Origin: Calothrix sp. PCC 7103
GTDB taxonomy: Bacteria; Cyanobacteriota; Cyanobacteriia; Cyanobacteriales; Nostocaceae
DNA length: 64,000 nt
Assembly (NCBI RefSeq): GCF_000331305.1
Contig: NZ_KB217478.1
Span: 552,904 to 616,903, forward strand
Direction of reading: 5' to 3'
Each line of letters starts with the position of its first letter. Positions within the stretch are counted from its first letter, which is position 1. The notes under the pieces were generated by a model. The model searched no databases, had not been told where the DNA came from, and was given only the letters and a program-made list of their open reading frames with translations. Both the position numbers and the translations under genes were made by a program. Below are positions 1-64,000 of this stretch, in pieces.

Positions 1-75
1 CGTGTTAATCGCCATCACCAAAGCGTGAAAGCCTATCATACCAATACGTTTACCTTGGAGCGGATGCTTAAGTAA
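1..75 (+). CDS. C-terminal end of an unidentified protein (partial)
   Basis: An open frame enters from the left edge and ends at a TAA at 73-75, giving the last 24 residues of a protein, rich in His, Arg and Lys (ending TFTLERMLK). The family cannot be named from so short a tail; a glycosyltransferase C-terminus is one possibility and is only a guess. It is followed by a hairpin repeat at 90-153 and then by the epimerase gene on the same strand. Confidence 0.4.
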   Translation, partial: RVNRHHQSVKAYHTNTFTLERMLK

Positions 76-89
76 GTGCCATTCTTATG

Positions 90-153
90 TAGGGTGCGTG
101 AAAGTCTTTATTATCCATCAATAAAACCCTTCCCTCATCTGCTTTCACGCACC
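90..153. repeat. Inverted repeat, GGTGCGTGA family, copy 1
   Basis: TAGGGTGCGTGAAAG at the left is matched by CTTTCACGCACC at the right, giving a stem of about 12 bp around a loop of some 35 bases. Related copies lie at 4717-4782, 13785-13847, 13886-13948 and, as a fragment, at 25848-25885. It lies between a gene end and the epimerase gene and may terminate transcription; the family looks like a non-autonomous mobile hairpin. Confidence 0.6.
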
Positions 154-206
154 ATTTACGTTGCTGATAGAGATTTTTAGCACGGAGACACAGAGAAGAT
201 TTAATA

Positions 207-1214
207 ATGAAAATTTTAGTTACAGGTGGTACAGGTTTTCTGGGTAGACGACTGGCAGAAAGATTAAATTCTGTTAATTCGTCTTCAGAGGTAACAGTGC
301 TTGGTCGCAACCAAGAAGTTGGGAGAGAGTTAGAGACGCAAGGGATAAAGTTTTTAGCTGCTGACATTCGTGATGCGGATGCGGTGTTAGCTGCTTGTAA
401 ACGTCAAGAATATGTATTTCACTGTGCAGCGTTATCTTCTACCTGGGGTAAATATAAAGATTTCTATAATATAAATGTGGTTGGAACCCGAAATGTGATT
501 AGGGGATGTGAAATTTATGAAATCCAGCGACTTATCAATGTATCTACGTCAAGCATATATTTCAACTACTCTCCGAGAGTTAATCTAACTGAGACTTCGG
601 TTGTATCCCCAATAAATACTTATGCACTGACCAAGTTAATGGCAGAAAACCTTATTAATAAAGTTTTTCATCGGGGTTTGTCGGTGATAACGATTCGACC
701 GAGTGCTATTTTTGGTTGTGGTGATACTATATTATCGAGGCTTGTTGGCGCTAGTCAAAAAGGCATACCATTAATTAACGATGGTAAAGCTTTGATTGAC
801 ATGACTTATATAGATAATGTCGTTGATGCACTATTATTATGCCAAACGGCGCCGAAAACATTATCTGGTAAAATTTTTAATATTAGCAATCATCAACCAA
901 TATCTTTAATTAACTTATTAAAAGTACTTTCGGAAAAAATCGGGTACGACTTAAAATTAAGACCAGTACCTTACTTGCTAGCAAATAAAGTCGCACAAGC
1001 TTTAGAATTTGTATCGAACAGAGTTTTATTCGGGAAAAAACCGATATTAACTCGATATGAGCTTTTAGTAATAGCTTTTAGTCAAACCCTTGATATAACT
1101 TCAGCTATCGAAGAATTGAATTATCAACCTCGTATTAGTCTTGAAGAAGGATTAGAAATTTTTTGCCAAAACTTAAAATTCAAGCATGAGAATAATTTAA
1201 ATTCCAAAACTTAG
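207..1214 (+). CDS. NAD(P)-dependent epimerase/dehydratase (extended SDR)
   Basis: The 335-residue protein starts with the Rossmann dinucleotide-binding motif TGGTGFLG (residues 6-13) and carries the SDR catalytic pair in YALTK (Tyr139, Lys143), with the conserved STSSIYF strand just before it. This identifies an extended short-chain dehydrogenase/reductase of the nucleotide-sugar epimerase / 3-beta-hydroxysteroid dehydrogenase-like group. The substrate cannot be read from the sequence. The ATG at 207 follows a purine-rich GAAGA. The gene ends convergently with the hydrolase gene on the other strand, and the two coding ends overlap by 35 bp (1180-1214). Confidence 0.85.
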   Translation: MKILVTGGTGFLGRRLAERLNSVNSSSEVTVLGRNQEVGRELETQGIKFLAADIRDADAVLAACKRQEYVFHCAALSSTWGKYKDFYNINVVGTRNVIRGCEIYEIQRLINVSTSSIYFNYSPRVNLTETSVVSPINTYALTKLMAENLINKVFHRGLSVITIRPSAIFGCGDTILSRLVGASQKGIPLINDGKALIDMTYIDNVVDALLLCQTAPKTLSGKIFNISNHQPISLINLLKVLSEKIGYDLKLRPVPYLLANKVAQALEFVSNRVLFGKKPILTRYELLVIAFSQTLDITSAIEELNYQPRISLEEGLEIFCQNLKFKHENNLNSKT

Positions 1215-1914
1215 TTATTTCTTTAGCTACTATGTCTGGGTAAAAGTGGTGAAAGAAATGACCTCCTTGTGGACATTGCCACAAACGTATAGTTGGAGAA
1301 GTTTGTTGTGTAGTTTCAGATGAGACTAAATTTTGCCAACCTTGAATTTGGTGAGGGTCTACAATCACATCATCCTGGCAACCACAAACTAACAAAGGTA
1401 CTGATACGGGTATTGGTGCAATACTAGCGTGACCGTAGAGGGAATGAGGTGATGCAGAATTATTTAAATCTCTATCGAGCATCGTAATTAGTTTTTGAAG
1501 AGTACATTCGTTTTGGTAGCCAAATAGGGTCTGAACCATATGTTTTAATATAAATTCACGACTACAGGGTAACAACTTACGTTGAACGTAGTAATGCGAA
1601 TGCCAATCAATACCTGGGTTGACTCCTACAGATAGCAGCGTTAATGATTTTACTCTTTCTTTATGTTCTTGCGCGTAGAGTAATCCTAGCAAACCACCGA
1701 TACTGTGACCAATTAAATTAACAGGCTTTTTACGTGTTTTTAAATAATCATGTAACAGCGTGACGGCAACACTAAGTGAGTTTGGGTCATCTGGTTTTTG
1801 ATGATATTCCCATTGAGCAATGGATGTTTGACGAGATAAATGACGTAACAATGCGTTATTGAAAAATTTTAATTCTGGGCTTGTAGTTAGCCACAATGTA
1901 TCTGGCGTAGTCAT
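1180..1914 (-). CDS. isiC: Alpha/beta hydrolase, IsiC-like
   Basis: An alpha/beta-hydrolase of 244 residues from the ATG at 1914. The nucleophile elbow GHSIGG puts the catalytic Ser at about residue 71; an Asp in GCQDDVIVD and a His in the C-terminal GGHFFHH complete a plausible triad. The reading frame extends upstream to a TTG inside a hairpin repeat, which is a poor start, so the internal ATG is preferred. It is the last gene of the minus-strand antenna/flavodoxin cluster. A hydrolase of this type downstream of isiB is known as isiC in some cyanobacteria; its substrate is unknown. The symbol rests on family resemblance and position. Confidence 0.75.
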   Translation of the reverse strand: MTTPDTLWLTTSPELKFFNNALLRHLSRQTSIAQWEYHQKPDDPNSLSVAVTLLHDYLKTRKKPVNLIGHSIGGLLGLLYAQEHKERVKSLTLLSVGVNPGIDWHSHYYVQRKLLPCSREFILKHMVQTLFGYQNECTLQKLITMLDRDLNNSASPHSLYGHASIAPIPVSVPLLVCGCQDDVIVDPHQIQGWQNLVSSETTQQTSPTIRLWQCPQGGHFFHHFYPDIVAKEITKFWNLNYSHA

Positions 1915-1950
1915 TATAATTATGTTTAATAACTTGTTTTTATCAAGTAA

Positions 1951-1967
1951 GGTGGGCAATGCCCACC
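1951..1967. repeat. GGTGGGCA/TGCCCACC hairpin after flavodoxin
   Basis: Perfect 8-bp arms GGTGGGCA and TGCCCACC separated by a single A, a few bases past the flavodoxin stop codon. There is no clear U-tract for the minus-strand transcript, so it may attenuate or stabilise the mRNA rather than terminate it. This hairpin type is common between cyanobacterial genes. Confidence 0.5.
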
Positions 1968-1974
1968 CTAAATA

Positions 1975-2487
1975 TTATACTCCAAACTCTGTCTTGAGTT
2001 GAGTTACCCATTGCTGAATACGACTGTCTGTCATATCAGATTGGTTATCTTCATCAAGAGCCAAACCGACAAATTTACCGTCTCGAATGGCTTTTGATTC
2101 ATTAAAATCATAACCGTCTTTAGACCAGTATCCAACTGTTGTTCCACCTTGAGCGGAGATTTTTTCTTCTAAAATACCAATTGCATCTTGGAAGTTATCA
2201 GCGTAACCAATTTGATCACCTGTTCCAAAGTAAGCGACTTTTTTACCGCTAAAATCAATGTCATCTAGTTCTTGATAGACACCATCCCAATCGCTTTGTA
2301 ATTCACCAATATTCCAAGTGGGACAGCCAACAATTATACAGTCATGCTCTGTTAAATCGCTAGTATCTACATCAGCAATGTTGTATAAAGTCACAACTTC
2401 ATCACCACCGAATTCTTTTTGAATTATTTCGGCTACATACTCAGTTTTGCCTGTTTGAGTACCAAAGTAAAGACCTATTTTAGACAT
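1975..2487 (-). CDS. isiB: Flavodoxin
   Basis: A 170-residue flavodoxin, the usual size for the long-chain cyanobacterial type. The FMN phosphate loop TQTGKTE is at residues 10-16. The 50s loop PTWNIGELQSDWDG and the 90s loop GTGDQIGYADNF, which hold the isoalloxazine ring, are both intact. It carries electrons from photosystem I in place of ferredoxin when iron is short (established for isiB). A textbook ribosome site, AGGAGG, lies 8 bases before the ATG. It lies 17 bp downstream of an antenna gene on the same strand and so forms an antenna/flavodoxin pair. Confidence 0.93.
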   Translation of the reverse strand: MSKIGLYFGTQTGKTEYVAEIIQKEFGGDEVVTLYNIADVDTSDLTEHDCIIVGCPTWNIGELQSDWDGVYQELDDIDFSGKKVAYFGTGDQIGYADNFQDAIGILEEKISAQGGTTVGYWSKDGYDFNESKAIRDGKFVGLALDEDNQSDMTDSRIQQWVTQLKTEFGV

Positions 2488-2504
2488 GATAAGTTCCTCC
2501 TAAT

Positions 2505-3548
2505 TTACGCTTGATATACCCGAGGTGCCTGAACCATATCGCCATTCTTAAAATCAAATCCAGCATCACCTAAGCGCGCGCGGATAGCGTGCCAGATATG
2601 ACCGCACAAAAATAAAGCTGCAAAAACGAAGTGGAAAGTCGCTAACCATCCACGAGATGACATACTTGTAGCGGTTTCAATCATCCCAACTGGCCCATAG
2701 AATACTTCTGGATACACTGTGCTGTTAACTGTTACAAAGTACCCTGCTAAGAAGCCCATATAGCTCAAAGCTGCCAAACTGTAAGATAAATATGCTTCTC
2801 CAGACCAGACCAATATATTTTTTGTCCAGGGGAAAGGACTACTATTGATATGCCAGATACCACCAGAAATACACATTATACCAACCCAGATATGACCACC
2901 AACTACGTCTTCTAAATTATTCACTGCTGCCATTCCTGCGGCATCGTGAGTTGGAAATAAGTAGCTAAATATTCTGATTGGGTTGAGCGTTGGATGAGAA
3001 ATAACCCTTACATCTCCAGATGGTGTAACCCAAGGGTCAAATAATCCACTCCAAAACATCGCTTTCGCAACTAGCAACCAGGCGCCGATACCTAACAGAA
3101 GCAAGTGAATACCAAGAATAGTAGTCATCTTGTGCTTATCTTTCCAGTCATAGCCAAAGAAACCAGAAAGAGTAGAGTTTTTGGGTAATACTTCTTGACC
3201 CATCAGCGAATGAAACAGTCCACCTGCTCCTAACACTGCGGAAGAAATTAAATGTATTACCCCAATCACAAAATATGGATAGGTATCTACTATCGCACCA
3301 CCTACCCCAACTCCTATACCAAGGGTTGCTAAATGTGGCAGTAATATTAACCCCTGTTCATACATCGGTTGATTTGGGTTCAAGTGCGACAGTTCAAACA
3401 AAGTCATTGCACCTGCCCACAAAACTATTAAACCAGCATGAGCTACATGGGCGCCGAGTAGTTTTCCAGATAAATTAACCAAGCGCGTGTTACCAGACCA
3501 CCATCTCACATCTGGAACTGGTGTGCTGCTAATAGATGTCGTCGTCAT
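2505..3548 (-). CDS. IsiA/Pcb-family chlorophyll-binding antenna (CP43-like), copy 2
   Basis: A 347-residue six-helix membrane protein of the CP43/IsiA/Pcb family. Chlorophyll-ligand His residues are seen in the first helix (GAHVAHAG), in LLPHLATLG, in [16 protein letters not shown], in GGHIWVG and in the last helix ([10 protein letters not shown]). The stretch [13 protein letters not shown] with [10 protein letters not shown] resembles Pcb-type members more than the classical Synechocystis IsiA. The ATG at 3548 is preferred over the in-frame GTG at 3554 because CGAGGTGG precedes it at good spacing. These proteins form antenna rings around photosystem I, usually in iron stress. It overlaps nothing and is followed 17 bp later by flavodoxin. 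Confidence 0.9.
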
Positions 3549-3580
3549 AGCCACCTCGTACTATTTATTTGTAAATTCTC

Positions 3581-3647
3581 CAGAAACCGGACTTCTATTG
3601 AAATTAAAATTTTTAGAATAATTTGTGATGAGAAGCCCGGTTTCTAA
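3581..3647. repeat. GAAACCGG...CCGGTTTCT inverted repeat, copy 1
   Basis: CAGAAACCGG at the left and CCCGGTTTCTAAA at the right enclose an AT-rich centre. The right arm provides the stop codon of the second flavodoxin gene (TAG read on the minus strand at 3644-3646). Related copies are at 4347-4416 and 22521-22625, with a core-only copy at 36223-36242. Confidence 0.55.
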
Positions 3648-4246
3648 AATCCAAACCTTTCTTTGATTTGAGCTACCCAAACTTTGATACGCTCAATACT
3701 AAGCTCAGGTTGATTATCTTCATCAATAGCAAGTCCGACAAAATTTCCTTGAATGGAAGCTCTAACTCCATTACTGACGTGAATTACTTGAGACTCGACC
3801 AAAGTTATTGAACCATTACTCAATTCAACAGGTTTTAAGTTGATTAAAGCTTTCGACTCTTCAAACTGATAACCTTTAGTAGACCAAGAACCAACTCGTA
3901 TACCTCCCAAGGAAGTAATTTTGACAGCTAATATTCCCATTGCGTCAACAAAGTTACGCGGGTATTCTACTTGATCTCCTAAACCAAAATAAGCAACCTT
4001 TTTGCCTTTGAAGTTTACGTAATCAAGCCTTGGGAAGAATATTTCCCAATCACGCTGCAATTTCCCAATACCCCAAGTTGGAGAGCCAATAATTAAATTA
4101 TCGTAGTCTGCAAAATCTTGCTCGCTAGCTTCTGCCATGCAATGCAAATCGATTAAACCTTTGCCAAATTCCAAGCGAATCAACTCGGCGATGGCATCAG
4201 TGTTACCCGTTGTACTGCCGTAAAACAGTCCAATTTTTGCAGACAT
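3644..4246 (-). CDS. Flavodoxin with an internal insertion
   Basis: A 200-residue flavodoxin-like protein. The phosphate loop GSTTGNTD (residues 10-17), the loop PTWGIGKLQRDWE and the loop GLGDQVEYPRNF are all present, so FMN binding is expected. Compared with the 170-residue flavodoxin at 1975-2487, it has about 30 extra residues (roughly 136-166) between FEESKALI and GNFVGLAIDEDNQ. The ATG at 4246 is chosen because GGGAG lies 5 bases upstream; the in-frame TTG at 4258 has no such site. It sits between two antenna genes on the same strand. Either it is an electron carrier paired with the upstream antenna or the insertion gives a new partner specificity (inference). Confidence 0.88.
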   Translation of the reverse strand: MSAKIGLFYGSTTGNTDAIAELIRLEFGKGLIDLHCMAEASEQDFADYDNLIIGSPTWGIGKLQRDWEIFFPRLDYVNFKGKKVAYFGLGDQVEYPRNFVDAMGILAVKITSLGGIRVGSWSTKGYQFEESKALINLKPVELSNGSITLVESQVIHVSNGVRASIQGNFVGLAIDEDNQPELSIERIKVWVAQIKERFGF

Positions 4247-4346
4247 TGTATCTCCCAACTGTGATCTAGATTTACTGCTATCTGTTGCAAGTAATAATCA
4301 ACTAGTATTGAGATTACACCAAAATTGAGATTATTGCAAAAAATTG

Positions 4347-4416
4347 CAGAAACGGGGTTTCTAGGCAAAATCGTTGTTCTGATTACAATATCTCAGCGAA
4401 GAAACCGGGTTTCTTG
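4347..4416. repeat. GAAACCGGGTTTCT inverted repeat, copy 2
   Basis: Begins with AGAAACGGGGTTTCT and ends with AGAAACCGGGTTTCTTGG. The centre AGGCAAAATCGTTGTTCTGA resembles the centre of the copy at 22521-22625. The element overlaps the last 20 or so codons and the stop of the small cysteine-rich gene on the minus strand, so it has probably replaced that protein's original C-terminus. Confidence 0.65.
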
Positions 4417-4693
4417 GTTTCATTGCCTGACGTGGGTGATTTTGGCAAGCATTACACGTAATTGTTTTATACTCAAAGTCACGACAACCAATAGCTTCTT
4501 CGGTACAAGCTGTAAGCGGATTAATTGTACACTTCAGACGATAGTCATTGGTAAAGAAGTCGCAGTTCGTACAGGGAATTTGATGCAGTTTCTTGAAATG
4601 ACTAGCTCCTTGCTTGAGGGTTATCCAAAAACTAGAAAGCGCTAGAATGACTATTGCCAAAGCACAAAAAGCACAAAATAATGTTGCTAGCAT
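4361..4693 (-). CDS. Small membrane protein with a cysteine-rich domain
   Basis: A 110-residue protein with one N-terminal membrane helix (about residues 2-24), followed by a soluble part with several Cys residues in the order CTNC, KCTINP, TACTEE, GCRDFE and CNAC. Proteins of this shape with the pattern IPC..C..FT.DYRLKCT.NP occur in many cyanobacteria; no function is established to my knowledge. The Cys spacing suggests metal or Fe-S binding or disulphides (inference). It lies between the first antenna gene and the insertion-bearing flavodoxin, on the same strand, so it is probably in the same transcript. Its last 20 residues are encoded by a dispersed repeat. Confidence 0.7.
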   Translation of the reverse strand: MLATLFCAFCALAIVILALSSFWITLKQGASHFKKLHQIPCTNCDFFTNDYRLKCTINPLTACTEEAIGCRDFEYKTITCNACQNHPRQAMKPRNPVSSLRYCNQNNDFA

Positions 4694-4716
4694 GAGTTAT
4701 ATATAAAAATCTCAAG

Positions 4717-4782
4717 TAGGGTACGTGAGGCATTTAACAATCTTTCAGCGAAGTGAATAATTGTGTTGCGTCACGCACCTTA
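4717..4782. repeat. Inverted repeat, GGTGCGTGA family, copy 2
   Basis: TAGGGTACGTGAGGC at the left pairs with GCGTCACGCACCTTA at the right. The right end supplies the TAA stop codon (4780-4782) of the antenna gene 4780-5718. It may have truncated that gene, which is about 35 residues shorter than its paralogue. Confidence 0.65.
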
Positions 4783-5718
4783 CGCTTTAGTACGATGCCA
4801 AATGAAACCTAAGAATGCCAAAACACCCAAGAAGAATTGAGAGTTTGCAAGCGCTAAACGGTCTGAACCGTAAAATTCGATGGGAAAAGCTATAGTATTG
4901 TAGCCCACAAATACTGTAGAGATAAAAGCCATCAATGCTAAACCAAGTAAACTGTAGGAAAGTATTTCATCTCCACTTTCAATTGGCATGATTTTTCTAA
5001 CTGCTGCAAAAGGTTTAACTAGAATATGGCACACTCCACCCGCTATTAAAATACAGCCAATCCAGATGTGACCACCGATGATATCTTCTAAGTTATCAAC
5101 GCTTGCCATTCCTAACAGAGTTCGACTACCGTTTTTAATTCCCACTAAGTAGCCAAATATTACTTGTGGGTCAAGCGTTGGACTGTTGACGATACGAACG
5201 TTCTCAAGTGCTGCGTCATAGATTCCACCAAAGTACATTGCCTTAAGCACTAAAAGAAATGCTCCTAATCCTAGAATAATTAGGTGATATCCTAAAATTA
5301 ATCCCAGTTGTTTTGAGTCATTCCATTCATAATGGAATTTTGCAGTCTGCCCACCAGCAGTGTATAAAATTGGTGGACTACGGAAGACATGAAACAAACC
5401 TCCGGCGCCTAAAACAGCAGATGCAACTAAATGCAACATCCCAATGACAAAGTATGGGTATGTATTAACAATTTCACCTCCCGTGCCTACACCCCAACCC
5501 AAAGTAGCCAAATGGGGTAATAATATCATCCCTTGTTCATACAATGGCACACCTGGTGTATATCTCAAAGTTTCTATTACTGTGGTTGTTCCTGCCCAGA
5601 ACATTATTAACCCTGCATGTGCAACATGGGCGCCAATAAATAAACTTGACATGTTGGCGAAACGCGCGTTTCCAGCCCACCAATCATACTTGACATTCGG
5701 ATTGTCGTATGTTTGCAT
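4780..5718 (-). CDS. IsiA/Pcb-family chlorophyll-binding antenna, copy 1 (short C-terminus)
   Basis: A 312-residue member of the CP43/IsiA/Pcb family. It has the typical N-terminus (MQTY...[14 protein letters not shown]), the His-bearing helices [33 protein letters not shown] and GGHIWIG, and it reaches the last helix at GFIWHRTKA, where it stops. The paralogue at 2505-3548 continues for about 20-25 more residues after the equivalent His and also has a longer luminal loop before the last helix. The stop codon lies in a dispersed hairpin repeat. It is the first gene of the antenna/flavodoxin cluster and follows a 324-bp AT-rich promoter region. It probably functions as a light-harvesting or quenching antenna around photosystem I. 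Confidence 0.88.
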
Positions 5719-5867
5719 CGTCTTCGTCTAGCTCCTTGTTGAGGATATTAAGCAACTAATTATTCTAGATATCATCAGATATATGTACTGATGGGCATCT
5801 CTAACAACTTTATCGCCTTCTCAAATTCTTGATAATTTACTCTATTAGTTATTTAGCATATCTCTTT

Positions 5868-5890
5868 TTATTGAAAATATATTTCAATAA
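5868..5890. promoter_or_regulatory. AT-rich dyad in the antenna-operon promoter region
   Basis: A perfect dyad, TTATTGAAA - 5 bp - TTTCAATAA, lies about 150 bp upstream of the first antenna gene, within the 324-bp divergent gap 5719-6042 that separates it from the acpH-like gene. Size and composition are compatible with a ferric-uptake-regulator type operator, expected for an isi-type operon. It does not match a Fur consensus closely, so the assignment is inference. The rest of the gap is AT-rich and holds no gene. Confidence 0.35.
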
Positions 5891-6042
5891 TTTTGTAACA
5901 AAACTTAAAATATTTTTTCAATAAAACTTTTTATTGCAAATCGAAGCAATAAGGAATAACATGATAAATGTAGGGATGCAACAGGTTTGGCGCCATTCGT
6001 AGCATATACTAAGATGTTTATAGTTCAACATAAATAATAAAA

Positions 6043-6624
6043 ATGAACTGGTTAGCGCATCTACTATTATCCAAACCGGATATTGAAAGCCGCTTAGGTA
6101 ACTTACTAGCCGATTTGGTTAAAGGAGCAGAGCGCGAAAAACTAAATGCTCAAATTAAACAAGGTATAAAACATCATCAACTTATTGATTCTTTTACTGA
6201 CTCACATTTAATAGTTCATCGTAGTAAAGAACGGATAAGTTCAGTATATAGACGCTTTGCTGGCATATTAATAGATGGATTTTATGACCATTTTTTAGCC
6301 AAAAACTGGAATATATACTCAAGTCAGCCTTTAGGCAATTTTACAACAGAAATATACGAATCATTTTTAGCTTATCCTGAACCATTACCAAATTACGCCA
6401 ATCAAGTTATTACACAAATGGCAAAAGAAGATTGGTTAGGAAGGTATCGCAATTTAGAAGGTATAGAGTATTTATTAATTAGATTATCTAATAGACTATC
6501 ACAAAAATTTAAAAATAAAACTGAAATTAGGCTAGAACCAGCAATACAAGAACTTACAAATAATTACATCGAACTAGAAAAAGATTTTTTAGAGTTTTTC
6601 CCTCTCTTGATAGATATTCACTAA
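6043..6624 (+). CDS. Acyl carrier protein phosphodiesterase, AcpH-like
   Basis: A 193-residue protein beginning MNWLAHLLLS with LGNLLADLVKG at residues 18-28, followed by QGIKHHQLIDSFTDSH and RRFAGILIDGFYDHFLAKNW. These are the conserved Asp- and His-rich signatures of the AcpH family (DUF479), HD-like metal hydrolases that remove the phosphopantetheine arm from acyl carrier protein. The length matches the family. It is divergent from the antenna operon. A hairpin at 6646-6697 follows and may end its transcript. Confidence 0.85.
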   Translation: MNWLAHLLLSKPDIESRLGNLLADLVKGAEREKLNAQIKQGIKHHQLIDSFTDSHLIVHRSKERISSVYRRFAGILIDGFYDHFLAKNWNIYSSQPLGNFTTEIYESFLAYPEPLPNYANQVITQMAKEDWLGRYRNLEGIEYLLIRLSNRLSQKFKNKTEIRLEPAIQELTNNYIELEKDFLEFFPLLIDIH

Positions 6625-6645
6625 TAAATTTAAAATCGCTCATTA

Positions 6646-6697
6646 TAGAGATGCGATATATTCTTTTAGAAAAATATAAATGTTTACGCATCTCTAC
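6646..6697. repeat. GTAGAGACGCG-family hairpin, copy 1
   Basis: TAGAGATGCG at the left pairs with CGCATCTCTA at the right, shortly after the acpH-like stop codon. The same family occurs at 41699-41749, 57692-57721 and 63853-63880. This is a well-known type of cyanobacterial intergenic hairpin. Confidence 0.6.
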
Positions 6698-6714
6698 ATC
6701 TAGCGAATTATATA

Positions 6715-6837
6715 CTATGCTAAATTATTAAGAATCTCCTCAAAATCTTTTACTTTTATACCTTGTGCAGCAATTATCATATCCCCATCTAGACTATCAT
6801 TACTTGCTGTGGGGCGCCCTCTTCTGTCTCGATTCAT
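6715..6837 (-). pseudogene. Remnant of a VapC-like PIN-domain toxin
   Basis: A 40-codon minus-strand frame begins MNRDRRGRPT and contains DGDMIIAAQGIKVKDFEEIL. The D-x-D-x-I-x-AAQ pattern is like the third acidic motif of PIN-domain VapC toxins, and VKDF resembles the closing NVKDF. The residues that should lie between them are missing, and the N-terminal two thirds are absent. I read it as a decayed toxin fragment. No antitoxin remnant is visible beside it. Confidence 0.4.
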
Positions 6838-6904
6838 AGTCTGTTACCCAAAAATCGTACAAATTTGAGTGAATTTAGATTAACTTAAGTAAAGTATCGT
6901 ATCC

Positions 6905-8149
6905 ATGAATGGTTCAGTTTGGTCAAGAAGTGAGAATCTCGCAATGTTTGAACAAGTAAAACCTAGCTATTCAGTCGCTTGGACTAACAAAATTGCCGAA
7001 GTACCACAAGCTGCTTGGGATGCTTTAGCAATGCCATTGAAGACTCCGTTTTTGGAGTGGGAATGGCTAAATAACTTAGAAGTGTCGGGTAGTGCAACGG
7101 GACGTAACGGTTGGTTGCCAAATCATTTGACTATTTGGCGAAACAAAACTTTAATCGGCGCCGCTGCATTATACCTCAAAGGGCATAGTCAAGGTGAATT
7201 TGTATTTGACCATCAATGGGCTGATTTAGCACAACGCATTGGTGTAGAGTATTATCCAAAACTATTAGGGATGACACCATTTACACCAGCAGAGGGATAT
7301 CGATTTTTAATAGACAGGGGTGAAGATGAAGAAGAAATCACAGCTATAATGCTGCATGAAATCGATAAGTACTGTACAAAGCACCGTATCGCAACATGTA
7401 ATTTTCTTTACGTTGACCCCGAATGGCAACCGATTGTGGAACGTCAAGGTTTCACTCCCTGGTTACATCATAGTTTTATTTGGCAAAATTTAGGTTTTAA
7501 CACTTTTGATGATTATTTAGGGGTATTTAACGCAAACCAGCGTCGCAACATTAAACGCGAACGTAAAGCTGTAGAAAAAGTTGGTTTACGCTTACAACCT
7601 CTAACAGGGGATGATATTCCTAAATCATTATTCCCGTTAATGTACGAGTTTTATGCTGACACCTGCGATAAATTTGGCTGGTGGGGTAGTAAGTATTTGA
7701 CGAAGCGCTTCTTTGAGTCTTTACATGCACATTATCGTCATCGTGTCTTGTTTATGGCAGCTTATAGCGAACAAAATGACCGTATACCTGTGGGAATGTC
7801 GTTTTGTTTATATAAAGGTGATAGAATGTATGGTCGCTATTGGGGAAGTTCTCAGGAAATAGACTCTTTACATTTCGACGCTTGTTATTATTCACCAATT
7901 GAATGGGGAATTTCTCAGGGTATCCAATTGTTTGACCCAGGTGCTGGTGGACGCCATAAAAAGCGTCGTGGTTTTCCGGCAATGCCTAATTATAGCCTAC
8001 ATCGCTTCTACAACGCACGCTTACAGCAAATTTTACGTCCTTATATTAGCGAGGTGAACCAATTAGAACAGCGCGAAATAGACGTAATTAATGCTGAATT
8101 ACCTTTTAGTCAAAAAAATTCGCCCGGTGAATCGGAACAAAAAGTATAA
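6905..8149 (+). CDS. GNAT-like acyltransferase of the COG3146 / peptidoglycan-type family
   Basis: A 414-residue protein with AWDALAMPLKTPFLEWEWLNNLE near the N-terminus, QRRNIKRERKAV in the middle and FDPGAGGRHKKRRGF near the C-terminus. These mark the DUF482/COG3146 family, built of two GNAT-like folds related to FemAB-type transferases; the physiological substrate is not known. The ATG at 6905 has no clear ribosome site, and a second in-frame ATG at 6944 is a possible true start, giving 401 residues. It stands alone on its strand and is followed by a strong hairpin at 8225-8259. Confidence 0.82.
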   Translation: MNGSVWSRSENLAMFEQVKPSYSVAWTNKIAEVPQAAWDALAMPLKTPFLEWEWLNNLEVSGSATGRNGWLPNHLTIWRNKTLIGAAALYLKGHSQGEFVFDHQWADLAQRIGVEYYPKLLGMTPFTPAEGYRFLIDRGEDEEEITAIMLHEIDKYCTKHRIATCNFLYVDPEWQPIVERQGFTPWLHHSFIWQNLGFNTFDDYLGVFNANQRRNIKRERKAVEKVGLRLQPLTGDDIPKSLFPLMYEFYADTCDKFGWWGSKYLTKRFFESLHAHYRHRVLFMAAYSEQNDRIPVGMSFCLYKGDRMYGRYWGSSQEIDSLHFDACYYSPIEWGISQGIQLFDPGAGGRHKKRRGFPAMPNYSLHRFYNARLQQILRPYISEVNQLEQREIDVINAELPFSQKNSPGESEQKV

Positions 8150-8224
8150 TATATAGTTCTGTAATTGCACGTATTATTTACATAAGCTGTAAATTAAGAA
8201 AGCAAGTATTGTTTTATATATTGG

Positions 8225-8259
8225 ATTCTAGATTTGCGTTTATTCATCAAATCTAGAAT
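8225..8259. terminator. Hairpin downstream of the COG3146 gene
   Basis: ATTCTAGATTTG and CAAATCTAGAAT form a 12-bp perfect stem around an 11-base loop. There is no run of T after it, so if it terminates transcription it does so weakly; mRNA end protection is the alternative. Confidence 0.45.
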
Positions 8260-8330
8260 TCAACTTAAACAAACAATCGGCACCAAAAGCCAAATATAAC
8301 CAGGAACAGGATTTTTGTTGAAGGGAGTTT

Positions 8331-8717
8331 ATGAACTTGACATTAGAAGAAAATTTAGCAGCAATCGATGACAAACTCTCACAACGGCACATCGACCTAG
8401 ACCCAGCAGGTTATTTTATTATTTACCTTGACCGCGATGCTGGGTTAATTTGCGCTAAACATTACACAAACGTTATTGATGAACGCGGTTTAGCTGTAGA
8501 CCCTGAAACTGGAAAGGTAATTCCTGCACGTGGCAAAGTCGAACGTACTCACACAGTTCTTTACACTGGCAGAACCGCTAAGGAACTTTGTGTCAAGCTT
8601 TTAGAAGAAACAAAACCTTGTCCAGTAACTATGTTCGACCATGCTGCATACCTCGGCCGCGAATTTGTCCGCGCAGAAATTGCTCTAATCACAGGCGCCG
8701 AGTATGTGCAAGACTAA
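8331..8717 (+). CDS. DUF4346 family protein
   Basis: A 128-residue protein with LDPAGYFIIYLDRDAGLICAKHY at residues 23-45, then HTVLYTGRTAKELCVKLLEE and FDHAAYLGREFVRAEIALITG. This agrees with the cyanobacterial DUF4346 family; its function is not established. GAAGGGAG precedes the ATG at good spacing. It is flanked by hairpins on both sides and convergent with psb32, so it is probably a single-gene transcript. Confidence 0.8.
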   Translation: MNLTLEENLAAIDDKLSQRHIDLDPAGYFIIYLDRDAGLICAKHYTNVIDERGLAVDPETGKVIPARGKVERTHTVLYTGRTAKELCVKLLEETKPCPVTMFDHAAYLGREFVRAEIALITGAEYVQD

Positions 8718-8725
8718 AGAAAGTG

Positions 8726-8790
8726 GAAAGTGCTGAGTGCTGAGTGCTGAGTAATATTACTCACTCAGCACTTAAATACTCAGTACTTTT
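8726..8790. repeat. AGTGCTGAGT repeat hairpin, copy 1
   Basis: Three near-tandem GTGCTGAGT units are followed by TACTCACTCAGCACTTA, so alternative hairpins can form. It fills the gap between two convergent genes and its right end supplies the psb32 stop codon (TAA on the minus strand). Related copies: 24204-24245 and 51246-51443. It probably serves as a two-way terminator. Confidence 0.6.
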
Positions 8791-9523
8791 AACTATCTGA
8801 TGATGGTTGGTTGACTAGGTAGATGTAATAAGTTGCCATCGGAATGACGGTGGCAGCTATTAATAGTCCAATTACCCATGCTATTGAATTGCTTCTTTCT
8901 TTTTCGGTTTCTTCAGCATCTTTAAAAGTGCCTTCCACTTCGACATCCTCTACTATTGCTGGAGGTCCTGGGTCGGTTTGACCAGAAAGTACGGCAACTA
9001 AGCGGTTACTTGCGTCAAGGAATGCTTGATTGTATTTGTTTCCATCGCGTAACGGCGCCAAGAAAGTCTCGAAGGCGACACTTTTGGCGGTATCATCTGA
9101 CATTAATGGTTTAACTTTATCACCAGTAATAATCGCGATACCGTTGCTAACGGTGTCTATCATCATTATCGTTTGATTTGCTTGCGCTTCCTTATCGGGA
9201 AACCATTTATCCAAAAGTTCTTTAGCAAAACTTTCTGGAGTTTCACCATAATCTAAACGGTGAACTGTAACAAATCTAACTTCGTTACCAGTTTGCTTGG
9301 CAAGGTCAGCAAACGCAGTACTAATTTTACCTTCACTAGTGCGGCTAATAACTTCACCTTCATCGACAACCCAAGTATCGGGTGTTAAGTTAGGTAGTTC
9401 AAACACACTTGTAGCGAAAGCAGGGGTAGCAAATAGAGAAACCGCAAAGAATAAGATAAGCAGCAGAATAATTGCGTGGACTTGCTTCCGTAAGTTTTTG
9501 ACTTCGTTGAGGAGCTTTTGCAT
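8789..9523 (-). CDS. psb32: Photosystem II repair protein Psb32 (TPM domain)
   Basis: A 244-residue protein from the ATG at 9523 (the frame runs up to a TTG at 9550). It has an N-terminal hydrophobic signal or anchor ending near FATPAFA, a TPM domain (TWVVDEGEVISRTSEGKIS, then VRFVTVHRLDYGETPESFAKELLDKWFP and NQTIMMIDTVSNGIAIITG), an acidic linker, and a single membrane helix near the C-terminus (AWVIGLLIAATVIPMATYYIYL). This is the architecture of Psb32/TLP18.3, a lumen-side membrane protein that protects and repairs photosystem II under high light. Confidence 0.88.
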   Translation of the reverse strand: MQKLLNEVKNLRKQVHAIILLLILFFAVSLFATPAFATSVFELPNLTPDTWVVDEGEVISRTSEGKISTAFADLAKQTGNEVRFVTVHRLDYGETPESFAKELLDKWFPDKEAQANQTIMMIDTVSNGIAIITGDKVKPLMSDDTAKSVAFETFLAPLRDGNKYNQAFLDASNRLVAVLSGQTDPGPPAIVEDVEVEGTFKDAEETEKERSNSIAWVIGLLIAATVIPMATYYIYLVNQPSSDS

Positions 9524-9642
9524 CTGAGATAACCAAAACACAGACTTCAACCAAAAATACTACATGATCACGTGTTCTGTCTCGAAATAAGTAATATCAT
9601 TTTCCTCAAAGTAACACTTACAGGAGCAGTGCGAAAACTAGT

Positions 9643-11073
9643 ATGGCTATCAAAACTCCATTTTCAACAAAAGGGTCGCAGATAATAGATGCCAATGGTA
9701 ATGCTGTATGCTTGCGAGGAGTTAATTGGTTTGGGATGGAAACCGATGTGCATGTACCGCATGGTCTGTGGAAGCGAGACTATAAAGACATGCTACGTCA
9801 AATTAAAAGCTTAGGTTACAATATCATTCGTTTACCTTATTCTGTTCAAGCATTACGCTCTTCTAATATTAGCTCTATAGACTTTAGTATCGGCGCCAAT
9901 CGTGACTTACAGGGTAAAAGACCATTACAGATAATGGATATCATTATCCAGGAAGCTGCAAATTTAGAGCTATTAATCATGCTTGATAGCCATAGACTCA
10001 ATGATGTGACAATTCCTGAACTATGGTATGGTGACGGATTCACCGAAGCTGACTGGATAGATACTTGGAAAATGTTAGCTAACCGCTATAGAAACCAAGA
10101 AAATGTGGTTGCTGCGGATTTAAAAAACGAACCACATGGACGGGCAAGTTGGGGAACAGGAGATTTGACGACCGACTGGAGATTAGCAGCAGAACGTTGC
10201 GGTAATGCAATTTTAGCAATAAACCCCAATTGGTTGATTGTAGTCGAAGGAGTTGCCAAGAATGTACCAAATCAACAGTTATCAGGACATTGGTGGGGAG
10301 GTAATTTAGAAGGTGTTGAGGATAACCCTGTACGTTTAAATATTACCAACAAAGTTGTTTATTCTCCCCATGAATATGGACCAGGAGTCGCAGACCAACC
10401 TTGGTTTAGCGAAGCAACATTTCCTCAGAACCTTTACACTCGTTGGGAAAAAGGTTTTTATTATATAGCAGCAAAAGGAATTGCACCAATTTTCATCGGA
10501 GAATTTGGAGGCAAACAAATAGATACCACTTCCAAAGAAGGAATTTGGCAACGTCAACTAATCGATTACATTAAACAAAATAACCTATCCTTTACTTATT
10601 GGTGTTGGAATCCAAATAGTACTGATACAGCAGGTATATTATTAGATGATTGGGTAAATATTAACACCGCAAAACAAGAAATTATTGCAATCTTACTAAC
10701 ACCGCAACCTTCAATACCCACTCCAACACCTACCCCTACACCTACTCCAATTCCAACACCATCGGTGCCTATACTAGTAGTAGAAGTAGTAATACAAGCA
10801 GATTGGAATGCAGGATTTTGTATAAACTTCCGCGTTACTAACAAAGGCACAATTGCAACTAAAAATTGGAAGTTAAACTTTATAATTAATCAAGCCAAAA
10901 TACTACAAACTTGGAATGCAAGCTACACAACCCAAGATTTAATATACGAAGCAACCCCTGTAGACTGGGCAAAAGTGATTCAACCAGGAAAAACTGTAGA
11001 AATAGGGTACTGTGCCGACAAATTAGGAGCAAACTATAAACCCACACAAATTAGCGTATCTATACTCACGTAA
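9643..11073 (+). CDS. GH5 glycoside hydrolase with C-terminal CBM2
   Basis: A 476-residue two-domain protein. Residues 1-350 are a GH5 (cellulase-fold) barrel: LRGVNWFGMET near the start, the acid/base Glu163 in DLKNEPHG, HEYGPG at about 243-248 and the nucleophile Glu287 in FIGEFGGK. A threonine-proline linker (about 353-375) leads to a family 2 carbohydrate-binding module (about 381-475; WNAGFCINFRVTN, ATKNWKLNF, TWNASY). Endo-glucanase action on cellulose or a related beta-glucan is expected. There is no N-terminal signal peptide: the protein starts directly with the barrel. Either export is non-classical or the true start is elsewhere, though no better one is visible. A strong terminator follows at 11176-11201. 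Confidence 0.88.
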   Translation: MAIKTPFSTKGSQIIDANGNAVCLRGVNWFGMETDVHVPHGLWKRDYKDMLRQIKSLGYNIIRLPYSVQALRSSNISSIDFSIGANRDLQGKRPLQIMDIIIQEAANLELLIMLDSHRLNDVTIPELWYGDGFTEADWIDTWKMLANRYRNQENVVAADLKNEPHGRASWGTGDLTTDWRLAAERCGNAILAINPNWLIVVEGVAKNVPNQQLSGHWWGGNLEGVEDNPVRLNITNKVVYSPHEYGPGVADQPWFSEATFPQNLYTRWEKGFYYIAAKGIAPIFIGEFGGKQIDTTSKEGIWQRQLIDYIKQNNLSFTYWCWNPNSTDTAGILLDDWVNINTAKQEIIAILLTPQPSIPTPTPTPTPTPIPTPSVPILVVEVVIQADWNAGFCINFRVTNKGTIATKNWKLNFIINQAKILQTWNASYTTQDLIYEATPVDWAKVIQPGKTVEIGYCADKLGANYKPTQISVSILT

Positions 11074-11175
11074 TACATTACTATATTAAATTGATAATCT
11101 TTATCATATTTGTATAGAAAGATGTATAAATTAAAATGAGAGCTGCATATAATTTAGACATCTCAAAATATAGTA

Positions 11176-11201
11176 AAAACCTAGTCTTTATACTAGGTTT
11201 T
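11176..11201 (+). terminator. Intrinsic terminator after the GH5 gene
   Basis: AAAACCTAGT pairs with ACTAGGTTTT around a 6-base loop and runs directly into a TTTTTTT tract. It is a clear rho-independent terminator about 100 bp past the GH5 stop codon. Confidence 0.85.
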
Positions 11202-11285
11202 TTTGTGCAAAAAAGTAAAAATTACATCTTCTTTAGACACTTTACAAAGATAAGGATGATTAACTTAAATTAGAAGGATAAATAT

Positions 11286-11390
11286 ATGTGGAGTCAAAAT
11301 AACAATAATCTATTAGAATATTTTACTCGTAGTGTAATTACTACGTTATTTTTAACATTGATATTACTAGTAAATTTAGTATTTTTGTAA
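11286..11390 (+). CDS. 34-residue single-helix membrane peptide
   Basis: A short frame, ATG at 11286 to TAA at 11390, preceded by AGAAGGA at proper spacing. The product is a polar N-terminus with Asn and Gln (MWSQNNNNLLEYF) followed by a hydrophobic helix (TLFLTLILLVNLVFL) that ends the protein. This is the size and shape of small photosynthetic or regulatory membrane subunits, but it matches none that I know. It lies alone in the 1.3-kb gap 11074-12392. Confidence 0.45.
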   Translation: MWSQNNNNLLEYFTRSVITTLFLTLILLVNLVFL

Positions 11391-11584
11391 ATCAAGTGAA
11401 AAAAATTAAATCACGCAAAACAAATCTAATTTTTATAATTTTATTAAATGCATAACTTCAAAATTGCCAGAAATAGATAAATACAGAATACTCAAGTTTA
11501 TACAAAATCTATGAACGGCGCCCAAAACATCCTCAAAAACTTAATATCTATTTCTGCTATTAGCATTCTAGTTCTTATGACAAC

Positions 11585-11836
11585 GCACTCGAAAAAATCA
11601 CTGCTGATGGTGTTGTCGGACTATCACATGCGTTTTTAACCGCAGGAGCTAACAGTGTCATTACCTGACTGTGGGATGTAGATGATGCAGCTAAAACATC
11701 ACTCATAATAAGCTTCTATGAAAACTATAGCAAAAGTCATCGTGGAGCAGGCGCCTTGCGTCAAGCAATGTTAAAAACGATAAAAAAATATCCTAACCCC
11801 AGAAATTGGGCAGCTTTTAGATTGATTGGCACATAA
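11585..11836 (+). pseudogene. C-terminal fragment of a CHAT-domain protein with an in-frame stop
   Basis: The frame reads ALEKITADGVVGLSHAFLTA-GANSVIT, then a TGA at 11666-11668, then LWDVDDAAKTSLIISFYENY and a family-typical end NPRNWAAFRLIGT. This is the closing part of a CHAT (caspase HetF-associated) peptidase; compare GLAVQSGASSTIASLWSVDD and WAGFTLIGNPW in the intact gene 12393-13787. The catalytic His and Cys region is missing, so it is a dead fragment, presumably left from duplication or loss of a neighbouring CHAT gene. Confidence 0.8.
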
Positions 11837-11872
11837 CCTATTATGAACATTATGTAAAGACAACTATAGCAA

Positions 11873-11993
11873 TCCTAAATCACTTATAAAATATTTCTCT
11901 TCTTTCTTTCCTTCCTTCCTTAGCGTCCTTAGCGTCCTTAGCGGTTCGTTACATAAGCATCATTTTTTACAAATCAATTAGGAATACTATAGC
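11873..11993 (+). repeat. MITE-like element, copy 1 (about 121 bp)
   Basis: CTATAGCAATCCTAAAT at the left and its imperfect complement AATTAGGAATACTATAG at the right are terminal inverted repeats. The same element lies in inverse orientation at 35231-35352, with nearly identical ends and the same AAATATTTCTCTTCTTTC and GTTACATAAGCATCATTTTT segments. Copy 1 contains three GTCCTTAGC units in the middle where copy 2 has AAAGGGGC-type units. There is no coding capacity. Confidence 0.75.
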
Positions 11994-12102
11994 TGAATAG
12001 TTAGTTTAAATTTTTGTTAGCCAATCTTTAAGGTTGATGTGGGATTTGTACCTGAATATCAATTCGTCTGGTTGTTTCTGCTATTTGAGGAATTAATTTT
12101 GC

Positions 12103-12225
12103 TTACAATCCTGATGTTTTAACTGAAATTTGAGCAAAGCTTCTTTTTGTAATACTATTGAGTAATACAAAAAAGGCACCTGTTATTGAAGACAGCACAA
12201 ATTGTCTACGTTTGAACTTTGACAT
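12103..12225 (-). pseudogene. Decayed gene start with a twin-arginine signal
   Basis: Reading on the minus strand, MSKFKRRQFVLSSITGAFFV begins a Tat-like signal (KRRQF) with a hydrophobic core and an FAQ cleavage-like site. The frame stops after 40 codons (TAA at 12103-12105). Beyond the stop, the frame continues as AKLIPQIAETTRRIDIQVQI before another stop. It resembles the N-terminus of exported or caspase-like cyanobacterial proteins beginning with a KRRQFL signal. It is probably the wreck of such a gene, consistent with the CHAT fragment next door. Confidence 0.5.
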
Positions 12226-12392
12226 AGTAAAATTAGCTTGAAATCAACTAATTACATACACACGACAATCTTTATGGTTATGCACTATAAAATTTAATTT
12301 TTACTAAGTTATAGAGTTAGTAGTCGCAATATACGATAAAAATAAAAAGGTGCATTAACGAAATTACAACTCAGCTTGGTGTATACAACTAT

Positions 12393-13787
12393 ATGAACAA
12401 GACTAAGCTAACTATATTATTAACTTTTGCAACACTCCTAACTATTGTTGGGCTACAGGCAAAGTTTTCTAAGGAACCTAGTAATGCTGTTCCACCCCCT
12501 TCTGTTGAGGCGCCACAAAAGACTAAACTACCTGTGTCACCTCTCAAACCAGAAGTTCTGCAAAAAATTCTTGATACGCAAAATGTCAACTCCGGTATTC
12601 AATATGTCGAAAAGTCATGGCAACAGCAATACCAAGACTACCTTCAAGCGAAGTTACCTTCTAATCAAATATTCGATGCTCAACAAATGAGTCGAATATT
12701 AGATAAACTTCATCAACAATCAGGTAAAAAAAGTGCTTTAATATACGCTATTCCTACGCCAAAACACTTAGAATTAATGTTGGTGGGACCTGGCATAACT
12801 CCCATTCATAAAAGAATTCCAGCAGGAAAGCGAGACGAGTTAATAAAAATTGTTAGTAAATTTCGCACAGCTATCGTCAATCCGAATTTACCACGCGATG
12901 AGTACTTAAGTTCTGGAAAGCAAATATATGAATTAGTTATAGCTCCTTTAGAAGGAACACTACAAAGGCAAAAAATCGATAATTTAATATTTTGTTTAGG
13001 TGGTGGTTTACGAACCGTTCCTTTAGCTGCGATTAATGATGGTAAAAGATTTTTAATCGAAAAATACAGTCTAGGCATTATCCCAGCTTTTAACTTACTC
13101 GATTTTAACAGAGCCAATATTGCCCAAACTCAAATTTTAGCAATGGGCGCCTCGCAATTTCAAACTCAAGAACCTTTACCCGCCGTACCCCTAGAATTAT
13201 CGAGTATAGTTAATAACGAGTGGAAAGGCAAATCTTTATTAAATCAAGCTTTTACACCAGCAAACTTAAAGCTACAACGTGCAATATATCCGTTTGGTAT
13301 TGTACATTTAGCTACTCATGCGGAATTATCACCCGATTCTGTAGAACATTCGTACATCCAATTTTGGGACAAAAAGGTTCGGTTAGATGAACTCAAAACC
13401 CTAAATTTAAATAAACCCCCTGTACAGCTATTAGTACTAAGTGCTTGTCGTACTGCTTTAGGAAACCCGCAAGCTGAATTAGGTTTTGCTGGGTTAGCAG
13501 TACAGTCAGGTGCGTCTTCGACAATAGCAAGTTTGTGGTCGGTTGATGATGCGGGTACTTTAGCTTTAATGTCTCAATTTTACCAACAACTAAAAGATAC
13601 CCCAATCAAATCAGAAGCACTGCGACAAACCCAAATTGCTATGATTAAACAGCAAGTTAGTTTAAAAAATAATCCAGCTATTCGTGGTAGCAGTAATTTG
13701 CCCACAAATATTCCTAACTTAAACAGTCGAGAATTATCACATCCTTATTATTGGGCAGGTTTTACCTTAATTGGTAATCCTTGGTAG
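12393..13787 (+). CDS. CHAT-domain protease
   Basis: A 464-residue protein: a hydrophobic N-terminal signal/anchor (residues 5-22), a proline-rich stretch, a helical middle, and a C-terminal CHAT peptidase domain. The catalytic dyad is visible as His309 in HLATHAE and Cys352 in LSACRTALG, followed by LGFAGLAVQSGASSTIASLW and the closing WAGFTLIGNPW. CHAT is a caspase-fold cysteine peptidase (established). It is probably membrane-anchored with the protease outside the cytoplasm, or lipid-free secreted. The stop codon TAG is the first triplet of a dispersed repeat. It lies 190 bp before the sigma/DUF1822/CHAT-CHASE2 cassette. Confidence 0.9.
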   Translation: MNKTKLTILLTFATLLTIVGLQAKFSKEPSNAVPPPSVEAPQKTKLPVSPLKPEVLQKILDTQNVNSGIQYVEKSWQQQYQDYLQAKLPSNQIFDAQQMSRILDKLHQQSGKKSALIYAIPTPKHLELMLVGPGITPIHKRIPAGKRDELIKIVSKFRTAIVNPNLPRDEYLSSGKQIYELVIAPLEGTLQRQKIDNLIFCLGGGLRTVPLAAINDGKRFLIEKYSLGIIPAFNLLDFNRANIAQTQILAMGASQFQTQEPLPAVPLELSSIVNNEWKGKSLLNQAFTPANLKLQRAIYPFGIVHLATHAELSPDSVEHSYIQFWDKKVRLDELKTLNLNKPPVQLLVLSACRTALGNPQAELGFAGLAVQSGASSTIASLWSVDDAGTLALMSQFYQQLKDTPIKSEALRQTQIAMIKQQVSLKNNPAIRGSSNLPTNIPNLNSRELSHPYYWAGFTLIGNPW

Positions 13788-13847
13788 GTGCGTGACGCTA
13801 ACAATAATTTTGAAACGAAGCTATAATCTAATAGCGTCACACACCTA
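13785..13847. repeat. Inverted repeat, GGTGCGTGA family, copy 3
   Basis: TAGGTGCGTGACGCTA and TAGCGTCACACACCTA are near-perfect 16-base arms. The first three bases are the stop codon of the CHAT gene. Confidence 0.75.
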
Positions 13848-13885
13848 ACTCACAAATTACTTATAATATTGTCATATTGGAAACT

Positions 13886-13948
13886 GGTGCGTGACGCTAC
13901 AAGTCTTATCACTACGTTCACATTTTTTCGTAGCGTCACGCACCCTAC
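13886..13948. repeat. Inverted repeat, GGTGCGTGA family, copy 4
   Basis: GGTGCGTGACGCTA and TAGCGTCACGCACC form perfect 14-base arms. It follows copy 3 by 38 bp and ends 27 bp before the sigma-like gene, so it lies in that gene's leader and could affect its expression. Confidence 0.75.
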
Positions 13949-13975
13949 TTACAAATTACCAAAAAGTTTAATATT

Positions 13976-15160
13976 ATGCGTGTACGTAAGAATATCATTG
14001 ATATCTTTTCTACATTTTTACTGTTTTCCGATGACAGAACTAGCGGTTGGGCAACTGATGCTAGACTACATCGCAGTATCAAAGCTTTTTTAGAGAATTC
14101 CGATAAATATAAAGAAGAATTTTTAGCTGTATACTGGCACAAACAATCACAAACATCAAAAAATCCTCAACTTGCATTAGGACATATGTCCGCTTACTTG
14201 CAAGAAGCTTGTTACTGGGCTATATATAAATTGATGCCTCGATTGCAAGAGTCTCAAGAAAAAATGTCAGACTTTTTCCAAATTGCGATTGCTGGAGTTC
14301 CTAAAATTCTCCACACTTGTAACCCTGATGTTAGTGGCAGTCTCAAAGCATACGCTAGCACGACTTTTGCAAATATTATTCGTAATTATTTACGTCAAAA
14401 CCGAGAAGTTAATTTTTGTACTGATTGGGGTTTACTACTCAAAATCAGCCGCAAAATTTTGATAGAGTCATTACAAAATTCTGGTTATGATACCCCAACG
14501 ATTGAACGTTATGTATTAGCTTGGAGTTGCTATACCCATATTTACCTACCACAAAAATTCCCACAACTCAGACAACGAAAGGCACCTGACCCTGAAATAT
14601 GGCAACAAATCGCTGTATACTACAATCAAATGCGGCGCCAACTTCCTTCTAATAGTGCTGAATGTACTAAAGAAACTATAGAACGTTGGATAAGCGAATG
14701 CGGCACCCAAGTTCGTAAATATTTGTATCCTTCGGTAAAATCTCTCAACTCTCCCAAACCAGGATATGAAGAAGGAGAAATTCAAGATGACCTCGTAGAT
14801 ACGTCTTCCTCTTTACTCACAGAACTTATTGAACAAGAAGAACAAACGACACGTCTTGACCAAAAAAATCAAATCAATACTCTTTTACAAGAAGCTGTTA
14901 CAAAACTTGACGAATCTGCTCAACAACTACTCCAGCTATACTACCAACAAAATCTCACTCAACAACAAATAGCAAAACAACTAGCAGTACAACAGTACAC
15001 TGTATCACGTAAATTATCCAAAACCCGTGAGTCTTTACTACTAACTCTAACTCGTTGGAGTCAAGAGACGTTGCATATTACCGTAACCTCAGACGTGGTT
15101 AAATATATCAACGCAACCCTTGAAGAATGGTTACAGACATACTACACACAGAAATTATGA
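13976..15160 (+). CDS. Sigma-70-like factor linked to DUF1822 and CHAT-CHASE2
   Basis: A 394-residue protein with a C-terminal region-4-like helix-turn-helix (about residues 300-345: QQLLQLYYQQNLTQQQIAKQLAVQQYTV then SRKLSKTRESLL), as in sigma-70 family factors. A middle segment, LKAYASTTFANIIRNYLRQN, resembles sigma region 2/3 helices. The N-terminal 100 residues are not typical of ECF sigmas. A paralogue lies at 39626-40804 and shares the N-terminus (IIDxFSTF), the HTH and the tail (HITVTSDVVKYINATLEEWLQ). Its stop overlaps the start of the DUF1822 gene as ATGA (15157-15160), indicating translational coupling. It is probably an alternative sigma factor of a dedicated signalling cassette. 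Confidence 0.85.
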   Translation: MRVRKNIIDIFSTFLLFSDDRTSGWATDARLHRSIKAFLENSDKYKEEFLAVYWHKQSQTSKNPQLALGHMSAYLQEACYWAIYKLMPRLQESQEKMSDFFQIAIAGVPKILHTCNPDVSGSLKAYASTTFANIIRNYLRQNREVNFCTDWGLLLKISRKILIESLQNSGYDTPTIERYVLAWSCYTHIYLPQKFPQLRQRKAPDPEIWQQIAVYYNQMRRQLPSNSAECTKETIERWISECGTQVRKYLYPSVKSLNSPKPGYEEGEIQDDLVDTSSSLLTELIEQEEQTTRLDQKNQINTLLQEAVTKLDESAQQLLQLYYQQNLTQQQIAKQLAVQQYTVSRKLSKTRESLLLTLTRWSQETLHITVTSDVVKYINATLEEWLQTYYTQKL

Positions 15161-16272
15161 CTATCCTATTCGATAACCCCAACCAAATAGAATTAGAAAT
15201 TTCCCCAGACTTAGTAGAACAATTATGGCGCCATAAAGGTGCTTCTTGGAATATATTTCTCAACCAAGTTTGTTTACAGACCTTTTTACCAACTTTAGAA
15301 GAGGATGTAACATTAGACGAGATATCAGTTCCTAGCTTTTGGACACATGTTAACGGTGCCGCCTTTACTTGGAGAAATAAACGTATAATCTTAATACCAG
15401 AAATATCTATAGATACAACAGAATGCACAATACCCCAAGAATGGGTAGATATTCCTAAATTAGCAGGAGATTACTATTTAGCGGTTCAAATTAATCCAGA
15501 TGAACTATCGCTGCGAGTTTGGGGATATACCACGCACAAAGATATCAAGTTATCAGCGACTTACAATTTTGATAGAACATACAGTCTAGATGCTCAATAT
15601 TTTATTCCCGATTTAAACGTGTTATGGGTAGTTAGTCAATTAAACCCAAATGAACCTACTCGTATGACGGTTCCTGCTTTATCTTCGGTACCCGCAACCC
15701 AAGCAGAGAATTTACTATCAAGATTAGGAAATTCCAATATTATTCAACCTCGATTAGAAATACCTTTTTCGTTATGGGCAGGGTTAATAACAAATAATAA
15801 CTGGCGCCAACGTTTATATCAACTGCGTCAAGGAATATCGAATAAAACGAACCTTGGTTTGTGGTTACAAAATACTGTTGCTGATGCTTGGCAATCGTTG
15901 GATACTATATTATCACCTAATTTGGGCGCCAGTTTTGGTTTGAGAACAACGGAAAACGACACATCTATCAAAAGGGTGAAATCTTTAAATTTGCCAGGTG
16001 GTGAAGCTTTTTTGGTCTTGGGTTTGGAAACTGAGCCAGATGGTAGAATTGGTATTCGTATTCAATTGCGTTCTAGTAGTCAAGATGAGTTTTTAGCATC
16101 TGGGACTAGTTTGAAGTTGGTTTCTGCTTCGGGTGATGTTATTCAGTCGGTTCAATCACGTAATCTAGATAATATTATTCAGTTGAAGCGGTTTAAGAGT
16201 CCTGTGGGTGTTGAGTTTAGTGTTCAAGTTGAGGTTGGGGAGTTTGTGGTGATGGAAGATTTTGTGTTGTAA
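15157..16272 (+). CDS. DUF1822 family protein
   Basis: A 371-residue protein. The mark of the family is PQEWVDIPKLAGDYYLAVQINPDELSLRVWGY (about residues 95-126), followed by a central region with ENLLSRLGNSNIIQPRLEIPF and WRQRLYQLRQGI. The start at 15157 is chosen because its ATG overlaps the sigma stop codon; an upstream in-frame ATG at 15127 lies deep in the sigma gene. No membrane segment or catalytic motif is seen. Its constant partnership with the sigma-like factor suggests that it binds that factor, perhaps as an anti-sigma or adaptor (inference). Its paralogue is at 38506-39639. Confidence 0.88.
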   Translation: MTILFDNPNQIELEISPDLVEQLWRHKGASWNIFLNQVCLQTFLPTLEEDVTLDEISVPSFWTHVNGAAFTWRNKRIILIPEISIDTTECTIPQEWVDIPKLAGDYYLAVQINPDELSLRVWGYTTHKDIKLSATYNFDRTYSLDAQYFIPDLNVLWVVSQLNPNEPTRMTVPALSSVPATQAENLLSRLGNSNIIQPRLEIPFSLWAGLITNNNWRQRLYQLRQGISNKTNLGLWLQNTVADAWQSLDTILSPNLGASFGLRTTENDTSIKRVKSLNLPGGEAFLVLGLETEPDGRIGIRIQLRSSSQDEFLASGTSLKLVSASGDVIQSVQSRNLDNIIQLKRFKSPVGVEFSVQVEVGEFVVMEDFVL

Positions 16273-16290
16273 TTTCAAATGTTTTTTATT

Positions 16291-16326
16291 TTACCACAGA
16301 GGCACAGAGGGCACAGAGAAAGAAGA
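16291..16326. repeat. ACCACAGAGGCACAGAG repeat, copy 1
   Basis: TTACCACAGAGGCACAGAGG and GCACAGAGAAAG form the leader of the CHAT-CHASE2 gene. Relatives occur at 25742-25777 and 29349-29415 (full hairpin), and a fragment lies at 179-197. The last purine-rich part (AGAAAGAAGAAG) serves as the ribosome-binding region of the next gene. Confidence 0.6.
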
Positions 16327-16328
16327 AG

Positions 16329-18686
16329 ATGTATCGACTTGTTGTTTTAAATTTAGGACAAGGTGATTTGTTACAAGGGTTTCCAACTGTGACTGTACAA
16401 TTTTGGGACTCGGAGAGAACTAGTATGCAGTTTACTGGGAGTTTACCTCCTATGCCAAATCTTGATACACTCTATCAACGTTGGCAATTATTGTACAAAT
16501 CGTTTTATGCGAACTTTCGCATTTCCCATGTCAATGCTAATAATCAAAATCAATGTCTGGATTTTGAGATTGATGAGGATGATGAAGATATTGGGCAGAT
16601 TTCTCACGCTGAGTTTCAAGAACTATGTCGAGATGTACAAGTTCAATTCAACCGCTGGTTATGTGCTGGTTCGTTTTTAAGTATCGAGCGCAAGTTACGA
16701 ACGCACTTAACACCTTTTGATGAAATTTGTTTCGTGATTGTGGCGCCTTCGGCAATTTTAACATTACCTTGGTGTTTATGGGATTTTTTATCTGATTATC
16801 CGCTCGCTGAAATTGCCCTTAGTCCTCCTGAATATGCACGTCCCTTTAAAACTAATACACCAAACGGCGCCAAAAAAAAGGTAAAAATTCTCAGTATTTT
16901 GGGTGATAGTACTGGTATTAATGTAACTCAAGACCAAAAGATACTCATAGAAAAACTTCCAGAAGCAGAAATTACCTTTTTAACAGAACCATCGTCGCAA
17001 GAACTAAACGAACAGCTTTGGCAGTTGGAATGGGATATTTTATTTTTTGCTGGACATAGTTCGAGTCAAGCAAAAGGTAACACAGGATGTATTCAAATTA
17101 ACTCGACGGAAACTCTCACAGTTGAGCAATTGAAGTATGGTTTGAGAAAAGCTATATCCAACGGTTTAAAATTAGCTATCTTTAACTCTTGTGATGGTTT
17201 GGGGTTAGCTGTTGATTTGGCAGATTTACATCTACCCCAAGTCATTGTAATGCGGGAACCTGTGCCAGATAAAGTTGCCCAGGAATTTTTGAAGCATTTT
17301 CTCACTACTTTCAAACAAGGAAAGTCTCTTTATATTGCGGTTCGGGAAGCAAGGGAGAAGTTACAAGGGTTAGAAGCACAATTTCCATGTGCAACTTGGT
17401 TACCTGTAATTTGTCAAAATCCTGCGGAAGTACCTTTTACTTGGTTAGAATTATGTGGAAAACACCCATCCATTCAATTATTCCCATCACGTCGTGCGTT
17501 ACAGAAGATTTTGGCATCTAGTCTGGCAAGTACGCTATTAGTCACAGGAATCAGATTTTTTGGATTATTATCTGGTGTAGATTTGTGGGCATTTGATTTA
17601 TTAATGCGGTCACGAACTCCTGAACCGCCTGATGATAGAATATTAGTTGTTACAGTTACACCCGAAGATATTCAAGCACAACCGAAAGAGCCTCGTTATG
17701 GTTCTTTATCTGATAGTACACTAAATCGACTACTAACTTACTTAAATAAACATCAACCTACAATGATTGGTTTGGATATCTACCGAGATTATCCAAGCTT
17801 GAAACCAGAATTAGCATCCACCTTAAAAAATTCAAGCTTAATAGGTGTTTGTAAGCGTCCCGATATTAAAGATGACCCCACAGGTACTTTACCATCACCA
17901 GAAATTTCTGCTTCACAGTTAGGATTTAGCGATTTTTTTCAAGATAATGACGGTGCTATTAGGCGCCATTTATTGTTTATGACACCAAATACAACTTCTC
18001 GTTGTACGGCATCATATGCATTTAGTACAAAGCTTGCAATTCAATATTTATACGCTCGACATAGTATTAAAACAGAATTTACACCAAATGGCAACTTAAA
18101 ATTAGGCAAAAGTATATTTCCATCCATCAGTGCGCGTACAGGAGGATATCAAGGTATAAATTCGTCAGGAAGTCAGATATTATTAAACTATCGGGCAATG
18201 ACTGACCCAAATACGATAGCACAAAGAGTCACACTTAAAGATATTTTCAGCAATAAAGTAAATCCGCAAGCTATCAAAAATCGTGTCATCTTAATTGGTA
18301 TAGTAGACCGTAGTGCAGGCGATTATTGGTCAACTCCCTACGGTGCGAGTTCAAATAAAATACCCGGTGTACTAATTCATGCACATATGTTGAGTCAAAT
18401 ACTCAGCACCGTCTTAGATAACAGACCCCTACTATGGGTTTGGTCAATCTGGCAAGAAATTATTTGGATTGCCTGCTGGTCAACACTTGGTGGATTTATT
18501 GCTTGGAGATTTCGTAGAATATTATTTATGAGTATAGCTGTGTCTATTACAGTAATAATACTATTTACTACGTGTTTGATAATACTAAATTATAGCGGTT
18601 GGGTTCCTTTAGTGGCGCCGTTATTAAGTTTTATGATAACTAATGGCACCGTTGTTTTTATATTATTAAAGAATCGAGACATTTAA
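16329..18686 (+). CDS. CHAT-CHASE2 transmembrane sensor-protease
   Basis: A 785-residue protein. Residues 1-370 form a CHAT peptidase module with His243 in FFAGHSSS and Cys288 in FNSCDGLG; the effector domain is thus N-terminal and cytoplasmic. A membrane helix at about 393-412 leads to a CHASE2 extracytoplasmic sensor (about 415-690: DLLMRSRTPEPPDDRILVVT, MIGLDIYRDYP, KNRVILIGIVDRSAGDYWST, IPGVLIHAHMLSQIL), followed by three C-terminal helices. CHASE2 normally feeds kinases or cyclases; here the output is a caspase-like protease. It is the third gene of the cassette after the sigma factor and DUF1822. Proteolysis of a cassette partner on sensing is a reasonable hypothesis. Confidence 0.92.
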   Translation: MYRLVVLNLGQGDLLQGFPTVTVQFWDSERTSMQFTGSLPPMPNLDTLYQRWQLLYKSFYANFRISHVNANNQNQCLDFEIDEDDEDIGQISHAEFQELCRDVQVQFNRWLCAGSFLSIERKLRTHLTPFDEICFVIVAPSAILTLPWCLWDFLSDYPLAEIALSPPEYARPFKTNTPNGAKKKVKILSILGDSTGINVTQDQKILIEKLPEAEITFLTEPSSQELNEQLWQLEWDILFFAGHSSSQAKGNTGCIQINSTETLTVEQLKYGLRKAISNGLKLAIFNSCDGLGLAVDLADLHLPQVIVMREPVPDKVAQEFLKHFLTTFKQGKSLYIAVREAREKLQGLEAQFPCATWLPVICQNPAEVPFTWLELCGKHPSIQLFPSRRALQKILASSLASTLLVTGIRFFGLLSGVDLWAFDLLMRSRTPEPPDDRILVVTVTPEDIQAQPKEPRYGSLSDSTLNRLLTYLNKHQPTMIGLDIYRDYPSLKPELASTLKNSSLIGVCKRPDIKDDPTGTLPSPEISASQLGFSDFFQDNDGAIRRHLLFMTPNTTSRCTASYAFSTKLAIQYLYARHSIKTEFTPNGNLKLGKSIFPSISARTGGYQGINSSGSQILLNYRAMTDPNTIAQRVTLKDIFSNKVNPQAIKNRVILIGIVDRSAGDYWSTPYGASSNKIPGVLIHAHMLSQILSTVLDNRPLLWVWSIWQEIIWIACWSTLGGFIAWRFRRILFMSIAVSITVIILFTTCLIILNYSGWVPLVAPLLSFMITNGTVVFILLKNRDI

Positions 18687-18975
18687 TGATGGCACCATTT
18701 AGTTAAAATTTATGAATGATTAGCTAGCGTTTTTATTTGCTTGCTCAATTCGCTGCCTAATTGCATCTTCAGCAACATGAATATTTTCCTCATGGGTATA
18801 TAATCTGCTGTAGTAAGTTGTCCGTACCAGGTTGTTTCATCATCATCTCTATGTGCATCGCGTCTCTAAGTGTTTCTTGAGAATCTATAGTAATGGATTT
18901 TGAATATATCTTGCATATATTTCTTTTTCCAACTGTTGTAGGTAGTTAGACAGGTTTGAACAGTAGGATGTAAAG

Positions 18976-20163
18976 ATGGGAAGAACGATAGAAATCAATC
19001 CGAAACGGGTAATGTGGTTACAAGTAGGCGCCTTGGCTGGAATGCAGGGGGCAATAACTTTGTGCTGGGTGGTTTATAATCTGTATATACCGCAGCTTTT
19101 GGTAAGAATTGGTTTTGAGAAGGATTTTGCGGTTGGACTATTGATTGTTGAGAATTTACTGGCTGTAGTATTAGAACCTTTGATGGGTGGTCTTTCGGAT
19201 AATGCCAAGCGCTGGTTTGTTAGTCGTTTTTATTTTGTTTCTGCTGGTGTAATTGTTTCATCCGCTTTATTTATTGTTATACCTGCTGTTATTGCGCTTT
19301 TACCTTTGTCTGAAGCTACTCGCTGGATTTTTTTGTTTGTCATTGTCGGTTGGTCATTCACGATGACTATTTTTCGTAGTCCTGCAACTGCTCTATTAGG
19401 TAAATATGCTTCAAAAAATGATTTACCGTTGGCAGGAAGTTTGTTGACTTTGGCTTCTGGTATTATTATTGCTTTTCGACCTATTAGTACTAATTTTATT
19501 CTTAGTTTAGGCGCCGTTTTTAGTTTTGCGACTGGTTCTTTTGTTTTACTTGGTGCTGCTTTATTATTACGATATGTTAATCCACCTGAAGAACCTGTTG
19601 CTGAATCTGTACAAAGTAGAATATCAGAACCATCATTAGTACTATTTTTACTTTTGGGAACTGGTTTTGGAGTTGCTTGGGGTTCACGGTTATTAATGGA
19701 TGTTTTAGGAAAACTGCTTAAAATTGAGTTAGGCATAAATAATGTTGATGGAATGATGTTTATTATTGCTCTGGCACTCGCATTTGCATCTTTACCTGCT
19801 GGTGCGTTTGCAAGTAAAATTGGTAATCATCAAGCAATAATTTGGGGGAGTCGTATTATTTCAACATTAATGTTACTGATGCTGTTTTTCGGCGCCAATT
19901 TTGTTTTACTGTTACTAACTGTTGGTACATTTAGTCTAATTATTAATGGTGCGGTTCCTTTGGCACTATCGCTCTTTACACCGCAACGAGCAGGTTTAGC
20001 TGTAGGAACATATTTTGCTGGTGCTGCTTTAGGAGGAAGCTTGTTGTCGGTTATATTTCCCCAGTTAGTTAATATTGCTGTTGTACCTGAAGCATTTATT
20101 GGTGCTGTAGCTTTTTTAGTAGTAAGCACCTGTGTTAAAGCAACTCGTCCATTTTCTGCATAA
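18976..20163 (+). CDS. MFS transporter
   Basis: A 395-residue hydrophobic protein with 11-12 predicted helices. The signature LMGGLSDNAKRW after helix 2 corresponds to the conserved MFS loop G-x-L-S-D. The family resembles SLC45-like or generic major facilitator permeases; no substrate can be named. An ATG with AGGATGTAAAG upstream starts it. It lies between the CHAT-CHASE2 gene (289 bp away, with no gene in the gap) and the DUF928 gene, and need not be functionally linked to them. Confidence 0.85.
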   Translation: MGRTIEINPKRVMWLQVGALAGMQGAITLCWVVYNLYIPQLLVRIGFEKDFAVGLLIVENLLAVVLEPLMGGLSDNAKRWFVSRFYFVSAGVIVSSALFIVIPAVIALLPLSEATRWIFLFVIVGWSFTMTIFRSPATALLGKYASKNDLPLAGSLLTLASGIIIAFRPISTNFILSLGAVFSFATGSFVLLGAALLLRYVNPPEEPVAESVQSRISEPSLVLFLLLGTGFGVAWGSRLLMDVLGKLLKIELGINNVDGMMFIIALALAFASLPAGAFASKIGNHQAIIWGSRIISTLMLLMLFFGANFVLLLLTVGTFSLIINGAVPLALSLFTPQRAGLAVGTYFAGAALGGSLLSVIFPQLVNIAVVPEAFIGAVAFLVVSTCVKATRPFSA

Positions 20164-20211
20164 TCGCTTTAACTAAACCCTATTAAAATATATAACGAAA
20201 ATCTATAAATT

Positions 20212-20997
20212 ATGACTACATTGAAATTTTACACCCAAACAGTAAAAATTCTTTTACTTACAGCAATATCTACAAGTTGCGGAAACCTTCTTAACGCTGA
20301 GTCAAAAGAACCACTAAATACTAAAAACCCCAATTTAATATTAGCATCAATAAAGTACGAACCACCCCCACCACCAACAACTAGCGGTGAACCGACAGGA
20401 AGGGGAGGACAAGGAGGCGCCGGCAGAGGTTGTCAACCAACAGCGTTGGTACCTAGCATGTTGGGTAAGAATGGCAATTATTTATGGGGACAAACAGTTT
20501 CTTCTAGACCTCAATTTTGGTTTGCATTACCTAGAAATTTAACGAAAAAAGATACTGTAGATTTTGTCTTAAAAGATAGGCAGGGTAAAGAAATTTATAA
20601 AACTACGTTAAAGTCTGAAGCTCCACAGGGAATAGTAAGTGTTAGCCTTCCTAAAACAGTATCACCTTTACAAACTAATAAAATGTATGATTGGTCATTC
20701 TCAATTTATTGTGATGCTGAAGCTTTTGAAGACAAACCAGGCAGTGTGGGGGGTAGTATTCAAAGGGTAAGTATATCAACAAAACTTAAAAATCAGCTTG
20801 CAGGCGCCAAAACTCCTATTGAACAAGCAGGTATATACGCTCAAAACGGTATATGGTTCGATGCGTTGACTAGTATAGCAGTAAATATGCGCGCCACGAA
20901 GTCAAAGGATGCCTCGTTGGCTTGGAATGAGTTGCTAACGCAGGTAAAGTTAGAAAAAATTGCCAAGCTTCCTGTGACGAACTGTTGTACAAAGTAG
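20212..20997 (+). CDS. DUF928 family exported protein
   Basis: A 261-residue protein with an N-terminal hydrophobic signal containing Cys (LLTAISTSCGN), possibly a lipobox. A proline/glycine linker (PPPPPTTSGEPTGRGGQGGAGRG, residues about 55-77) is followed by the DUF928 body (LVPSMLGKNGNYLWGQTVSSRPQFWFALP and YDWSFSIYCDAEAF). The function is unknown. DUF928 proteins are often found in cyanobacterial genomes near CHAT proteins (recollection), which fits this neighbourhood. A perfect palindrome overlaps its stop codon. Confidence 0.85.
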   Translation: MTTLKFYTQTVKILLLTAISTSCGNLLNAESKEPLNTKNPNLILASIKYEPPPPPTTSGEPTGRGGQGGAGRGCQPTALVPSMLGKNGNYLWGQTVSSRPQFWFALPRNLTKKDTVDFVLKDRQGKEIYKTTLKSEAPQGIVSVSLPKTVSPLQTNKMYDWSFSIYCDAEAFEDKPGSVGGSIQRVSISTKLKNQLAGAKTPIEQAGIYAQNGIWFDALTSIAVNMRATKSKDASLAWNELLTQVKLEKIAKLPVTNCCTK

Positions 20998-21018
20998 AGA
21001 CTCCATTAATGGAGTCTC
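20997..21018. terminator. Perfect palindrome at the DUF928 stop codon
   Basis: GAGACTCCATT directly joined to AATGGAGTCTC is a perfect 22-bp palindrome starting at the last base of the TAG stop codon. It forms a hairpin without a U-tract. Confidence 0.55.
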
Positions 21019-21065
21019 CACATTTCATCCTGATTCACCCTAAGTTAAGCTGGATAAGGTATTTT

Positions 21066-21120
21066 AGATGCACCCTGATTAAACCATTGACCCCGAACAT
21101 TTGTTGTTTGGGGTTTTTTT
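21066..21120 (+). ncRNA. Putative small RNA, cassette 1
   Basis: A candidate -10 box TATTTT (21060-21065) is followed at once by AGATGCACCCTGATT, then by a hairpin (CCCCGAACA/TGTTTGGGG, 21091-21113) with a seven-T tail. The predicted RNA would be about 50 nucleotides. A second cassette with the same 5' sequence lies at 21302-21353. Upstream, TCCTGATTCACCCTAAG (from 21028) aligns with TCCGGATGCACCAACGG of cassette 2. No open reading frame is present. The arrangement is seen; that it is transcribed is inference. Confidence 0.5.
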
Positions 21121-21301
21121 CATTAACTTCAAAAAAGTAGTTAATTACACGTATAAATTAAAACTACTTAATCCCGAATTCAGTCTGAGCTTACTTTGAA
21201 GAAACTACCTGTATTTTGATGCGTATACAATAATGCAAGAGTACTTCAATAATTCCTAAAATCTTCCGGATGCACCAACGGTTAGAATGGAACAATACAA
21301 T

Positions 21302-21353
21302 AGATGCACCCTAATTCATCTAACTCTCAGTCTTGAAGGCTGAGGGTTTTTCT
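21302..21353 (+). ncRNA. Putative small RNA, cassette 2
   Basis: A candidate -10 box TACAAT (21296-21301) precedes AGATGCACCCTAATT, followed by a hairpin (CTCAGTCT/AGGCTGAG, 21326-21344) and a T-rich tail. The 5' portion repeats cassette 1, while the terminator stem is different in sequence. TCCGGA lies at 21265-21270; this hexamer resembles the motif reported upstream of heterocyst-specific (DIF+) promoters, but here it is 25 bp from the -10 box, farther than I would expect. The rest of the 20998-21558 gap holds no gene. Confidence 0.5.
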
Positions 21354-21558
21354 CTTGGAAGATGCCATCCATGATTATTTGAGCTAATTCAAATCTTGGC
21401 AGATGTAATGCACGTAGTAAAACTACCTGCGTCTTAATACCCTTTGTTGGTACCAGACTCCTATACAGCCTGAATTTCAATATAGAAGATTTGATGAAAA
21501 TGTTGCTACTACCAAAAGGAGTATTTTTAAATTTACTTAATTCATATATTATTTATTG

Positions 21559-22431
21559 TTACCTAGGTACAAATACTTCGAGCGCTTTAGGAATAACGCG
21601 AAAGCGTGCGGGTGTGTAAGTGGTTATTTCACCATCAGTGTTTATTGGACGTGGTTTACGAGTTATTACTTCTATTTCTTGTCCAGATACTGCCCGAACT
21701 TGGCGCCAGTTGACATGATGTCCGCTACGCATTGCAGGTAATATTAAAATGATTTCCCACCAATGTTTAACTTCTAAGCTATACATATCAAGTTTTTGGT
21801 CGTCGATAGTAGCATCATAAGCTACTGCCATTCCACCACCGTAATAACGACCGTTACCAACTGCTATTTGAACAGTTTTGCCTTGATATGATTTGTTATT
21901 GACACGAATTTCAGCGGTGAATGGTCGAGATTTTAAAATTACTTTGAGTGCTGCGACAGCATAAGCAAATACTCCCCAGCGACGCTTTGCTTGCTTTGTG
22001 AGATTTTGCGTGATTTTGACGCTTAATCCTAAAGAAGCAACATTGAAAAAGTATTTATCGTTAACCCACCCTAAGTCTATTCGACGGGTATTACCTGCTG
22101 CTATGACTTTACACGCTTCGGAAAGCGAGGTGGGAATACCTAAAGTCTTAGCTAAATCATTTGCAGTACCCAGTGGTAAAATACCTAACCGTAACTGTGT
22201 CTCAACCAATCCATCTACAGCAGTATTAAGAGTTCCATCTCCTCCACCTACTATTACCAAATCTACTTTATGCTTATACTGATGAATAACATCCACCATT
22301 TGGTGCGGCCGTTCCCATGACTCTTTGATTAACTCAAAGCCTAATTTCTCTAGGTAACCTATAGCTTCTGGTAGACCCTGACTTCCTTGCCGTGAGTGAT
22401 GATTTACTAACAGCAGCGCGCGCTGATTCAT
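21559..22431 (-). CDS. Diacylglycerol/lipid kinase, YegS-like
   Basis: A 290-residue protein of the DAG kinase catalytic family. The nucleotide-binding motif GGGDGT is at residues 62-67, followed by LPLGTANDLAKTLGIP (about 94-109), the second glycine-rich segment (AVGNGRYYGGGMAVAYDATI) and the C-terminal beta-sandwich. It phosphorylates a lipid, probably diacylglycerol or an isoprenoid or glycolipid precursor. The length is normal. It is convergent to the putative small RNAs and divergent from ispG across a 537-bp gap. Confidence 0.9.
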   Translation of the reverse strand: MNQRALLLVNHHSRQGSQGLPEAIGYLEKLGFELIKESWERPHQMVDVIHQYKHKVDLVIVGGGDGTLNTAVDGLVETQLRLGILPLGTANDLAKTLGIPTSLSEACKVIAAGNTRRIDLGWVNDKYFFNVASLGLSVKITQNLTKQAKRRWGVFAYAVAALKVILKSRPFTAEIRVNNKSYQGKTVQIAVGNGRYYGGGMAVAYDATIDDQKLDMYSLEVKHWWEIILILPAMRSGHHVNWRQVRAVSGQEIEVITRKPRPINTDGEITTYTPARFRVIPKALEVFVPR

Positions 22432-22520
22432 AACTTGTTTTGGTAGTAGTTGTTAATAATCATAAACTTAAATTAACCTCACTAGTTGCTTAATTTAGCC
22501 AAAAATTATTCTTCACTCCT

Positions 22521-22625
22521 GCTTATAGAAATTATTTTAATTCACTTAATCAAAGAAAGTGGGTTTCTGGCAAAATTGTCGTTTTAATTACAATCTCTTA
22601 ACGTCGAAACCCGGTTTCTATAAGC
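22521..22625. repeat. GAAACCCGGTTTCT element, copy 3, with outer terminal repeats
   Basis: Outer arms GCTTATAGAAA and TTTCTATAAGC bracket an inner part, AAAGTGGGTTTCTGGCAAAA ... GTCGAAACCCGGTTTCT, that matches copy 2 at 4347-4416, including the TTGTCGTTTTAATTACAATCTC centre. It is a MITE-like element of about 105 bp. It lies in the 537-bp gap 22432-22968 upstream of ispG; the rest of that gap shows no gene. Confidence 0.65.
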
Positions 22626-22968
22626 TATAAAATTTGGCACCGTAATTTTTTTATGTGTTAAATATTTTACAGTATACTTTTACAAAAAATGCGTACATTA
22701 GCACTATTAGAGAAGAGGCGCCAATGCTAGGAAGAGTGAAAAATTGATTTAATCAATGGAACATATAAGAGTAATTTAGCGTCACCCTATGGGATGATTG
22801 TGGAAAAATTGAATTATTGAGTCTTTTGGGGAATACGATAGTTTTTTTTGAAGCTTCAGGCTATTTTTATGAAAAATCATCAACCAAAAATGGCTCTTCT
22901 GTGGCAATCTGAAAAGCAGAACGTTTAAAATCTGATATTTTCGCTACAGATAATTACCGATTCATGTT

Positions 22969-24198
22969 ATGCAAACACTGCCTACACTGACTACAAACAA
23001 CACAGTACCTACCCAACCGACTTTTGACACTACAATCAAAAGGCGCAAAACTCGTCCTGTAAAAGTGGGAAATATCACTATTGGTGGTGGATACCCCGTG
23101 GTGGTACAGTCAATGATTAATGAAGATACCCTAGATATTGAGGGTTCTGTTGCTGCTATTCGGCGCCTGCATGAAATTGGTTGCGAAATAGTTCGCGTCA
23201 CAGTGCCAAGTATGGCACATGCCAAAGCGTTGGCTGAAATCAAACAAAAACTCAAACAAACCTATAAAGATGTACCTATCGTAGCCGACGTTCATCATAA
23301 CGGGATGAAAATAGCCTTGGAAGTAGCCAAGCATATCGAGAAGGTTAGAATTAATCCGGGTTTGTACGTATTTGAAAAGCCCAGCACAACCCGTACAGAG
23401 TATACACCACAAGAATTTAAAGAAATTGGTGAAAAAATTAGTGAAACTCTTGAACCGTTAGTTATATCACTTCGTGACCAAAATAAAGCGTTGCGTATTG
23501 GTGTAAATCACGGTTCATTAGCAGAAAGAATGCTATTTACTTACGGTGATACACCCGAAGGAATGGTAGAATCAGCACTTGAATTTATTCGTATTTGTGA
23601 ATCGCTCGATTTTCATAACATCGTTATTTCAATGAAAGCTTCGCGTGTTCCTGTAATGGTAGCTGCCTATCGTCTCATGGCAAAGCGCATGGACGATTTA
23701 GGAATGGATTATCCTTTACACTTGGGAGTCACTGAAGCTGGAGATGGAGAATACGGACGCATAAAATCAACAGCGGGAATTGCGGCACTACTCACCGATG
23801 GTATTGGTGATACTATTCGTGTTAGCTTGACTGAGGCGCCAGAAAAAGAAATACCAGTATGCTACAGTATCCTGCAAGCATTGGGTTTACGTAAAACAAT
23901 GGTGGAATATGTTGCATGTCCATCTTGTGGACGCACACTATTTAATCTTGAAGAAGTTTTACACAAAGTCCGGGAAGCAACAAAACACCTAACAGGACTC
24001 GACATAGCAGTAATGGGTTGTATTGTAAACGGTCCTGGAGAAATGGCAGATGCAGACTATGGATATGTAGGAAAAACACCCGGTTACATTTCTCTATATC
24101 GAGGTCGCGAAGAAATCAAAAAAGTCCCCGAAGACAAAGGAGTCGAAGAACTAATTAACCTAATCAAAACTGACGGTCGCTGGGTAGAACCAGAATAA
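22969..24198 (+). CDS. ispG: 4-hydroxy-3-methylbut-2-en-1-yl diphosphate synthase (IspG/GcpE)
   Basis: A 409-residue enzyme of the MEP isoprenoid pathway that converts methylerythritol cyclodiphosphate to HMBPP using a [4Fe-4S] cluster and ferredoxin. Visible are the barrel motifs [16 protein letters not shown] and RINPGL, and the C-terminal cluster ligands in [18 protein letters not shown] and [11 protein letters not shown]. This is the full-length cyanobacterial form. It stands alone after a long leader (repeat at 22521-22625) and is followed by a hairpin at 24204. Confidence 0.97.
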
Positions 24199-24203
24199 GT
24201 AGA

Positions 24204-24245
24204 AAGTGCTGAGTGCTGAGTTTTGAACACCCAGCACTTTTAACT
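24204..24245. repeat. AGTGCTGAGT hairpin, copy 2
   Basis: AAAGTGCTGAGTGCTGAG pairs with CCCAGCACTTTT a few bases after the ispG stop codon. The right arm ends in TTTT, so it can act as a rho-independent terminator. Confidence 0.65.
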
Positions 24246-24399
24246 GATTTATAAAGTTTGTATTATCTACCACACAAATCACCGGATATAAGCGACAATT
24301 TTGAGAAATAGCAAGATATGCTCACTCAGTACAGCAGTAGCGTGTGTTAGATTGAGCATACCGACTTATAAAATCTCCCATTCCGCGCAACTGTGTATT

Positions 24400-25689
24400 A
24401 TGGTAATTACTAAAAATGGACTTGTTTTGGGTGCTACGGCAGTAACGCTAACTACAATCGCATTTACTGGCCTAGGCATTCACTCACGAGGGCAAGCACT
24501 GTTTAAAGAAAGTCCAAAAGAGTTAGTGGACGAAGTATGGCAAATAATTAATCGCCAGTACGTAGATGGTACATTCAACCAAGTAGACTGGCAAGCTACT
24601 CGTAAACAGTATTTAAACAAGTCCTACAGTAGCAAGCAGGAAGCTTATAAGTCAATTCGGGAAATGCTGAAAAAGCTCGATGACCCATACACCCGGTTTA
24701 TGGATCCCGAAGAGTTTAAGAACATGCAGGTTGATACCTCTGGAGAACTCACGGGTATTGGTATTCAAATTGGTCTTGATGAAAAAACCAAAAAACTTAC
24801 TGTAATCGCGCCAATAGAAGACACACCAGCTTTTAAAGCTGGTGTTTTAGCGAAAGACATTATAACAAATATCAACGGTAAAAGCACAGAAGGAATGGAT
24901 ACCAACCAAGCGGTATCTTTAATTCGAGGTGAAGCTGGTACTAAAGTCAAATTAACAATTTTGCGAAACGGTCAGCGAAAAAATTTTGAAATTGCCCGTG
25001 CAAAAATTGAAATTCACCCAGTTAAATTCTCACAACAAAAAACACCAATTGGTAATATCGGTTATATACGCCTTAATCAGTTTAGCGCTAATGCAGGAAA
25101 AGAAATGCAAGCCGCTATTCGAGATTTAGAGAAAAAACAAGTCCCTGGTTATATTCTTGACTTACGTGGCAACCCAGGTGGTTTACTCTTCTCAAGCGTT
25201 GAAATTGCTCGTATGTGGTTAAATAGTGGTACTATAGTATCTACCAAAGACCGTCAAGGAGAGCAAGAGCGGGAAGTCGCCAGTGGTAGAGCATTAACTA
25301 ACAAACCGTTAGTAATATTAGTTAATAAAGGTTCTGCAAGTGCAAGCGAAATCCTTTCTGGTGCCTTACAAGATAACAAGCGTGCAGTTTTAGTAGGTTC
25401 GCAAACCTTCGGTAAAGGGTTAGTACAGTCAGTGCGTCCATTAGATGATGGTTCAGGTGTTGCAGTGACTATCGCGAAATACTTTACTCCTAACGGTAGA
25501 GATATTAATAAGCATGGTATTGACCCTGATATCAAAGTCGAGTTAACACAAAAACAAGAACAAGACTTGTGGTTACGCGAACGTGATAAACTTGGCACTC
25601 TCCAAGACCCACAATTTGCAAAAGCTGTAGAAGTACTAGGTAACACAATTGCAGGTAGAAGCATTACCAATACTGCCGCAGGAAAGTAA
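24400..25689 (+). CDS. Carboxyl-terminal processing protease, S41 family (CtpA-type)
   Basis: A 429-residue protein from the ATG at 24400; the frame extends back to a TTG at 24301 with an unlikely leader, so the internal start is preferred. It has a signal peptide (GLVLGATAVTLTTIAFTGLG), the S41 N-terminal helices (VDEVWQIINRQYVD), a PDZ domain (GIGIQIGLDE ... AGVLAKDIITNINGK), and the catalytic Ser in NKGSASASEILSGAL with Lys in FGKGLVQS. Such lumenal or periplasmic proteases process precursor D1 (CtpA) or other targets (CtpB, CtpC); which paralogue this is cannot be settled here. Confidence 0.92.
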   Translation: MVITKNGLVLGATAVTLTTIAFTGLGIHSRGQALFKESPKELVDEVWQIINRQYVDGTFNQVDWQATRKQYLNKSYSSKQEAYKSIREMLKKLDDPYTRFMDPEEFKNMQVDTSGELTGIGIQIGLDEKTKKLTVIAPIEDTPAFKAGVLAKDIITNINGKSTEGMDTNQAVSLIRGEAGTKVKLTILRNGQRKNFEIARAKIEIHPVKFSQQKTPIGNIGYIRLNQFSANAGKEMQAAIRDLEKKQVPGYILDLRGNPGGLLFSSVEIARMWLNSGTIVSTKDRQGEQEREVASGRALTNKPLVILVNKGSASASEILSGALQDNKRAVLVGSQTFGKGLVQSVRPLDDGSGVAVTIAKYFTPNGRDINKHGIDPDIKVELTQKQEQDLWLRERDKLGTLQDPQFAKAVEVLGNTIAGRSITNTAAGK

Positions 25690-25741
25690 AATATATCATT
25701 TTGTGGAATGGGCATCCTTGCCCGTTCCAAATAGTATTTAT

Positions 25742-25777
25742 TTTTACCACAAAGACACAGAGGACACAGAGAAGAGG
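25742..25777. repeat. ACCACARAGACACAGAGG repeat, copy 2
   Basis: TTACCACAAAGACACAGAGG and ACACAGAGAAGAGG repeat the half-element seen at 16291 and 29349. Downstream, 25848-25885 holds a GGTGCGTGA-family fragment (TAGCGTCACGCACC ... GGTGCGTCAAAGC). The gap 25690-25935 contains only these. Confidence 0.55.
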
Positions 25778-25935
25778 CACCTGCCGTTACAGTATGGTAG
25801 AATGTGTGACCTATGCGGAAAAATTCCACGTTTCACGAAAAGACTTGTAGCGTCACGCACCGACATTCTCCGTGGTGCGTCAAAGCACATAATTTTCTGT
25901 TTTATTGAAGATTGTAACGGCTTTGACACACCCGA

Positions 25936-26127
25936 CTATTGCGGTTGACATTTTCCAGCACGAATTAATCCAATACGACGAGCAATAGCGTCTCCTTGCG
26001 AGTCAAACGGCCCCCACTTCTCAATAACTTCGCCGTGGGTTTCGATATTATCATTAACTATTTCACAGTGCCCAACTGGGCGCCTGACTATATACCACTT
26101 TTGTAAATTATCTAATGTATCGCTCAT
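25936..26127 (-). CDS. Conserved small cyanobacterial protein
   Basis: A 63-residue protein with KWYIVRRPVGHCEIVN at the start and EKWGPFDSQGDAIARRIGLIRAGKCQP at the end. Close relatives are widespread in cyanobacteria, where they are sometimes labelled as a DDE-transposase family, which seems a mislabel since it lacks any transposase feature (recollection). No function is known. It is on the opposite strand between the protease and a membrane protein gene. Confidence 0.75.
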   Translation of the reverse strand: MSDTLDNLQKWYIVRRPVGHCEIVNDNIETHGEVIEKWGPFDSQGDAIARRIGLIRAGKCQPQ

Positions 26128-26379
26128 GAATATTCACTCTTTGAGACGCAATTGTAAGTTTATTGTATCAAAAACAATATTTAGTATAATTTGTACCATT
26201 CCCAAAAATATATTTTATTATTAACTTAATAAATCTTTATAATGTGGGTATACTTGCATTGGCAGGAACGTTGAGACGGCGCCTTCGTCTTAAAGGACAG
26301 ATCAATTAAGGGCAGAGATATAAGTATCTACTAAGAATAAAAGGCATAACTATAATATTTATTAAATGTTAGGTGGGCG

Positions 26380-26901
26380 ATGATTAATAAGAATATTGTA
26401 ACTTTACCTATGACCCCACAGCAGCGTGTGTGGTTACGAAGAAAAGCGTTTGCACCATTGGTTGTATTCATTATTGGCGCCATTGGATTTAGTTTTTTGT
26501 TTGGATTGCTTCCAGTACAGATTTTAGCAAAACCAAATGTCAGTTTTGAAATGCAAATGTTTGCTAGAACTTTGATTTTATTGCTACTTGTATATACAGT
26601 ATTCTCGTTTGTTACTTGTTGGCGCCATATTTGTAATCATCTTGCTGATGCACAACAAGGCATTTTACATGTAGAAGCTGTACGTTTAAAAAGTAAACGT
26701 CGAAGATTTCGCTCTGGTTTACGTTACTATGGAGAGTTTGAAAAAGTTGGTTCACTAAGATTGATACGAGATATCCGTGAAACTTACGACCAACTTGCTG
26801 AAAAAGATTGGTATCGTGTTATTTACAGTCCGTATACGAAGTACGCCTGGGTGGTTCAACATTGTCCAACCTGGTTAGAGTCGATATACAGACACATGTA
26901 A
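26380..26901 (+). CDS. Two-helix membrane protein of unknown function
   Basis: A 173-residue protein with two N-terminal membrane helices (about residues 26-48 and 63-83) and a basic cytoplasmic segment (RLKSKRRRFRSGLRYYGEFE) that leads into a soluble C-terminus with an aromatic-rich end (DWYRVIYSPYTKYAWVVQHC). I do not recognise the family. It is 64 bp upstream of the ExbB-like gene on the same strand and may be co-transcribed. Confidence 0.7.
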   Translation: MINKNIVTLPMTPQQRVWLRRKAFAPLVVFIIGAIGFSFLFGLLPVQILAKPNVSFEMQMFARTLILLLLVYTVFSFVTCWRHICNHLADAQQGILHVEAVRLKSKRRRFRSGLRYYGEFEKVGSLRLIRDIRETYDQLAEKDWYRVIYSPYTKYAWVVQHCPTWLESIYRHM

Positions 26902-26965
26902 TATCACGTCTCTAAAAAAATCTGTTACCCTAGGTTGGTCTTGTTCATCAACTCAAATGTAAAAT

Positions 26966-27619
26966 ATGGGAATTGGTAATATATTTGCTGCGGGTGGGGT
27001 TGTAATGTACCCCCTGCTAGGGTTTTCGATTTTGGCAGTATCGCTGATTATTGAGCGTATGTTATTTTGGATGCAAATTGACGGGCGCCAAGAGCGTGTT
27101 GTCAAGGAAGTTTTAAGTCTTTATAAACATAATAATGTAGTTAGTACCCTCGATAAGTTAAAGCAAAATACTGATTTACCAGTTGCTCGTATATTTTTGG
27201 CAGCACTTGAACTTGAAGAAAGTACACCCGAAGAGTTTCGACTTGCGCTTGAAAGTTCTGCTTGCGCTGAAATTCCTATTTTAAAACGTTTTCAAACTGT
27301 TTTTGATACAATTATTTCCCTGGCGCCTTTACTCGGTCTTTTAGGAACGGTATTAGGATTAATTACTTCCTTCGCTTCTTTAGGTAGTAATGGTATTGGT
27401 GGCGCCAGAACTCTTGGTGTGACTGGTGGCATAAGCGAAGCGCTTGTTTCAACGGCATCAGGTTTAGTTGTAGCAATTTTTACTTTGTTATTTGCTAACA
27501 TGTTTCGAGGGTTGCATCAACGTCAAATGGCTTTTATTCAAGAACATGGTGGACAATTAGAATTGCTTTATCGGCGCCGTTACGAAAGAGGAGAAAAATC
27601 TTATGCGTCTTCCCGATGA
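26966..27619 (+). CDS. ExbB/TolQ/MotA-family proton channel subunit
   Basis: A 217-residue membrane protein with three helices. The conserved segment FDTIISLAPLLGLLGTVLGLITSF (about 112-135) and ALVSTASGLVVAIFTLLFANMF (about 158-179) are the pore helices of the MotA/TolQ/ExbB family. It pairs with the ExbD-like gene, whose ATG overlaps its end by 17 bp (27603-27619). Together they form a proton-driven energising complex of the inner membrane; no TonB partner is nearby. Confidence 0.93.
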   Translation: MGIGNIFAAGGVVMYPLLGFSILAVSLIIERMLFWMQIDGRQERVVKEVLSLYKHNNVVSTLDKLKQNTDLPVARIFLAALELEESTPEEFRLALESSACAEIPILKRFQTVFDTIISLAPLLGLLGTVLGLITSFASLGSNGIGGARTLGVTGGISEALVSTASGLVVAIFTLLFANMFRGLHQRQMAFIQEHGGQLELLYRRRYERGEKSYASSR

Positions 27620-28010
27620 CCAAGATATTCCAGCACAGATTAACATTGTGCCAATGATTGATGTGGTGTTTGCGATTTTGACGTTTTTTATATTCTCTAG
27701 CTTATCATTAACAAGTACCGGAGGATTACCCGTCGATTTACCAAAAGCTGGAACCCAGCAAGAGCAAACTTTAGGTGAAGCAGATATTATTCTTACTATT
27801 GACTCTCAAGGACAAATTACTGTTAACGACAAACAAGTTGATATACAAAATTTAACCCAGGAAGTCCGGGGTATAGTTGGAAATAGCCAAGGTCAGTTAG
27901 TTGCCGTTAGCGCAGATCAAAACAGTAACTACGGTAATTTTGTCACAGTTATGGATAGTCTACGTCAGATACCGGGTTTACGTATTGCGGTAGAAACCCA
28001 AAGGCAATAA
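27603..28010 (+). CDS. ExbD/TolR-family biopolymer transport protein
   Basis: A 135-residue protein with one membrane helix near the N-terminus, INIVPMIDVVFAILTFFIFS, holding the proton-carrying Asp20, and a periplasmic domain with the family pattern DIILTIDSQGQITVNDKQVD. It overlaps the ExbB-like gene by 17 bp (GGAGAAAAATCTTATG within that gene's 3' end), which points to coupled translation. The VWA genes follow directly. Confidence 0.92.
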   Translation: MRLPDDQDIPAQINIVPMIDVVFAILTFFIFSSLSLTSTGGLPVDLPKAGTQQEQTLGEADIILTIDSQGQITVNDKQVDIQNLTQEVRGIVGNSQGQLVAVSADQNSNYGNFVTVMDSLRQIPGLRIAVETQRQ

Positions 28011-28074
28011 TTTGTCATCAGCGGTTATATTTGGAACAGCAGGTCAACATCTAGCTAATATCCAATTCATAAAC

Positions 28075-28689
28075 ATGACTGATATGACAAGTAACCGTGA
28101 TTACACACTAATTATCGACAAAAGCGGCAGTATGTCTACCCCCGACCAAGTGGGAGGTAAAAGTCGCTGGGATATCGCGCAAGAGTCTACGCTTGCCTTG
28201 GCACGTAAATGTGAGCAATTTGACCCAGATGGAATCACTGTATACGTATTTTCAGGGAAATTTAAACGTTATGATGATGTAACTTCCGCAAAAGTCGCAC
28301 AAATATTTATGGAAAATGACCCAGCAGGAACTACAAACTTAGCGGGTGTGCTACAAAATGCGACAGATAATTACTTTCAGCGTAAAGCTGCGGGTCAAAC
28401 AAAACCAAATGGTGAGACTATAATAGTAGTAACAGACGGCGAGCCAGACGATAGAAAAGCCGTATTCGAGGTAATAATTAGCGCATCTCGACAAATGGAG
28501 CGAGACGAAGAATTAGCAATTACTTTAATTCAAGTTGGTTCAGACTCCTCTGCTACAAAATTCCTGAAAGCGTTAGACGACCAACTGACTGGAGTCGGCG
28601 CCAAGTTCGATATTTGTGATACTGTGACCTTAGATGACATGGAAGACATGAGTCTTGCGGAAATTTTAATGAACGCAATAAACGATTAA
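28075..28689 (+). CDS. VWA-domain protein, copy 1
   Basis: A 204-residue protein that is almost wholly a von Willebrand A domain. The MIDAS metal site is visible as DKSGSM near the N-terminus, PAGTTNLAGVL in the middle (Thr) and VTDGEPDD (Asp). The frame reaches back to a TTG at 28012, just past the exbD stop, but only the part from the ATG at 28075 matches the paralogue that follows. There is no signal peptide, so it acts in the cytoplasm. The paralogue downstream shares most of its sequence, a recent tandem duplication. Confidence 0.88.
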   Translation: MTDMTSNRDYTLIIDKSGSMSTPDQVGGKSRWDIAQESTLALARKCEQFDPDGITVYVFSGKFKRYDDVTSAKVAQIFMENDPAGTTNLAGVLQNATDNYFQRKAAGQTKPNGETIIVVTDGEPDDRKAVFEVIISASRQMERDEELAITLIQVGSDSSATKFLKALDDQLTGVGAKFDICDTVTLDDMEDMSLAEILMNAIND

Positions 28690-28733
28690 TATTTACAAAG
28701 GAATGTAAATAATTAATATAGGAGAATATAACG

Positions 28734-29339
28734 ATGTTAGAAAATCGTGATTACACATTAATCATCGATAAGAGTGGTAGTATGGCAACTCCTGACCAAA
28801 AAGGAGGCAAAAACCGCTGGTTCACAGCACAAGAATCTACTTTTGCATTAGCGAGTAAGTGTGAGCAATTTGACCCAGATGGCATAACTGTTTACGTATT
28901 TTCAGGTAAATTCAAACGTTACGAAAACGTAACTTCCAACAAAGTCTCACAAATCTTTGTAGAAAATGACCCTTCGGGAACCACTGACTTAGCAGGTGTA
29001 TTAAAACACGCCACAGATAACTACTTTGAACGTAAAAACGTCGGTCAAACCAAACCAAATGGAGAGACCATTTTAGTCATAACCGATGGAGAACCTGACG
29101 ACCGTAAAGCGGTAATGCGAGTCATTATCGAAGCATCTCGACGTATGGAACGTGATGAAGAACTAGCACTTTCTTTTATTCAAGTTGGAACCGACCAGCA
29201 AGCAACACGCTTTTTAAAAGTATTAGACGACGAACTGCAAAGCGCAGGCGCCAAGTTTGATATTTGTGACACAATTACAATGGAAGATATGGAAGATATG
29301 AGCTTATCTGAAGTGTTGTTAAATGCAATCAACGATTAA
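28734..29339 (+). CDS. VWA-domain protein, copy 2
   Basis: A 201-residue paralogue of the preceding gene. It has MIDAS DKSGSM (Asp12, Ser14, Ser16), PSGTTDLAGVL and ITDGEPDD, and the same acidic end (MEDMEDMSLSEVLLNAIND). A clear ribosome site, AGGAGAATATAACG, precedes the ATG. Both resemble small TerY-like VWA proteins of cyanobacteria; they bind a metal-dependent protein ligand, not identified here. A large hairpin follows at 29349. Confidence 0.9.
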   Translation: MLENRDYTLIIDKSGSMATPDQKGGKNRWFTAQESTFALASKCEQFDPDGITVYVFSGKFKRYENVTSNKVSQIFVENDPSGTTDLAGVLKHATDNYFERKNVGQTKPNGETILVITDGEPDDRKAVMRVIIEASRRMERDEELALSFIQVGTDQQATRFLKVLDDELQSAGAKFDICDTITMEDMEDMSLSEVLLNAIND

Positions 29340-29348
29340 ATTTTACTT

Positions 29349-29415
29349 TTCTCTGTGCCCTCTGCGCCTCTGTGGTGAAAATTATTTACCACAGAGACAC
29401 GGAGAACACAGAGAG
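29349..29415. repeat. CTCTGTG/CACAGAG hairpin element, copy 3 (complete)
   Basis: The left half (TTCTCTGTGCCCTCTGCGCC, TCTGTGGT) is complementary to the right half (ACCACAGAGACACGGAGAAC, ACAGAGAG), giving arms of about 28 bases with a short AT-rich loop. The copies at 16291 and 25742 are half-elements. It lies between VWA copy 2 and a small gene and probably forms a terminator-like stem. Confidence 0.75.
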
Positions 29416-29443
29416 ATTGAATAAGTTTATAGTAAATTAACCT

Positions 29444-29704
29444 ATGGGATATACAACTACATTTAGTGGTCATTTTGAACTTGACCGTCCTTTATATGAC
29501 TTTCAAATACTGTACCTATTAGAATTTGCTCGTACCCGACGGGTTAAACGCAATGAAGCGATGCTTACTGCAATTCCTGAAACTGCTAAATGGATAGAAG
29601 ACAATCTAATTGGATTATACGGTGCAGGAACCAATGGAGGATTTCACAATCAAGAAATTGGAGAAGCATTTATTCCTAGCTGCTATCTAATGGGCGCCAG
29701 CTAG
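29444..29704 (+). CDS. Hypothetical protein, possibly C-terminally shortened
   Basis: An 86-residue protein beginning MGYTTTFSGHFELDRPL with LYLLEFARTRRVKRNE and, later, GLYGAGTNGGFHNQEIGEAF. This start resembles a family of small proteins that begin MGYTT.F.G.F.LD and normally continue to conserved aromatic residues around a CPP or WCQW motif (recollection); here the frame ends at MGAS, inside a GGCGCC-containing sequence. It is either a divergent member or a truncated one. Confidence 0.5.
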   Translation: MGYTTTFSGHFELDRPLYDFQILYLLEFARTRRVKRNEAMLTAIPETAKWIEDNLIGLYGAGTNGGFHNQEIGEAFIPSCYLMGAS

Positions 29705-29742
29705 TTGTAATATAAATAGTGCATCTACGCTTCGCTTGCATT

Positions 29743-31041
29743 ATGGGAAATATATTTGCACATCTATTTAGTGATTCCAATGAACCTGTTCTAACCGAAG
29801 CAGAACAAAAGCTTTTGCATGAACAAACTATAAATGAAAAGACACCTGGTACTATTGTTCATGATTTTCAAGTCTTGATAGATTTACTGCAATCTACAAC
29901 TATTGAGGTAAGTGGTGCCAATCAGCTACTTCCAATGAAAATGTTAGCAGAATTAAATTCCAAACTCAGCCATCCAATCGATATTAAGCTAAAACGACCA
30001 GTTCAAAAATCTTATCCTTATATTAACGGACTATATCTATTACTACGTGCGTCTGCTATTTGCCATATTCAAACCAAAGGTAAAAAACAATTACTGGTGT
30101 TAGATGAGACTGCACGACAATCTTGGTTGACATTAAATGCAACAGAACGTTACTTTAATTTGTTAGAAACATGGATAATGTGGTCAAATCATGACATTAT
30201 TGGAGAAAGTTCAGATTTTTTAGGAACTTTGAGTAGGTGTCTTTATTTGTGGAATTCAATACCTAATGAAGGTTTAAAATATTCGCGCTATGAAGAACAA
30301 AATTATCTTAGCTATATAGCAGAATATCATAATATTGCACTGTTAGACTTATTTGGATTTTTATCTATACAACATGGTTATGCACAACCTAATAAAGGAT
30401 GGCGTATTACTGGTGTAAAACGCTTACCTTTTGGCGATGCAATGATAAAATTACTTAATTACATTAACAATCAAGGTTTACACAAAATAATTGAAGCATC
30501 AGATGAAGAAGAGCTAGAATCTGAGTTTGATGAGAATGGAATAAAGTTTGGAGTATTAAAGTCTTATTTTCAAACTTATTTTCCAGAGTGGGAAAATAAT
30601 TTAGTTTTATCAGAACTTGAATTTGCTGATGGTATTTATATATTTAAGGTATCTCTTGGCAATATTTGGCGCCGTGTTTCAGTACCAGCAAATTTACAAC
30701 TATGTGATTTTGCTGATATAATACTTGATGCGTATGATTTCGATTATGAACATTTGTATGAGTTTAAATATAAAGACCGTTATGGTAGCATTATAAAACT
30801 CGGTCATCCTTATATGAGACAACTTGAAAGTAGTGAAGACTATTTGATTGGTGAATTGTGTTTACAAACTAGCGTAAATATCACCTTTATTTATGATTTT
30901 GGCGATAGCTGGAAATTCAATATCATATTAGAAAAAATTAATCCAATGGATATAGCTCTCGCAGAACCAAAAATTTTAGAGAGTCATGGAGAGGCGCCTG
31001 TACAGTATTATCAAGATGATGAAGATTGGGAAGAAGAGTAA
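29743..31041 (+). CDS. Protein with C-terminal pRiA4b ORF-3-like domain
   Basis: A 432-residue protein from the ATG at 29743 (an in-frame GTG at 29719 is an alternative). The first 270 residues are a helical region I do not recognise. The last 150 match the PRiA4_ORF3 / IS1096 TnpR-like domain: FKVSLGNIWRRVSVPANLQLCDFADIILDAYDFDYEHLYEF, then FIYDFGDSWKFNIILEKI and EAPVQYYQDD. That domain is linked by name to mobile elements but is found in many chromosomal proteins. There is no transposase next to it. Function unknown. Confidence 0.75.
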   Translation: MGNIFAHLFSDSNEPVLTEAEQKLLHEQTINEKTPGTIVHDFQVLIDLLQSTTIEVSGANQLLPMKMLAELNSKLSHPIDIKLKRPVQKSYPYINGLYLLLRASAICHIQTKGKKQLLVLDETARQSWLTLNATERYFNLLETWIMWSNHDIIGESSDFLGTLSRCLYLWNSIPNEGLKYSRYEEQNYLSYIAEYHNIALLDLFGFLSIQHGYAQPNKGWRITGVKRLPFGDAMIKLLNYINNQGLHKIIEASDEEELESEFDENGIKFGVLKSYFQTYFPEWENNLVLSELEFADGIYIFKVSLGNIWRRVSVPANLQLCDFADIILDAYDFDYEHLYEFKYKDRYGSIIKLGHPYMRQLESSEDYLIGELCLQTSVNITFIYDFGDSWKFNIILEKINPMDIALAEPKILESHGEAPVQYYQDDEDWEEE

Positions 31042-31163
31042 TTAACACTATAGTATGATTAGATTCTACTGCAATTTGCCCTTTGGGTAGAAGACTAGAA
31101 TATATAAATAAACTTAATATGCATCCATAGTAGGGAGTAGTTGAGTATAAAGTTGAGAAAAGT

Positions 31164-32018
31164 ATGCGTTGGCAACTGGGTCGTCGAAGTGATAATGTTG
31201 AAGACCGTCGTGGCGCCTCGATAAGTGGGCCTTTAGTGGGTGGTGGTATTGGGGCATTAGTATTATCGCTGATTGTGGCGCTATTAGGTGGCGACCCAAG
31301 TGTGATTTTGCAGCAAGGAGGTTCAAGAACTAATAATCCCCCTGTAAATTCTCCTCGCTCTCCTCGTTCTGCAACAGAAGACCAAGCTGCTGAGTTTGTA
31401 TCTGTAGTATTAGCCGATACAGAAGATGTTTGGAATCAAGTATTCAAAGAAAATGGACGAAATTATGTTGAACCGAAGTTAGTTTTATTTTCAGGTAGAG
31501 TTGAATCTGCTTGTGGTTTAGCGAGTTCTGCGGTTGGCCCTTTTTATTGCCCTGCTGATGAAAATGTTTATATTGATTTGAGCTTTTACCGAGATTTGAA
31601 AAATAAATATCAGGCGCCTGGAGATTTTGCTCAAGCCTATGTTATAGCTCATGAAGTGGGACATCACGTCCAAAACCAACTTGGTATTTCCGATAAAGTT
31701 CGTAGTTTACAAAGTCGAGCTAGTAAAGCACAAGCAAATCAGCTTTCTGTACGATTAGAATTACAAGCAGACTGTTTTGCAGGAGTTTGGTCAAATCGCG
31801 CTCAAAGGTCACGGCAAATTTTAGAACAAGGTGATATTGAAGAAGCAATTAATGCTGCTAGCAGTATTGGAGATGACCGTTTACAAGAACGTTCACAAGG
31901 TTATGTAGTACCCGACTCGTTTACTCACGGTAGTTCTGCACAGCGAGTAACTTGGTTTAAACGTGGTATTCAATCGGGTAATATTGACCAGTGCGATACT
32001 TTTCAACAAAATATTTAA
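31164..32018 (+). CDS. Neutral zinc metallopeptidase, YpfJ family
   Basis: A 284-residue protein. It has a basic N-terminus ([17 protein letters not shown]), one membrane helix (about 24-42), a proline/serine linker and a catalytic domain with HEVGHHVQ at residues 163-170 (zinc-binding HExxH) and [14 protein letters not shown] further on. This is the COG2321/YpfJ family of membrane-anchored metallopeptidases. Substrates are unknown. It stands alone; the gene that follows is convergent. Confidence 0.92.
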
Positions 32019-32030
32019 TTAAAAATTTAA

Positions 32031-32690
32031 CTAAAATGGAATAAAAGTAGATTCATCTTTATCCCAGTCGCGACCTTGACAAAATTCGTCAATCCAATTT
32101 GCTAACTTACGACGGTTGATGGTTGATAATTGGTTTACTTTTTCGCGTATTTCTGGTGCCAACTTATAATTACTAGTTATTGGTGGTGCAATTGCTACCG
32201 CTGATACTGGTATATCGCGTATAGAACTTTGAGTCACAAGCGCTACTGATTGTAGTGATTTAATTTCATTTCGACACGAAGTCGCGACTGCTACCATCTG
32301 ATGTTGTAATGAATTATTCGGTGTAATATGGATAATTTGTTCTGGGTTATTTTCAGGATGTTTATAGCTAGTTTCTTCTGTTACTTGTGTTCGTTTATTT
32401 AGATTATCATTATCATTATTAAGTTTTTTAAGCTCGTTTTCAGGGTTAAAATTAAGACCTAATGCTGCTATCATATTGTCTGGATTTGTATTTAAATCCA
32501 CAAGCAGTGGTAAAATTTCAACTAAGTTTGGCTCTAATACCGTAACTGTAGCTAATATAAAACTGGATAATGGGCGCCGTTCTCCATCAAACACTGCCCA
32601 AATTTGCATTTTTTCTAACCAGTGGCAATTTTGTTGGTAGTAGCACAGCCACTTTTGTTTTAACGATTGACGCAGCTCCTGGATATTCAT
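32031..32690 (-). CDS. DUF5331-type conserved cyanobacterial protein
   Basis: A 219-residue protein. The N-terminal 90 residues (IQELRQSLKQKWLCYYQQN, RRPLSSFILATVTVLEPNL, LVDLNTNPDNMIAALGLNFNP) match a conserved cyanobacterial domain that I recall as DUF5331. The middle is low-complexity Asn-rich, and the C-terminus has REKVNQLSTINRRKLANWIDEFCQG. The function is unknown. It is convergent with the metallopeptidase gene. Confidence 0.75.
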   Translation of the reverse strand: MNIQELRQSLKQKWLCYYQQNCHWLEKMQIWAVFDGERRPLSSFILATVTVLEPNLVEILPLLVDLNTNPDNMIAALGLNFNPENELKKLNNDNDNLNKRTQVTEETSYKHPENNPEQIIHITPNNSLQHQMVAVATSCRNEIKSLQSVALVTQSSIRDIPVSAVAIAPPITSNYKLAPEIREKVNQLSTINRRKLANWIDEFCQGRDWDKDESTFIPF

Positions 32691-32718
32691 TGATTTATGT
32701 TGATTAATTTAAAAAGTC

Positions 32719-33054
32719 TTAATTATTTTCTGCTTTTGGATGGAAGCGAGCATAAAGCATTTTTTCGACTCTTTGATTTTTTTGTAAATGCTGCTCAACA
32801 ACCAACGGTACTTCCTCTACTCGTACACTACAGTACCATACCATATCAGGTACAACTAATACCATCGGCCCATTACCGCATTGTCCTAAACAACTACTTG
32901 CTGTAATATTGACATTATCAACAGGATGTGATTGAAAAGCTTTTAACACAGATTTGGCGCCAGCTTTACGACAAGCACGGTTTTGACATACTCGTACACA
33001 CCGAGAATACTCAGACTCTGGTGTAGGCAAAGAATTGGAAGAAGATACAGCCAT
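32719..33054 (-). CDS. Thioredoxin-like [2Fe-2S] ferredoxin domain protein
   Basis: A 111-residue protein with Cys at 19, 23, 28, 55 and 59 in RCVRVCQNRACRKAG and SSCLGQCGNGPMVLV. The order C-x4-C ... C-x3-C in a thioredoxin fold is typical of the NuoE/HoxE-like [2Fe-2S] ferredoxins found across cyanobacteria. It probably takes part in electron transfer. It lies 62 bp downstream of cysK on the same strand and could be co-transcribed with it. Confidence 0.85.
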   Translation of the reverse strand: MAVSSSNSLPTPESEYSRCVRVCQNRACRKAGAKSVLKAFQSHPVDNVNITASSCLGQCGNGPMVLVVPDMVWYCSVRVEEVPLVVEQHLQKNQRVEKMLYARFHPKAENN

Positions 33055-33116
33055 TTAAAATTTTAGATTTTGAGATTTCACAATCTAAAGACCGAATTAA
33101 TTCGGTCTCTAGATAT

Positions 33117-34094
33117 TTAATTATCTGGTGAAAGTCCTTTTGATTTGAGCCACTCAGGGTTGAAAATTCTCGACTGATAACGGGCGCCGCTATCACAAAG
33201 TATAGTTACAATGGTAGACCCAGGTGGCAGTTGTTTTGTTAAAGCAACGGCGCCTGCTACATTAATACCTGTGGAACCACCCATTAATAAACCTTCTTTG
33301 CGTAATAACTGGTAAACTACCTTAATTGCGTCTTCGTCGTGAACTTGAATCGCATCGTCTGCTTTCAAATCCTCCATATTTGCCGTAACGCGACTATTAC
33401 CAATACCCTCAGTAATAGAACTACCCTCCATATGTAACTCACCAGTCTTAACATAACTATATAGGGCACTGCCCATTGGGTCAGCGAGTACACATTTTAT
33501 ATCAGGATTTTTTTCCTTTAAAAACATCGAAACCCCAGCAAAGGTTCCACCCGTACCAGTCGCACAAATCCATCCATCAACCTTACCATCCGTTTGTTCC
33601 CAAATTTCTCGTGCTGTAGTCTCATAATGTGCGCGACGGTTTGCCAAATTATCAAATTGGTTTGCCCAAATAGCGTTTTCCATCTCTGACGCAACTCGAC
33701 CTGAAAGTCGAACATAATTATTTGGATCTTTATATGGAACTGCTGGAACTGGCCGCACCTCCGCACCTAACGCGCGTAATGCATCCATTTTTTCCTGTGA
33801 TTGTGTATCGGGAATAATAATCAAACACTTATAACCCTTGGCATTACATATATGAGCTAATCCAATACCAGTATTCCCCGCAGTACCTTCGACAACAGTT
33901 CCACCAGGTTTAAGCAAACCTTTCTCTTCGGCATCTTTAATAATATAGAGCGCAGCACGGTCTTTAACCGAACCCCCAGGATTGAGAAATTCTGCCTTCG
34001 CTAAAATATTACACCCGGTTTCCTCGCTAAAACTCTTGAGTCGAATTAGGGGTGTATTGCCAACTGTTCCGACAAAACCGTCTTTAATGTCCAT
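33117..34094 (-). CDS. cysK: Cysteine synthase A
   Basis: A 325-residue PLP enzyme that makes cysteine from O-acetylserine and sulphide. It has NTPLIRLKSF near the N-terminus, the PLP lysine Lys44 in GGSVKDRAA, the glycine loop GTAGNTGIGLAH and GGSTGINVAGAVAL. The substrate-binding loop reads GTAGNTG rather than the TSGNTG of Escherichia coli CysK, a variant seen in other cyanobacterial copies. ATG at 34094 with AAGG upstream. It may be co-transcribed with the [2Fe-2S] protein gene. Confidence 0.92.
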   Translation of the reverse strand: MDIKDGFVGTVGNTPLIRLKSFSEETGCNILAKAEFLNPGGSVKDRAALYIIKDAEEKGLLKPGGTVVEGTAGNTGIGLAHICNAKGYKCLIIIPDTQSQEKMDALRALGAEVRPVPAVPYKDPNNYVRLSGRVASEMENAIWANQFDNLANRRAHYETTAREIWEQTDGKVDGWICATGTGGTFAGVSMFLKEKNPDIKCVLADPMGSALYSYVKTGELHMEGSSITEGIGNSRVTANMEDLKADDAIQVHDEDAIKVVYQLLRKEGLLMGGSTGINVAGAVALTKQLPPGSTIVTILCDSGARYQSRIFNPEWLKSKGLSPDN

Positions 34095-34158
34095 TTTACT
34101 TACCTTGTGTTTTCACATATAAAAATTCTCACTCATAGAGGCAAGTTTCTGGCATTAT

Positions 34159-35007
34159 TCAGAGGCACCGATACTGAATTTTTCGATTTGCAGGAATCCA
34201 TATCCATCCATACAAAGGGATAAAAATCAATATCAAACCGCTAAAAACAATCGCTATAGCAATTCTACTTTGTTTACTACCCAACCGATTCGATTCATCT
34301 AAAACAATTTTTCTTTGTCGGGTAGCTACTTTTAACTTATCTAACAACTCTTTTTGTTCAAGAGTCGGGTTTTGAGGAATTTCGACTTTAGATAAACTAT
34401 CGGGTGGTGGGTCTTGATATCCAACCATATACTTAGCAAAACCCCAAATACCTCTTGACTTTTTCGCAGGAAAACTCTTTAACGCTTCTGAATACACCTG
34501 ATTATATGTAGTATTCACTTGCCCCAACTGTTGCTCAATTATTGAGCGCTGCTTACTGACTCCGATATTATCGTAAATATTCAAGCTAATCCATGCTGTA
34601 CATACTACAGATAAGGCGCCTAACCCCATACGTATACGACGTATCTTTTTATCATGCTGGGCAATTCGCGCCAACATGATATTAACTTTAGCTTTTAAAA
34701 TTTCTGGGGTTAACTCATAATGATGAGCAGTAGATTCTACCCATTGCTCAACTAGCTTTACATACGGTTCGTACAATTCACCTGCATCGCTAAATTGCGC
34801 TATCGACTTTGCGAGATGGTAATCGTTTGCATACGTTTTAATATGTTGTATCAAATTAGCTGTAGGTGTTTGTATATTGATTAATTGGTTAGAATTATCT
34901 AGGCGCCATTTATTTTTGAGCTTTACAGACTGTTGCCATAACTCATTATCTACCAACTCAATCGCTTCGACGACTCTATTCGGGTTGCTATCGTATATTG
35001 AGACCAT
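34159..35007 (-). CDS. Two-helix membrane protein of unknown function
   Basis: A protein of 282 residues from the ATG at 35007 (a leading MLM extends to 35013). Residues 1-125 are soluble and mostly helical. One membrane helix lies near RMGLGALSVVCTAWISLNIY, then a helical segment with IEQQLGQVNTTYNQVYSEA, and a second membrane helix near the C-terminus (AIAIVFSGLILIFIPLYGWIWI). I do not recognise the family. Confidence 0.65.
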   Translation of the reverse strand: MVSIYDSNPNRVVEAIELVDNELWQQSVKLKNKWRLDNSNQLINIQTPTANLIQHIKTYANDYHLAKSIAQFSDAGELYEPYVKLVEQWVESTAHHYELTPEILKAKVNIMLARIAQHDKKIRRIRMGLGALSVVCTAWISLNIYDNIGVSKQRSIIEQQLGQVNTTYNQVYSEALKSFPAKKSRGIWGFAKYMVGYQDPPPDSLSKVEIPQNPTLEQKELLDKLKVATRQRKIVLDESNRLGSKQSRIAIAIVFSGLILIFIPLYGWIWIPANRKIQYRCL

Positions 35008-35133
35008 AAGCATACGAACAAGATAAGCTTAAATTATTATCCCGCTTTCTTACGCTTAATTTAACTTAACCAGTCATATGTTTATATAACTATACATAGA
35101 GAAGAATTATCGCACCCGTATATTTGTATTACG

Positions 35134-35162
35134 TATTTTGTGCGCCATTGGCGCACAAAATA
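35134..35162. terminator. Strong bidirectional hairpin
   Basis: TATTTTGTGCGCC and GGCGCACAAAATA form a perfect 13-bp stem with a 3-base loop, and the stem itself ends in A and T runs so it can act as a terminator in both directions. It lies in the gap 35008-35446 between two divergently transcribed genes, so it is not at the end of either; it could mark a lost gene or end a short antisense transcript. Confidence 0.55.
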
Positions 35163-35230
35163 ATGGCAATAAGTATTCAAAATGTGCTATTTACTGTCAA
35201 AACATGTGTACTAGGTTAAAAATCTGGCAT

Positions 35231-35352
35231 ATATAGCATTCCTAATTGATTTGTAAAAAATGATGCTTATGTAACGAACCGCAAAGGGGCAAAGGACGCA
35301 AAGGAAAGAAAGAAGAGAAATATTTTATAAGTGATTTAGGATTGCTATATAG
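35231..35352 (-). repeat. MITE-like element, copy 2 (inverse orientation)
   Basis: Reading the minus strand gives the same sequence as 11873-11993: CTATATAGCAATCCTAAATC ... GTTACATAAGCATCATTTTT ... AATTAGGAATGCTATAT. The inner part has AAAGGGGCAAAGGACGCAAAGG in place of the triple GTCCTTAGC of copy 1. Terminal inverted repeats are imperfect. Confidence 0.75.
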
Positions 35353-35446
35353 CCTTGGTCATTTAACATATAGCAATTTTAAATTGTATAAAGGACAATA
35401 TTAAGGAGGTTATTGATTTTAAACAAGTCTCGATGGAGCTTTTATA

Positions 35447-36241
35447 ATGAATAATATTATTCCTTTTGTTTCAAAATTATTTATTTATCCAATTAAGGCT
35501 TTAGATGGAGTAGAAGTTGAAAGTGTAAGAGTTTTGAATAGTGGCGCCTTACAATTTGACCGCGAGTTTGCTATTGTTGATAAATCAGGTAATTTTGTCA
35601 ATGGTAAGTCTAATCAACGTGTTCATGCTATACGTTCTCGATTTGATTTAAATAATAACACTGTTACTGTGTCGGCGCCTAAATTCGCTGAAGCAACTTT
35701 TCATATTAAAGATGAACGTAAAGTTTTTGAAGGATGGTTGAGTGAGTACTTTGGTTTCCCTATTCAGATAAGGCAAAATTTAGATATGGGTTTTCCTGAT
35801 GATACTATTTCTCCTGGTCCAACGATTATAAGTACTGCCACACTTGAAGCTGTTGCATCTTGGTATCCTGAACTTGATGTGGAAGAGGTGCGTTTACGGT
35901 TTCGTAGCAATATTGAAATTTCTGGTATTCCTGCTTTTTGGGAAGATTGTTTATTTACAGAAGCAAACCAAACTGTTGAATTTCAAATTGGAAATGTCAA
36001 ATTTATTGGTGTTAATCCTTGTCAACGTTGTGTTGTTGTCACTCGTAACTCTCAAACTGGTGAACAATTATCTAGTTTTCAAAAGACTTTTGTTGATCAA
36101 AGGCGCCAAACATTGCCAGAATGGTCAGATAAGTCGCGTTTTAACCATTTTTTTCGTTTGGCAGTCAATACTCGTATACCAACCTCTGAAGAAGGAAAAT
36201 TAATTTCAGTTGAAGATAAAATTCAGAAACCCGGTTTCTAG
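35447..36241 (+). CDS. MOSC-domain protein
   Basis: A 264-residue protein with the MOSC N-terminal beta-barrel (LFIYPIKALDGVEVES, LQFDREFAIVD) and the MOSC domain (EEVRLRFRSNIEISG, FIGVNPCQRCVVVTRNSQTGE). The Cys in NPCQRC is the conserved residue of the sulphur-carrier domain shared with molybdenum cofactor sulphurases and YcbX. It probably handles molybdenum-cofactor sulphur chemistry. The last four codons and the TAG stop lie in a copy of the AGAAACCCGGTTTCT palindrome (36223-36242). Confidence 0.88.
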   Translation: MNNIIPFVSKLFIYPIKALDGVEVESVRVLNSGALQFDREFAIVDKSGNFVNGKSNQRVHAIRSRFDLNNNTVTVSAPKFAEATFHIKDERKVFEGWLSEYFGFPIQIRQNLDMGFPDDTISPGPTIISTATLEAVASWYPELDVEEVRLRFRSNIEISGIPAFWEDCLFTEANQTVEFQIGNVKFIGVNPCQRCVVVTRNSQTGEQLSSFQKTFVDQRRQTLPEWSDKSRFNHFFRLAVNTRIPTSEEGKLISVEDKIQKPGF

Positions 36242-36403
36242 GTTGCTTGCTAAATTATTAAGTTTTTTTAAGTTTTGACTCATATGTACACTAGCTATAC
36301 AAAACTTAGTACAATTGCGATGTATAGAAAGAAAGAAAAGTAAAGGGCTTTTCGGATAGATAAAGGTTTATATTCAAGTAATTATCAAACGCTAGGAGCA
36401 TCT

Positions 36404-36727
36404 ATGCAGACAGTTGCATACATTAAAGAAGAAGAATTTGACTCAATTATAACTGCTGATAGTGGAGTGGTTGTATTTGATTTTACAGCTAGTTGGTGTG
36501 GTCCATGTAAAATGGTCGCTCCAATGATGGATAAGCTAGCTCAAGAATTTGAAGGTACCGTCAAAGTAGCAAAAGTAGACTTAGACCAAAGTAAAACTCT
36601 TGCCAAAAGGTTAGGTATCCGAAGTATTCCAGCAGTAATGATTTACAAAAATGGAAACTTAATGGAAACCATTGTTGGAGTATCACCTTATGAAAAATTC
36701 AGCGATGCTGTGAAAACTCTACTCTAA
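36404..36727 (+). CDS. Thioredoxin
   Basis: A 107-residue classical thioredoxin with the active site WCGPCK (Cys32, Cys35), the buried Asp in VFDFTAS, and cis-Pro in IRSIPAVMIY. AGGAGC lies upstream at good spacing. It reduces disulphides in the cytoplasm. It resembles m-type thioredoxins; the class is not certain. A large inverted repeat follows at 36744-36912. Confidence 0.95.
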   Translation: MQTVAYIKEEEFDSIITADSGVVVFDFTASWCGPCKMVAPMMDKLAQEFEGTVKVAKVDLDQSKTLAKRLGIRSIPAVMIYKNGNLMETIVGVSPYEKFSDAVKTLL

Positions 36728-36743
36728 CAATGTAACTCTAACA

Positions 36744-36912
36744 CGTAGGTTGGGTAAAGCGATAGCGTAACCCAACATAAAACCACTTATCTAAAATTTA
36801 ATAAATAATACCAAGTTGGCACCAATTTTACTATTAATCTATCCGTTACATCCGTTCATTATCCGTTGCCACTGTTTATCTTGGGTTACGCAAAGCCTCC
36901 ACCCAACCTACG
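36744..36912. repeat. CGTAGGTTGGGT inverted repeat with a nested element
   Basis: Terminal arms CGTAGGTTGGGT (36744-36755) and ACCCAACCTACG (36901-36912) are perfect complements. Next to them are AAAGCGATAGCGTAACCCAAC on the left and GGGTTACGCAAAGCCTCC on the right. Between them lies a different repeat, ATCCGTTACATCCGTT ... ATCCGTTGCC (36840-36870), of the GTAACGG family. One element appears inserted into another. A fragment of the outer element (TAGGTTCCGCAAAGCCTCC and CACCCAAC) is seen near 40901-40925. Confidence 0.7.
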
Positions 36913-36917
36913 AGATA

Positions 36918-38039
36918 TTATAGCAGGGTATTTAGGTTGGGGACGTTTACCCATTGCGATTTTTCGTTAGATTCTTGTGCTAAATCCATTAAAAGTTGTG
37001 AATATACTCCTTCTCGTAATGATGGTGTGATTGGTTGCTGCTGGTCGATAGCTTTTACCCAGTTATCGATGACACGAATAAATGCTGATATTCTACCGTC
37101 TGCGTAATTTTTGGGGAATAAGTAATGTGGTGGTATTTCTATTTCTGCTTGCGGTTTCCCTACTTTATTTCCCAGAACATAAAATCCATTTACATAATCT
37201 TTCTGGTTTTCACTTCCTAATACTAATGTCCCTTCATCTCCATATACTTCTACGCAATGGGGACGATGTGCGTGTACGACTGCGCTAATTGTCAGTTGAC
37301 ACGGTGTTCCGTCTGCTAATTCCAGCATCAACATACATGTGTCATCGCTATCTACTGCTTTTAGTTCTCCAGTACTGGGGTCTACACGATTTGGTATTGC
37401 GGTAGTTAAATTCGCACTAAGTTTATTTACTGGGCCAAATAACCAATGTATATAATCAAATGCGTGGGAACCTAATGAACCTAATGCTCCTCCTCCCTGG
37501 TCTTTACGTGAGTACCAGTTCCAAGGACGACTTGCATCTGCACGTGAGGCACCTAACCAGTCTATTCTAATTAAACGCTTGTTTCCTACATATTTTTGTT
37601 CTAATAGTTCTGCAAATAATTGCCACCCAGGTATAAACCGGAATTCAAAGTCTACTGTGGTAGTTACTCCTTGTTGATTTGCCAGATGATATAATTTTAT
37701 AGCTTCATTGACATTTAACGTAACGGGTTTTTCTAGCAGTATATGTTTACCTGCTTCTAAAACAGTTTTTGCCATTTCGTAATGGAGGAATGGCGGCGTT
37801 GATATACTAACTGCGTCAACTTCAGGTAAACTTACAATATGATTTATATTATCACTCGCATGAGTTATATTGTTTGCCGTCGCAATTTGCTTGGCTTTTT
37901 CTAAATCGCGATGGTAAACTGCTGTTACTTGGGTACGGTGGTGTGCTTGAAATCCAGGAATATGAACTTTATTCCCAAACCCCGTTCCAATTACTGCTAC
38001 ACCAATTGCACTTTGATTTGATTCTGAAGCTGGCGCCAT
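36918..38039 (-). CDS. Gfo/Idh/MocA-family oxidoreductase
   Basis: A 373-residue protein with an N-terminal Rossmann fold (VAVIGTGFGNKVHIPGFQAH, residues about 13-32), the family motif EKPVTLNVNEA and the C-terminal alpha/beta domain with WNWYSRKDQGGGALGSLGSHAFDYIHWLFG. It oxidises a sugar or cyclitol derivative with NAD(P); the substrate is not deducible. It is divergent from the small gene at 38152. Confidence 0.9.
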   Translation of the reverse strand: MAPASESNQSAIGVAVIGTGFGNKVHIPGFQAHHRTQVTAVYHRDLEKAKQIATANNITHASDNINHIVSLPEVDAVSISTPPFLHYEMAKTVLEAGKHILLEKPVTLNVNEAIKLYHLANQQGVTTTVDFEFRFIPGWQLFAELLEQKYVGNKRLIRIDWLGASRADASRPWNWYSRKDQGGGALGSLGSHAFDYIHWLFGPVNKLSANLTTAIPNRVDPSTGELKAVDSDDTCMLMLELADGTPCQLTISAVVHAHRPHCVEVYGDEGTLVLGSENQKDYVNGFYVLGNKVGKPQAEIEIPPHYLFPKNYADGRISAFIRVIDNWVKAIDQQQPITPSLREGVYSQLLMDLAQESNEKSQWVNVPNLNTLL

Positions 38040-38151
38040 AGATAAACTTATTTTATAAACGAAATTCTTAATTCTCCTACTTTATATAACTTTACCTGAA
38101 TGAGGCATATTAAAATAGCCTTTAAGTAATAGCTCCATATTCATAAAGCTT

Positions 38152-38517
38152 ATGGCAGACGTAAATGGCACTTGGTTAGGTACCTACTGGCAACAAGGGA
38201 CACCAACCCGCTTTGAAATAGCACTTATTCAAAGTGGTAATACTTTAAGCGGTAATGTTTTAGATGACAGCTATTTGGGGGAAGCACGTCTTCAAGGTAA
38301 AGTAGTTGGACGAAGTATCAGTTTTATCAAACGTTACATTACTACTTCTTCCGCAGCAATCACATATACTGGCACAATTTCAGAAGATGAGAATTATATG
38401 CATGGAGAGTGGAATATAGGAAAGTGGGACTTCGGCGCCTGGGAAGCTCGACGCAATAGCGATAATTTAGTGATAAACTTACAAAAAAGTCGAGTCGTTG
38501 AAACTTTAAAATCTTAA
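38152..38517 (+). CDS. Conserved small cyanobacterial protein
   Basis: A 121-residue soluble protein: VNGTWLGTYWQQGTPTRFEI at the N-terminus, then SGNTLSGNVLDDSYLGEARLQG and HGEWNIGKWDFGAWEARR. Alternating beta-strand character suggests a small barrel, lipocalin-like (inference). The function is unknown. Its 3' end overlaps the 3' end of the DUF1822 gene on the other strand by 12 bp. Confidence 0.7.
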   Translation: MADVNGTWLGTYWQQGTPTRFEIALIQSGNTLSGNVLDDSYLGEARLQGKVVGRSISFIKRYITTSSAAITYTGTISEDENYMHGEWNIGKWDFGAWEARRNSDNLVINLQKSRVVETLKS

Positions 38518-39639
38518 AATCTCTTGATCATAATTTTCTGGAACTGGTTCTATTTCCCAAACTATTCCTTCCCCCGGTTCTAAAGATATTTCTACGAACA
38601 AGTGTTCTGTAGCTGTCGTGGCAATATCTTCGTTATCAGGAAATGCTTGTAAATCTTCGGTTAAAAGTCTCAGCTTAAAACCTCCAGGAATAATACCCAC
38701 TCCGGCATTTTGCAGTTCAAATCGCCATGTTGTATATTCTTCATTAACTTGAGGAATTATCCGCAGTTCATATATTTGTCCTGCTATTGTTAATTGTCGT
38801 GCCAAAATACTCGTTGGCGCCATTTGCTCAATACTTCGTGCGGCGCCAACATGCTGTAAATTAAGATTGCTCCAACCTAACTGTTGTGCAGTTTGCGTCA
38901 CACCGTTTCGTAGCCATTCAATTATAGATTGTTCAGGTTGCCCAATTCTATGCTGATATAAACTTCGGCGCCAACCCCCATTTTCAATTAAGGCGCCCCA
39001 TGTTTGAAAAGGAATTTCAAGACGAGGTAATATAATATCAGGATTCCCAAGACGTGCAATTAAATTTTGAGCAACCGTAGTAGATAGAGATGGTAGAGAC
39101 GACACTTCTGCACGAGTTGGTTCAACAAATTCTGAAGATATGGCAAAAGTTAATATATTTATGTCATTAATATCACTAATATCAACCCCATAAGTTCGAG
39201 TGTAAGAATTATATACACCTAACGTCTTAAGTTGTAAATGTGTACAGTATCCCCAAACACGAATACATCTATCTTCGGGTATAACTTGCACTCCTAAATA
39301 ATAATCTCCAACTAAACCGGGTATATCTACCCATTCTTGAGGAACTCGTAACTCGCTTAAATCAATAGTTTCTTGTGGAACTAAAACAATTTTCATCGAG
39401 TCTACATTAATAACGGTCCCATTAACCAGTTCCCAAAAACTGGGTGATGCAGTGGTATTATAAAATACCTTTGCCTGAGTAGCTAAATCTTGTTGTAACC
39501 AGGGCAAGATACTACTTAGGCAAAGTTCATTTATATACGCTTGATAACGTGCTATCGGGTTAGAATAAACTTGACTATCCCAAGCTTCGTCAAAAGCTTG
39601 CTGTGGTATTTCTAAAATTAAATCATTAATTACTAACAT
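38506..39639 (-). CDS. DUF1822 family protein, second copy
   Basis: A 377-residue paralogue of the protein at 15157-16272. It carries PQEWVDIPGLVGDYYLGVQVIPEDRCIRVWGY, QNLIARLGNPDIILPRLEIPF and WRRSLYQHRIGQ in the same order. The start is set at the ATG at 39639, matching the paralogue's N-terminus; this overlaps the sigma-like gene by 14 bp, so translation is probably coupled. In contrast to the first locus, no CHAT-CHASE2 gene follows. Confidence 0.88.
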   Translation of the reverse strand: MLVINDLILEIPQQAFDEAWDSQVYSNPIARYQAYINELCLSSILPWLQQDLATQAKVFYNTTASPSFWELVNGTVINVDSMKIVLVPQETIDLSELRVPQEWVDIPGLVGDYYLGVQVIPEDRCIRVWGYCTHLQLKTLGVYNSYTRTYGVDISDINDINILTFAISSEFVEPTRAEVSSLPSLSTTVAQNLIARLGNPDIILPRLEIPFQTWGALIENGGWRRSLYQHRIGQPEQSIIEWLRNGVTQTAQQLGWSNLNLQHVGAARSIEQMAPTSILARQLTIAGQIYELRIIPQVNEEYTTWRFELQNAGVGIIPGGFKLRLLTEDLQAFPDNEDIATTATEHLFVEISLEPGEGIVWEIEPVPENYDQEILRF

Positions 39640-40804
39640 AGGCGCCACTACTATAATAAACCTGTAACCATTGTTCAATAACCGAGTTCATACTCTTTAG
39701 TATGTCCGACGTAATAGTTATATGCAGTTTTTCTTTACTCCAAGTAAAAACAGCTTTAAGTAAACCTTCGCGTATTTTATTCAGGCGCCGCGATACCGTA
39801 TACTGTGGAATATCGAGCTTCTTAGCAATTTGGTGCTGCGTAAGTCCTTGAATATAATAAAGCTTTAAAATTTGTTGCGCTTCTAGTTCAAGCTTATTAA
39901 CTGCCTCAACTAATACTTGACCAATTTCAGAAAGCTGAGAATCACGAGCTTGCTGTTCTTCTTCGGCTATTATCTCTAATAATGGAGAATTTTCATTACT
40001 AGGTATATTATCGATAATTTCATAAGTATCTTCGCTTCCTGTGGGTGCGTTGATAGAAGTTACTGGTGGATACAAAAAATTACGTATCGATGTAGCACAG
40101 GTTTGCATCCAGCTTTCCAGAGTTTGGGCGCTGACTTTAGAAGGCGCCTGCATATTGTATGCTTTTGTAATAGCATCCCACGTTTTATCATCGGGACGTG
40201 CAAGCTTACGGCTAGTGTTGGTTTGGGATGGAACGTATATTAACTGATAACAGTTAAAAGCATTAGTATAGTTAGTTATCGTTTCTTTAGATAACCCTGC
40301 TGCTTCTAAAGACTCTATCAAACGTTTTTGGCTGGTTTTCCGCAACATTCCCCAAGTCGAACAAATATCGACTTCGTGACGTTGACGTAGTGTTTCGCGA
40401 ATAATCGAGCCAAAACTAGTACTAGCATAATTCTTAAGGATAAAACCCTGATTAGGATTAAACCCCTTAAGTATACGGTCAATTTGTGTAATCGCTATTT
40501 GGAAGAAGTCAGGTAAAGAATATTGAGTAGCACTAAAAGTTTGTGCTATCTTCTGCGAACTCCAATAACAAGGTTCTTGGAGATACGCACTCAAATGTTG
40601 CTGGGCAATACTTAACTGTTCTTTCTGCCAACGCTTATACCAATATATAGCCCAAACATTATCTAAAGTCTCTTCTGGATTTTTATTTATACAGCTTTGA
40701 ATACTCCGACGCAACCTACCATCTTTTACCCAATTTTGGAAACGTTCCGCATCGAATTGGATAAAAGTGGAAAATTTGTCAATAATGCTTTGCCGGGAAT
40801 GCAT
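39626..40804 (-). CDS. Sigma-70-like factor, second copy
   Basis: A 392-residue paralogue of 13976-15160. The C-terminal HTH reads AQQILKLYYIQGLTQHQIAKKLDIPQYTVSRRLNKIREGLL; the tail HITITSDILKSMNSVIEQWL and the inner LKNYASTSFGSIIRETLRQRHEVDICSTWGMLRKTSQK are well conserved between the two copies, and the N-terminus (SIIDKFSTFIQFDAERFQNW) is shared. It leads an overlapping two-gene operon with DUF1822. Confidence 0.85.
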   Translation of the reverse strand: MHSRQSIIDKFSTFIQFDAERFQNWVKDGRLRRSIQSCINKNPEETLDNVWAIYWYKRWQKEQLSIAQQHLSAYLQEPCYWSSQKIAQTFSATQYSLPDFFQIAITQIDRILKGFNPNQGFILKNYASTSFGSIIRETLRQRHEVDICSTWGMLRKTSQKRLIESLEAAGLSKETITNYTNAFNCYQLIYVPSQTNTSRKLARPDDKTWDAITKAYNMQAPSKVSAQTLESWMQTCATSIRNFLYPPVTSINAPTGSEDTYEIIDNIPSNENSPLLEIIAEEEQQARDSQLSEIGQVLVEAVNKLELEAQQILKLYYIQGLTQHQIAKKLDIPQYTVSRRLNKIREGLLKAVFTWSKEKLHITITSDILKSMNSVIEQWLQVYYSSGAYVSN

Positions 40805-40958
40805 AAACTTACGCTTAATATGAAATTATTTAGTTAGGCAGGTGCCTGCCCGTTAGTTTACTACAAGAATTCAATTATACATTTCGTTCTGATAGCATGT
40901 AGGTTCCGCAAAGCCTCCACCCAACATAATCGTATTAAATTATGATATATAGTATTGT

Positions 40959-41702
40959 ATGACCCAACAAAAGCAAGTAGCCGTTGAGTTCCGTAATGTT
41001 ACACTGCGTCGTAATAATCGTGATTTGGTATCTAATTTAAACTTTAGTATATATAAAGGTGAGGCGTTAGTGTTACTTGGGCGTAGTGGTAGCGGTAAAA
41101 CTACAACAATGAAGTTGATTAACCGACTTTTGGTGCCTACTGAGGGTGAGGTATTATTCGATGGTATACCAACAACACAATGGGATGAAATTAAATTACG
41201 GCGCCGGATAGGGTATGTTATTCAAGAAACAGGCTTATTTCCACATTTTACAGTTGAACGTAATATCGGCTTAGTACCGTCACTAGAAAAATGGAAACCA
41301 AAGCAAATAAAAACACGCGCACATGAGTTATTAAATTTGGTTGGTTTAGAACCTTCGACTTTTGCCCAACGTTATCCACATCAACTTTCGGGAGGACAAA
41401 GACAACGAGTAGGTGTTGCCAGAGCGCTTGCTGCTGACCCTCCTATGTTGTTGATGGATGAACCGTTTGGAGCATTAGACCCAATAACGAGGTTAGAAAT
41501 TCAACGAGAATTTAAGCGTTTACAGCAAGATTTGGGAAAAACGGTTGTTTTTGTAACTCACGATATCCAAGAAGCATTTGTTTTATCTTCACGTATTGGG
41601 TTGATGCACCAAGGTAAGTTAATTGTACTAGAAGCACCGCAACAGTTCCGCAATTCACAACATTCTGAAGCCAAAGCGTTTTTACAATGTTTGGAATTGT
41701 AG
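40959..41702 (+). CDS. ABC transporter ATP-binding protein, ProV/OpuCA-like
   Basis: A 247-residue ATPase with Walker A GRSGSGKTT (about 39-47), signature LSGGQRQRVG, Walker B MLLMDEPFGALDP and switch His in VTHDIQEAF. Sequence such as VGLEPSTFAQRYPHQLSGGQ and RIGYVIQETGLFPHFTVERNI is like the ATPases of glycine-betaine/osmoprotectant (quaternary amine) uptake systems. No permease or binding protein is adjacent, so its partners must be elsewhere. The TAG stop belongs to the hairpin repeat at 41699-41749. Confidence 0.88.
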   Translation: MTQQKQVAVEFRNVTLRRNNRDLVSNLNFSIYKGEALVLLGRSGSGKTTTMKLINRLLVPTEGEVLFDGIPTTQWDEIKLRRRIGYVIQETGLFPHFTVERNIGLVPSLEKWKPKQIKTRAHELLNLVGLEPSTFAQRYPHQLSGGQRQRVGVARALAADPPMLLMDEPFGALDPITRLEIQREFKRLQQDLGKTVVFVTHDIQEAFVLSSRIGLMHQGKLIVLEAPQQFRNSQHSEAKAFLQCLEL

Positions 41703-41749
41703 AGACGCGATTATTCCCTGCGGGACACTGCGTGAACGCGTCTCTACAT
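41699..41749. repeat. GTAGAGACGCG hairpin, copy 2
   Basis: GTAGAGACGCG and CGCGTCTCTAC are 11-bp arms around a loop that itself contains CCCTGCGGGA. The stop codon TAG of the ABC gene is the second to fourth base of the element. It probably ends both convergent transcripts. Confidence 0.75.
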
Positions 41750-41753
41750 ATAA

Positions 41754-42977
41754 TTAAATTTTAATGAACCAGCGTTGACGGTACATTATCCAAGCGGCGC
41801 CGAACCATAATAATAAGGTAGCGAAAGCAAATAGAAATGAACCGTTTACTGCTCCTGCCCAAGAGGCAAAGTAATTCTTATAGATGAAATTATATGCACT
41901 AGGCGCCTCTGAACCTGTACCGATTATAGTTCTGACTAAGACTTTAATTAATAATACTGAGGCGACAAAAATGGCGATAGCGTTCATACCTAATATTTTA
42001 AAACTCTCTCCCCATTTTTTTATACCCTGTACTTCAATTAGTTCATAGCAAGCTGAGAGTAATAATAAAGCGATTCCCGTTGTATATACTACGTATGAAC
42101 TTGTCCAAAGTTTTTTGTTTATTGGGAATACAAAGCTCCAAGCTAGACCTACTATTAAACAACCTATCCCAAATAATGCGAGTCCTATACTAGTACGTGT
42201 TTTCACAGGCTGTGTACGTATCCATTGACCTGTAAAAAAACCAAGTAAAACACTGACAATAGCAGGAATGGTGCTAAATAAACCTTCGGGGTCGCCTAAA
42301 TTTTTAAAGCTGGCGTGTAAATGCGCGGCGGGTATAATAGAGCGGTCAATAAATGCTGCAAAATTTGCACCTGGGTTAGTTTCATCTAAAACACCCGCTC
42401 CAAAACCTGGAACAGGTACATACATCATTGCTAACCAATAACCAACAAGTAGTAAACCAGCAACTACCCATGTTGCTTTTCTAGGTAATGTCAAAACAAT
42501 GAGTGACGCAAACAGATACGATAAACTAATGCGTTGCAACACTCCCATATAGCGAAGACTATCAAAATTGAAAGTCCACGGGCCTTTGTTCCAAAACCCG
42601 TTCAGAAACAATCCCAAGGCAAATAATATTAACGCACGACGAAATATTTTTCCATAAGGCGGAGTTAAAGACTTTTGTTGTGCTGGTACTTTTGATGACA
42701 TTAGTACACTGGCGCCGGAATTTTGATATGCTACATTCGCATCGCGTTCTCTTGCCACTTGGATTTTTGTATCAGTATACTTAGCTAACGAAAAAGCCAT
42801 CGCTACACCAACTATGAATAAAAAGAAGGGAAACACCAAGTCAGCAAATGTACACCCATTCCAACTCGCATGAACCAAGGGAGCATATACATCCGGTTCA
42901 GCAATACTCGCCATATTAACAAGAATCATCCCAGCTATCGTAATGCCACGAAAGACATCAAGTGAAGTAAGTCGCAT
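41754..42977 (-). CDS. NagX-like membrane acyltransferase (COG4299/DUF5009)
   Basis: A 407-residue protein with about 10 membrane helices. It opens with RLTSLDVFRGITIAGMILVNM, typical of the heparan-alpha-glucosaminide N-acetyltransferase-like (NagX, DUF5009) family, and continues with SWNGCTFADLVFPFFLFIVGVA and LGLFLNGF. A hydrophilic insert of about 45 residues (VARERDANVAYQNSGASVLM and following) sits between helices 2 and 3. The frame extends to a TTG at 42986, but the ATG at 42977 fits the family start. Probably transfers acetyl groups across the membrane to a sugar; the substrate is unknown. Confidence 0.85.
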   Translation of the reverse strand: MRLTSLDVFRGITIAGMILVNMASIAEPDVYAPLVHASWNGCTFADLVFPFFLFIVGVAMAFSLAKYTDTKIQVARERDANVAYQNSGASVLMSSKVPAQQKSLTPPYGKIFRRALILFALGLFLNGFWNKGPWTFNFDSLRYMGVLQRISLSYLFASLIVLTLPRKATWVVAGLLLVGYWLAMMYVPVPGFGAGVLDETNPGANFAAFIDRSIIPAAHLHASFKNLGDPEGLFSTIPAIVSVLLGFFTGQWIRTQPVKTRTSIGLALFGIGCLIVGLAWSFVFPINKKLWTSSYVVYTTGIALLLLSACYELIEVQGIKKWGESFKILGMNAIAIFVASVLLIKVLVRTIIGTGSEAPSAYNFIYKNYFASWAGAVNGSFLFAFATLLLWFGAAWIMYRQRWFIKI

Positions 42978-43160
42978 AATAATCAAATTTCAAATTAAGT
43001 ACGTTATTAGGTAGGTTATTTTATAGGGAGGTAATTTATTACTCAACTGTAAAATACTACAACCATTCACCTGGACTCGCACGTATTACTTACAGAGCCA
43101 AAACTAAGTTAAAATTTTGTAAAGAAATATATCCAATCGGTAACGAGTTTTAAATAACCT

Positions 43161-43619
43161 ATGGCTATCAAAGTTGGAGATACAGCTCCCGATTTTACCC
43201 TGACTGACCAAAATGGCGCCTCTGTAAGTCTAAGCAGCTATCGCGGTAAACCCGTCGTCTTATACTTCTACCCTAAAGACGACACACCCGGATGTACTAA
43301 AGAATCATGTGCTTTCCGTGACCAATACGAAGTCTTCAAATCAGCAGGCGCCGAAGTTATTGGTGTGAGCGCAGACTCTAATGAGTCACACCAAAAGTTT
43401 GCCGCTAAATACCAGTTACCTTTTTTGTTACTGAGTGACAAGGGTGACAAAATACGTAGTTTGTATGGCGCCAAAGCTTTGTTTGGACTATTTCCTGGTC
43501 GTATTACTTATATAATTGATGCTTCGGGTAAGGTTCAACTTGTATTTGACTCAATGCTTAACTTTGAAGGACACGTACAAGAAGCTTTGAAAACAATTCA
43601 AACACTTCAAACAGTTTAA
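43161..43619 (+). CDS. bcp: Thioredoxin-dependent peroxiredoxin (Bcp/PrxQ)
   Basis: A 152-residue peroxiredoxin with the peroxidatic Cys45 and resolving Cys50 in PGCTKESCAFRD, the five-residue spacing that defines the PrxQ/Bcp class. The FYPKDDTPGC segment forms the active site with Thr42. It reduces peroxides with thioredoxin as donor. A large dyad follows at 43625-43806. Confidence 0.95.
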   Translation: MAIKVGDTAPDFTLTDQNGASVSLSSYRGKPVVLYFYPKDDTPGCTKESCAFRDQYEVFKSAGAEVIGVSADSNESHQKFAAKYQLPFLLLSDKGDKIRSLYGAKALFGLFPGRITYIIDASGKVQLVFDSMLNFEGHVQEALKTIQTLQTV

Positions 43620-43624
43620 TCCCC

Positions 43625-43806
43625 GCGCAGGCTACGGTGTATATACAAGTCTATAAAAGTTACTTTTCTTCTCTTTACTTTGCGCCTTTGCGGTTATTTC
43701 TTTAACGAACCGCAAAGAACGCATAATCCGCAGGATTTCCCGCAGGGTAGAACGCAAAGAAGAAAAGCCCAAGGGCGATAAAAATATGTGTATACACCGT
43801 AGGCGC
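43625..43806. repeat. Long imperfect inverted repeat (about 182 bp)
   Basis: GCGCAGGCTACGGTGTATAT on the left matches the complement of GTGTATACACCGTAGGCGC on the right. Inside are further complementary segments: TTTTCTTCTCTTTACTTTGC against AACGCAAAGAAGAAAAG, and GCCTTTGCGGTT against AACCGCAAAG-type sequence. The inner AACGAACCGCAAAG segment resembles the middle of the MITE at 35231. It looks like a non-autonomous element or a compound of two. A short ATGTAACGGATG fragment lies at 43842-43853. Confidence 0.6.
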
Positions 43807-43892
43807 AGGAGGGGGGACAAGAAAGAATTTTGGAGAAACAGATGTAACGGATGATTGATCTATAGCTAATATAAATAAAGGTATAAAAATTT

Positions 43893-45413
43893 ATGGTGAA
43901 TCAAACTGTTTCAAACTCTTCTTATCAAAATGCATTAATAATAGGTGGAGGAGCAGCAGGACTAGCTACTGCATTAATGCTTGCTAAACGTAGCTGGAAA
44001 AATATTACAGTTTTAGAAAAACGACCAACTGCTGATTACTATGAACCTGATAAATCATATAATTACGCTATCGATGGTAGAGGACAAAAATTTACCGACT
44101 ACCTAGAGATAACCGATAAATTATTGGAGATTAGTGTTCCAAGTACAGAATTTTACTTAACACTTATTAAAGCAGATGGTAGCCGGAAAACATCAAAACT
44201 ACCGATTGTAGACCCAAACCGCAAAACTACATACTGGTTACCGCGTCAAGAATTTATTTCATTATTATACCAAGAAATTCAAGCCAATTGGCATGATAGT
44301 ATAGAAGTGTTATTTAATGTTAAAAGTTGTGATATTAACAAAATAAATGAAAGTCATGCAGAGAGTAAAGAACAGGAAAAGTTAGAAATATCAGTTTATA
44401 AAGATGATAATAGTGTTACTAAATTTCAGCCTTCCCTTTTAGTTGGTTGTGATGGTATAAACTCTGGCGTTAGAAATACTTTAAAACAATGGGATGAAGC
44501 AGTACTTAATAAATCTGTATCCAATGAATCTATAACAACTAAATACCAGCTTCACTATTATCCCTCTCCTAGCTCGCTTCTAAGGTATAAAGTATTGACT
44601 TTACCAGCAAGCTTTCCACTTGATTTAGATGGTAAAGAAAAATTGGTTTGTAATATGGCGTATGCTATTCGTGGGTCTTTTAAAGAACGTCAACGTGCGA
44701 TATCGCTTGGTTTATTACCCATCAAAAACCCAGATTCACCCCGAACCGCAAATATTATTACTCGTCCAGGTCACGAAATATGGAACTTGAAAACAGGTAA
44801 TGAGATATATAGCTTTTTTGAGCAAGCTTTTCCTCACTTACCTGTACGCCAAATAATTTCATCTGAAGAAGCTGAAAAATTTGCTAAAAGTGAAGGCGGT
44901 CAATTTCCTATACCGCAGTACTGTTCTGGGTTATACTATCTACTTAACCAAGAACAATCTAATACTGGAATCGTACTTTTGGGAGATGCTATCCATTGCT
45001 TTCCCCCGGATATTGGACAAGGAGTTAATTCTGCTTTAGAAGATGTATGTGTTTTGCAATCGGCACTGTCTCAAAGCAATGATAATATCTCACAAGCTTT
45101 GCCTTTATACGAGTCGTTACGGTCAAAAGATTTAAAACCTTTGATACGTCTTGCACAAACAGCTTTTCCGTGGCAATATAATCAGGCGCCTTTAAGCAGA
45201 CGGCTGTGGAGTGTTAATTTTTTCCTTCGACTGTTACTAAGTCGAGTGCTACCATTTATTTTCAGTCCCCCCGCTTTTTTTCTTATCCAAAATCACCGAC
45301 TATCTTATCAAGAAATTTGGGTCAAAGCTCAACGAACGACTAAAATACTGTATGCACTGGGAATAATATTAATTTGTTGTTTTTTTGCTATCTATTTTGT
45401 TTATAACGTATGA
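43893..45413 (+). CDS. FAD-dependent monooxygenase, kynurenine 3-monooxygenase-like
   Basis: A 506-residue flavoprotein. The FAD-binding GGGAAGLATA is at residues 18-27, the central VGCDGINSGVR is near 190, and GIVLLGDAIHCFPPDIGQGVN near 360 is the second FAD motif of class A monooxygenases. A hydrophobic C-terminal helix (ILYALGIILICCFFAIYFVYNV) should anchor it to a membrane, as in kynurenine 3-monooxygenase. The substrate is not known; no other kynurenine-pathway gene is nearby. Confidence 0.85.
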   Translation: MVNQTVSNSSYQNALIIGGGAAGLATALMLAKRSWKNITVLEKRPTADYYEPDKSYNYAIDGRGQKFTDYLEITDKLLEISVPSTEFYLTLIKADGSRKTSKLPIVDPNRKTTYWLPRQEFISLLYQEIQANWHDSIEVLFNVKSCDINKINESHAESKEQEKLEISVYKDDNSVTKFQPSLLVGCDGINSGVRNTLKQWDEAVLNKSVSNESITTKYQLHYYPSPSSLLRYKVLTLPASFPLDLDGKEKLVCNMAYAIRGSFKERQRAISLGLLPIKNPDSPRTANIITRPGHEIWNLKTGNEIYSFFEQAFPHLPVRQIISSEEAEKFAKSEGGQFPIPQYCSGLYYLLNQEQSNTGIVLLGDAIHCFPPDIGQGVNSALEDVCVLQSALSQSNDNISQALPLYESLRSKDLKPLIRLAQTAFPWQYNQAPLSRRLWSVNFFLRLLLSRVLPFIFSPPAFFLIQNHRLSYQEIWVKAQRTTKILYALGIILICCFFAIYFVYNV

Positions 45414-45432
45414 TTGATTATCCGTTACAAGT

Positions 45433-48357
45433 TTAGCCATGCCAAGCTTGATAAAAGTCAAGGTAGGTCATTTTTTCCGCGCAATACCAAATTAATTTAT
45501 AGCAATGACGATGTTGTTCTATTTCTTCCTCATTCTCTAGCTTAGAAAAGCAATCTTGTATTGATGCAATTAATTTAGGTATTTGCTCATCACGTAAAAC
45601 TTTTTTAAAGTTATCTGCCGCGTGTTTACGGATGTTATCGCTTTTTCCATACTTTACTAATTCGATTAATGTGTTAAAAGCTATTTTATTATTAGGGTCA
45701 ATAAGTGCTAGTTTTGTTGCTTTGTGTGCTTTTATATCTTCGTTTTGAATACAGTTTAATCCATTTTCCAATGCAGCTATTAGTCGAGTTATATCGATTT
45801 GTTTACGAGGTTTTCTTGGTTGCCTTGATTTTGCTAGGTGTTTTTCGTTTTTTGTTTCTTCGTTTACATCAACATTTAATAAGTTAGCTAAGATTGCAAT
45901 AGCGTTAATATGAGGTAATATATTGGGGTTTTCTGTAATTAACGCGCGTAAATTCTCTGTAACGCACGCACGCATTACAGTATTTTCACTTTGAGCAAGT
46001 GTTTCAAATGTGGAAAATGCTGTTTTGTTTTCTGGGTCTATTTTCGCAAGTAAGTAGGCACCTTTACGACGTATTGAGTCTGTTTTCGTAGACTCGATAA
46101 TTTCAGTTAGTGCATTAATGGCTGTTTTATTTCCTGGTTCTACTTTTCCTAAACTATCAGCAGCTTGTAAACGTAAAGGTTCTTGACGAATTAATCTTAC
46201 TAGTTTTTCAAGAGCAGTAATAGCTATTGTATTTCCTGGGTCAAATGTTCTACCCAGACTATAGGCAGCGCTCCAAGTTTCAAACTCGTTTGGACAGTTT
46301 TGAATAAATTCTGATAACAATGTAATTGCACATTTGCGGTCGGTTTTGAGTAATGCGACTCTTGCACCTTCTTGTACTGGCGCCGGAAAACGACACCATT
46401 TATTTTGTGCTACTGGATAACCAAACCGCCATTTAATTAAAGAGTTTATTATCTCTGATGAGAATTTACTAGAGAACTCAGCGACTCCCGCAGCAGCTAA
46501 GAAGTATGCTTGATAGCTGTAGTATTTACCAACACCATCGTCAAATTTAATTAAAGCGTTAATAAATTCGTCTTTAGTTTGCCCAGATATATTATCCCTT
46601 CCTAACCATAGTAATATGACCTCGCGCCATTGTGGTTCAAATATTCGATATGAAGCTGGGGATACAGTATTAAAGAAAAATCGCCAGTCGTTTATTGCTA
46701 GGGCAGCAAAATACTCTTGGAATGTTGGATGATAGAATGCATAAACTTTTTCTCCTTGAGTATCAGAAATACCTACTTGGTTCAACCAACCTAATAATAA
46801 TGCTAGTTGAAATAATCCTTCGTCTGGCGCCCCTAATACTTTACATACAAAACTATGACTAAGACGAAATTTTGTATCAGCAGTAGATATTGCTTGTAGT
46901 GCCAACTCTCCCAAAGCTTGATTCAACTGCTGTCGCTGTGTGGATGTTGTGGGAAACCTATCTTGCTTCCATTCGTAAATTGCTTCTACAAATTGTTTAT
47001 ATAGCGTAGCTTTCGTGGAAGGAAACTCACCTTGACTAAGTGCCCAAGTTCGACACATCAACGCTAAACGCAAAGGATTTTTTACTGCGTCTTTGATGCG
47101 TTGGCGCCCAGGTTGCTCTAATTCCGTTTGTAGTGTTTCTCCTAGTATCGGATTATCTTGGAACCAACGCTGAATAAATTGCCCTATTAAATTGGGAGAT
47201 TGATTAGATTTATAAGTAAAATTCAGGTTCCGGTAAGTCTGAAAAGATGAGAGTGCATTTTTACCTGCATCCCAAACATTCAAACGGCAAGTTAATATAA
47301 CGTTGGCAGTACCTACCCATCCCGTTAAAAAACTAGCAATTTTACTTAAAGCATAACTAGATTCCATAGCCATTTCATCGACTGCATCCAGCAATAACCA
47401 TACACGTCCTTGATAAAACTGTTCGCAAAACTCTTCTTCAATTTCTACAGGAACATGACGCTTACGAATAGCTGCACGTAACCAATCTTGTATCAAATAA
47501 TCTTCTAAGCATTTCGCTTGTAAATCTGCTAACGTTACCCAAATAGGCAAATCTTCACTGTTTTCAAGTATCCAACAAGCAACTTTCTGCAACAAAGTTG
47601 TTTTACCCGCACCTGGTTCTCCAACTATCGCTATTCGGTGTAACTCTTGACTATTGTTTGAAGCTAGCTGTTCCAAAAACGAATCAAGCGTAAAATGCAT
47701 GATTTCTGTTTCTTCAGACTCATACAAACGTGAACCTTGTGTAGGTAGTATATCTTCCCGGCGCCTATCTCGTTGCTTACGTTCAACCAAACCCAATGGT
47801 ACATAAACAGCATCTAGCTCAAAATTCATCCCATCTACACTAGTCAACGGGTTAGTTGTTAACCGTAGCTGATTATGTAATATTCCTTTACATACATCTT
47901 TCCAAGGGTTTTTTTCTTCTACTGCACTCGAAACTTCTAATACTTTCCCTGAACGGCGCCGTTCCCATTCTTGTTCAAAGCGTTGTAAATTAGCTTCAGT
48001 ATCGTGACGATGGTGCCATAGATTGAGAGTAAAATGCCAATTTTCGGAACCACCACGAGTAGAGCGGTTATCTTCTAATATTTCAACAAAATCAGCTAAA
48101 CGTCTAAGACTTTCTTTTATTTGCTCAGAATTTAGCGGCTTTTCAGCTTTTTGCAGTCCAGTTAATGCTTGTAAAAACCTAACTTTAGTACGTATAACCA
48201 AACGAGTCTCAGACAACCAGCGAATTTGAATATTTGGTTGCAGCGCATTAAGTGCCAACTCATCGCAGTCCAATGCATCGTTCGCATAAGCTAACAACGC
48301 TTCAAACAAACGACACGTGCGTTTTTTCGCTTCCGGTCCTAAGCTAACTCTTGCCAT
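45433..48357 (-). CDS. NACHT-domain STAND ATPase with C-terminal HEAT-like repeats
   Basis: A 974-residue protein. Residues 1-135 form a helical domain (ALLAYANDALDCDELALNAL; IRTKVRFLQALTGL; SENWHFTLNLWHHR; FEQEWERRRSGK), a type that recurs at the N-terminus of cyanobacterial STAND proteins. A NACHT NTPase follows: Walker A GEPGAGKTT (246-254), Walker B LLLDAVDEM (321-329), ILTCRLNVWD, and a winged-helix-like region with YAFYHPTFQEYFAALAI. Residues about 640-970 are HEAT-like helical repeats (for example RRKGAYLLAKIDPENKTAFS). Bacterial NACHT proteins include antiphage sensors; here the recognition region would be the repeats. No recognisable toxic effector is fused, and none is encoded beside it. 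Confidence 0.9.
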   Translation of the reverse strand: MARVSLGPEAKKRTCRLFEALLAYANDALDCDELALNALQPNIQIRWLSETRLVIRTKVRFLQALTGLQKAEKPLNSEQIKESLRRLADFVEILEDNRSTRGGSENWHFTLNLWHHRHDTEANLQRFEQEWERRRSGKVLEVSSAVEEKNPWKDVCKGILHNQLRLTTNPLTSVDGMNFELDAVYVPLGLVERKQRDRRREDILPTQGSRLYESEETEIMHFTLDSFLEQLASNNSQELHRIAIVGEPGAGKTTLLQKVACWILENSEDLPIWVTLADLQAKCLEDYLIQDWLRAAIRKRHVPVEIEEEFCEQFYQGRVWLLLDAVDEMAMESSYALSKIASFLTGWVGTANVILTCRLNVWDAGKNALSSFQTYRNLNFTYKSNQSPNLIGQFIQRWFQDNPILGETLQTELEQPGRQRIKDAVKNPLRLALMCRTWALSQGEFPSTKATLYKQFVEAIYEWKQDRFPTTSTQRQQLNQALGELALQAISTADTKFRLSHSFVCKVLGAPDEGLFQLALLLGWLNQVGISDTQGEKVYAFYHPTFQEYFAALAINDWRFFFNTVSPASYRIFEPQWREVILLWLGRDNISGQTKDEFINALIKFDDGVGKYYSYQAYFLAAAGVAEFSSKFSSEIINSLIKWRFGYPVAQNKWCRFPAPVQEGARVALLKTDRKCAITLLSEFIQNCPNEFETWSAAYSLGRTFDPGNTIAITALEKLVRLIRQEPLRLQAADSLGKVEPGNKTAINALTEIIESTKTDSIRRKGAYLLAKIDPENKTAFSTFETLAQSENTVMRACVTENLRALITENPNILPHINAIAILANLLNVDVNEETKNEKHLAKSRQPRKPRKQIDITRLIAALENGLNCIQNEDIKAHKATKLALIDPNNKIAFNTLIELVKYGKSDNIRKHAADNFKKVLRDEQIPKLIASIQDCFSKLENEEEIEQHRHCYKLIWYCAEKMTYLDFYQAWHG

Positions 48358-48440
48358 CGCAGCGCAAAAAGGAATTTAACCAAGTTTAACAACTTTTTTG
48401 GGAACAATATAGTTGAGGGATTCCCTTGGGTTGTTGACTT

Positions 48441-48557
48441 CCCCTAGCTTTAAAGCCTTGAGGAAAGCTAAGGTTTTTATGCTGGCGCCTCAAGAGCGTT
48501 GGCTAGGGGAAGAGGGTGCGTTTATATTCAAAATATTAAACCCCCCTTATTAAGGGG
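48441..48557. repeat. CTTCCCCTAGC inverted repeat and adjacent CCCCTTATTAAGGGG palindrome
   Basis: CTTCCCCTAGC (from 48441) and GCTAGGGGAAG (ending near 48512) are perfect arms around about 50 bases containing a further GCTTT/AAAGC pair. Immediately after comes CCCCTTATTAAGGGG. The gap 48358-48585 upstream of the NACHT gene contains only these. The TTGTTGACTTCCCCTAGC stretch resembles the hairpin ends of IS200/IS605-type elements, so it may be an end left by such an element (weak inference). Confidence 0.45.
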
Positions 48558-48585
48558 ATCAACAACAATATCAATACTAAAAATT

Positions 48586-48963
48586 ATGTTAAAACTTACC
48601 TACGCAGAAAACAGCTTTGACCTTGAATATGTTGACCAACCTTGGGAAAATTGGATAAATACTAGAATTGTTTTAGGTATACAAAGCAGATGTAATATTC
48701 ACTTACAAAATACTACAGCTTCTTTTACAATAAAACTGGATTCATTTGAATTTGCTGAGTTGAGCAAAGCTGTTCAAAATGATAATAGAATTGAAATTTG
48801 TTATTGCGATGTCGATGTCGTTGAGGTTTCGCTTAAAGGTGTGTGGTTAAGCTCGAATGTTGACAGTGAAGAAGGCGTATTTGTCACTGCGCTTAATACT
48901 TTGACAGAATTTTACTTGGTTGCTGTAGAACAAAAGCAACATTCTTGTTATTCTGCATTGTAA
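48586..48963 (+). CDS. alr0857 family protein
   Basis: A 125-residue protein from the ATG at 48586; the longer reading frame starts inside a repeat and is rejected. It has MLKLTYAENSFDLEYVDQ at the N-terminus and VSLKGVWLSSNVDSEEGVFVTAL near the C-terminus, matching the alr0857 family named after the Nostoc gene. Function unknown. It is convergent with the phytol kinase gene. Confidence 0.8.
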   Translation: MLKLTYAENSFDLEYVDQPWENWINTRIVLGIQSRCNIHLQNTTASFTIKLDSFEFAELSKAVQNDNRIEICYCDVDVVEVSLKGVWLSSNVDSEEGVFVTALNTLTEFYLVAVEQKQHSCYSAL

Positions 48964-48971
48964 TGTTGGTG

Positions 48972-49676
48972 TTATATGTTTCCTATTATTCCTATAACAC
49001 CTGCTGCCACTAGTGGTACGCTAAAGTTATCTGTACCGTGTGGTGATATTGCTTCAACAAGTGTTGCTACACCTGCACTTAGTAATGATGCAAGAACTAT
49101 CTTCCACATTTCCCACTGTAATGAATTTTGGCTCAATAATGAACCCGGTAATAGTTTCAACACGATGAAAACTACTACCGTGCTAACCACAAACATTACT
49201 GCTGAACCTTCTAACGACTTAATACTTTGCCCAAATTGATACTTATTTTTACCGTAATATTTCCCAATTAATGCAGCTAGTGCATCACCCCAAGTCATTA
49301 CCATTATCCCGGCAACAGCAATTGGTACTTCGTCATCATGAAGCGGGCGCCAAAATACCGCAAATAATAATGTCACAGAAATCGCAAAATAAACAGTTCC
49401 AGGTGAAGAGTTAGAAGAATCTAGCGCACGCAACACTTTATAACGATATAACAAAAAATTAATAAGTATAAATGAAGCAAAAGGTATTATACCGATTTGC
49501 CATGTATTAAATAGTGCTAGTATTCCGAAAACCCACATCCCGGCGCCAATGTGTACAAATTTTCGTGTAAAATCAGCTTTTATACCTACGATTCGTTGCA
49601 GTAGTTCGCCAATTAACAGTAATGTTACCGCATAGGCATAAGAAATTCCAAGACCAACAAAATCACTAGCTGTCAT
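48972..49676 (-). CDS. Phytol kinase / CTP-dependent prenol kinase
   Basis: A 234-residue membrane protein with about seven helices. The motif RKFVHIGAGMWVFG (residues about 38-51) and the cytidylyltransferase-like signature MTWGDALAALIGKYYGKNKY with SLEGSAVMFV identify the phytol/dolichol kinase family (VTE5-like). In cyanobacteria it recycles phytol from chlorophyll breakdown for tocopherol and chlorophyll synthesis (established for the family). The length is normal. Confidence 0.87.
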   Translation of the reverse strand: MTASDFVGLGISYAYAVTLLLIGELLQRIVGIKADFTRKFVHIGAGMWVFGILALFNTWQIGIIPFASFILINFLLYRYKVLRALDSSNSSPGTVYFAISVTLLFAVFWRPLHDDEVPIAVAGIMVMTWGDALAALIGKYYGKNKYQFGQSIKSLEGSAVMFVVSTVVVFIVLKLLPGSLLSQNSLQWEMWKIVLASLLSAGVATLVEAISPHGTDNFSVPLVAAGVIGIIGNI

Positions 49677-49821
49677 TGCTTTGATATTATGTAAAGAATG
49701 ATGTATTAATTCTATATTTTTATGACTACAATCGTGCGGTGCCTGACAAAGTAAGTTAAATTAAAAGCAAGGAAATATATTTAGTTAAACTTATCTCTCT
49801 TATAGTTTCGGGGGATTTAGT

Positions 49822-50364
49822 ATGCATAGTAAAATATTGGTTGCGGTTGAAAATAATCAAATTGGTGAAGCTGTTTTTAACGAAGCGTTATCAATGGCAA
49901 AAACAAACGGTGCCTGTTTAATGTTATTACACGTAACATCACCGTTTGAAGAACGTTATGTAAATCCAATTTCAATGGATCCGTATAGCTTTTATCCTAC
50001 AATGCATTCAGAAGCTATACTGCAAACCCTCAAAAAGTGGGACGCATTAAAACAAGAATGCACAGACTTTTTAATGGCACTATCACAACGTGCTGCTTCA
50101 TATGGCATTACCGCCGAATTTACACAAAATATTGGCGACCCAGGACGTATAATTTGCGATATAGCTCGAAACTGGCAAGCTGATTTAATTATTGTCGGGC
50201 GCCGTGGACGTGTTGGACTTAGCGAATTTTTCCTAGGTAGCGTCAGTAATTATGTGCTACATCATGCCCACTGTTCGGTGTTAACAGTTCAAGGAGCATT
50301 AAAAAATACAGAAGAGACCTTGGCACAATCTTGTCAAACAGTAGAAGCAACCTTCTCGCAGTAA
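49822..50364 (+). CDS. Universal stress protein (UspA family)
   Basis: A 180-residue UspA-fold protein. It starts KILVAVENNQIGEAVF and has the ATP-binding motif G-x2-G-x9-G-S in VGRRGRVGLSEFFLGSVS, followed by CSVLTV. GGGGGA lies upstream of the ATG. It probably binds ATP and acts in stress signalling; no partner gene is adjacent. Confidence 0.92.
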   Translation: MHSKILVAVENNQIGEAVFNEALSMAKTNGACLMLLHVTSPFEERYVNPISMDPYSFYPTMHSEAILQTLKKWDALKQECTDFLMALSQRAASYGITAEFTQNIGDPGRIICDIARNWQADLIIVGRRGRVGLSEFFLGSVSNYVLHHAHCSVLTVQGALKNTEETLAQSCQTVEATFSQ

Positions 50365-50371
50365 TGCTGTT

Positions 50372-50564
50372 AAGCAAGTTCGGATGAGGAAGATGCAACG
50401 TGCGTTCAAAACCTTCTGTAATGTCTTTTAGCGTTACTTCGCCATTTAGGGATGTATTACCCAAGAACTTTGACATTATAGCCACGCGCTTCTAAGTTTG
50501 ATTTCCACGCTTGAAACGATTCGCCCTTTTCAGCATAACCATGTATTAAAACAACTGTATTTTT
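50372..50564 (-). pseudogene. Frameshifted alpha/beta-hydrolase remnant
   Basis: On the minus strand, KNTVVLIHGYAEKGESFQAW, then KSNLEARGYNVKVLG and a stop, followed in another frame by NTSLNGEVTLKDITEGFERTL. The first part is the beta-strand and oxyanion HG motif of lipase-like hydrolases; the second is the segment that normally follows. A frameshift at about 50465 and the lack of the catalytic Ser region show a dead gene. The gap 50365-50746 holds nothing else. Confidence 0.6.
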
Positions 50565-50746
50565 TTTGCACAAAGCTTTTAGTTAACTTTTAATTTAAGC
50601 ACAAGCATTATCATATCTGTCGCTTTTAAAGTATTCAAGTATACTTACAACATTGATTCACAGCTTAAATTTACTGACTTTTCGAATTGACATGCTAAAT
50701 GATGTTTAATAGTTAATGAAGAATTATTGAGTTTTGTTAAGTTAAT

Positions 50747-51244
50747 ATGACTAGGTTTTGGCAAGTCTTAGCTTCTATCGCTTTAGTATTTGTATTGCTG
50801 TTTCCTATGGAGGCAAACGCTGCGAGTTCATCGGGTGTTACTAGTACAAAAGTTAGCGGGAGTCTTATTGGTAAAGATTTCTCTGGGCAGAGTTTAATTG
50901 CAGAGGAGTTTACTAGCGTTAATTTAGAGAAGGCTAATTTTAACAATGCTGATTTACGGGGTGGAGTATTTAATGGTGCTTCAGTCCACGATGCTAATTT
51001 GCATGGTGTAGATTTTAGCGAAGGTATTGCCTATTTGTCTGACTTTAAAGGCGCCGATTTTAGCGAAGGTATATTTACTAACGCGATGATGCTACGTTCG
51101 GTTTTTGATGGGGTGAATGTTACTAATGCCGATTTTACCAATGCTGTACTCGATAAACCTGAAATTATCAAGCTTTGTGTAAATGCAACTGGCACCAATC
51201 CTAAGACAGGTGTATCAACACGCGAGTCACTCGGATGTAAGTAA
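50747..51244 (+). CDS. Thylakoid-lumen-type pentapeptide repeat protein
   Basis: A 165-residue protein with a signal peptide (FWQVLASIALVFVLLFPMEANAA, cut near ANA) and about 12 pentapeptide repeats of the A(D/N)LxX type (NLEKANFNNADLRGGVFNGA, DFKGADFSEGIFTNAM, NVTNADFTNAVL), then a capping tail with two Cys (LCVNATGTNP ... LGCK). It resembles lumenal pentapeptide proteins of the TL20.3/TL15 type in cyanobacteria and plants; the function is not well known. Repeats of the AGTGCTGAGT family follow. Confidence 0.88.
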   Translation: MTRFWQVLASIALVFVLLFPMEANAASSSGVTSTKVSGSLIGKDFSGQSLIAEEFTSVNLEKANFNNADLRGGVFNGASVHDANLHGVDFSEGIAYLSDFKGADFSEGIFTNAMMLRSVFDGVNVTNADFTNAVLDKPEIIKLCVNATGTNPKTGVSTRESLGCK

Positions 51245-51245
51245 A

Positions 51246-51443
51246 GAGTGCTGAGTGCTGAGTTATGAGTGTTGAGTTATGAGTGCTTTGTCATGCTGAA
51301 CGTAGTGAAGCATCTTTATAACTTATCTAGTCCTTAAAGATTCTACCCTGCGGGAAAACTCCGTTTACCCTGCGCTCAGAATGACAATTTACATTTTCTC
51401 TAACTCCTAAATCTTAAATCAACTCAGCACTTAGCACTTTCTA
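51246..51443. repeat. AGTGCTGAGT hairpin, copy 3, split around another repeat
   Basis: AGTGCTGAGTGCTGAGTTAT (from 51247) has its complement ACTCAGCACTTAGCACTTTCT far away at 51421-51441. Between the arms lies TGTCATGCTGAACGTAGTGA ... CTGCGCTCAGAATGACA, a second inverted repeat (about 51290-51387). This is again an apparent insertion of one repeat into another. Confidence 0.55.
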
Positions 51444-51532
51444 GTCTTTAAATGTTATTATTGGTCGATATCTGGGTAACTTGTAATTGGAATGGTATAG
51501 TTGTGTGGCAAAAGGCACAATCCCAAAATACG

Positions 51533-52498
51533 ATGAAGTCTGTTGCAGATGCTCCCCAGTTTGAATTAGATAGTCAAGAGAACCCACCTGTTGTTCTTAC
51601 GTCTGAGTTACGAAAAGTCTACACTACTGGCTTTTTTCTCAATCAAAAGGTTGAGTCTCTCAAGAGTTGCTCGCTGACTGTTTACAAAGGTGAAACTTTT
51701 GGTTTGCTTGGTCCTAATGGTGCCGGCAAGACTACGCTGTTGAAGTTGTTACTCGGAATTATTCGTCCTACGTCAGGACGAGGTTTGCTGCTGGGTAAAC
51801 CTTTGGGCGATGATACTGTTAAGCAACGCATTGGGTATTTACCCGAAAATGCATATCTATATGACTTTTTAACTGGTTGGGAATTTTTAGAGTTTGCTGC
51901 CGGTATATTCCAAATTCCTAAGAAAATACAGCGAGAACGTATTCCTCAGTTGTTTGAGTTAGTTGGTTTATCTCTCAAAGATGCACGTAAAAAACAAATG
52001 CGCCGCTACTCTAAAGGGATGTTACAGCGTGTGGGAATGGCACATGCTTTGATTAATGACCCGGAATTGGTATTTTTGGATGAACCAATGTCTGGTCTTG
52101 ACCCCTTGGGACGCTATCAAATGCGCGAAACTATTCTGACTCTCAAAGCTTCTGGTAAGACTATTTTCTTTAACAGTCATATTCTTAGCGAGGTTGAAAA
52201 AATTTGTCACCGCGTCGCTATTCTCGCTAAAGGTGAGTTAGTTTGCTCTGGTTCGCTCGATGAATTACTGGGCAGTACAAATACTTATCGTGTTAAAGGT
52301 ACTGGTGGTGACTGGGAAGTTCTGAAAAAGTGGGCGCCTAATATTCAGTTCGGCGCCGATGGTTTATGGGAAGGTGAGTTAGAGGGAGATTACTATGATT
52401 TTCTCGCTAGTCTCCGTTTAATGGGTGGTACTGTTGTTTCTATGAATTTATCTCGCCCCTCGTTAGAAGAATTTTTTATACACAAAATCCAAGGGTAA
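51533..52498 (+). CDS. ABC transporter ATP-binding protein (ABC-2 exporter type)
   Basis: A 321-residue ATPase from the ATG at 51533; the frame extends back to a TTG or ATG-like start in an unlikely leader. Walker A GPNGAGKTT, the signature YSKGMLQRVG, LDEPMSGLDPLG and switch His in NSHILSEVE are present, with a C-terminal extension (YRVKGTGGDWEVLKK) typical of the CcmA/NodI-like group. Such ATPases normally pair with an ABC-2 permease, but none follows. Two GGCGCC sites lie within 20 bp of each other near its 3' end. Confidence 0.9.
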   Translation: MKSVADAPQFELDSQENPPVVLTSELRKVYTTGFFLNQKVESLKSCSLTVYKGETFGLLGPNGAGKTTLLKLLLGIIRPTSGRGLLLGKPLGDDTVKQRIGYLPENAYLYDFLTGWEFLEFAAGIFQIPKKIQRERIPQLFELVGLSLKDARKKQMRRYSKGMLQRVGMAHALINDPELVFLDEPMSGLDPLGRYQMRETILTLKASGKTIFFNSHILSEVEKICHRVAILAKGELVCSGSLDELLGSTNTYRVKGTGGDWEVLKKWAPNIQFGADGLWEGELEGDYYDFLASLRLMGGTVVSMNLSRPSLEEFFIHKIQG

Positions 52499-52516
52499 TC
52501 AGGCAATCCATACAAC

Positions 52517-52574
52517 ACATGTAACGGATAATACATAAAAATCAACCGTTACATCCTTTCATAATCCGTTGCCA
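52517..52574. repeat. ATGTAACGGAT hairpin, copy 2
   Basis: ACATGTAACGGAT pairs with the complementary ACCGTTACAT, followed by AATCCGTTGCC. Related copies: within 36744-36912, 62372-62432 and 63486-63546. The gap 52499-52982 holds this repeat and about 400 bp of AT-rich DNA with no gene, which may contain the promoter and leader of the export gene. Confidence 0.65.
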
Positions 52575-52982
52575 ATTTGGCACCAATATTAATTTGCGAG
52601 TAGGTATTGTTAAAATGGTGTTCAATTCAATATATTTATATAAATGTTCTATAAAGTAGTGACTATTAATAAAGAATTAAGCTATAAATACTTAATCTAT
52701 AATTTATCTGTCAGTCTGTATGTAAAACACATGCACACGATTAGTGTCAACTTTATTTAGTTAAATTAATGACCTTGACAAATAGGCAATTTTAGTATTT
52801 GGAGATGTGAAATTATTAAACTTTAAGGTAGCTTCATTAATATTTTAAGGAAGCTGAATATTCTACCTCCTGATTATTAAGTATTTGCAAGAATACAAAA
52901 ATGATAGGGAACTTGGATACTTACGTATAGTCAAGATTACAATGTTTGGAGCAGAATTACTTATCTATGATGTTGGGAAATT

Positions 52983-54470
52983 ATGATTAATACAAAAACG
53001 TTGAAATTATTGTCTAAGCCTGTTTCTGGGCTGATGGTGTTAACGGCAATTACTGCGGCATTTCCTAACCCAAGCTTCGCTCAAAGACCACGAACGCAAC
53101 AGCGTCCCCCTGCCCGCACGGCGCCTTTTTCTACTGGTGCAGCTTCTGGCATCTTGAACACAAACTATACACTAGGTGGGGGCGACTTAATACGAGTCAA
53201 TGTTTTTGAAGTCGAAAATTACAATGGTGACTACCAAGTTCCACCAGGTGGCTCTATCAACTTACCGTTAATTGGTAGTGTTGATGTACTAGGATTGACT
53301 ATTGAACAAGCTTCGGATGAAATAACTCGTAGATATTCGAGATTTCTCAAACGTCCGATTATTTCTATAAATTTACTTTCACCACGTCCAATCAACGTAG
53401 TAGTATCAGGTGAAGTTACACGCCCTGGTTCTTATAGCTTGAGTTTACAAGGTGGTGCAGGTAATAATCCTGGTGTCCAGTATCCAACTATTTTGGCGGC
53501 AATTCAAACTGCACAAGGTTATACACTCAGTGCTGATATTACAAGTGTACAAGTACGGCGCCGTTTGGGACGCAGCGGTGAGCAATTAGTTAATCTCAAT
53601 TTAAGACAGCTCATTGAAACAGGTCGCACACCACAAGATATTACTTTACGTGATGGTGATACTATTTTTATACCTAGAGCTACAAACTTTGATTTAGCAA
53701 CCTCACGTAATTTGGCAGCATCTAGCTTTGCCGCTGACCCAACTCGTCCACGTTCAGTTGCGGTTATTGGCGAAGTTTTGCGTCCAGGTTCTTATTTAGT
53801 TACCCCAGGTGCAACTGAAGCAGGTGCTGGAACTACACAAACGAATTTGCCAAGTGTGACTGGTCAACCAACTGTAATGCGTGCGCTACAGCTTGCAGGA
53901 GGTATTGGTGCTAGAGCAGATGTACGTAACGTTATTATTCGTCGTCAAACACGAACTGGGGCGCCGCAAGATATTAATATCAACTTGTGGCAATTACTCC
54001 AAGGCGATATCGACCAAGATGCCATACTTCAAGATGGTGATACTATCTTTGTTGCCACAGCTACCGAAGTTAACCGCTCTGAAGCAACCCAACTAGCGAC
54101 AACAACTCTATCACCAACCAGAATTCAAGTTGGTGTAGTTGGAGAAGTTAAACGTCCTGGACCTGTAGATATTCAACCTAATAGTTCTTTAAACCAAGCT
54201 CTATTGGCAGCAGGAGGATTTAACGACGCACGTGCATCACGACAAACTGTTGACTTAGTGCGTCTCAATCCTGATGGTTCAGTAACTAAACGTGAAGTCA
54301 AAGTTGACTTAGCAGCAGGTATTAACGAACAAACTAATCCTATTCTCAGCAATAACGACGTTGTTATCGTCAGTCGTAACGGTATTACCAAAACAGGTGA
54401 CACTCTTGGTACGGTTCTTAACCCATTGGGAGGTCTACTCGGTATTTTCCGTGCGCTGATTGGGTTCTAA
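52983..54470 (+). CDS. Polysaccharide export outer-membrane protein (Wza-like, SLBB domains)
   Basis: A 495-residue protein with a signal peptide (cut after NPSFA), a polysaccharide-export domain (YTLGGGDLIRVNVFEVENYN, then GDYQVPPGGSINLPLIGSVD) and three SLBB modules beginning INVVVSGEVTRPGSYSL, SVAVIGEVLRPGSYLV and QVGVVGEVKRPGPVDI. It forms the outer-membrane exit channel for an extracellular polysaccharide (established for Wza). No other polysaccharide gene is nearby, so it works with remote partners. Confidence 0.93.
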   Translation: MINTKTLKLLSKPVSGLMVLTAITAAFPNPSFAQRPRTQQRPPARTAPFSTGAASGILNTNYTLGGGDLIRVNVFEVENYNGDYQVPPGGSINLPLIGSVDVLGLTIEQASDEITRRYSRFLKRPIISINLLSPRPINVVVSGEVTRPGSYSLSLQGGAGNNPGVQYPTILAAIQTAQGYTLSADITSVQVRRRLGRSGEQLVNLNLRQLIETGRTPQDITLRDGDTIFIPRATNFDLATSRNLAASSFAADPTRPRSVAVIGEVLRPGSYLVTPGATEAGAGTTQTNLPSVTGQPTVMRALQLAGGIGARADVRNVIIRRQTRTGAPQDININLWQLLQGDIDQDAILQDGDTIFVATATEVNRSEATQLATTTLSPTRIQVGVVGEVKRPGPVDIQPNSSLNQALLAAGGFNDARASRQTVDLVRLNPDGSVTKREVKVDLAAGINEQTNPILSNNDVVIVSRNGITKTGDTLGTVLNPLGGLLGIFRALIGF

Positions 54471-54499
54471 TTTAACTCACTGAATTACAAATCCAAATC

Positions 54500-54539
54500 A
54501 AACGCGCACTCTACAATTCATGATGTAAAGTGCGCGTTT
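54500..54539 (+). terminator. Terminator of the polysaccharide export gene
   Basis: AAACGCGCACT and AGTGCGCGTTT are perfect 11-bp arms; the right arm ends in TTTT. It lies 30 bp after the stop codon. Confidence 0.8.
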
Positions 54540-54578
54540 TGTTAAATATTCTTATGTCATCCTCATGCAGCAAGGTAG

Positions 54579-54803
54579 CTCTATGAAAATAATATTCGCT
54601 CCTCTGTTGAGCATGGTGATAATATCGGCAAGATGATTGTCATTGACGCAGAAACAGGTAAAAACGGAATTGATAAAAATGGTGTACAATCAGCAAAAAA
54701 GTTAAAAGAGAGAAATCTTAATGCTAGATTGTTTACTATGAGAATAGATTACGATGTTGCTGTAACCTTTGGTAGTGATGAAATGGAGCGTACTGCCCAA
54801 TAA
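54579..54803 (+). pseudogene. N-terminally truncated small protein remnant
   Basis: An open frame without a start codon reads LYENNIRSSVEHGDNIGKMI and ends RTAQ. YENNIRSSVE..NIGKMIVIDAETG and LNARLFTMRIDY resemble a family of about 85-residue proteins (pattern YE..IR..VE..N.GK.V.ID..TG) that I recall from cyanobacterial genomes beside toxin-antitoxin genes. The expected first 10 residues and start are missing, cut at a TAG at 54576. No partner is seen. The rest of the gap 54471-55059 contains terminator-like repeats only. Confidence 0.5.
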
Positions 54804-54979
54804 TTAACGGAAGGTTTCTCTTGAAAAACTTACAGTTTAATATTATGAATTTTTAACCCAATTATTAACAGGCACCTTTTTTATAAGTACAAGGAACGAA
54901 TTTACCATAATTGAGTCTGGGAAATAGGTGTGTCATATCACATCTTAAACCACAATATCAGGAATAAGTAGATTATTAT

Positions 54980-54997
54980 AGCCTGCGTAGGCAGGCT
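54980..54997. repeat. AGCCTGC/GCAGGCT hairpin
   Basis: AGCCTGC - 4 bases - GCAGGCT, followed by TTTG. This is a common cyanobacterial intergenic hairpin, here about 60 bp upstream of the DUF1400 hydrolase gene. CCCACCCTTGAGGGTG (55011-55026) adds a second small stem. Confidence 0.55.
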
Positions 54998-55059
54998 TTG
55001 TTCGTATAGACCCACCCTTGAGGGTGTGTATATCAACGCGCGTGCCATCTATTATAATT

Positions 55060-56715
55060 ATGGTTTTATTTATGAGTTTTATTCGTCGGCAGAAAAAGGT
55101 ATTTTTTCTTCAAGGGTTTTTGTGCAGCTTGGGTATAATTTGTGGTTTGGGTGCAACGGTGCCTGCAATTGCAGCAGAATCTATTACTATACAGTTGGGC
55201 CCATTCGAGCAAAAAATCGATGTTGATGATTTAGAAAATTTCGCCAAGAACGGGAAATTACCTAAAGAATTACAGGTATTTTCGTCTTTTTTAACACCAC
55301 AAGTCAAGGAAGTACTAAATCAGAAGTTACAATTAAATCCAGATTTTGCCGATAAGTTTATTGATGGACTTGCTAGAACTACTCAAGGTCAGCGATTAAT
55401 TTCTTCTTTAGGTGGAATAATACCTGGTAGCACGAGTCAAAGTCTTAAGGATACTCTTAATTTAACTGCTCGTCGTTTTAATGGTTTGACGGTTTTAGGA
55501 TTTGTACGTTCCTATCCTGGTGAGAATATTACCGTTGATGCGACAAAAGCTATTGGCTTATCACTCGAACTGAATGCGAATAATTTACAGAGTCAAGCTT
55601 TCGCTGCCTTACTCGAACGTGAGTTACCTAAAAATGATATAATATCATTACCTAGAAATATTAATCCAGGTAGAAGAGGAAACGAACAAGTACAATTAAC
55701 CAATTTTACATTCCAAGACCGTCAAAAAAATCGCACGATTCCGGTTGATATTTATTCTACTACGGGTACAACACAGAAACCATTAGTTGTAATATCTCAT
55801 GGTTTCGGAGCAACCAGGCGCCATTTACAGTATTTAGCGCAGCATTTAGCTTCGTATGGTTTTACTGTTGCAGTTTTGGAGCATCCCGGTAGTAATGCAG
55901 TCGCAGTTAACCGTGTCACAAACAGTAGTTCTGATTTGTCAAAACTTATTAGTGCCAAAGAATTTATAGATCGTCCCCAAGATGTTACCTTTTTACTCAA
56001 CGAACTTTCAAAGTTAAACCTACAACCCGGTCAACTCCAAAATAAACTCAATACCAATAATGTCACAGTTGTTGGTCACTCTTTAGGAGGTTATACTGCG
56101 TTAGCTTTAGCTGGAGGTAAATTAGACCTGGATAGTCTACGTAAATTCTGTAAAAATTCAGTCTTGTTTGGTGAGGCACCTGGAGACTGGTTACAATGTG
56201 CAGCAGTGGAACTTAAAGATAGTGATATCCGAACCCCACTTCAAGATAAACGTATTAAAGGCACCATTGTTTTAAACCCACTAGTCGGTAACTTATTTGG
56301 TAGAAAAGGTTTAGAAAACATTAATACTCCAGTATTAATGTTAGCAAGTAGTGATGATGCTTTAACACCAGCACTAAAACACCAGTTCGCACCATTCACA
56401 CAAATTAGAGGCAATAAATATTTAATTACAGCAATTGGAGGAACACACCTAAGCGTCAGTGACCCCACATACCAAACAGCCGATATTACCAATATAGTAA
56501 AAGAACGACGCGGCGCCGAAACAAACAACCTGCGTGAATTAGTATCTGGAGTCAGTGTAGCGTTTATTAAACAGCAAACCGATGAAGCAAAAACCTATCA
56601 ACCATTTTTAACCCCCCTCTACGCTAAATCACTATCCACAACACAGCTACCACTACGCTTAGTATCAGAACTACCAGGTAACTTGAAAAAATGGGCAGAG
56701 TTCGCGGCAAATTGA
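55060..56715 (+). CDS. DUF1400 plus alpha/beta-hydrolase protein
   Basis: A 551-residue exported hydrolase from the ATG at 55060 (an ATG at 55072 is equally possible; the TTG at 55018 is unlikely). A signal peptide ends near AIAAES. Residues about 40-190 form the DUF1400 region (ITIQLGPFEQKIDVDDLENF; VRSYPGENITVDATKAIGLS). The hydrolase domain follows: LVVISHGFGATRRHLQYLAQ, nucleophile in GHSLGGYTALALAGG and His in GGTHLSVSD. Cyanobacterial proteins of this build are predicted lipases or dienelactone hydrolases; the substrate is unknown. Confidence 0.85.
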   Translation: MVLFMSFIRRQKKVFFLQGFLCSLGIICGLGATVPAIAAESITIQLGPFEQKIDVDDLENFAKNGKLPKELQVFSSFLTPQVKEVLNQKLQLNPDFADKFIDGLARTTQGQRLISSLGGIIPGSTSQSLKDTLNLTARRFNGLTVLGFVRSYPGENITVDATKAIGLSLELNANNLQSQAFAALLERELPKNDIISLPRNINPGRRGNEQVQLTNFTFQDRQKNRTIPVDIYSTTGTTQKPLVVISHGFGATRRHLQYLAQHLASYGFTVAVLEHPGSNAVAVNRVTNSSSDLSKLISAKEFIDRPQDVTFLLNELSKLNLQPGQLQNKLNTNNVTVVGHSLGGYTALALAGGKLDLDSLRKFCKNSVLFGEAPGDWLQCAAVELKDSDIRTPLQDKRIKGTIVLNPLVGNLFGRKGLENINTPVLMLASSDDALTPALKHQFAPFTQIRGNKYLITAIGGTHLSVSDPTYQTADITNIVKERRGAETNNLRELVSGVSVAFIKQQTDEAKTYQPFLTPLYAKSLSTTQLPLRLVSELPGNLKKWAEFAAN

Positions 56716-56830
56716 GCCATCTTGTGATAATAACTTTACAATATCAACTTATTAGACTTAAAGTAGGGCACAATCTACGTGTTGTCCCATAAACGATATA
56801 ATTCCTCAAACACCATTCTAAGGAGTATAC

Positions 56831-57685
56831 ATGGAAGCATTTGCAGCTATAGTGTTAGTGCTTATCGGCTATGCATTAGGTTCGGCTAAACTAATTAATG
56901 AAGGAAACGAAGCACTTGTAGAGCGGTTAGGTCGATACCACCGTAAGCTTCGACCTGGAATGAACTTTATTGTTCCCCTTATCGATTCCATTGTGATGGA
57001 AGATACAACAAGGGAACAAATACTCGATATCAAACCCCAAAACGTCATTACCGCTGATAACGTTTACATCGAAGTTGACGGTGTAATATTCTGGCGTATA
57101 AATGATATGGAGAAAAGCTTCTACCGAATTGATGATATTCAAGTAGCACTAGGTAATTTAATTCAAGTTGAACTGCGTGCAAACCTTGCAGAACGTACCT
57201 TTGAACAAGTAATTGCCTCACGTACCGAAGTCAACCAAGCTTTACTCAAAACAGTAAACTTAACTGCTGCTGACTGGGGAGTGCAAATTATTCGGGTAGA
57301 CATTCAAAGTATCACACCTCCTGAAAGCGTTCAAAAATCTATGGCAGACCAAAACGCTGCTGTAATTAGAAAACGTGCTGCAATAACAGCAGCAGAAGGT
57401 GAGCAAGAAGCAGCTATTAAACGCGCGCAAGCAACTAGAACATCCGTTCAAATTCTTTCCGAAGCATTGCGTACCAACCCTGAAAGCAAAGAGATTTTAA
57501 AATACTTGGTAGCTCAAGAACAGGTAGAAGCAAGTCACAGGTTAGGTACAAGCAACAACGCAAAAGTTGTTTTCCTCAACCCTGGTGTCAACTCAGAAGC
57601 TTACGCTCAAATGGTTGGTGACATTGGTACTGATGAATTAGTGCAAAATAATAACCCCCCCGAAAATGGTTCTGCAACTGCATAA
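56831..57685 (+). CDS. SPFH/stomatin-like (paraslipin) protein
   Basis: A 284-residue protein with one N-terminal hydrophobic segment (about 4-18) and a band-7/SPFH domain: EGNEALVERLGRYHRKLRPGMNFIVPLID, then DVFIEVDGVIFWRIND-like strand and LTAADWGVQIIRVDIQSITPP. A coiled-coil tail (residues about 175-225, AAVIRKRAAITAAEGEQEAA) is typical of stomatin-like/paraslipin proteins. It forms membrane-associated oligomers. AAGGAG lies upstream of the ATG. Confidence 0.93.
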   Translation: MEAFAAIVLVLIGYALGSAKLINEGNEALVERLGRYHRKLRPGMNFIVPLIDSIVMEDTTREQILDIKPQNVITADNVYIEVDGVIFWRINDMEKSFYRIDDIQVALGNLIQVELRANLAERTFEQVIASRTEVNQALLKTVNLTAADWGVQIIRVDIQSITPPESVQKSMADQNAAVIRKRAAITAAEGEQEAAIKRAQATRTSVQILSEALRTNPESKEILKYLVAQEQVEASHRLGTSNNAKVVFLNPGVNSEAYAQMVGDIGTDELVQNNNPPENGSATA

Positions 57686-57691
57686 AATAAT

Positions 57692-57721
57692 GTAGAGACG
57701 TGATTAATCACGTCTCTACAA
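57692..57721. repeat. GTAGAGACGTG hairpin, copy 3
   Basis: TGTAGAGACGTGATT and AATCACGTCTCTACA form a perfect 15-bp stem with no loop. It lies between convergent genes and overlaps the stop codon of folP. It probably terminates both. Confidence 0.8.
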
Positions 57722-58564
57722 CGTGTTTCTAATTAGCGTGTCTGTAACTAGGCAAACATCGCGTATTTCTTTGACATCGTGAACTCTAACGATATCAGCA
57801 CCTTGAAAGATAGCAGCACTACATGCTGCTGCTGTTCCCATCAGGCGCCCTTTGGGGTCAGGTTGGTTTAGAATACGACCAATGAAACTTTTACGCGATG
57901 GGCCTATTAATATCGGACAATCCAGTTGATGCAATTCTTTTAAACGATGAAATATTTCTAGGTTTTGCTCGTAGTTTTTCGCAAATCCTATTCCTGGGTC
58001 TATTATTATTTGATTACGTTTTATACCTGTATTTACAGCTATTTCTATTTGCCCCTTCAAAAAGCTGATTATTTCCCCCACCACATCATCATAATTTGTT
58101 AACTTTTGCATCGTTGCTGGTGTGCCCCTAATATGCATTAAAATAATAGGCGCCTGCATAGAAAAAGCAACTTTAAATATTTCCGGTTCATATGTACCAC
58201 CAGAAATATCATTTATGATATCTCCACCCGCTTCTATTGCTAATTTTGCTACTTTTGACCTTGTTGTATCTACTGAAATTATTTTATCTGTAACCGCACG
58301 AATCGCAGTTACTACAGGTATAACCCGATTTAATTCTTCTTGTAAAGAAATTTGTTCGGTGCCAGGTCTTGTAGACTGTCCACCTACATCAATTATATCG
58401 GCGCCAGATGATACCATTTCTTGCGCTTGAATTACAGCAGCATCAACGCTGTTAAATTCACCACCATCACTAAAACTATCGGGCGTAACATTTAATACAC
58501 CCATAATATAAGTTTTAGCTCCCCAATCAAAAGTATGGTTACGTATATGTAGTTGACTGGACAT
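57716..58564 (-). CDS. folP: Dihydropteroate synthase
   Basis: A 282-residue TIM-barrel enzyme of folate synthesis. The pterin and pABA signatures MGVLNVTPDSFSDGG (residues 21-35), DIIDVGGQSTRPG (about 58-70) and ISVDTTRSKVA are all present, with IIDPGIGFAK and GPSRKSFIG further on. The length is typical. It lies 41 bp downstream of tpiA on the same strand and is probably co-transcribed with it. Confidence 0.96.
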   Translation of the reverse strand: MSSQLHIRNHTFDWGAKTYIMGVLNVTPDSFSDGGEFNSVDAAVIQAQEMVSSGADIIDVGGQSTRPGTEQISLQEELNRVIPVVTAIRAVTDKIISVDTTRSKVAKLAIEAGGDIINDISGGTYEPEIFKVAFSMQAPIILMHIRGTPATMQKLTNYDDVVGEIISFLKGQIEIAVNTGIKRNQIIIDPGIGFAKNYEQNLEIFHRLKELHQLDCPILIGPSRKSFIGRILNQPDPKGRLMGTAAACSAAIFQGADIVRVHDVKEIRDVCLVTDTLIRNTL

Positions 58565-58605
58565 AAGAATAAATTTTGCCTAGGGTTGGAACCCTAGGTT
58601 ATGTA

Positions 58606-59331
58606 TTATTGATAATTGACAATTCTGGCAAAGCTGTCTGCTTCGAGACTTGCACCTCCTACCAAAACCCCGTCTATTTCGGGTTGTGCCATAATTTCGT
58701 CGATGTTATTTGGTTTGACTGAACCACCGTATTGAATGGGAACGTTTTGGTTGGTTAGTTGGTTACGAATCATTCCAATGATATGGTTTGCTTCTTTTGT
58801 TTCGCAGGTGTCACCAGTTCCAATAGCCCAAATTGGTTCGTAAGCAATAATTAAATTACTTTGGTCAACATCTACTAGGTCTTTTTTGAGTTGCATCGAT
58901 ATCAATGCTTCTGCTTCTCCTGCATCACGCTGCTGTTTGGTTTCACCCACACACAAAATTGGTGTTAACCCGTATTTTTGCGCTGCTCTCAAACGTAAAT
59001 TAACTGTTTCGTCGGTTTCTCCAAAGAATTGGCGCCTTTCGCTATGTCCGATAATCACGTAGCGTACACCAATTTCTGTGAGCATTTCGCCCGAAATCTC
59101 ACCTGTGTAGGCGCCGTTTTCTGCCCAGTGGACATTTTGGGCACCAAGTTGGACTCGACTACCATGTAGACTTCTCGATAATACGTTCAAATCTGTGAAG
59201 GGCACGCACAAAATTACTTCGCGCGCTTCGGGTGTTTCCTCCAACTTAGGCAGAAATCCTTTTAAAAACATTTCGGACTCTGCCTGGGTTTTGAACATTT
59301 TCCAGTTACCAGCAAGAACTTTCTTTCGCAC
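58606..59331 (-). CDS. tpiA: Triosephosphate isomerase
   Basis: A 241-residue enzyme of glycolysis and the Calvin cycle. Catalytic residues are in GNWKM (Lys), [12 protein letters not shown] (His) and [11 protein letters not shown] (Glu), with the phosphate loop GGSVKP. The frame runs up to a GTG at 59412, but the GTG at 59331 gives the family's usual length and N-terminus ([12 protein letters not shown]) and has GAAGG 6 bases upstream, so a GTG start is called. Confidence 0.95.
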
Positions 59332-59467
59332 AGGCGCCTTCGTCAAGATTAAATTAATATTAAATGCATCTTTTACTTTAAACCATGACGTTACACGTGC
59401 GCTAGCTTTCACCCGATGCGGTTATAATTAGCTCCTATAAATACAAATTGACGAACAAATTTTGATT

Positions 59468-59749
59468 ATGAAGTTGCCCAATCAGCAACTACGCGAATTC
59501 GTCAACATGAGTTGTTTACTCACTTCTCATCAATTCACGCTGGATGTGATTACCACTGACGAGATGACTGTGAATGTCTTAATTCTCGCAGGTCATGAGT
59601 TGGAGATACTTATACAGCCAAATGGTCAATTTTATTACAATAAAACTATCAGTGATGATAATACAGGTAAGTTGGAACTAAAAAATTATGTTCTGCGACA
59701 CCGAGAGCATATGAATGAGATACATAAGCTGTGCGAAGTAATAAGTTGA
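59468..59749 (+). CDS. Hypothetical protein
   Basis: A 93-residue protein from the ATG at 59468. It opens MKLPNQQLREFVNMSCLLTS and includes VNVLILAGHELEILIQPNGQ and ELKNYVLRHREHMNEIHKLC. Beta-strand rich in the middle with a helical end; no membrane segment. I recognise no family. It is divergent from tpiA and convergent with the MATE gene. Codon use looks similar to its neighbours, which supports it being real. Confidence 0.5.
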   Translation: MKLPNQQLREFVNMSCLLTSHQFTLDVITTDEMTVNVLILAGHELEILIQPNGQFYYNKTISDDNTGKLELKNYVLRHREHMNEIHKLCEVIS

Positions 59750-59785
59750 TTTTATGTGAAGAAGCACGGTTTCTTAGGACTTAAA

Positions 59786-61162
59786 TTAACTTTCCAATTT
59801 TACAATCAAACGACGCAGGCGCCAAATAAACGCTCCTGCTGATGTACCCACACCAATAGCTTGTCCTATCCATAAACCTACACCATTTAAGCCCAAGTGG
59901 AATCCTAGAAAATAACCGCTTGCTAACCCAACTAGCCAAAATGCAGCGAAACTTAATAACATTGGTACTTGTGTATCTTTAAGTCCACGCAAGGCGCCTT
60001 GTGCTGTGGTCTGCACTCCGTCTAAAATTTGTGATACTGCTGCCACAACTAACATTGATGTAACTAATGGTATCAATTTTGCGTTCTCTGGTTTGTTAAT
60101 ATCTAAGTAAAGACTAATAATGGGGCGTGGGAATGCTAGTAATAACACTGCCATGAAAGTCATAAATATTGCACCTAAACAGATACTAATATTAGCTGTA
60201 CGTCGCACACCATCAGAATTATTTTGTCCATTCCACCATCCCACTCTAATTGTTGTGGCAAAAGATATTCCTAAAGGAACCATAAATAGTACAGCAATAG
60301 TTTGAAATACAATTTGGTGTGCAGCGAGTGTTTCAGTACCTAACAACCCCATTAAATACGTTGTAATACTAAACAATCCCACCTCAAAACCAAATGATAT
60401 ACCAATCGGTGCCCCAATCCATACCATTTCACGTAATATCTTGGGTTCAATTTGGTGTAACTTTTTAAATAGCCGAAAACTTTTCAGTTCCCTATGCTTG
60501 AGTGTATAAACAATCAAAGATAGCAACATTATCCACTGTGATAATACACTTGCTATGGCAATACCCGATAACCCCATCGCTGGAAATCCTAACTTGCCAA
60601 ACCCTAGTATATAATTACCCGCTGCATTGAACAGAGTTCCAAGAACAACTATGGTAGTGATGGGTCGAACCTGAGAAAGTGAAGATAAAACGCTTTTGAG
60701 CATTGAAAAAGTTAAAGCTGGCAGAAAACCCCAAACGATAAAATCGAAGTACTTTTTTGCTAAACTTACAACTTGTGGCACCTGACCAAATCGCAACATA
60801 AGCGAATCAGCATGTGCAAGTAGTATCATCAAAGGTATTGATAAAAGTAAACATAACCAAAATCCTTGTCGTGTCACCTGCTGAATTTTGGCATTATTAC
60901 CACTTCCAAACGCTTCTGCAACTAAGGGACTAATACCCACAACCACACCTGTTGCCGTAACTAACAACGTCGTAAACGTAGTAGTTGCCAAACCTCCTGC
61001 TGCAAGAGTATCGGTACCTAACCAACCCATCATCACAGTATCAACAAAACCAGTAGCAGCTTGAGCTATTTGTGCAGATGCCAAAGGAATGGACAAATGT
61101 AACAGTGAATTAATTTCTGTACGAGTATTAGGTTTTATAGGTTTAACAGGTAAATGCACCAT
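59786..61162 (-). CDS. MATE-family multidrug efflux transporter
   Basis: A 458-residue protein with 12 predicted helices from the ATG at 61162. The internal MATE repeats begin HLSIPLASAQIAQAATGFVDTVMMGWLG and WIGAPIGISFGFEVGLFSITTYLMGLLG. It is a sodium- or proton-driven exporter of cationic drugs or metabolites of the DinF/NorM type. The extra N-terminal frame to a TTG at 61201 is not used. Normal length. Confidence 0.92.
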   Translation of the reverse strand: MVHLPVKPIKPNTRTEINSLLHLSIPLASAQIAQAATGFVDTVMMGWLGTDTLAAGGLATTTFTTLLVTATGVVVGISPLVAEAFGSGNNAKIQQVTRQGFWLCLLLSIPLMILLAHADSLMLRFGQVPQVVSLAKKYFDFIVWGFLPALTFSMLKSVLSSLSQVRPITTIVVLGTLFNAAGNYILGFGKLGFPAMGLSGIAIASVLSQWIMLLSLIVYTLKHRELKSFRLFKKLHQIEPKILREMVWIGAPIGISFGFEVGLFSITTYLMGLLGTETLAAHQIVFQTIAVLFMVPLGISFATTIRVGWWNGQNNSDGVRRTANISICLGAIFMTFMAVLLLAFPRPIISLYLDINKPENAKLIPLVTSMLVVAAVSQILDGVQTTAQGALRGLKDTQVPMLLSFAAFWLVGLASGYFLGFHLGLNGVGLWIGQAIGVGTSAGAFIWRLRRLIVKLES

Positions 61163-61454
61163 ATATGTATCAAGATAATAAAATTGCGATATGACTTTCA
61201 ATATAAAGAATAAACCTTTGTAAAAAGCGCATCATCTATCCCAGCGCTAAATATAATCGCAAAGAATAGGTAAAAAAATTGATGAAGATTGCTTAAAGAA
61301 CCAAGTGTAATCACTTAGATTGAGACATCAATGATATATTTGAGTGAAATTATTGGTATAAAAGCTCAAAGGGTTCATCCACCACTTAAATATCAAGCTT
61401 ACGCAATTGGCAGATAAAAACTAAAAAAATAAATGTGGAGTGGAGAATATAAAA

Positions 61455-62372
61455 GTGTCAAAGTCAAAATTGAAATTACCATTATTAGGATTAACGCTAA
61501 CCAGTTTAGCATCAACATCATTAACTAATCGCGTCATTGCCAACGAAATCAATATAGAACCTAATAATACTTTAAATCAAACCACAGAAACTAAACAAAC
61601 TCAAAAAATTACAACTAACTCAACGGCGCCAGAATTATTAGACAATACATTTAGTTCAGATGCGGCGCCTATATCTGGAGAAATATCTTATCAAGCTGCT
61701 GATTTACAAGTAAGTTCCAATTTAAAATCAACAAGTGACACTACCAACAATACCAGCGGATGGGCAGTAACACCAGAAATTGGTACACTAGGCATTGGCG
61801 CCTCAGTAACAAAATCATTAACACCGAATTTAAACGCACGAGTAGGTGTAAATGCAGCATCGATAAGTGTAGGTGGTTATCAGAAGCGTCGAAATGAAGT
61901 TACCTATGATGCCAACTTAGATTTACTAAACGTCTCCACCTTGGTTGATTACCATCCATTTCAAAATTCTGGATTTAGAGTCAGTGGTGGTTTGGTATTC
62001 AACAATAATAAAGTTGAAGGTAGAGCCAGAATTAGAGATAACGTAGAATTTGAGTACAACAACAACCGCTATACTAGCAAAGATATTTCTTCTATAAAAG
62101 GCAAAGTTTCATTTCCCAATAACATTGCACCATATTTAGGTATCGGTTGGGGTAATGCTGTAAAACCAGGAAACCGTTGGGGGTTCTCTGCTAACTTAGG
62201 AGTTATTTTTGCAGGGGCACCGCAAGTTAATTTAGATGCTGATATAGTTAACGAAAGCTTACGCGAACAAATTAAGCGTGACTTGAGAGTCGAAGAAAGA
62301 GAACTTGAAGACGATATTCAAGGATTTAAATTTTATCCAGTTCTTTCTGTAGGTGTTTCGTATCAATTTTAG
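61455..62372 (+). CDS. Outer-membrane beta-barrel-like protein
   Basis: A 305-residue protein from the GTG at 61455, which has GGAG 9-13 bases upstream; a GTG at 61440 adds five residues. A signal peptide (KLKLPLLGLTLTSLASTSLT, cut near RVIANE) is followed by a low-complexity Asn/Thr region and then amphipathic strands (LGIGASVTKSLTPNLNARVG, NSGFRVSGGLVFNNNKVEGR) ending in a terminal Phe (LSVGVSYQF). This is the look of an outer-membrane barrel. A similar organisation occurs in OmpW-like proteins; the exact family is unknown. Confidence 0.75.
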   Translation: MSKSKLKLPLLGLTLTSLASTSLTNRVIANEINIEPNNTLNQTTETKQTQKITTNSTAPELLDNTFSSDAAPISGEISYQAADLQVSSNLKSTSDTTNNTSGWAVTPEIGTLGIGASVTKSLTPNLNARVGVNAASISVGGYQKRRNEVTYDANLDLLNVSTLVDYHPFQNSGFRVSGGLVFNNNKVEGRARIRDNVEFEYNNNRYTSKDISSIKGKVSFPNNIAPYLGIGWGNAVKPGNRWGFSANLGVIFAGAPQVNLDADIVNESLREQIKRDLRVEERELEDDIQGFKFYPVLSVGVSYQF

Positions 62373-62432
62373 GCAACGGATGTAACGGATGTATTTGAGC
62401 TTCATCCGTTACATCCGTTGAAATCTGTTGCC
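62372..62432. repeat. GGCAACGGATGTAACGGATG hairpin, copy 3 (full)
   Basis: GGCAACGGATGTAACGGATG and CATCCGTTACATCCGTTG, followed by AAATCTGTTGCC, are near-perfect arms of about 20 bases. It starts at the last base of the TAG stop codon of the preceding gene and ends just before the convergent ferredoxin gene. Confidence 0.8.
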
Positions 62433-62436
62433 AGTG

Positions 62437-62841
62437 TTATAAGTTTGTAGAAATTGCCTGTACTGGACAAGTAGGTATACATTGTTCGCAAACGATGCAA
62501 CGTGAGCGTGTAAATACTAGTTTATAAGTTTCTGGGTTGAGGGTCAGCGCTTCTGTTGGACAAACCCCCGTACATAACCCGCAGTCTACACAAATGTCTT
62601 CATCTACATATATTTCGCCAAGTGTCAACGACACAGCAATATTTTGAGCGCGCATCCAGTCTATTGCTGCATCTAACTGGTCAATATCTCCCGAAAGCTC
62701 TACTACTAGCTTACCAATTTGATTCGGTGCCACTTGTGCGCGGATGATATTTGCTGCGACGTTAAAGTCTTTTGCGAGTCGGTATGTGACTGGCATTTGC
62801 ACTGTGCGTTTGGGAAAGGTGAGAGTAACTCGTTTTTTCAT
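62437..62841 (-). CDS. NIL-domain 2[4Fe-4S] ferredoxin
   Basis: A 134-residue protein with an N-terminal NIL ligand-binding-like domain (residues about 2-75, KLVVELSGDIDQLDAAIDWM) and a bacterial-type ferredoxin with two cluster motifs, CVDCGLCTGVCP (84-95) and CIVCEQCIPTCP (115-126). This is a common cyanobacterial protein; its electron partners are not well defined. It is convergent with the outer-membrane-like gene. Confidence 0.92.
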   Translation of the reverse strand: MKKRVTLTFPKRTVQMPVTYRLAKDFNVAANIIRAQVAPNQIGKLVVELSGDIDQLDAAIDWMRAQNIAVSLTLGEIYVDEDICVDCGLCTGVCPTEALTLNPETYKLVFTRSRCIVCEQCIPTCPVQAISTNL

Positions 62842-62906
62842 ATATATATGTATATTTCGTTAAACTAAATGATGATAGTACCTTAATATCTTTTAATAAT
62901 TCTGCT

Positions 62907-63497
62907 ATGGCTGATGAAGAGCAAATTAATACACAGCAAAACGCTGTGTCAGGAACGCGCGTTAGAAATTTTCTAATTGCAATCGTAGCAATTGTTTTGA
63001 GTGTTGCGCTAGTTTTGGGTTTACGTACTGAAACAAATACTGCAACATTGACTTCTTTAGGTGAACAGTCTACACCACTGGATGTGGCTTTAAGTAACGG
63101 TAAACCTTCTATGGTAGAGTTTTACGCTAACTGGTGTACTGTTTGTCAAAAAATGGCGCCGGATATTGCAGATCTAGAGAAAGAGTACGCAGGCAAACTT
63201 AATTTTGTGATGCTGAATGTAGATAATACTAAGTGGTTGCCCGAAATGTTGCACTACCGAGTAGACGGTATACCTCATTTTGTGTTTCTTGATCAAAATG
63301 GAGAAGCACTCGCTCAAGCAATTGGCGACCAACCTCGCGTTATCATGGCTAATAATCTTAACGCATTAGCTACTAATTCTCCTTTACCTTACGCTCAAGC
63401 TAGTGGAGAAGTTTCTAAATTTTCTGCACCTGTGGCACCTACGGGTAGCGAAGAAGACCCTCGTAGTCACGGTAGTCAAGTTGGGCAACAGATGTAA
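62907..63497 (+). CDS. txlA: Membrane-anchored thioredoxin-like protein TxlA (HCF164 type)
   Basis: A 196-residue protein with one N-terminal helix (about 21-38) and a thioredoxin domain with the active site WCTVCQ (Cys77, Cys80) in MVEFYANWCTVCQKMAPDIA, and cis-Pro in VDGIPHFVFLD. It corresponds to TxlA/HCF164, a lumen-facing disulphide reductase required for cytochrome b6f and photosystem assembly. The end of the coding region (QQM-stop) lies in the hairpin repeat 63486-63546. Confidence 0.92.
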   Translation: MADEEQINTQQNAVSGTRVRNFLIAIVAIVLSVALVLGLRTETNTATLTSLGEQSTPLDVALSNGKPSMVEFYANWCTVCQKMAPDIADLEKEYAGKLNFVMLNVDNTKWLPEMLHYRVDGIPHFVFLDQNGEALAQAIGDQPRVIMANNLNALATNSPLPYAQASGEVSKFSAPVAPTGSEEDPRSHGSQVGQQM

Positions 63498-63546
63498 CGG
63501 ATGCAACGGATGTAACTTATCCGTTACATTCGTTTTATCCGTTGCA
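63486..63546. repeat. ATGTAACGGATGCAACGGAT hairpin, copy 4
   Basis: CAACAGATGTAACGGATGCA and AACGGATGTAA are matched by TTATCCGTTACATTCGTT and TTATCCGTTGC. The TAA stop of txlA (63495-63497) is part of the repeat. Confidence 0.75.
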
Positions 63547-63852
63547 AATAACTTATTAATAACTATATAAATAAAAAGATTTTTTTGACTTATTGATTAT
63601 AAAAAATAATTTTTTGATGAACTCATATAGAATAATGTTATTGGTTACGGGATTGCCCAAACAAAATATTAAGTTAACAGCAAATCTAGTATGAAAAATA
63701 ATTTAATAACTAGATGACTGCAAACGTTAGAAATAGCTTTTAGTTGGTATAGCGTTGCGTCTCGACTCACTCAACTTTACAATAATTTACTCAATTGAGC
63801 AAAATCGGCGCCTAAGAAAAAATCTAATATTGCCGCATAATAGGCACCTATT

Positions 63853-63880
63853 GGTGGAGACGCGATTTATCACGTCCCTA
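63853..63880. repeat. GGTGGAGACGCGA hairpin, copy 4 of the GTAGAGACGCG family
   Basis: GGTGGAGACGCGATTT with ATCACGTCCCTACG as imperfect arms. The gap 63498-63892 contains only this and the preceding repeat, plus a GGCGCC site at 63807; no gene was seen. Confidence 0.5.
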
Positions 63881-63892
63881 CGATGATTGATT

Positions 63893-64000
63893 TTATTGAT
63901 TTTTACATTTGTTCAAGGTGTCGCGGTCAATTTTGCTCATTTGATCAATTTGATGAAAATCGCGTAATGCTATTGAGTAAGCATAGCTTGTTGGTTCGTC
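63893..64000 (-). CDS. C-terminal end of an unidentified protein (partial)
   Basis: A minus-strand frame runs in from the right edge and stops at a TAA (63893-63895). It encodes DEPTSYAYSIALRDFHQIDQ, then MSKIDRDTLNKCKNQ. The residue mix is that of a normal soluble protein, but the family is not recognisable. Confidence 0.4.
   Translation of the reverse strand, partial: DEPTSYAYSIALRDFHQIDQMSKIDRDTLNKCKNQ

Follow-up and report, generated by a model that had tools for sequence, protein, structure and literature searches.

How might a caspase-like protease with a predicted outward-facing sensor pass a signal to the sigma factor encoded beside it, and which partner would it cut? The question is raised by three adjoining genes in the window, the whole stretch of 64,000 nucleotides that was analysed. 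The gene set has been noted before; what DUF1822, the product of its middle gene, probably does is newly worked out here. The preferred reading, rated a little short of an even chance, is that a membrane receptor-protease gates the sigma factor, with DUF1822 restraining sigma and the signalled CHAT protease cutting DUF1822. The features of the locus are as follows.

12393..13787, + strand: solo CHAT caspase-like protein, 464 aa (PF12770, 222 bits; H309/C352)
13976..15160, + strand: sigma-70 family protein, 394 aa (TIGR02937; PF04542 and PF04545 barely above cut-off)
15157..16272, + strand: DUF1822 protein, proposed anti-sigma (PF08852, 265.7 bits; relatives align from residue 11)
15184..15642, + strand: DUF1822 N-terminal alpha+beta domain, proposed to bind sigma (AF2 model, residues 20-172)
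15919..15957, + strand: low-confidence DUF1822 linker, residues 265-277 in the numbering of the ORF from 15127, candidate cleavage site (pLDDT < 50)
15943-15945, + strand: R273 codon in the DUF1822 linker (codon checked)
15967..16269, + strand: DUF1822 C-terminal beta-sandwich (AF2 strands 281-380)
16329..18686, + strand: CHAT-CHASE2 membrane protein, 785 aa (PF12770 and PF05226 above cut-off)
16962..17378, + strand: CHAT domain, predicted cytoplasmic (Pfam residues 212-350)
17055-17057 and 17190-17192, + strand: H243 and C288 codons of CHAT-CHASE2 (codons checked)
17523..18668, + strand: helix 399-417, CHASE2 402-722 and C-terminal hydrophobic stretch 727-780 (hydropathy; Pfam CHASE2, 213 bits)
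18976-20163: MFS gene between CHAT-CHASE2 and DUF928
20212..20997, + strand: DUF928 protein, proposed outside partner of CHASE2 (PF06051, 164.7 bits)

The ORF and domain calls confirmed the one-strand cassette of sigma, DUF1822 and CHAT-CHASE2 reported in an earlier note on this DNA, the three genes forming one tight unit in which the DUF1822 start codon overlaps the sigma stop as claimed (ATGA at 15157; the longest DUF1822 ORF runs from 15127). The solo CHAT and DUF928 genes said to lie alongside were both found, with the correction that an MFS gene precedes DUF928. Among the four closest named relatives, whose DUF1822 proteins were 94-96% identical to that of the window, the MFS position held a 395-aa ORF in L029 and L032, a 107-aa ORF in L031, and none in L030. 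Inverted repeats before the sigma gene were rejected as an operator, the motif being dispersed with 89 exact copies in the genome.

The window sigma classifies as a member of the sigma-70 family, with a TIGR02937 match of 118.7 bits (cut-off 42.9) and both Pfam region 2 (residues 82-143, 24.1 bits against a cut-off of 24) and region 4 (residues 310-354, 29.5 bits against 24.1). A strict ECF sigma, defined by fewer than 50 residues between regions 2 and 4 (definition cited in PMC11119718), was rejected since region 2 ends at residue 143 and region 4 starts at 303-310, some 160 residues apart. Matches of the upstream sigmas to the III-E sigma model were weak, with 10 of 44 reaching E <= 0.01 and the strongest at 4.7e-8.

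Pfam recognized CHASE2 (213 bits) and CHAT (49.8 bits) in the 785-aa protein, and His243 and Cys288 occupy the positions originally assigned to them. Of 91 aligned relatives, 90 retain this dyad and one has a gap there; the protein carries the His-Cys dyad of a clan CD (caspase-like) protease and is predicted to have peptidase activity. Hydropathy placed the previously described membrane helix at 399-417 and added a second hydrophobic part, the C-terminal stretch 727-780. Identity with HetF was rejected (NF045509, 31.6 bits against a cut-off of 1200), as was identity with Csx29 (solo CHAT 20.2 bits against a cut-off of 300; CHAT-CHASE2 without a match at E 0.1), and a search of PDB sequences with the CHAT-CHASE2 profile gave nothing at E <= 1. 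Paralogues in the Calothrix genome carry NACHT, nSTAND1, WD40, periplasmic-binding, and other parts. The NACHT, nSTAND1 or WD40 parts would suit a conflict or cell-death module, in which the caspase kills or arrests the invaded cell while sigma and DUF1822 merely tune expression, as would the solo CHAT's weak hit to BovA in PADLOC (29 bits) and the grouping of such caspase proteins with apoptosis-like conflict systems in PMC8195603. However, DUF1822, CHAT-CHASE2 and DUF928 were without a PADLOC match at E 0.1, CHASE2 is predicted to point outside, and sigma with DUF1822 persists as a core in a protein family (f15, described below) where no CHAT was found, making such a module quite unlikely.

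The sigma-DUF1822-CHAT-CHASE2 set is a tight, widely conserved unit, and the sigma partnership of DUF1822 is well supported. Among 80 DUF1822 genes from 80 named loci, a sample biased by its query of eight sigma-linked genes and by retention of the best 80 of 478, a window-type sigma on the same strand lay no more than 1.5 kb upstream in 71, the window kind of CHAT within 5 kb in 73, and its CHAT-CHASE2 form in 70, bearing out the conserved linkage that the earlier note had set as a check. A less biased phylum sample of 49 DUF1822 genes from 17 other genomes gave sigma in 10, CHAT in 26, and CHAT-CHASE2 in 14; it left out four of 52 loci (L156-L159), which had no called DUF1822 gene, and one match (G058, E 8.3e-4). 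The 92 sigma-DUF1822 pairs had a median spacing of 5 nt, with 31 overlapping and 71 at <= 20 nt. Several sigma-DUF1822 pairs had no nearby CHAT of the window kind (L023, L026, and L109-L113). The upstream neighbor of DUF1822 matched the iterated sigma profile in 102 of 143 cases versus 0 of 311 more distant genes. Two more neighbor clusters aligned as groups to sigma profiles (39 members, E 9e-6; two members, E 2e-5), and with both added a sigma or sigma-aligning neighbor stood upstream in 132 of 143, a figure for which the neighbors were covered by cluster comparison and the 311 control genes by profile search alone; no sigma family occurred among the 25 of 101 control families listed. Hits from these same loci, f15 possibly among them, went into building both iterated profiles, for sigma and for DUF1822. 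In this genome, 15 of 20 full DUF1822 genes had a sigma or sigma-like gene just upstream, nine by profile and six, including one weak match, by NCBIfam at E <= 0.01. That these are neighboring genes without joint function would fit the 23 of 49 phylum-sample DUF1822 genes that lack such a CHAT within 5 kb, but is extremely improbable given the spacing, the conservation in many genera, and the repeated paralogous cassettes in one genome.

Plain distance correlations were high for every pair (0.82-0.93), without an unlinked control gene, and partial correlations were therefore used. Across 39 cassettes these were 0.42 for sigma-DUF1822, 0.36 for DUF1822-CHAT, 0.52 for CHASE2-DUF928, and 0.49 for DUF1822-DUF928, although the last two proteins are expected on opposite membrane sides. 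The sigma-CHAT value was 0.24, with a subsample range overlapping that of DUF1822-CHAT. These values bear on whether CHAT destroys sigma itself, such that the signal turns the regulon off, in line with the proteolytic control of ECF54 sigma factors that a review proposed from nearby CHAT, subtilase, and carboxypeptidase genes (PMC8999054). Sigma destruction would leave the constant DUF1822 gene without a role, and its sigma-CHAT correlation is the lower of the two, within overlapping ranges; it is considered very unlikely. The evidence instead points to DUF1822 as the putative partner cut by CHAT.

In the AF2 model, DUF1822 runs from an alpha+beta domain through helices and a linker of low confidence to a beta-sandwich; a TPR protein was rejected from this non-TPR model and the lack of a Pfam TPR match. 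PDB fold matches of the C-terminal beta-sandwich were weak, the best at E 6.1e-3, and fell on beta domains of Ig-like or comparable type, and the 50 PDB fold matches listed for DUF1822 included no anti-sigma factor and none at E <= 0.001. DUF1822 matched no PDB sequence or NCBIfam family, which leaves it without detected homology to Csx30 or to known anti-sigma factors. Linker position 273 was Arg in 65 of 70 aligned sequences (14 of 84 rows were left out of one alignment, one for a stop codon and 13 without need) and basic in 140 of 148 in a larger set (134 Arg, six Lys). R273 occurred in 22 of 26 DUF1822 genes with a local CHAT of the window kind and 17 of 23 without (Fisher p 0.48), being missing from four and six of these phylum-sample genes, respectively. 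The linker Arg was thus rejected as a mark of locally CHAT-linked DUF1822 and, being equally common with and without local CHAT, is a candidate cut site only.

The DUF1822 domain is common to two very different settings, both beside sigma-like genes. In the second, the f15 family, it heads a protein that continues with an acidic stretch (D+E 23-36%), a single predicted membrane helix, and a tail, and a sigma-like gene of 182-198 aa lay 12-106 nt downstream at 27 of 28 loci, the 28th being cut by a contig end. Eight of 20 genomes were sampled at first and 20 more later, with 30 short loci left out. The DUF1822 profile matched f15 heads over window residues 20-162 (E 4.6e-8); E-values of iterated profiles are inflated for f15 since profile-building hits came from the same loci, and independent support was given by Pfam, the A2 profile, and profile comparison. 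Pfam found the DUF1822 domain in two of three f15 proteins scanned, a TonB-like tail below cut-off in one of three, and region 4 without region 2 in the four sigma-like genes scanned. The f15 sigma contributed zero to the upstream-neighbor count because it sits downstream and only upstream genes were counted. It was rejected as a special counterpart of the window sigma, another sigma gene being the better window-type profile match in the seven f15 genomes with a placeable neighbor sigma. All 34 matches among 117 genomes of that class belonged to f15, and the confinement of this layout to one lineage implies one evolutionary event. CHAT was not found in any of 12 f15 genomes (small-genome relatives).

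A new result is that f15 has the predicted layout of a transmembrane anti-sigma factor with the DUF1822 N-terminal domain as its head. Such a layout is usual for membrane anti-sigma factors and not for co-activators. This counts against DUF1822 as a sigma adaptor or co-activator, with CHAT cleaving itself and the freed domain engaging DUF1822 and sigma. The adaptor role would also leave the basic linker residue unexplained and is judged unlikely, although linkage, spacing, and co-variation suit any sigma-binding role and autopeptidase activation has been proposed (PMC8195603). We infer instead that DUF1822 inhibits sigma. A broader and somewhat doubtful reading is that DUF1822 is an unrecognized anti-sigma family with two release modes, a cut at the basic linker by a receptor-caspase in photosynthetic cyanobacteria and, in f15, a protein that is itself the membrane receptor. 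In f15 the DUF1822 domain is fused to its own predicted membrane segment and an outer domain, and release would therefore take another route.

Also new are the companions of the cassette: DUF928, which tracks CHASE2, and in some lineages a second CHAT that is probably exported. DUF928 lay within 5 kb of CHASE2 in 20 of 22 cases in this genome (against a mean of 0.6 and a maximum of 4 over 2000 random trials) and in 45 of 66 in 16 other genomes. It is probably exported, judging by homologue N-termini, the window protein itself being below the hydropathy threshold. A structure search gave loose beta-sandwich matches only (eight at E <= 0.001; query TM-scores <= 0.29 in the matches listed). The solo CHAT is an optional first gene of the cassette, lying upstream on the same strand in 17 of the 80 DUF1822 genes, window included. 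Its hydrophobic N-terminal segment 5-26 (hydropathy) is a probable export signal or anchor, and both catalytic residues were kept in 19 of 20 solo CHATs of 400-500 aa, L018 having G for C.

In the receptor-protease reading, the N-terminal alpha+beta domain of DUF1822 would bind sigma and keep it inactive in anti-sigma fashion. A signal outside the cytoplasm would be sensed by CHASE2, aided by DUF928 and in some lineages by the exported CHAT, and would activate the CHAT protease that this polypeptide carries on its inner side. CHAT might then cut DUF1822, most likely at the near-invariant linker Arg/Lys between the helices and the beta-sandwich, which would free the sigma factor. One cut in one protein could in this way let an outside signal switch genes on. 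If true, this would give a function to DUF1822, a domain that just two papers name in the literature searched, and provide a direct bacterial case in which a membrane receptor doubles as a caspase-like protease and acts on a transcriptional switch. Cyanobacterial relatives of caspases, commonly treated as death proteases, would thereby be linked to everyday gene regulation, and the many paralogous sensors of complex cyanobacteria would become testable with one biochemical assay. Should the anti-sigma family reading hold, the paralogous cassettes would represent many parallel protease-gated sigma channels per cell.

The f15 layout resembles the RseA and FecR types in having a head predicted to bind sigma in the cytoplasm, a single membrane helix, a sensor part outside, and an adjoining sigma gene. 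FecR-type proteins are transmembrane anti-sigma factors with proteolytic release. RseA is likewise a transmembrane anti-sigma factor released by proteolysis (PMC10028731). Unlike these types, the window sensor and protease lie on a separate polypeptide from DUF1822, whose head has no detectable sequence similarity to known anti-sigma domains. The view that known CHASE2 outputs are kinases or cyclases is not supported, caspase-CHASE2 proteins being on record, one from Trichodesmium listed in PMC2853523 and others in PMC8195603. Of the proposed proteolytic signaling to a sigma system, the conserved unit and retained dyad are supported and fit a sensor acting through proteolysis, whereas the statement that no described mechanism was known holds only in part, given the neighborhood described in PMC8195603 and the case of Craspase (PMC10028731). 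Caspase/CHASE2 proteins adjoining ECF sigma and DUF1822 genes were already described by Kaur et al. (2021; PMC8195603), who proposed autopeptidase activation by a stimulus with a transcriptional output. The window and these EACC2-caspase systems have in common an N-terminal module, a caspase domain, a variable C-terminus including CHASE2, and adjoining sigma and DUF1822 genes; the CHAT-CHASE2 N-terminal domain was compared with EACC2 by position and size only, and both fit. In that paper DUF1822 figures as a TPR protein and DUF928 goes unmentioned, whereas here DUF1822 has a non-TPR model and a proposed anti-sigma role, and the system gains DUF928 together with the second CHAT. In the HetF-PatU3-HetZ system of Anabaena, a cyanobacterial membrane CHAT protease can cut the inhibitor of a transcriptional regulator, as HetF can cleave PatU3, which limits HetZ (PMC12288457; PMC8406250), with the difference that HetF has TPR and the window protein CHASE2. 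Direct kinship to Csx30, HetF or Csx29 was rejected by PDB sequence and model cut-offs. In Craspase, Csx30 restrains CASP-sigma and is cut by the CHAT protease Csx29 (PMC10028731), and the genes for protease, multi-domain cytoplasmic inhibitor, and sigma factor stand together, as do those for CHAT, the proposed inhibitor DUF1822, and sigma in the window; Craspase is activated by RNA via Cas7-11, whereas an outer-membrane-side sensor is proposed for the window.

The window (G000:C7:552904-616903) lies in an 11.6 Mb genome and encodes a cassette of a sigma factor, a DUF1822 protein, and a CHAT-CHASE2 membrane protein, accompanied by a solo CHAT protein and a DUF928 protein:

12393-13787, + strand, solo CHAT protein
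13976-15160, + strand, sigma-70 family protein
15157-16272, + strand, DUF1822 protein
16329-18686, + strand, CHAT-CHASE2 membrane protein of 785 residues
between the CHAT-CHASE2 and DUF928 genes, + strand, MFS gene
20212-20997, + strand, DUF928 protein

The sigma stop and the DUF1822 start share ATGA. The H243/C288 dyad that the earlier note assigned to the CHAT-CHASE2 protein was confirmed, with both residues kept in 90 of 91 aligned relatives of its protease region and the other gapped there. Among the best 80 of 478 matches, the closest named relatives were Calothrix and Dulcicalothrix (94-96% DUF1822 identity). A relic CHAT fragment with one internal TGA (11570-11830, +) was located 5' of the intact solo CHAT gene, and the interval separating the solo CHAT gene from the sigma gene contained two inverted pairs of GGTGCGTGACGC(T) (13787-13845 and 13886-13944). 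These pairs were rejected as a cassette operator, being a dispersed small mobile-type repeat whose 12-mer has 89 exact genome copies, many paired ~47 nt apart.

The linkage of sigma, DUF1822, and CHAT genes anticipated by the earlier note was found. In 80 named loci, the best 80 of 478 and drawn with sigma-linked queries, a relative of the window's sigma gene lay just upstream of DUF1822 in 71, the cassette's kind of CHAT within 5 kb in 73 (the CHASE2 form in 70), and DUF928 in 37. The corresponding counts were 10, 26, 14, and 8 in a less query-bound phylum sample (49 DUF1822 genes from 17 genomes), and 9, 16, 9, and 9 for the 20 full DUF1822 genes of the window's own genome. Sigma and DUF1822 genes were spaced by a median of 5 nt (n = 92 pairs). 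By iterated profile, the upstream neighbor of DUF1822 was a sigma gene in 102/143 cases versus 0/311 control genes, and two further upstream-gene clusters (39 and 2 members) aligned as groups to sigma profiles, giving a total of 132/143; the remaining 11 comprised five CHAT proteins and six single genes. The NCBIfam sigma superfamily model matched 21/44 upstream neighbors in the phylum sample. The order solo CHAT, sigma, DUF1822, CHAT-CHASE2, and DUF928, tolerating intervening ORFs, occurred in 10/80 named loci from Calothrix, Dulcicalothrix, Tolypothrix, Scytonema, Iningainema, Leptolyngbyaceae, Lyngbya, and Leptolyngbya. L064, recorded under a Crocinitomicaceae MAG, displayed the order sigma, DUF1822, CHAT-CHASE2 and is probably a misplaced cyanobacterial contig.

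Whole-genome matches in Calothrix sp. PCC 7103 numbered 80 CHAT, 29 CHASE2, 22 DUF1822, and 22 DUF928, and its paralogues exchange the sensor part (NACHT, nSTAND1, WD40, or periplasmic-binding), as described for such proteins in PMC8195603. A second sigma-DUF1822 pair in the window (38506-40804, -; sigma 39626-40804, DUF1822 ORF 38506-39678) had none of this kind of CHAT found near it. Elsewhere, a TPR-CHAT-type protein of 861-876 aa replaced CHAT-CHASE2 after the sigma-DUF1822 pairs of three loci (L025, checked by Pfam scan, L114, and L115), and DUF1822 at one locus was followed by a 1083-aa protein (L013:4979-8230) that combines trypsin-like and TPR parts and may be an alternative protease output, with a CHAT gene beyond. 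The window also contained two IsrR antisense RNA matches on the + strand, at 2960-3146 (129.5 bits) and 5148-5325 (131.6 bits). Facing them on the - strand are ORFs at 2505-3554 and 4780-5718, respectively, which resemble IsiA/PsbC-type proteins.

DUF928 genes had a CHASE2 gene no more than 5 kb away in 20/22 cases in the window's genome (random mean 0.6) and 45/66 in 16 other genomes; conversely, 20/29 and 42/102 CHASE2 genes, respectively, had DUF928 near. The predicted DUF928 model was a beta-sandwich with four helices (pLDDT 80.8); homologues had hydrophobic N-termini, that of the window's protein falling under the hydropathy threshold. Across 39 cassettes, partial correlations were 0.42 for sigma-DUF1822, 0.36 for DUF1822-CHAT, and 0.52 for CHASE2-DUF928, and also 0.49 for DUF1822-DUF928, a value the simple mechanism leaves unexplained.

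The AF2 model of DUF1822 (mean pLDDT 81, pTM 0.60) comprised an alpha+beta domain, helices, a linker (265-277, pLDDT < 50), and a beta-sandwich, which did not bear out the designation as a TPR protein in PMC8195603; a PDB fold search gave no match at E 0.001. One linker position was Arg in 65/70 sequences and, in a wider set (n = 148), Arg in 134 and Lys in 6. Cleavage after Arg or Lys is common in caspase relatives such as metacaspases and separase, making this basic residue a candidate cut site. The Arg was not enriched where this kind of CHAT lay near (22/26 versus 17/23 without; p 0.48), so its conservation may have a structural reason.

A phylum search matched DUF1822 in 38/59 genomes, 20 of them belonging to a small-genome family (f15; 1.8-2.2 Mb) with one match each, confined to the N-terminal part of the model. 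In 27/28 fetched loci the f15 protein began with a DUF1822 head and continued through a long acidic region and a single predicted membrane helix to a tail, and a sigma-like gene followed 12-106 nt downstream. The remaining locus was interrupted by the contig start. The head aligned with window-family residues 20-162 (profile E 4.6e-8), and all 34 matches of a wider search fell in this one lineage. Neither a photosystem reaction centre (PF00124) nor CHAT was matched in 12 f15 genomes, so the lineage is probably non-photosynthetic; it may, at a guess, belong to Gastranaerophilales. The build seen in the 27 loci is that of transmembrane anti-sigma factors, and the DUF1822 head is therefore likely the sigma-binding part. 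This reading is limited by the restriction to one lineage, by Pfam support that is weak in places (in four f15 sigma-like genes region 4 and no region 2 was found, and a TonB-like tail scored below cut-off in 1/3 proteins), and by other sigma genes of these genomes being closer to the window's than the DUF1822-adjoining one.

The genes and their neighborhood are already known: PMC8195603 predicts the caspase/sigma/DUF1822 triad and proposes stimulus-induced autopeptidase activation, so that the earlier note, which knew of no described mechanism, is only partly right. In the open-licence literature searched, DUF1822 appeared in two papers and DUF928 in one, and the excerpts of the two DUF1822 papers contained no description of it as an anti-sigma factor. 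As far as such searches show, novelty lies in reading DUF1822 as an anti-sigma factor, in its f15 form, in the candidate cut site, and in DUF928 as a partner. In the most likely reading, held at slightly less than balanced confidence, DUF1822 would hold the sigma factor, CHASE2 together with DUF928 would sense a signal, and CHAT, facing inward on the polypeptide it shares with CHASE2, would cut DUF1822 and set the sigma factor free. Among its parts, DUF1822 is probably a sigma partner, somewhat more likely than not inhibits the sigma factor, and would be the CHAT substrate at a little below even odds. Two worked precedents follow the same logic: Csx29 cuts Csx30, an inhibitor of CASP-sigma (PMC10028731), and HetF is able to cut PatU3, a protein that limits HetZ (PMC12288457).
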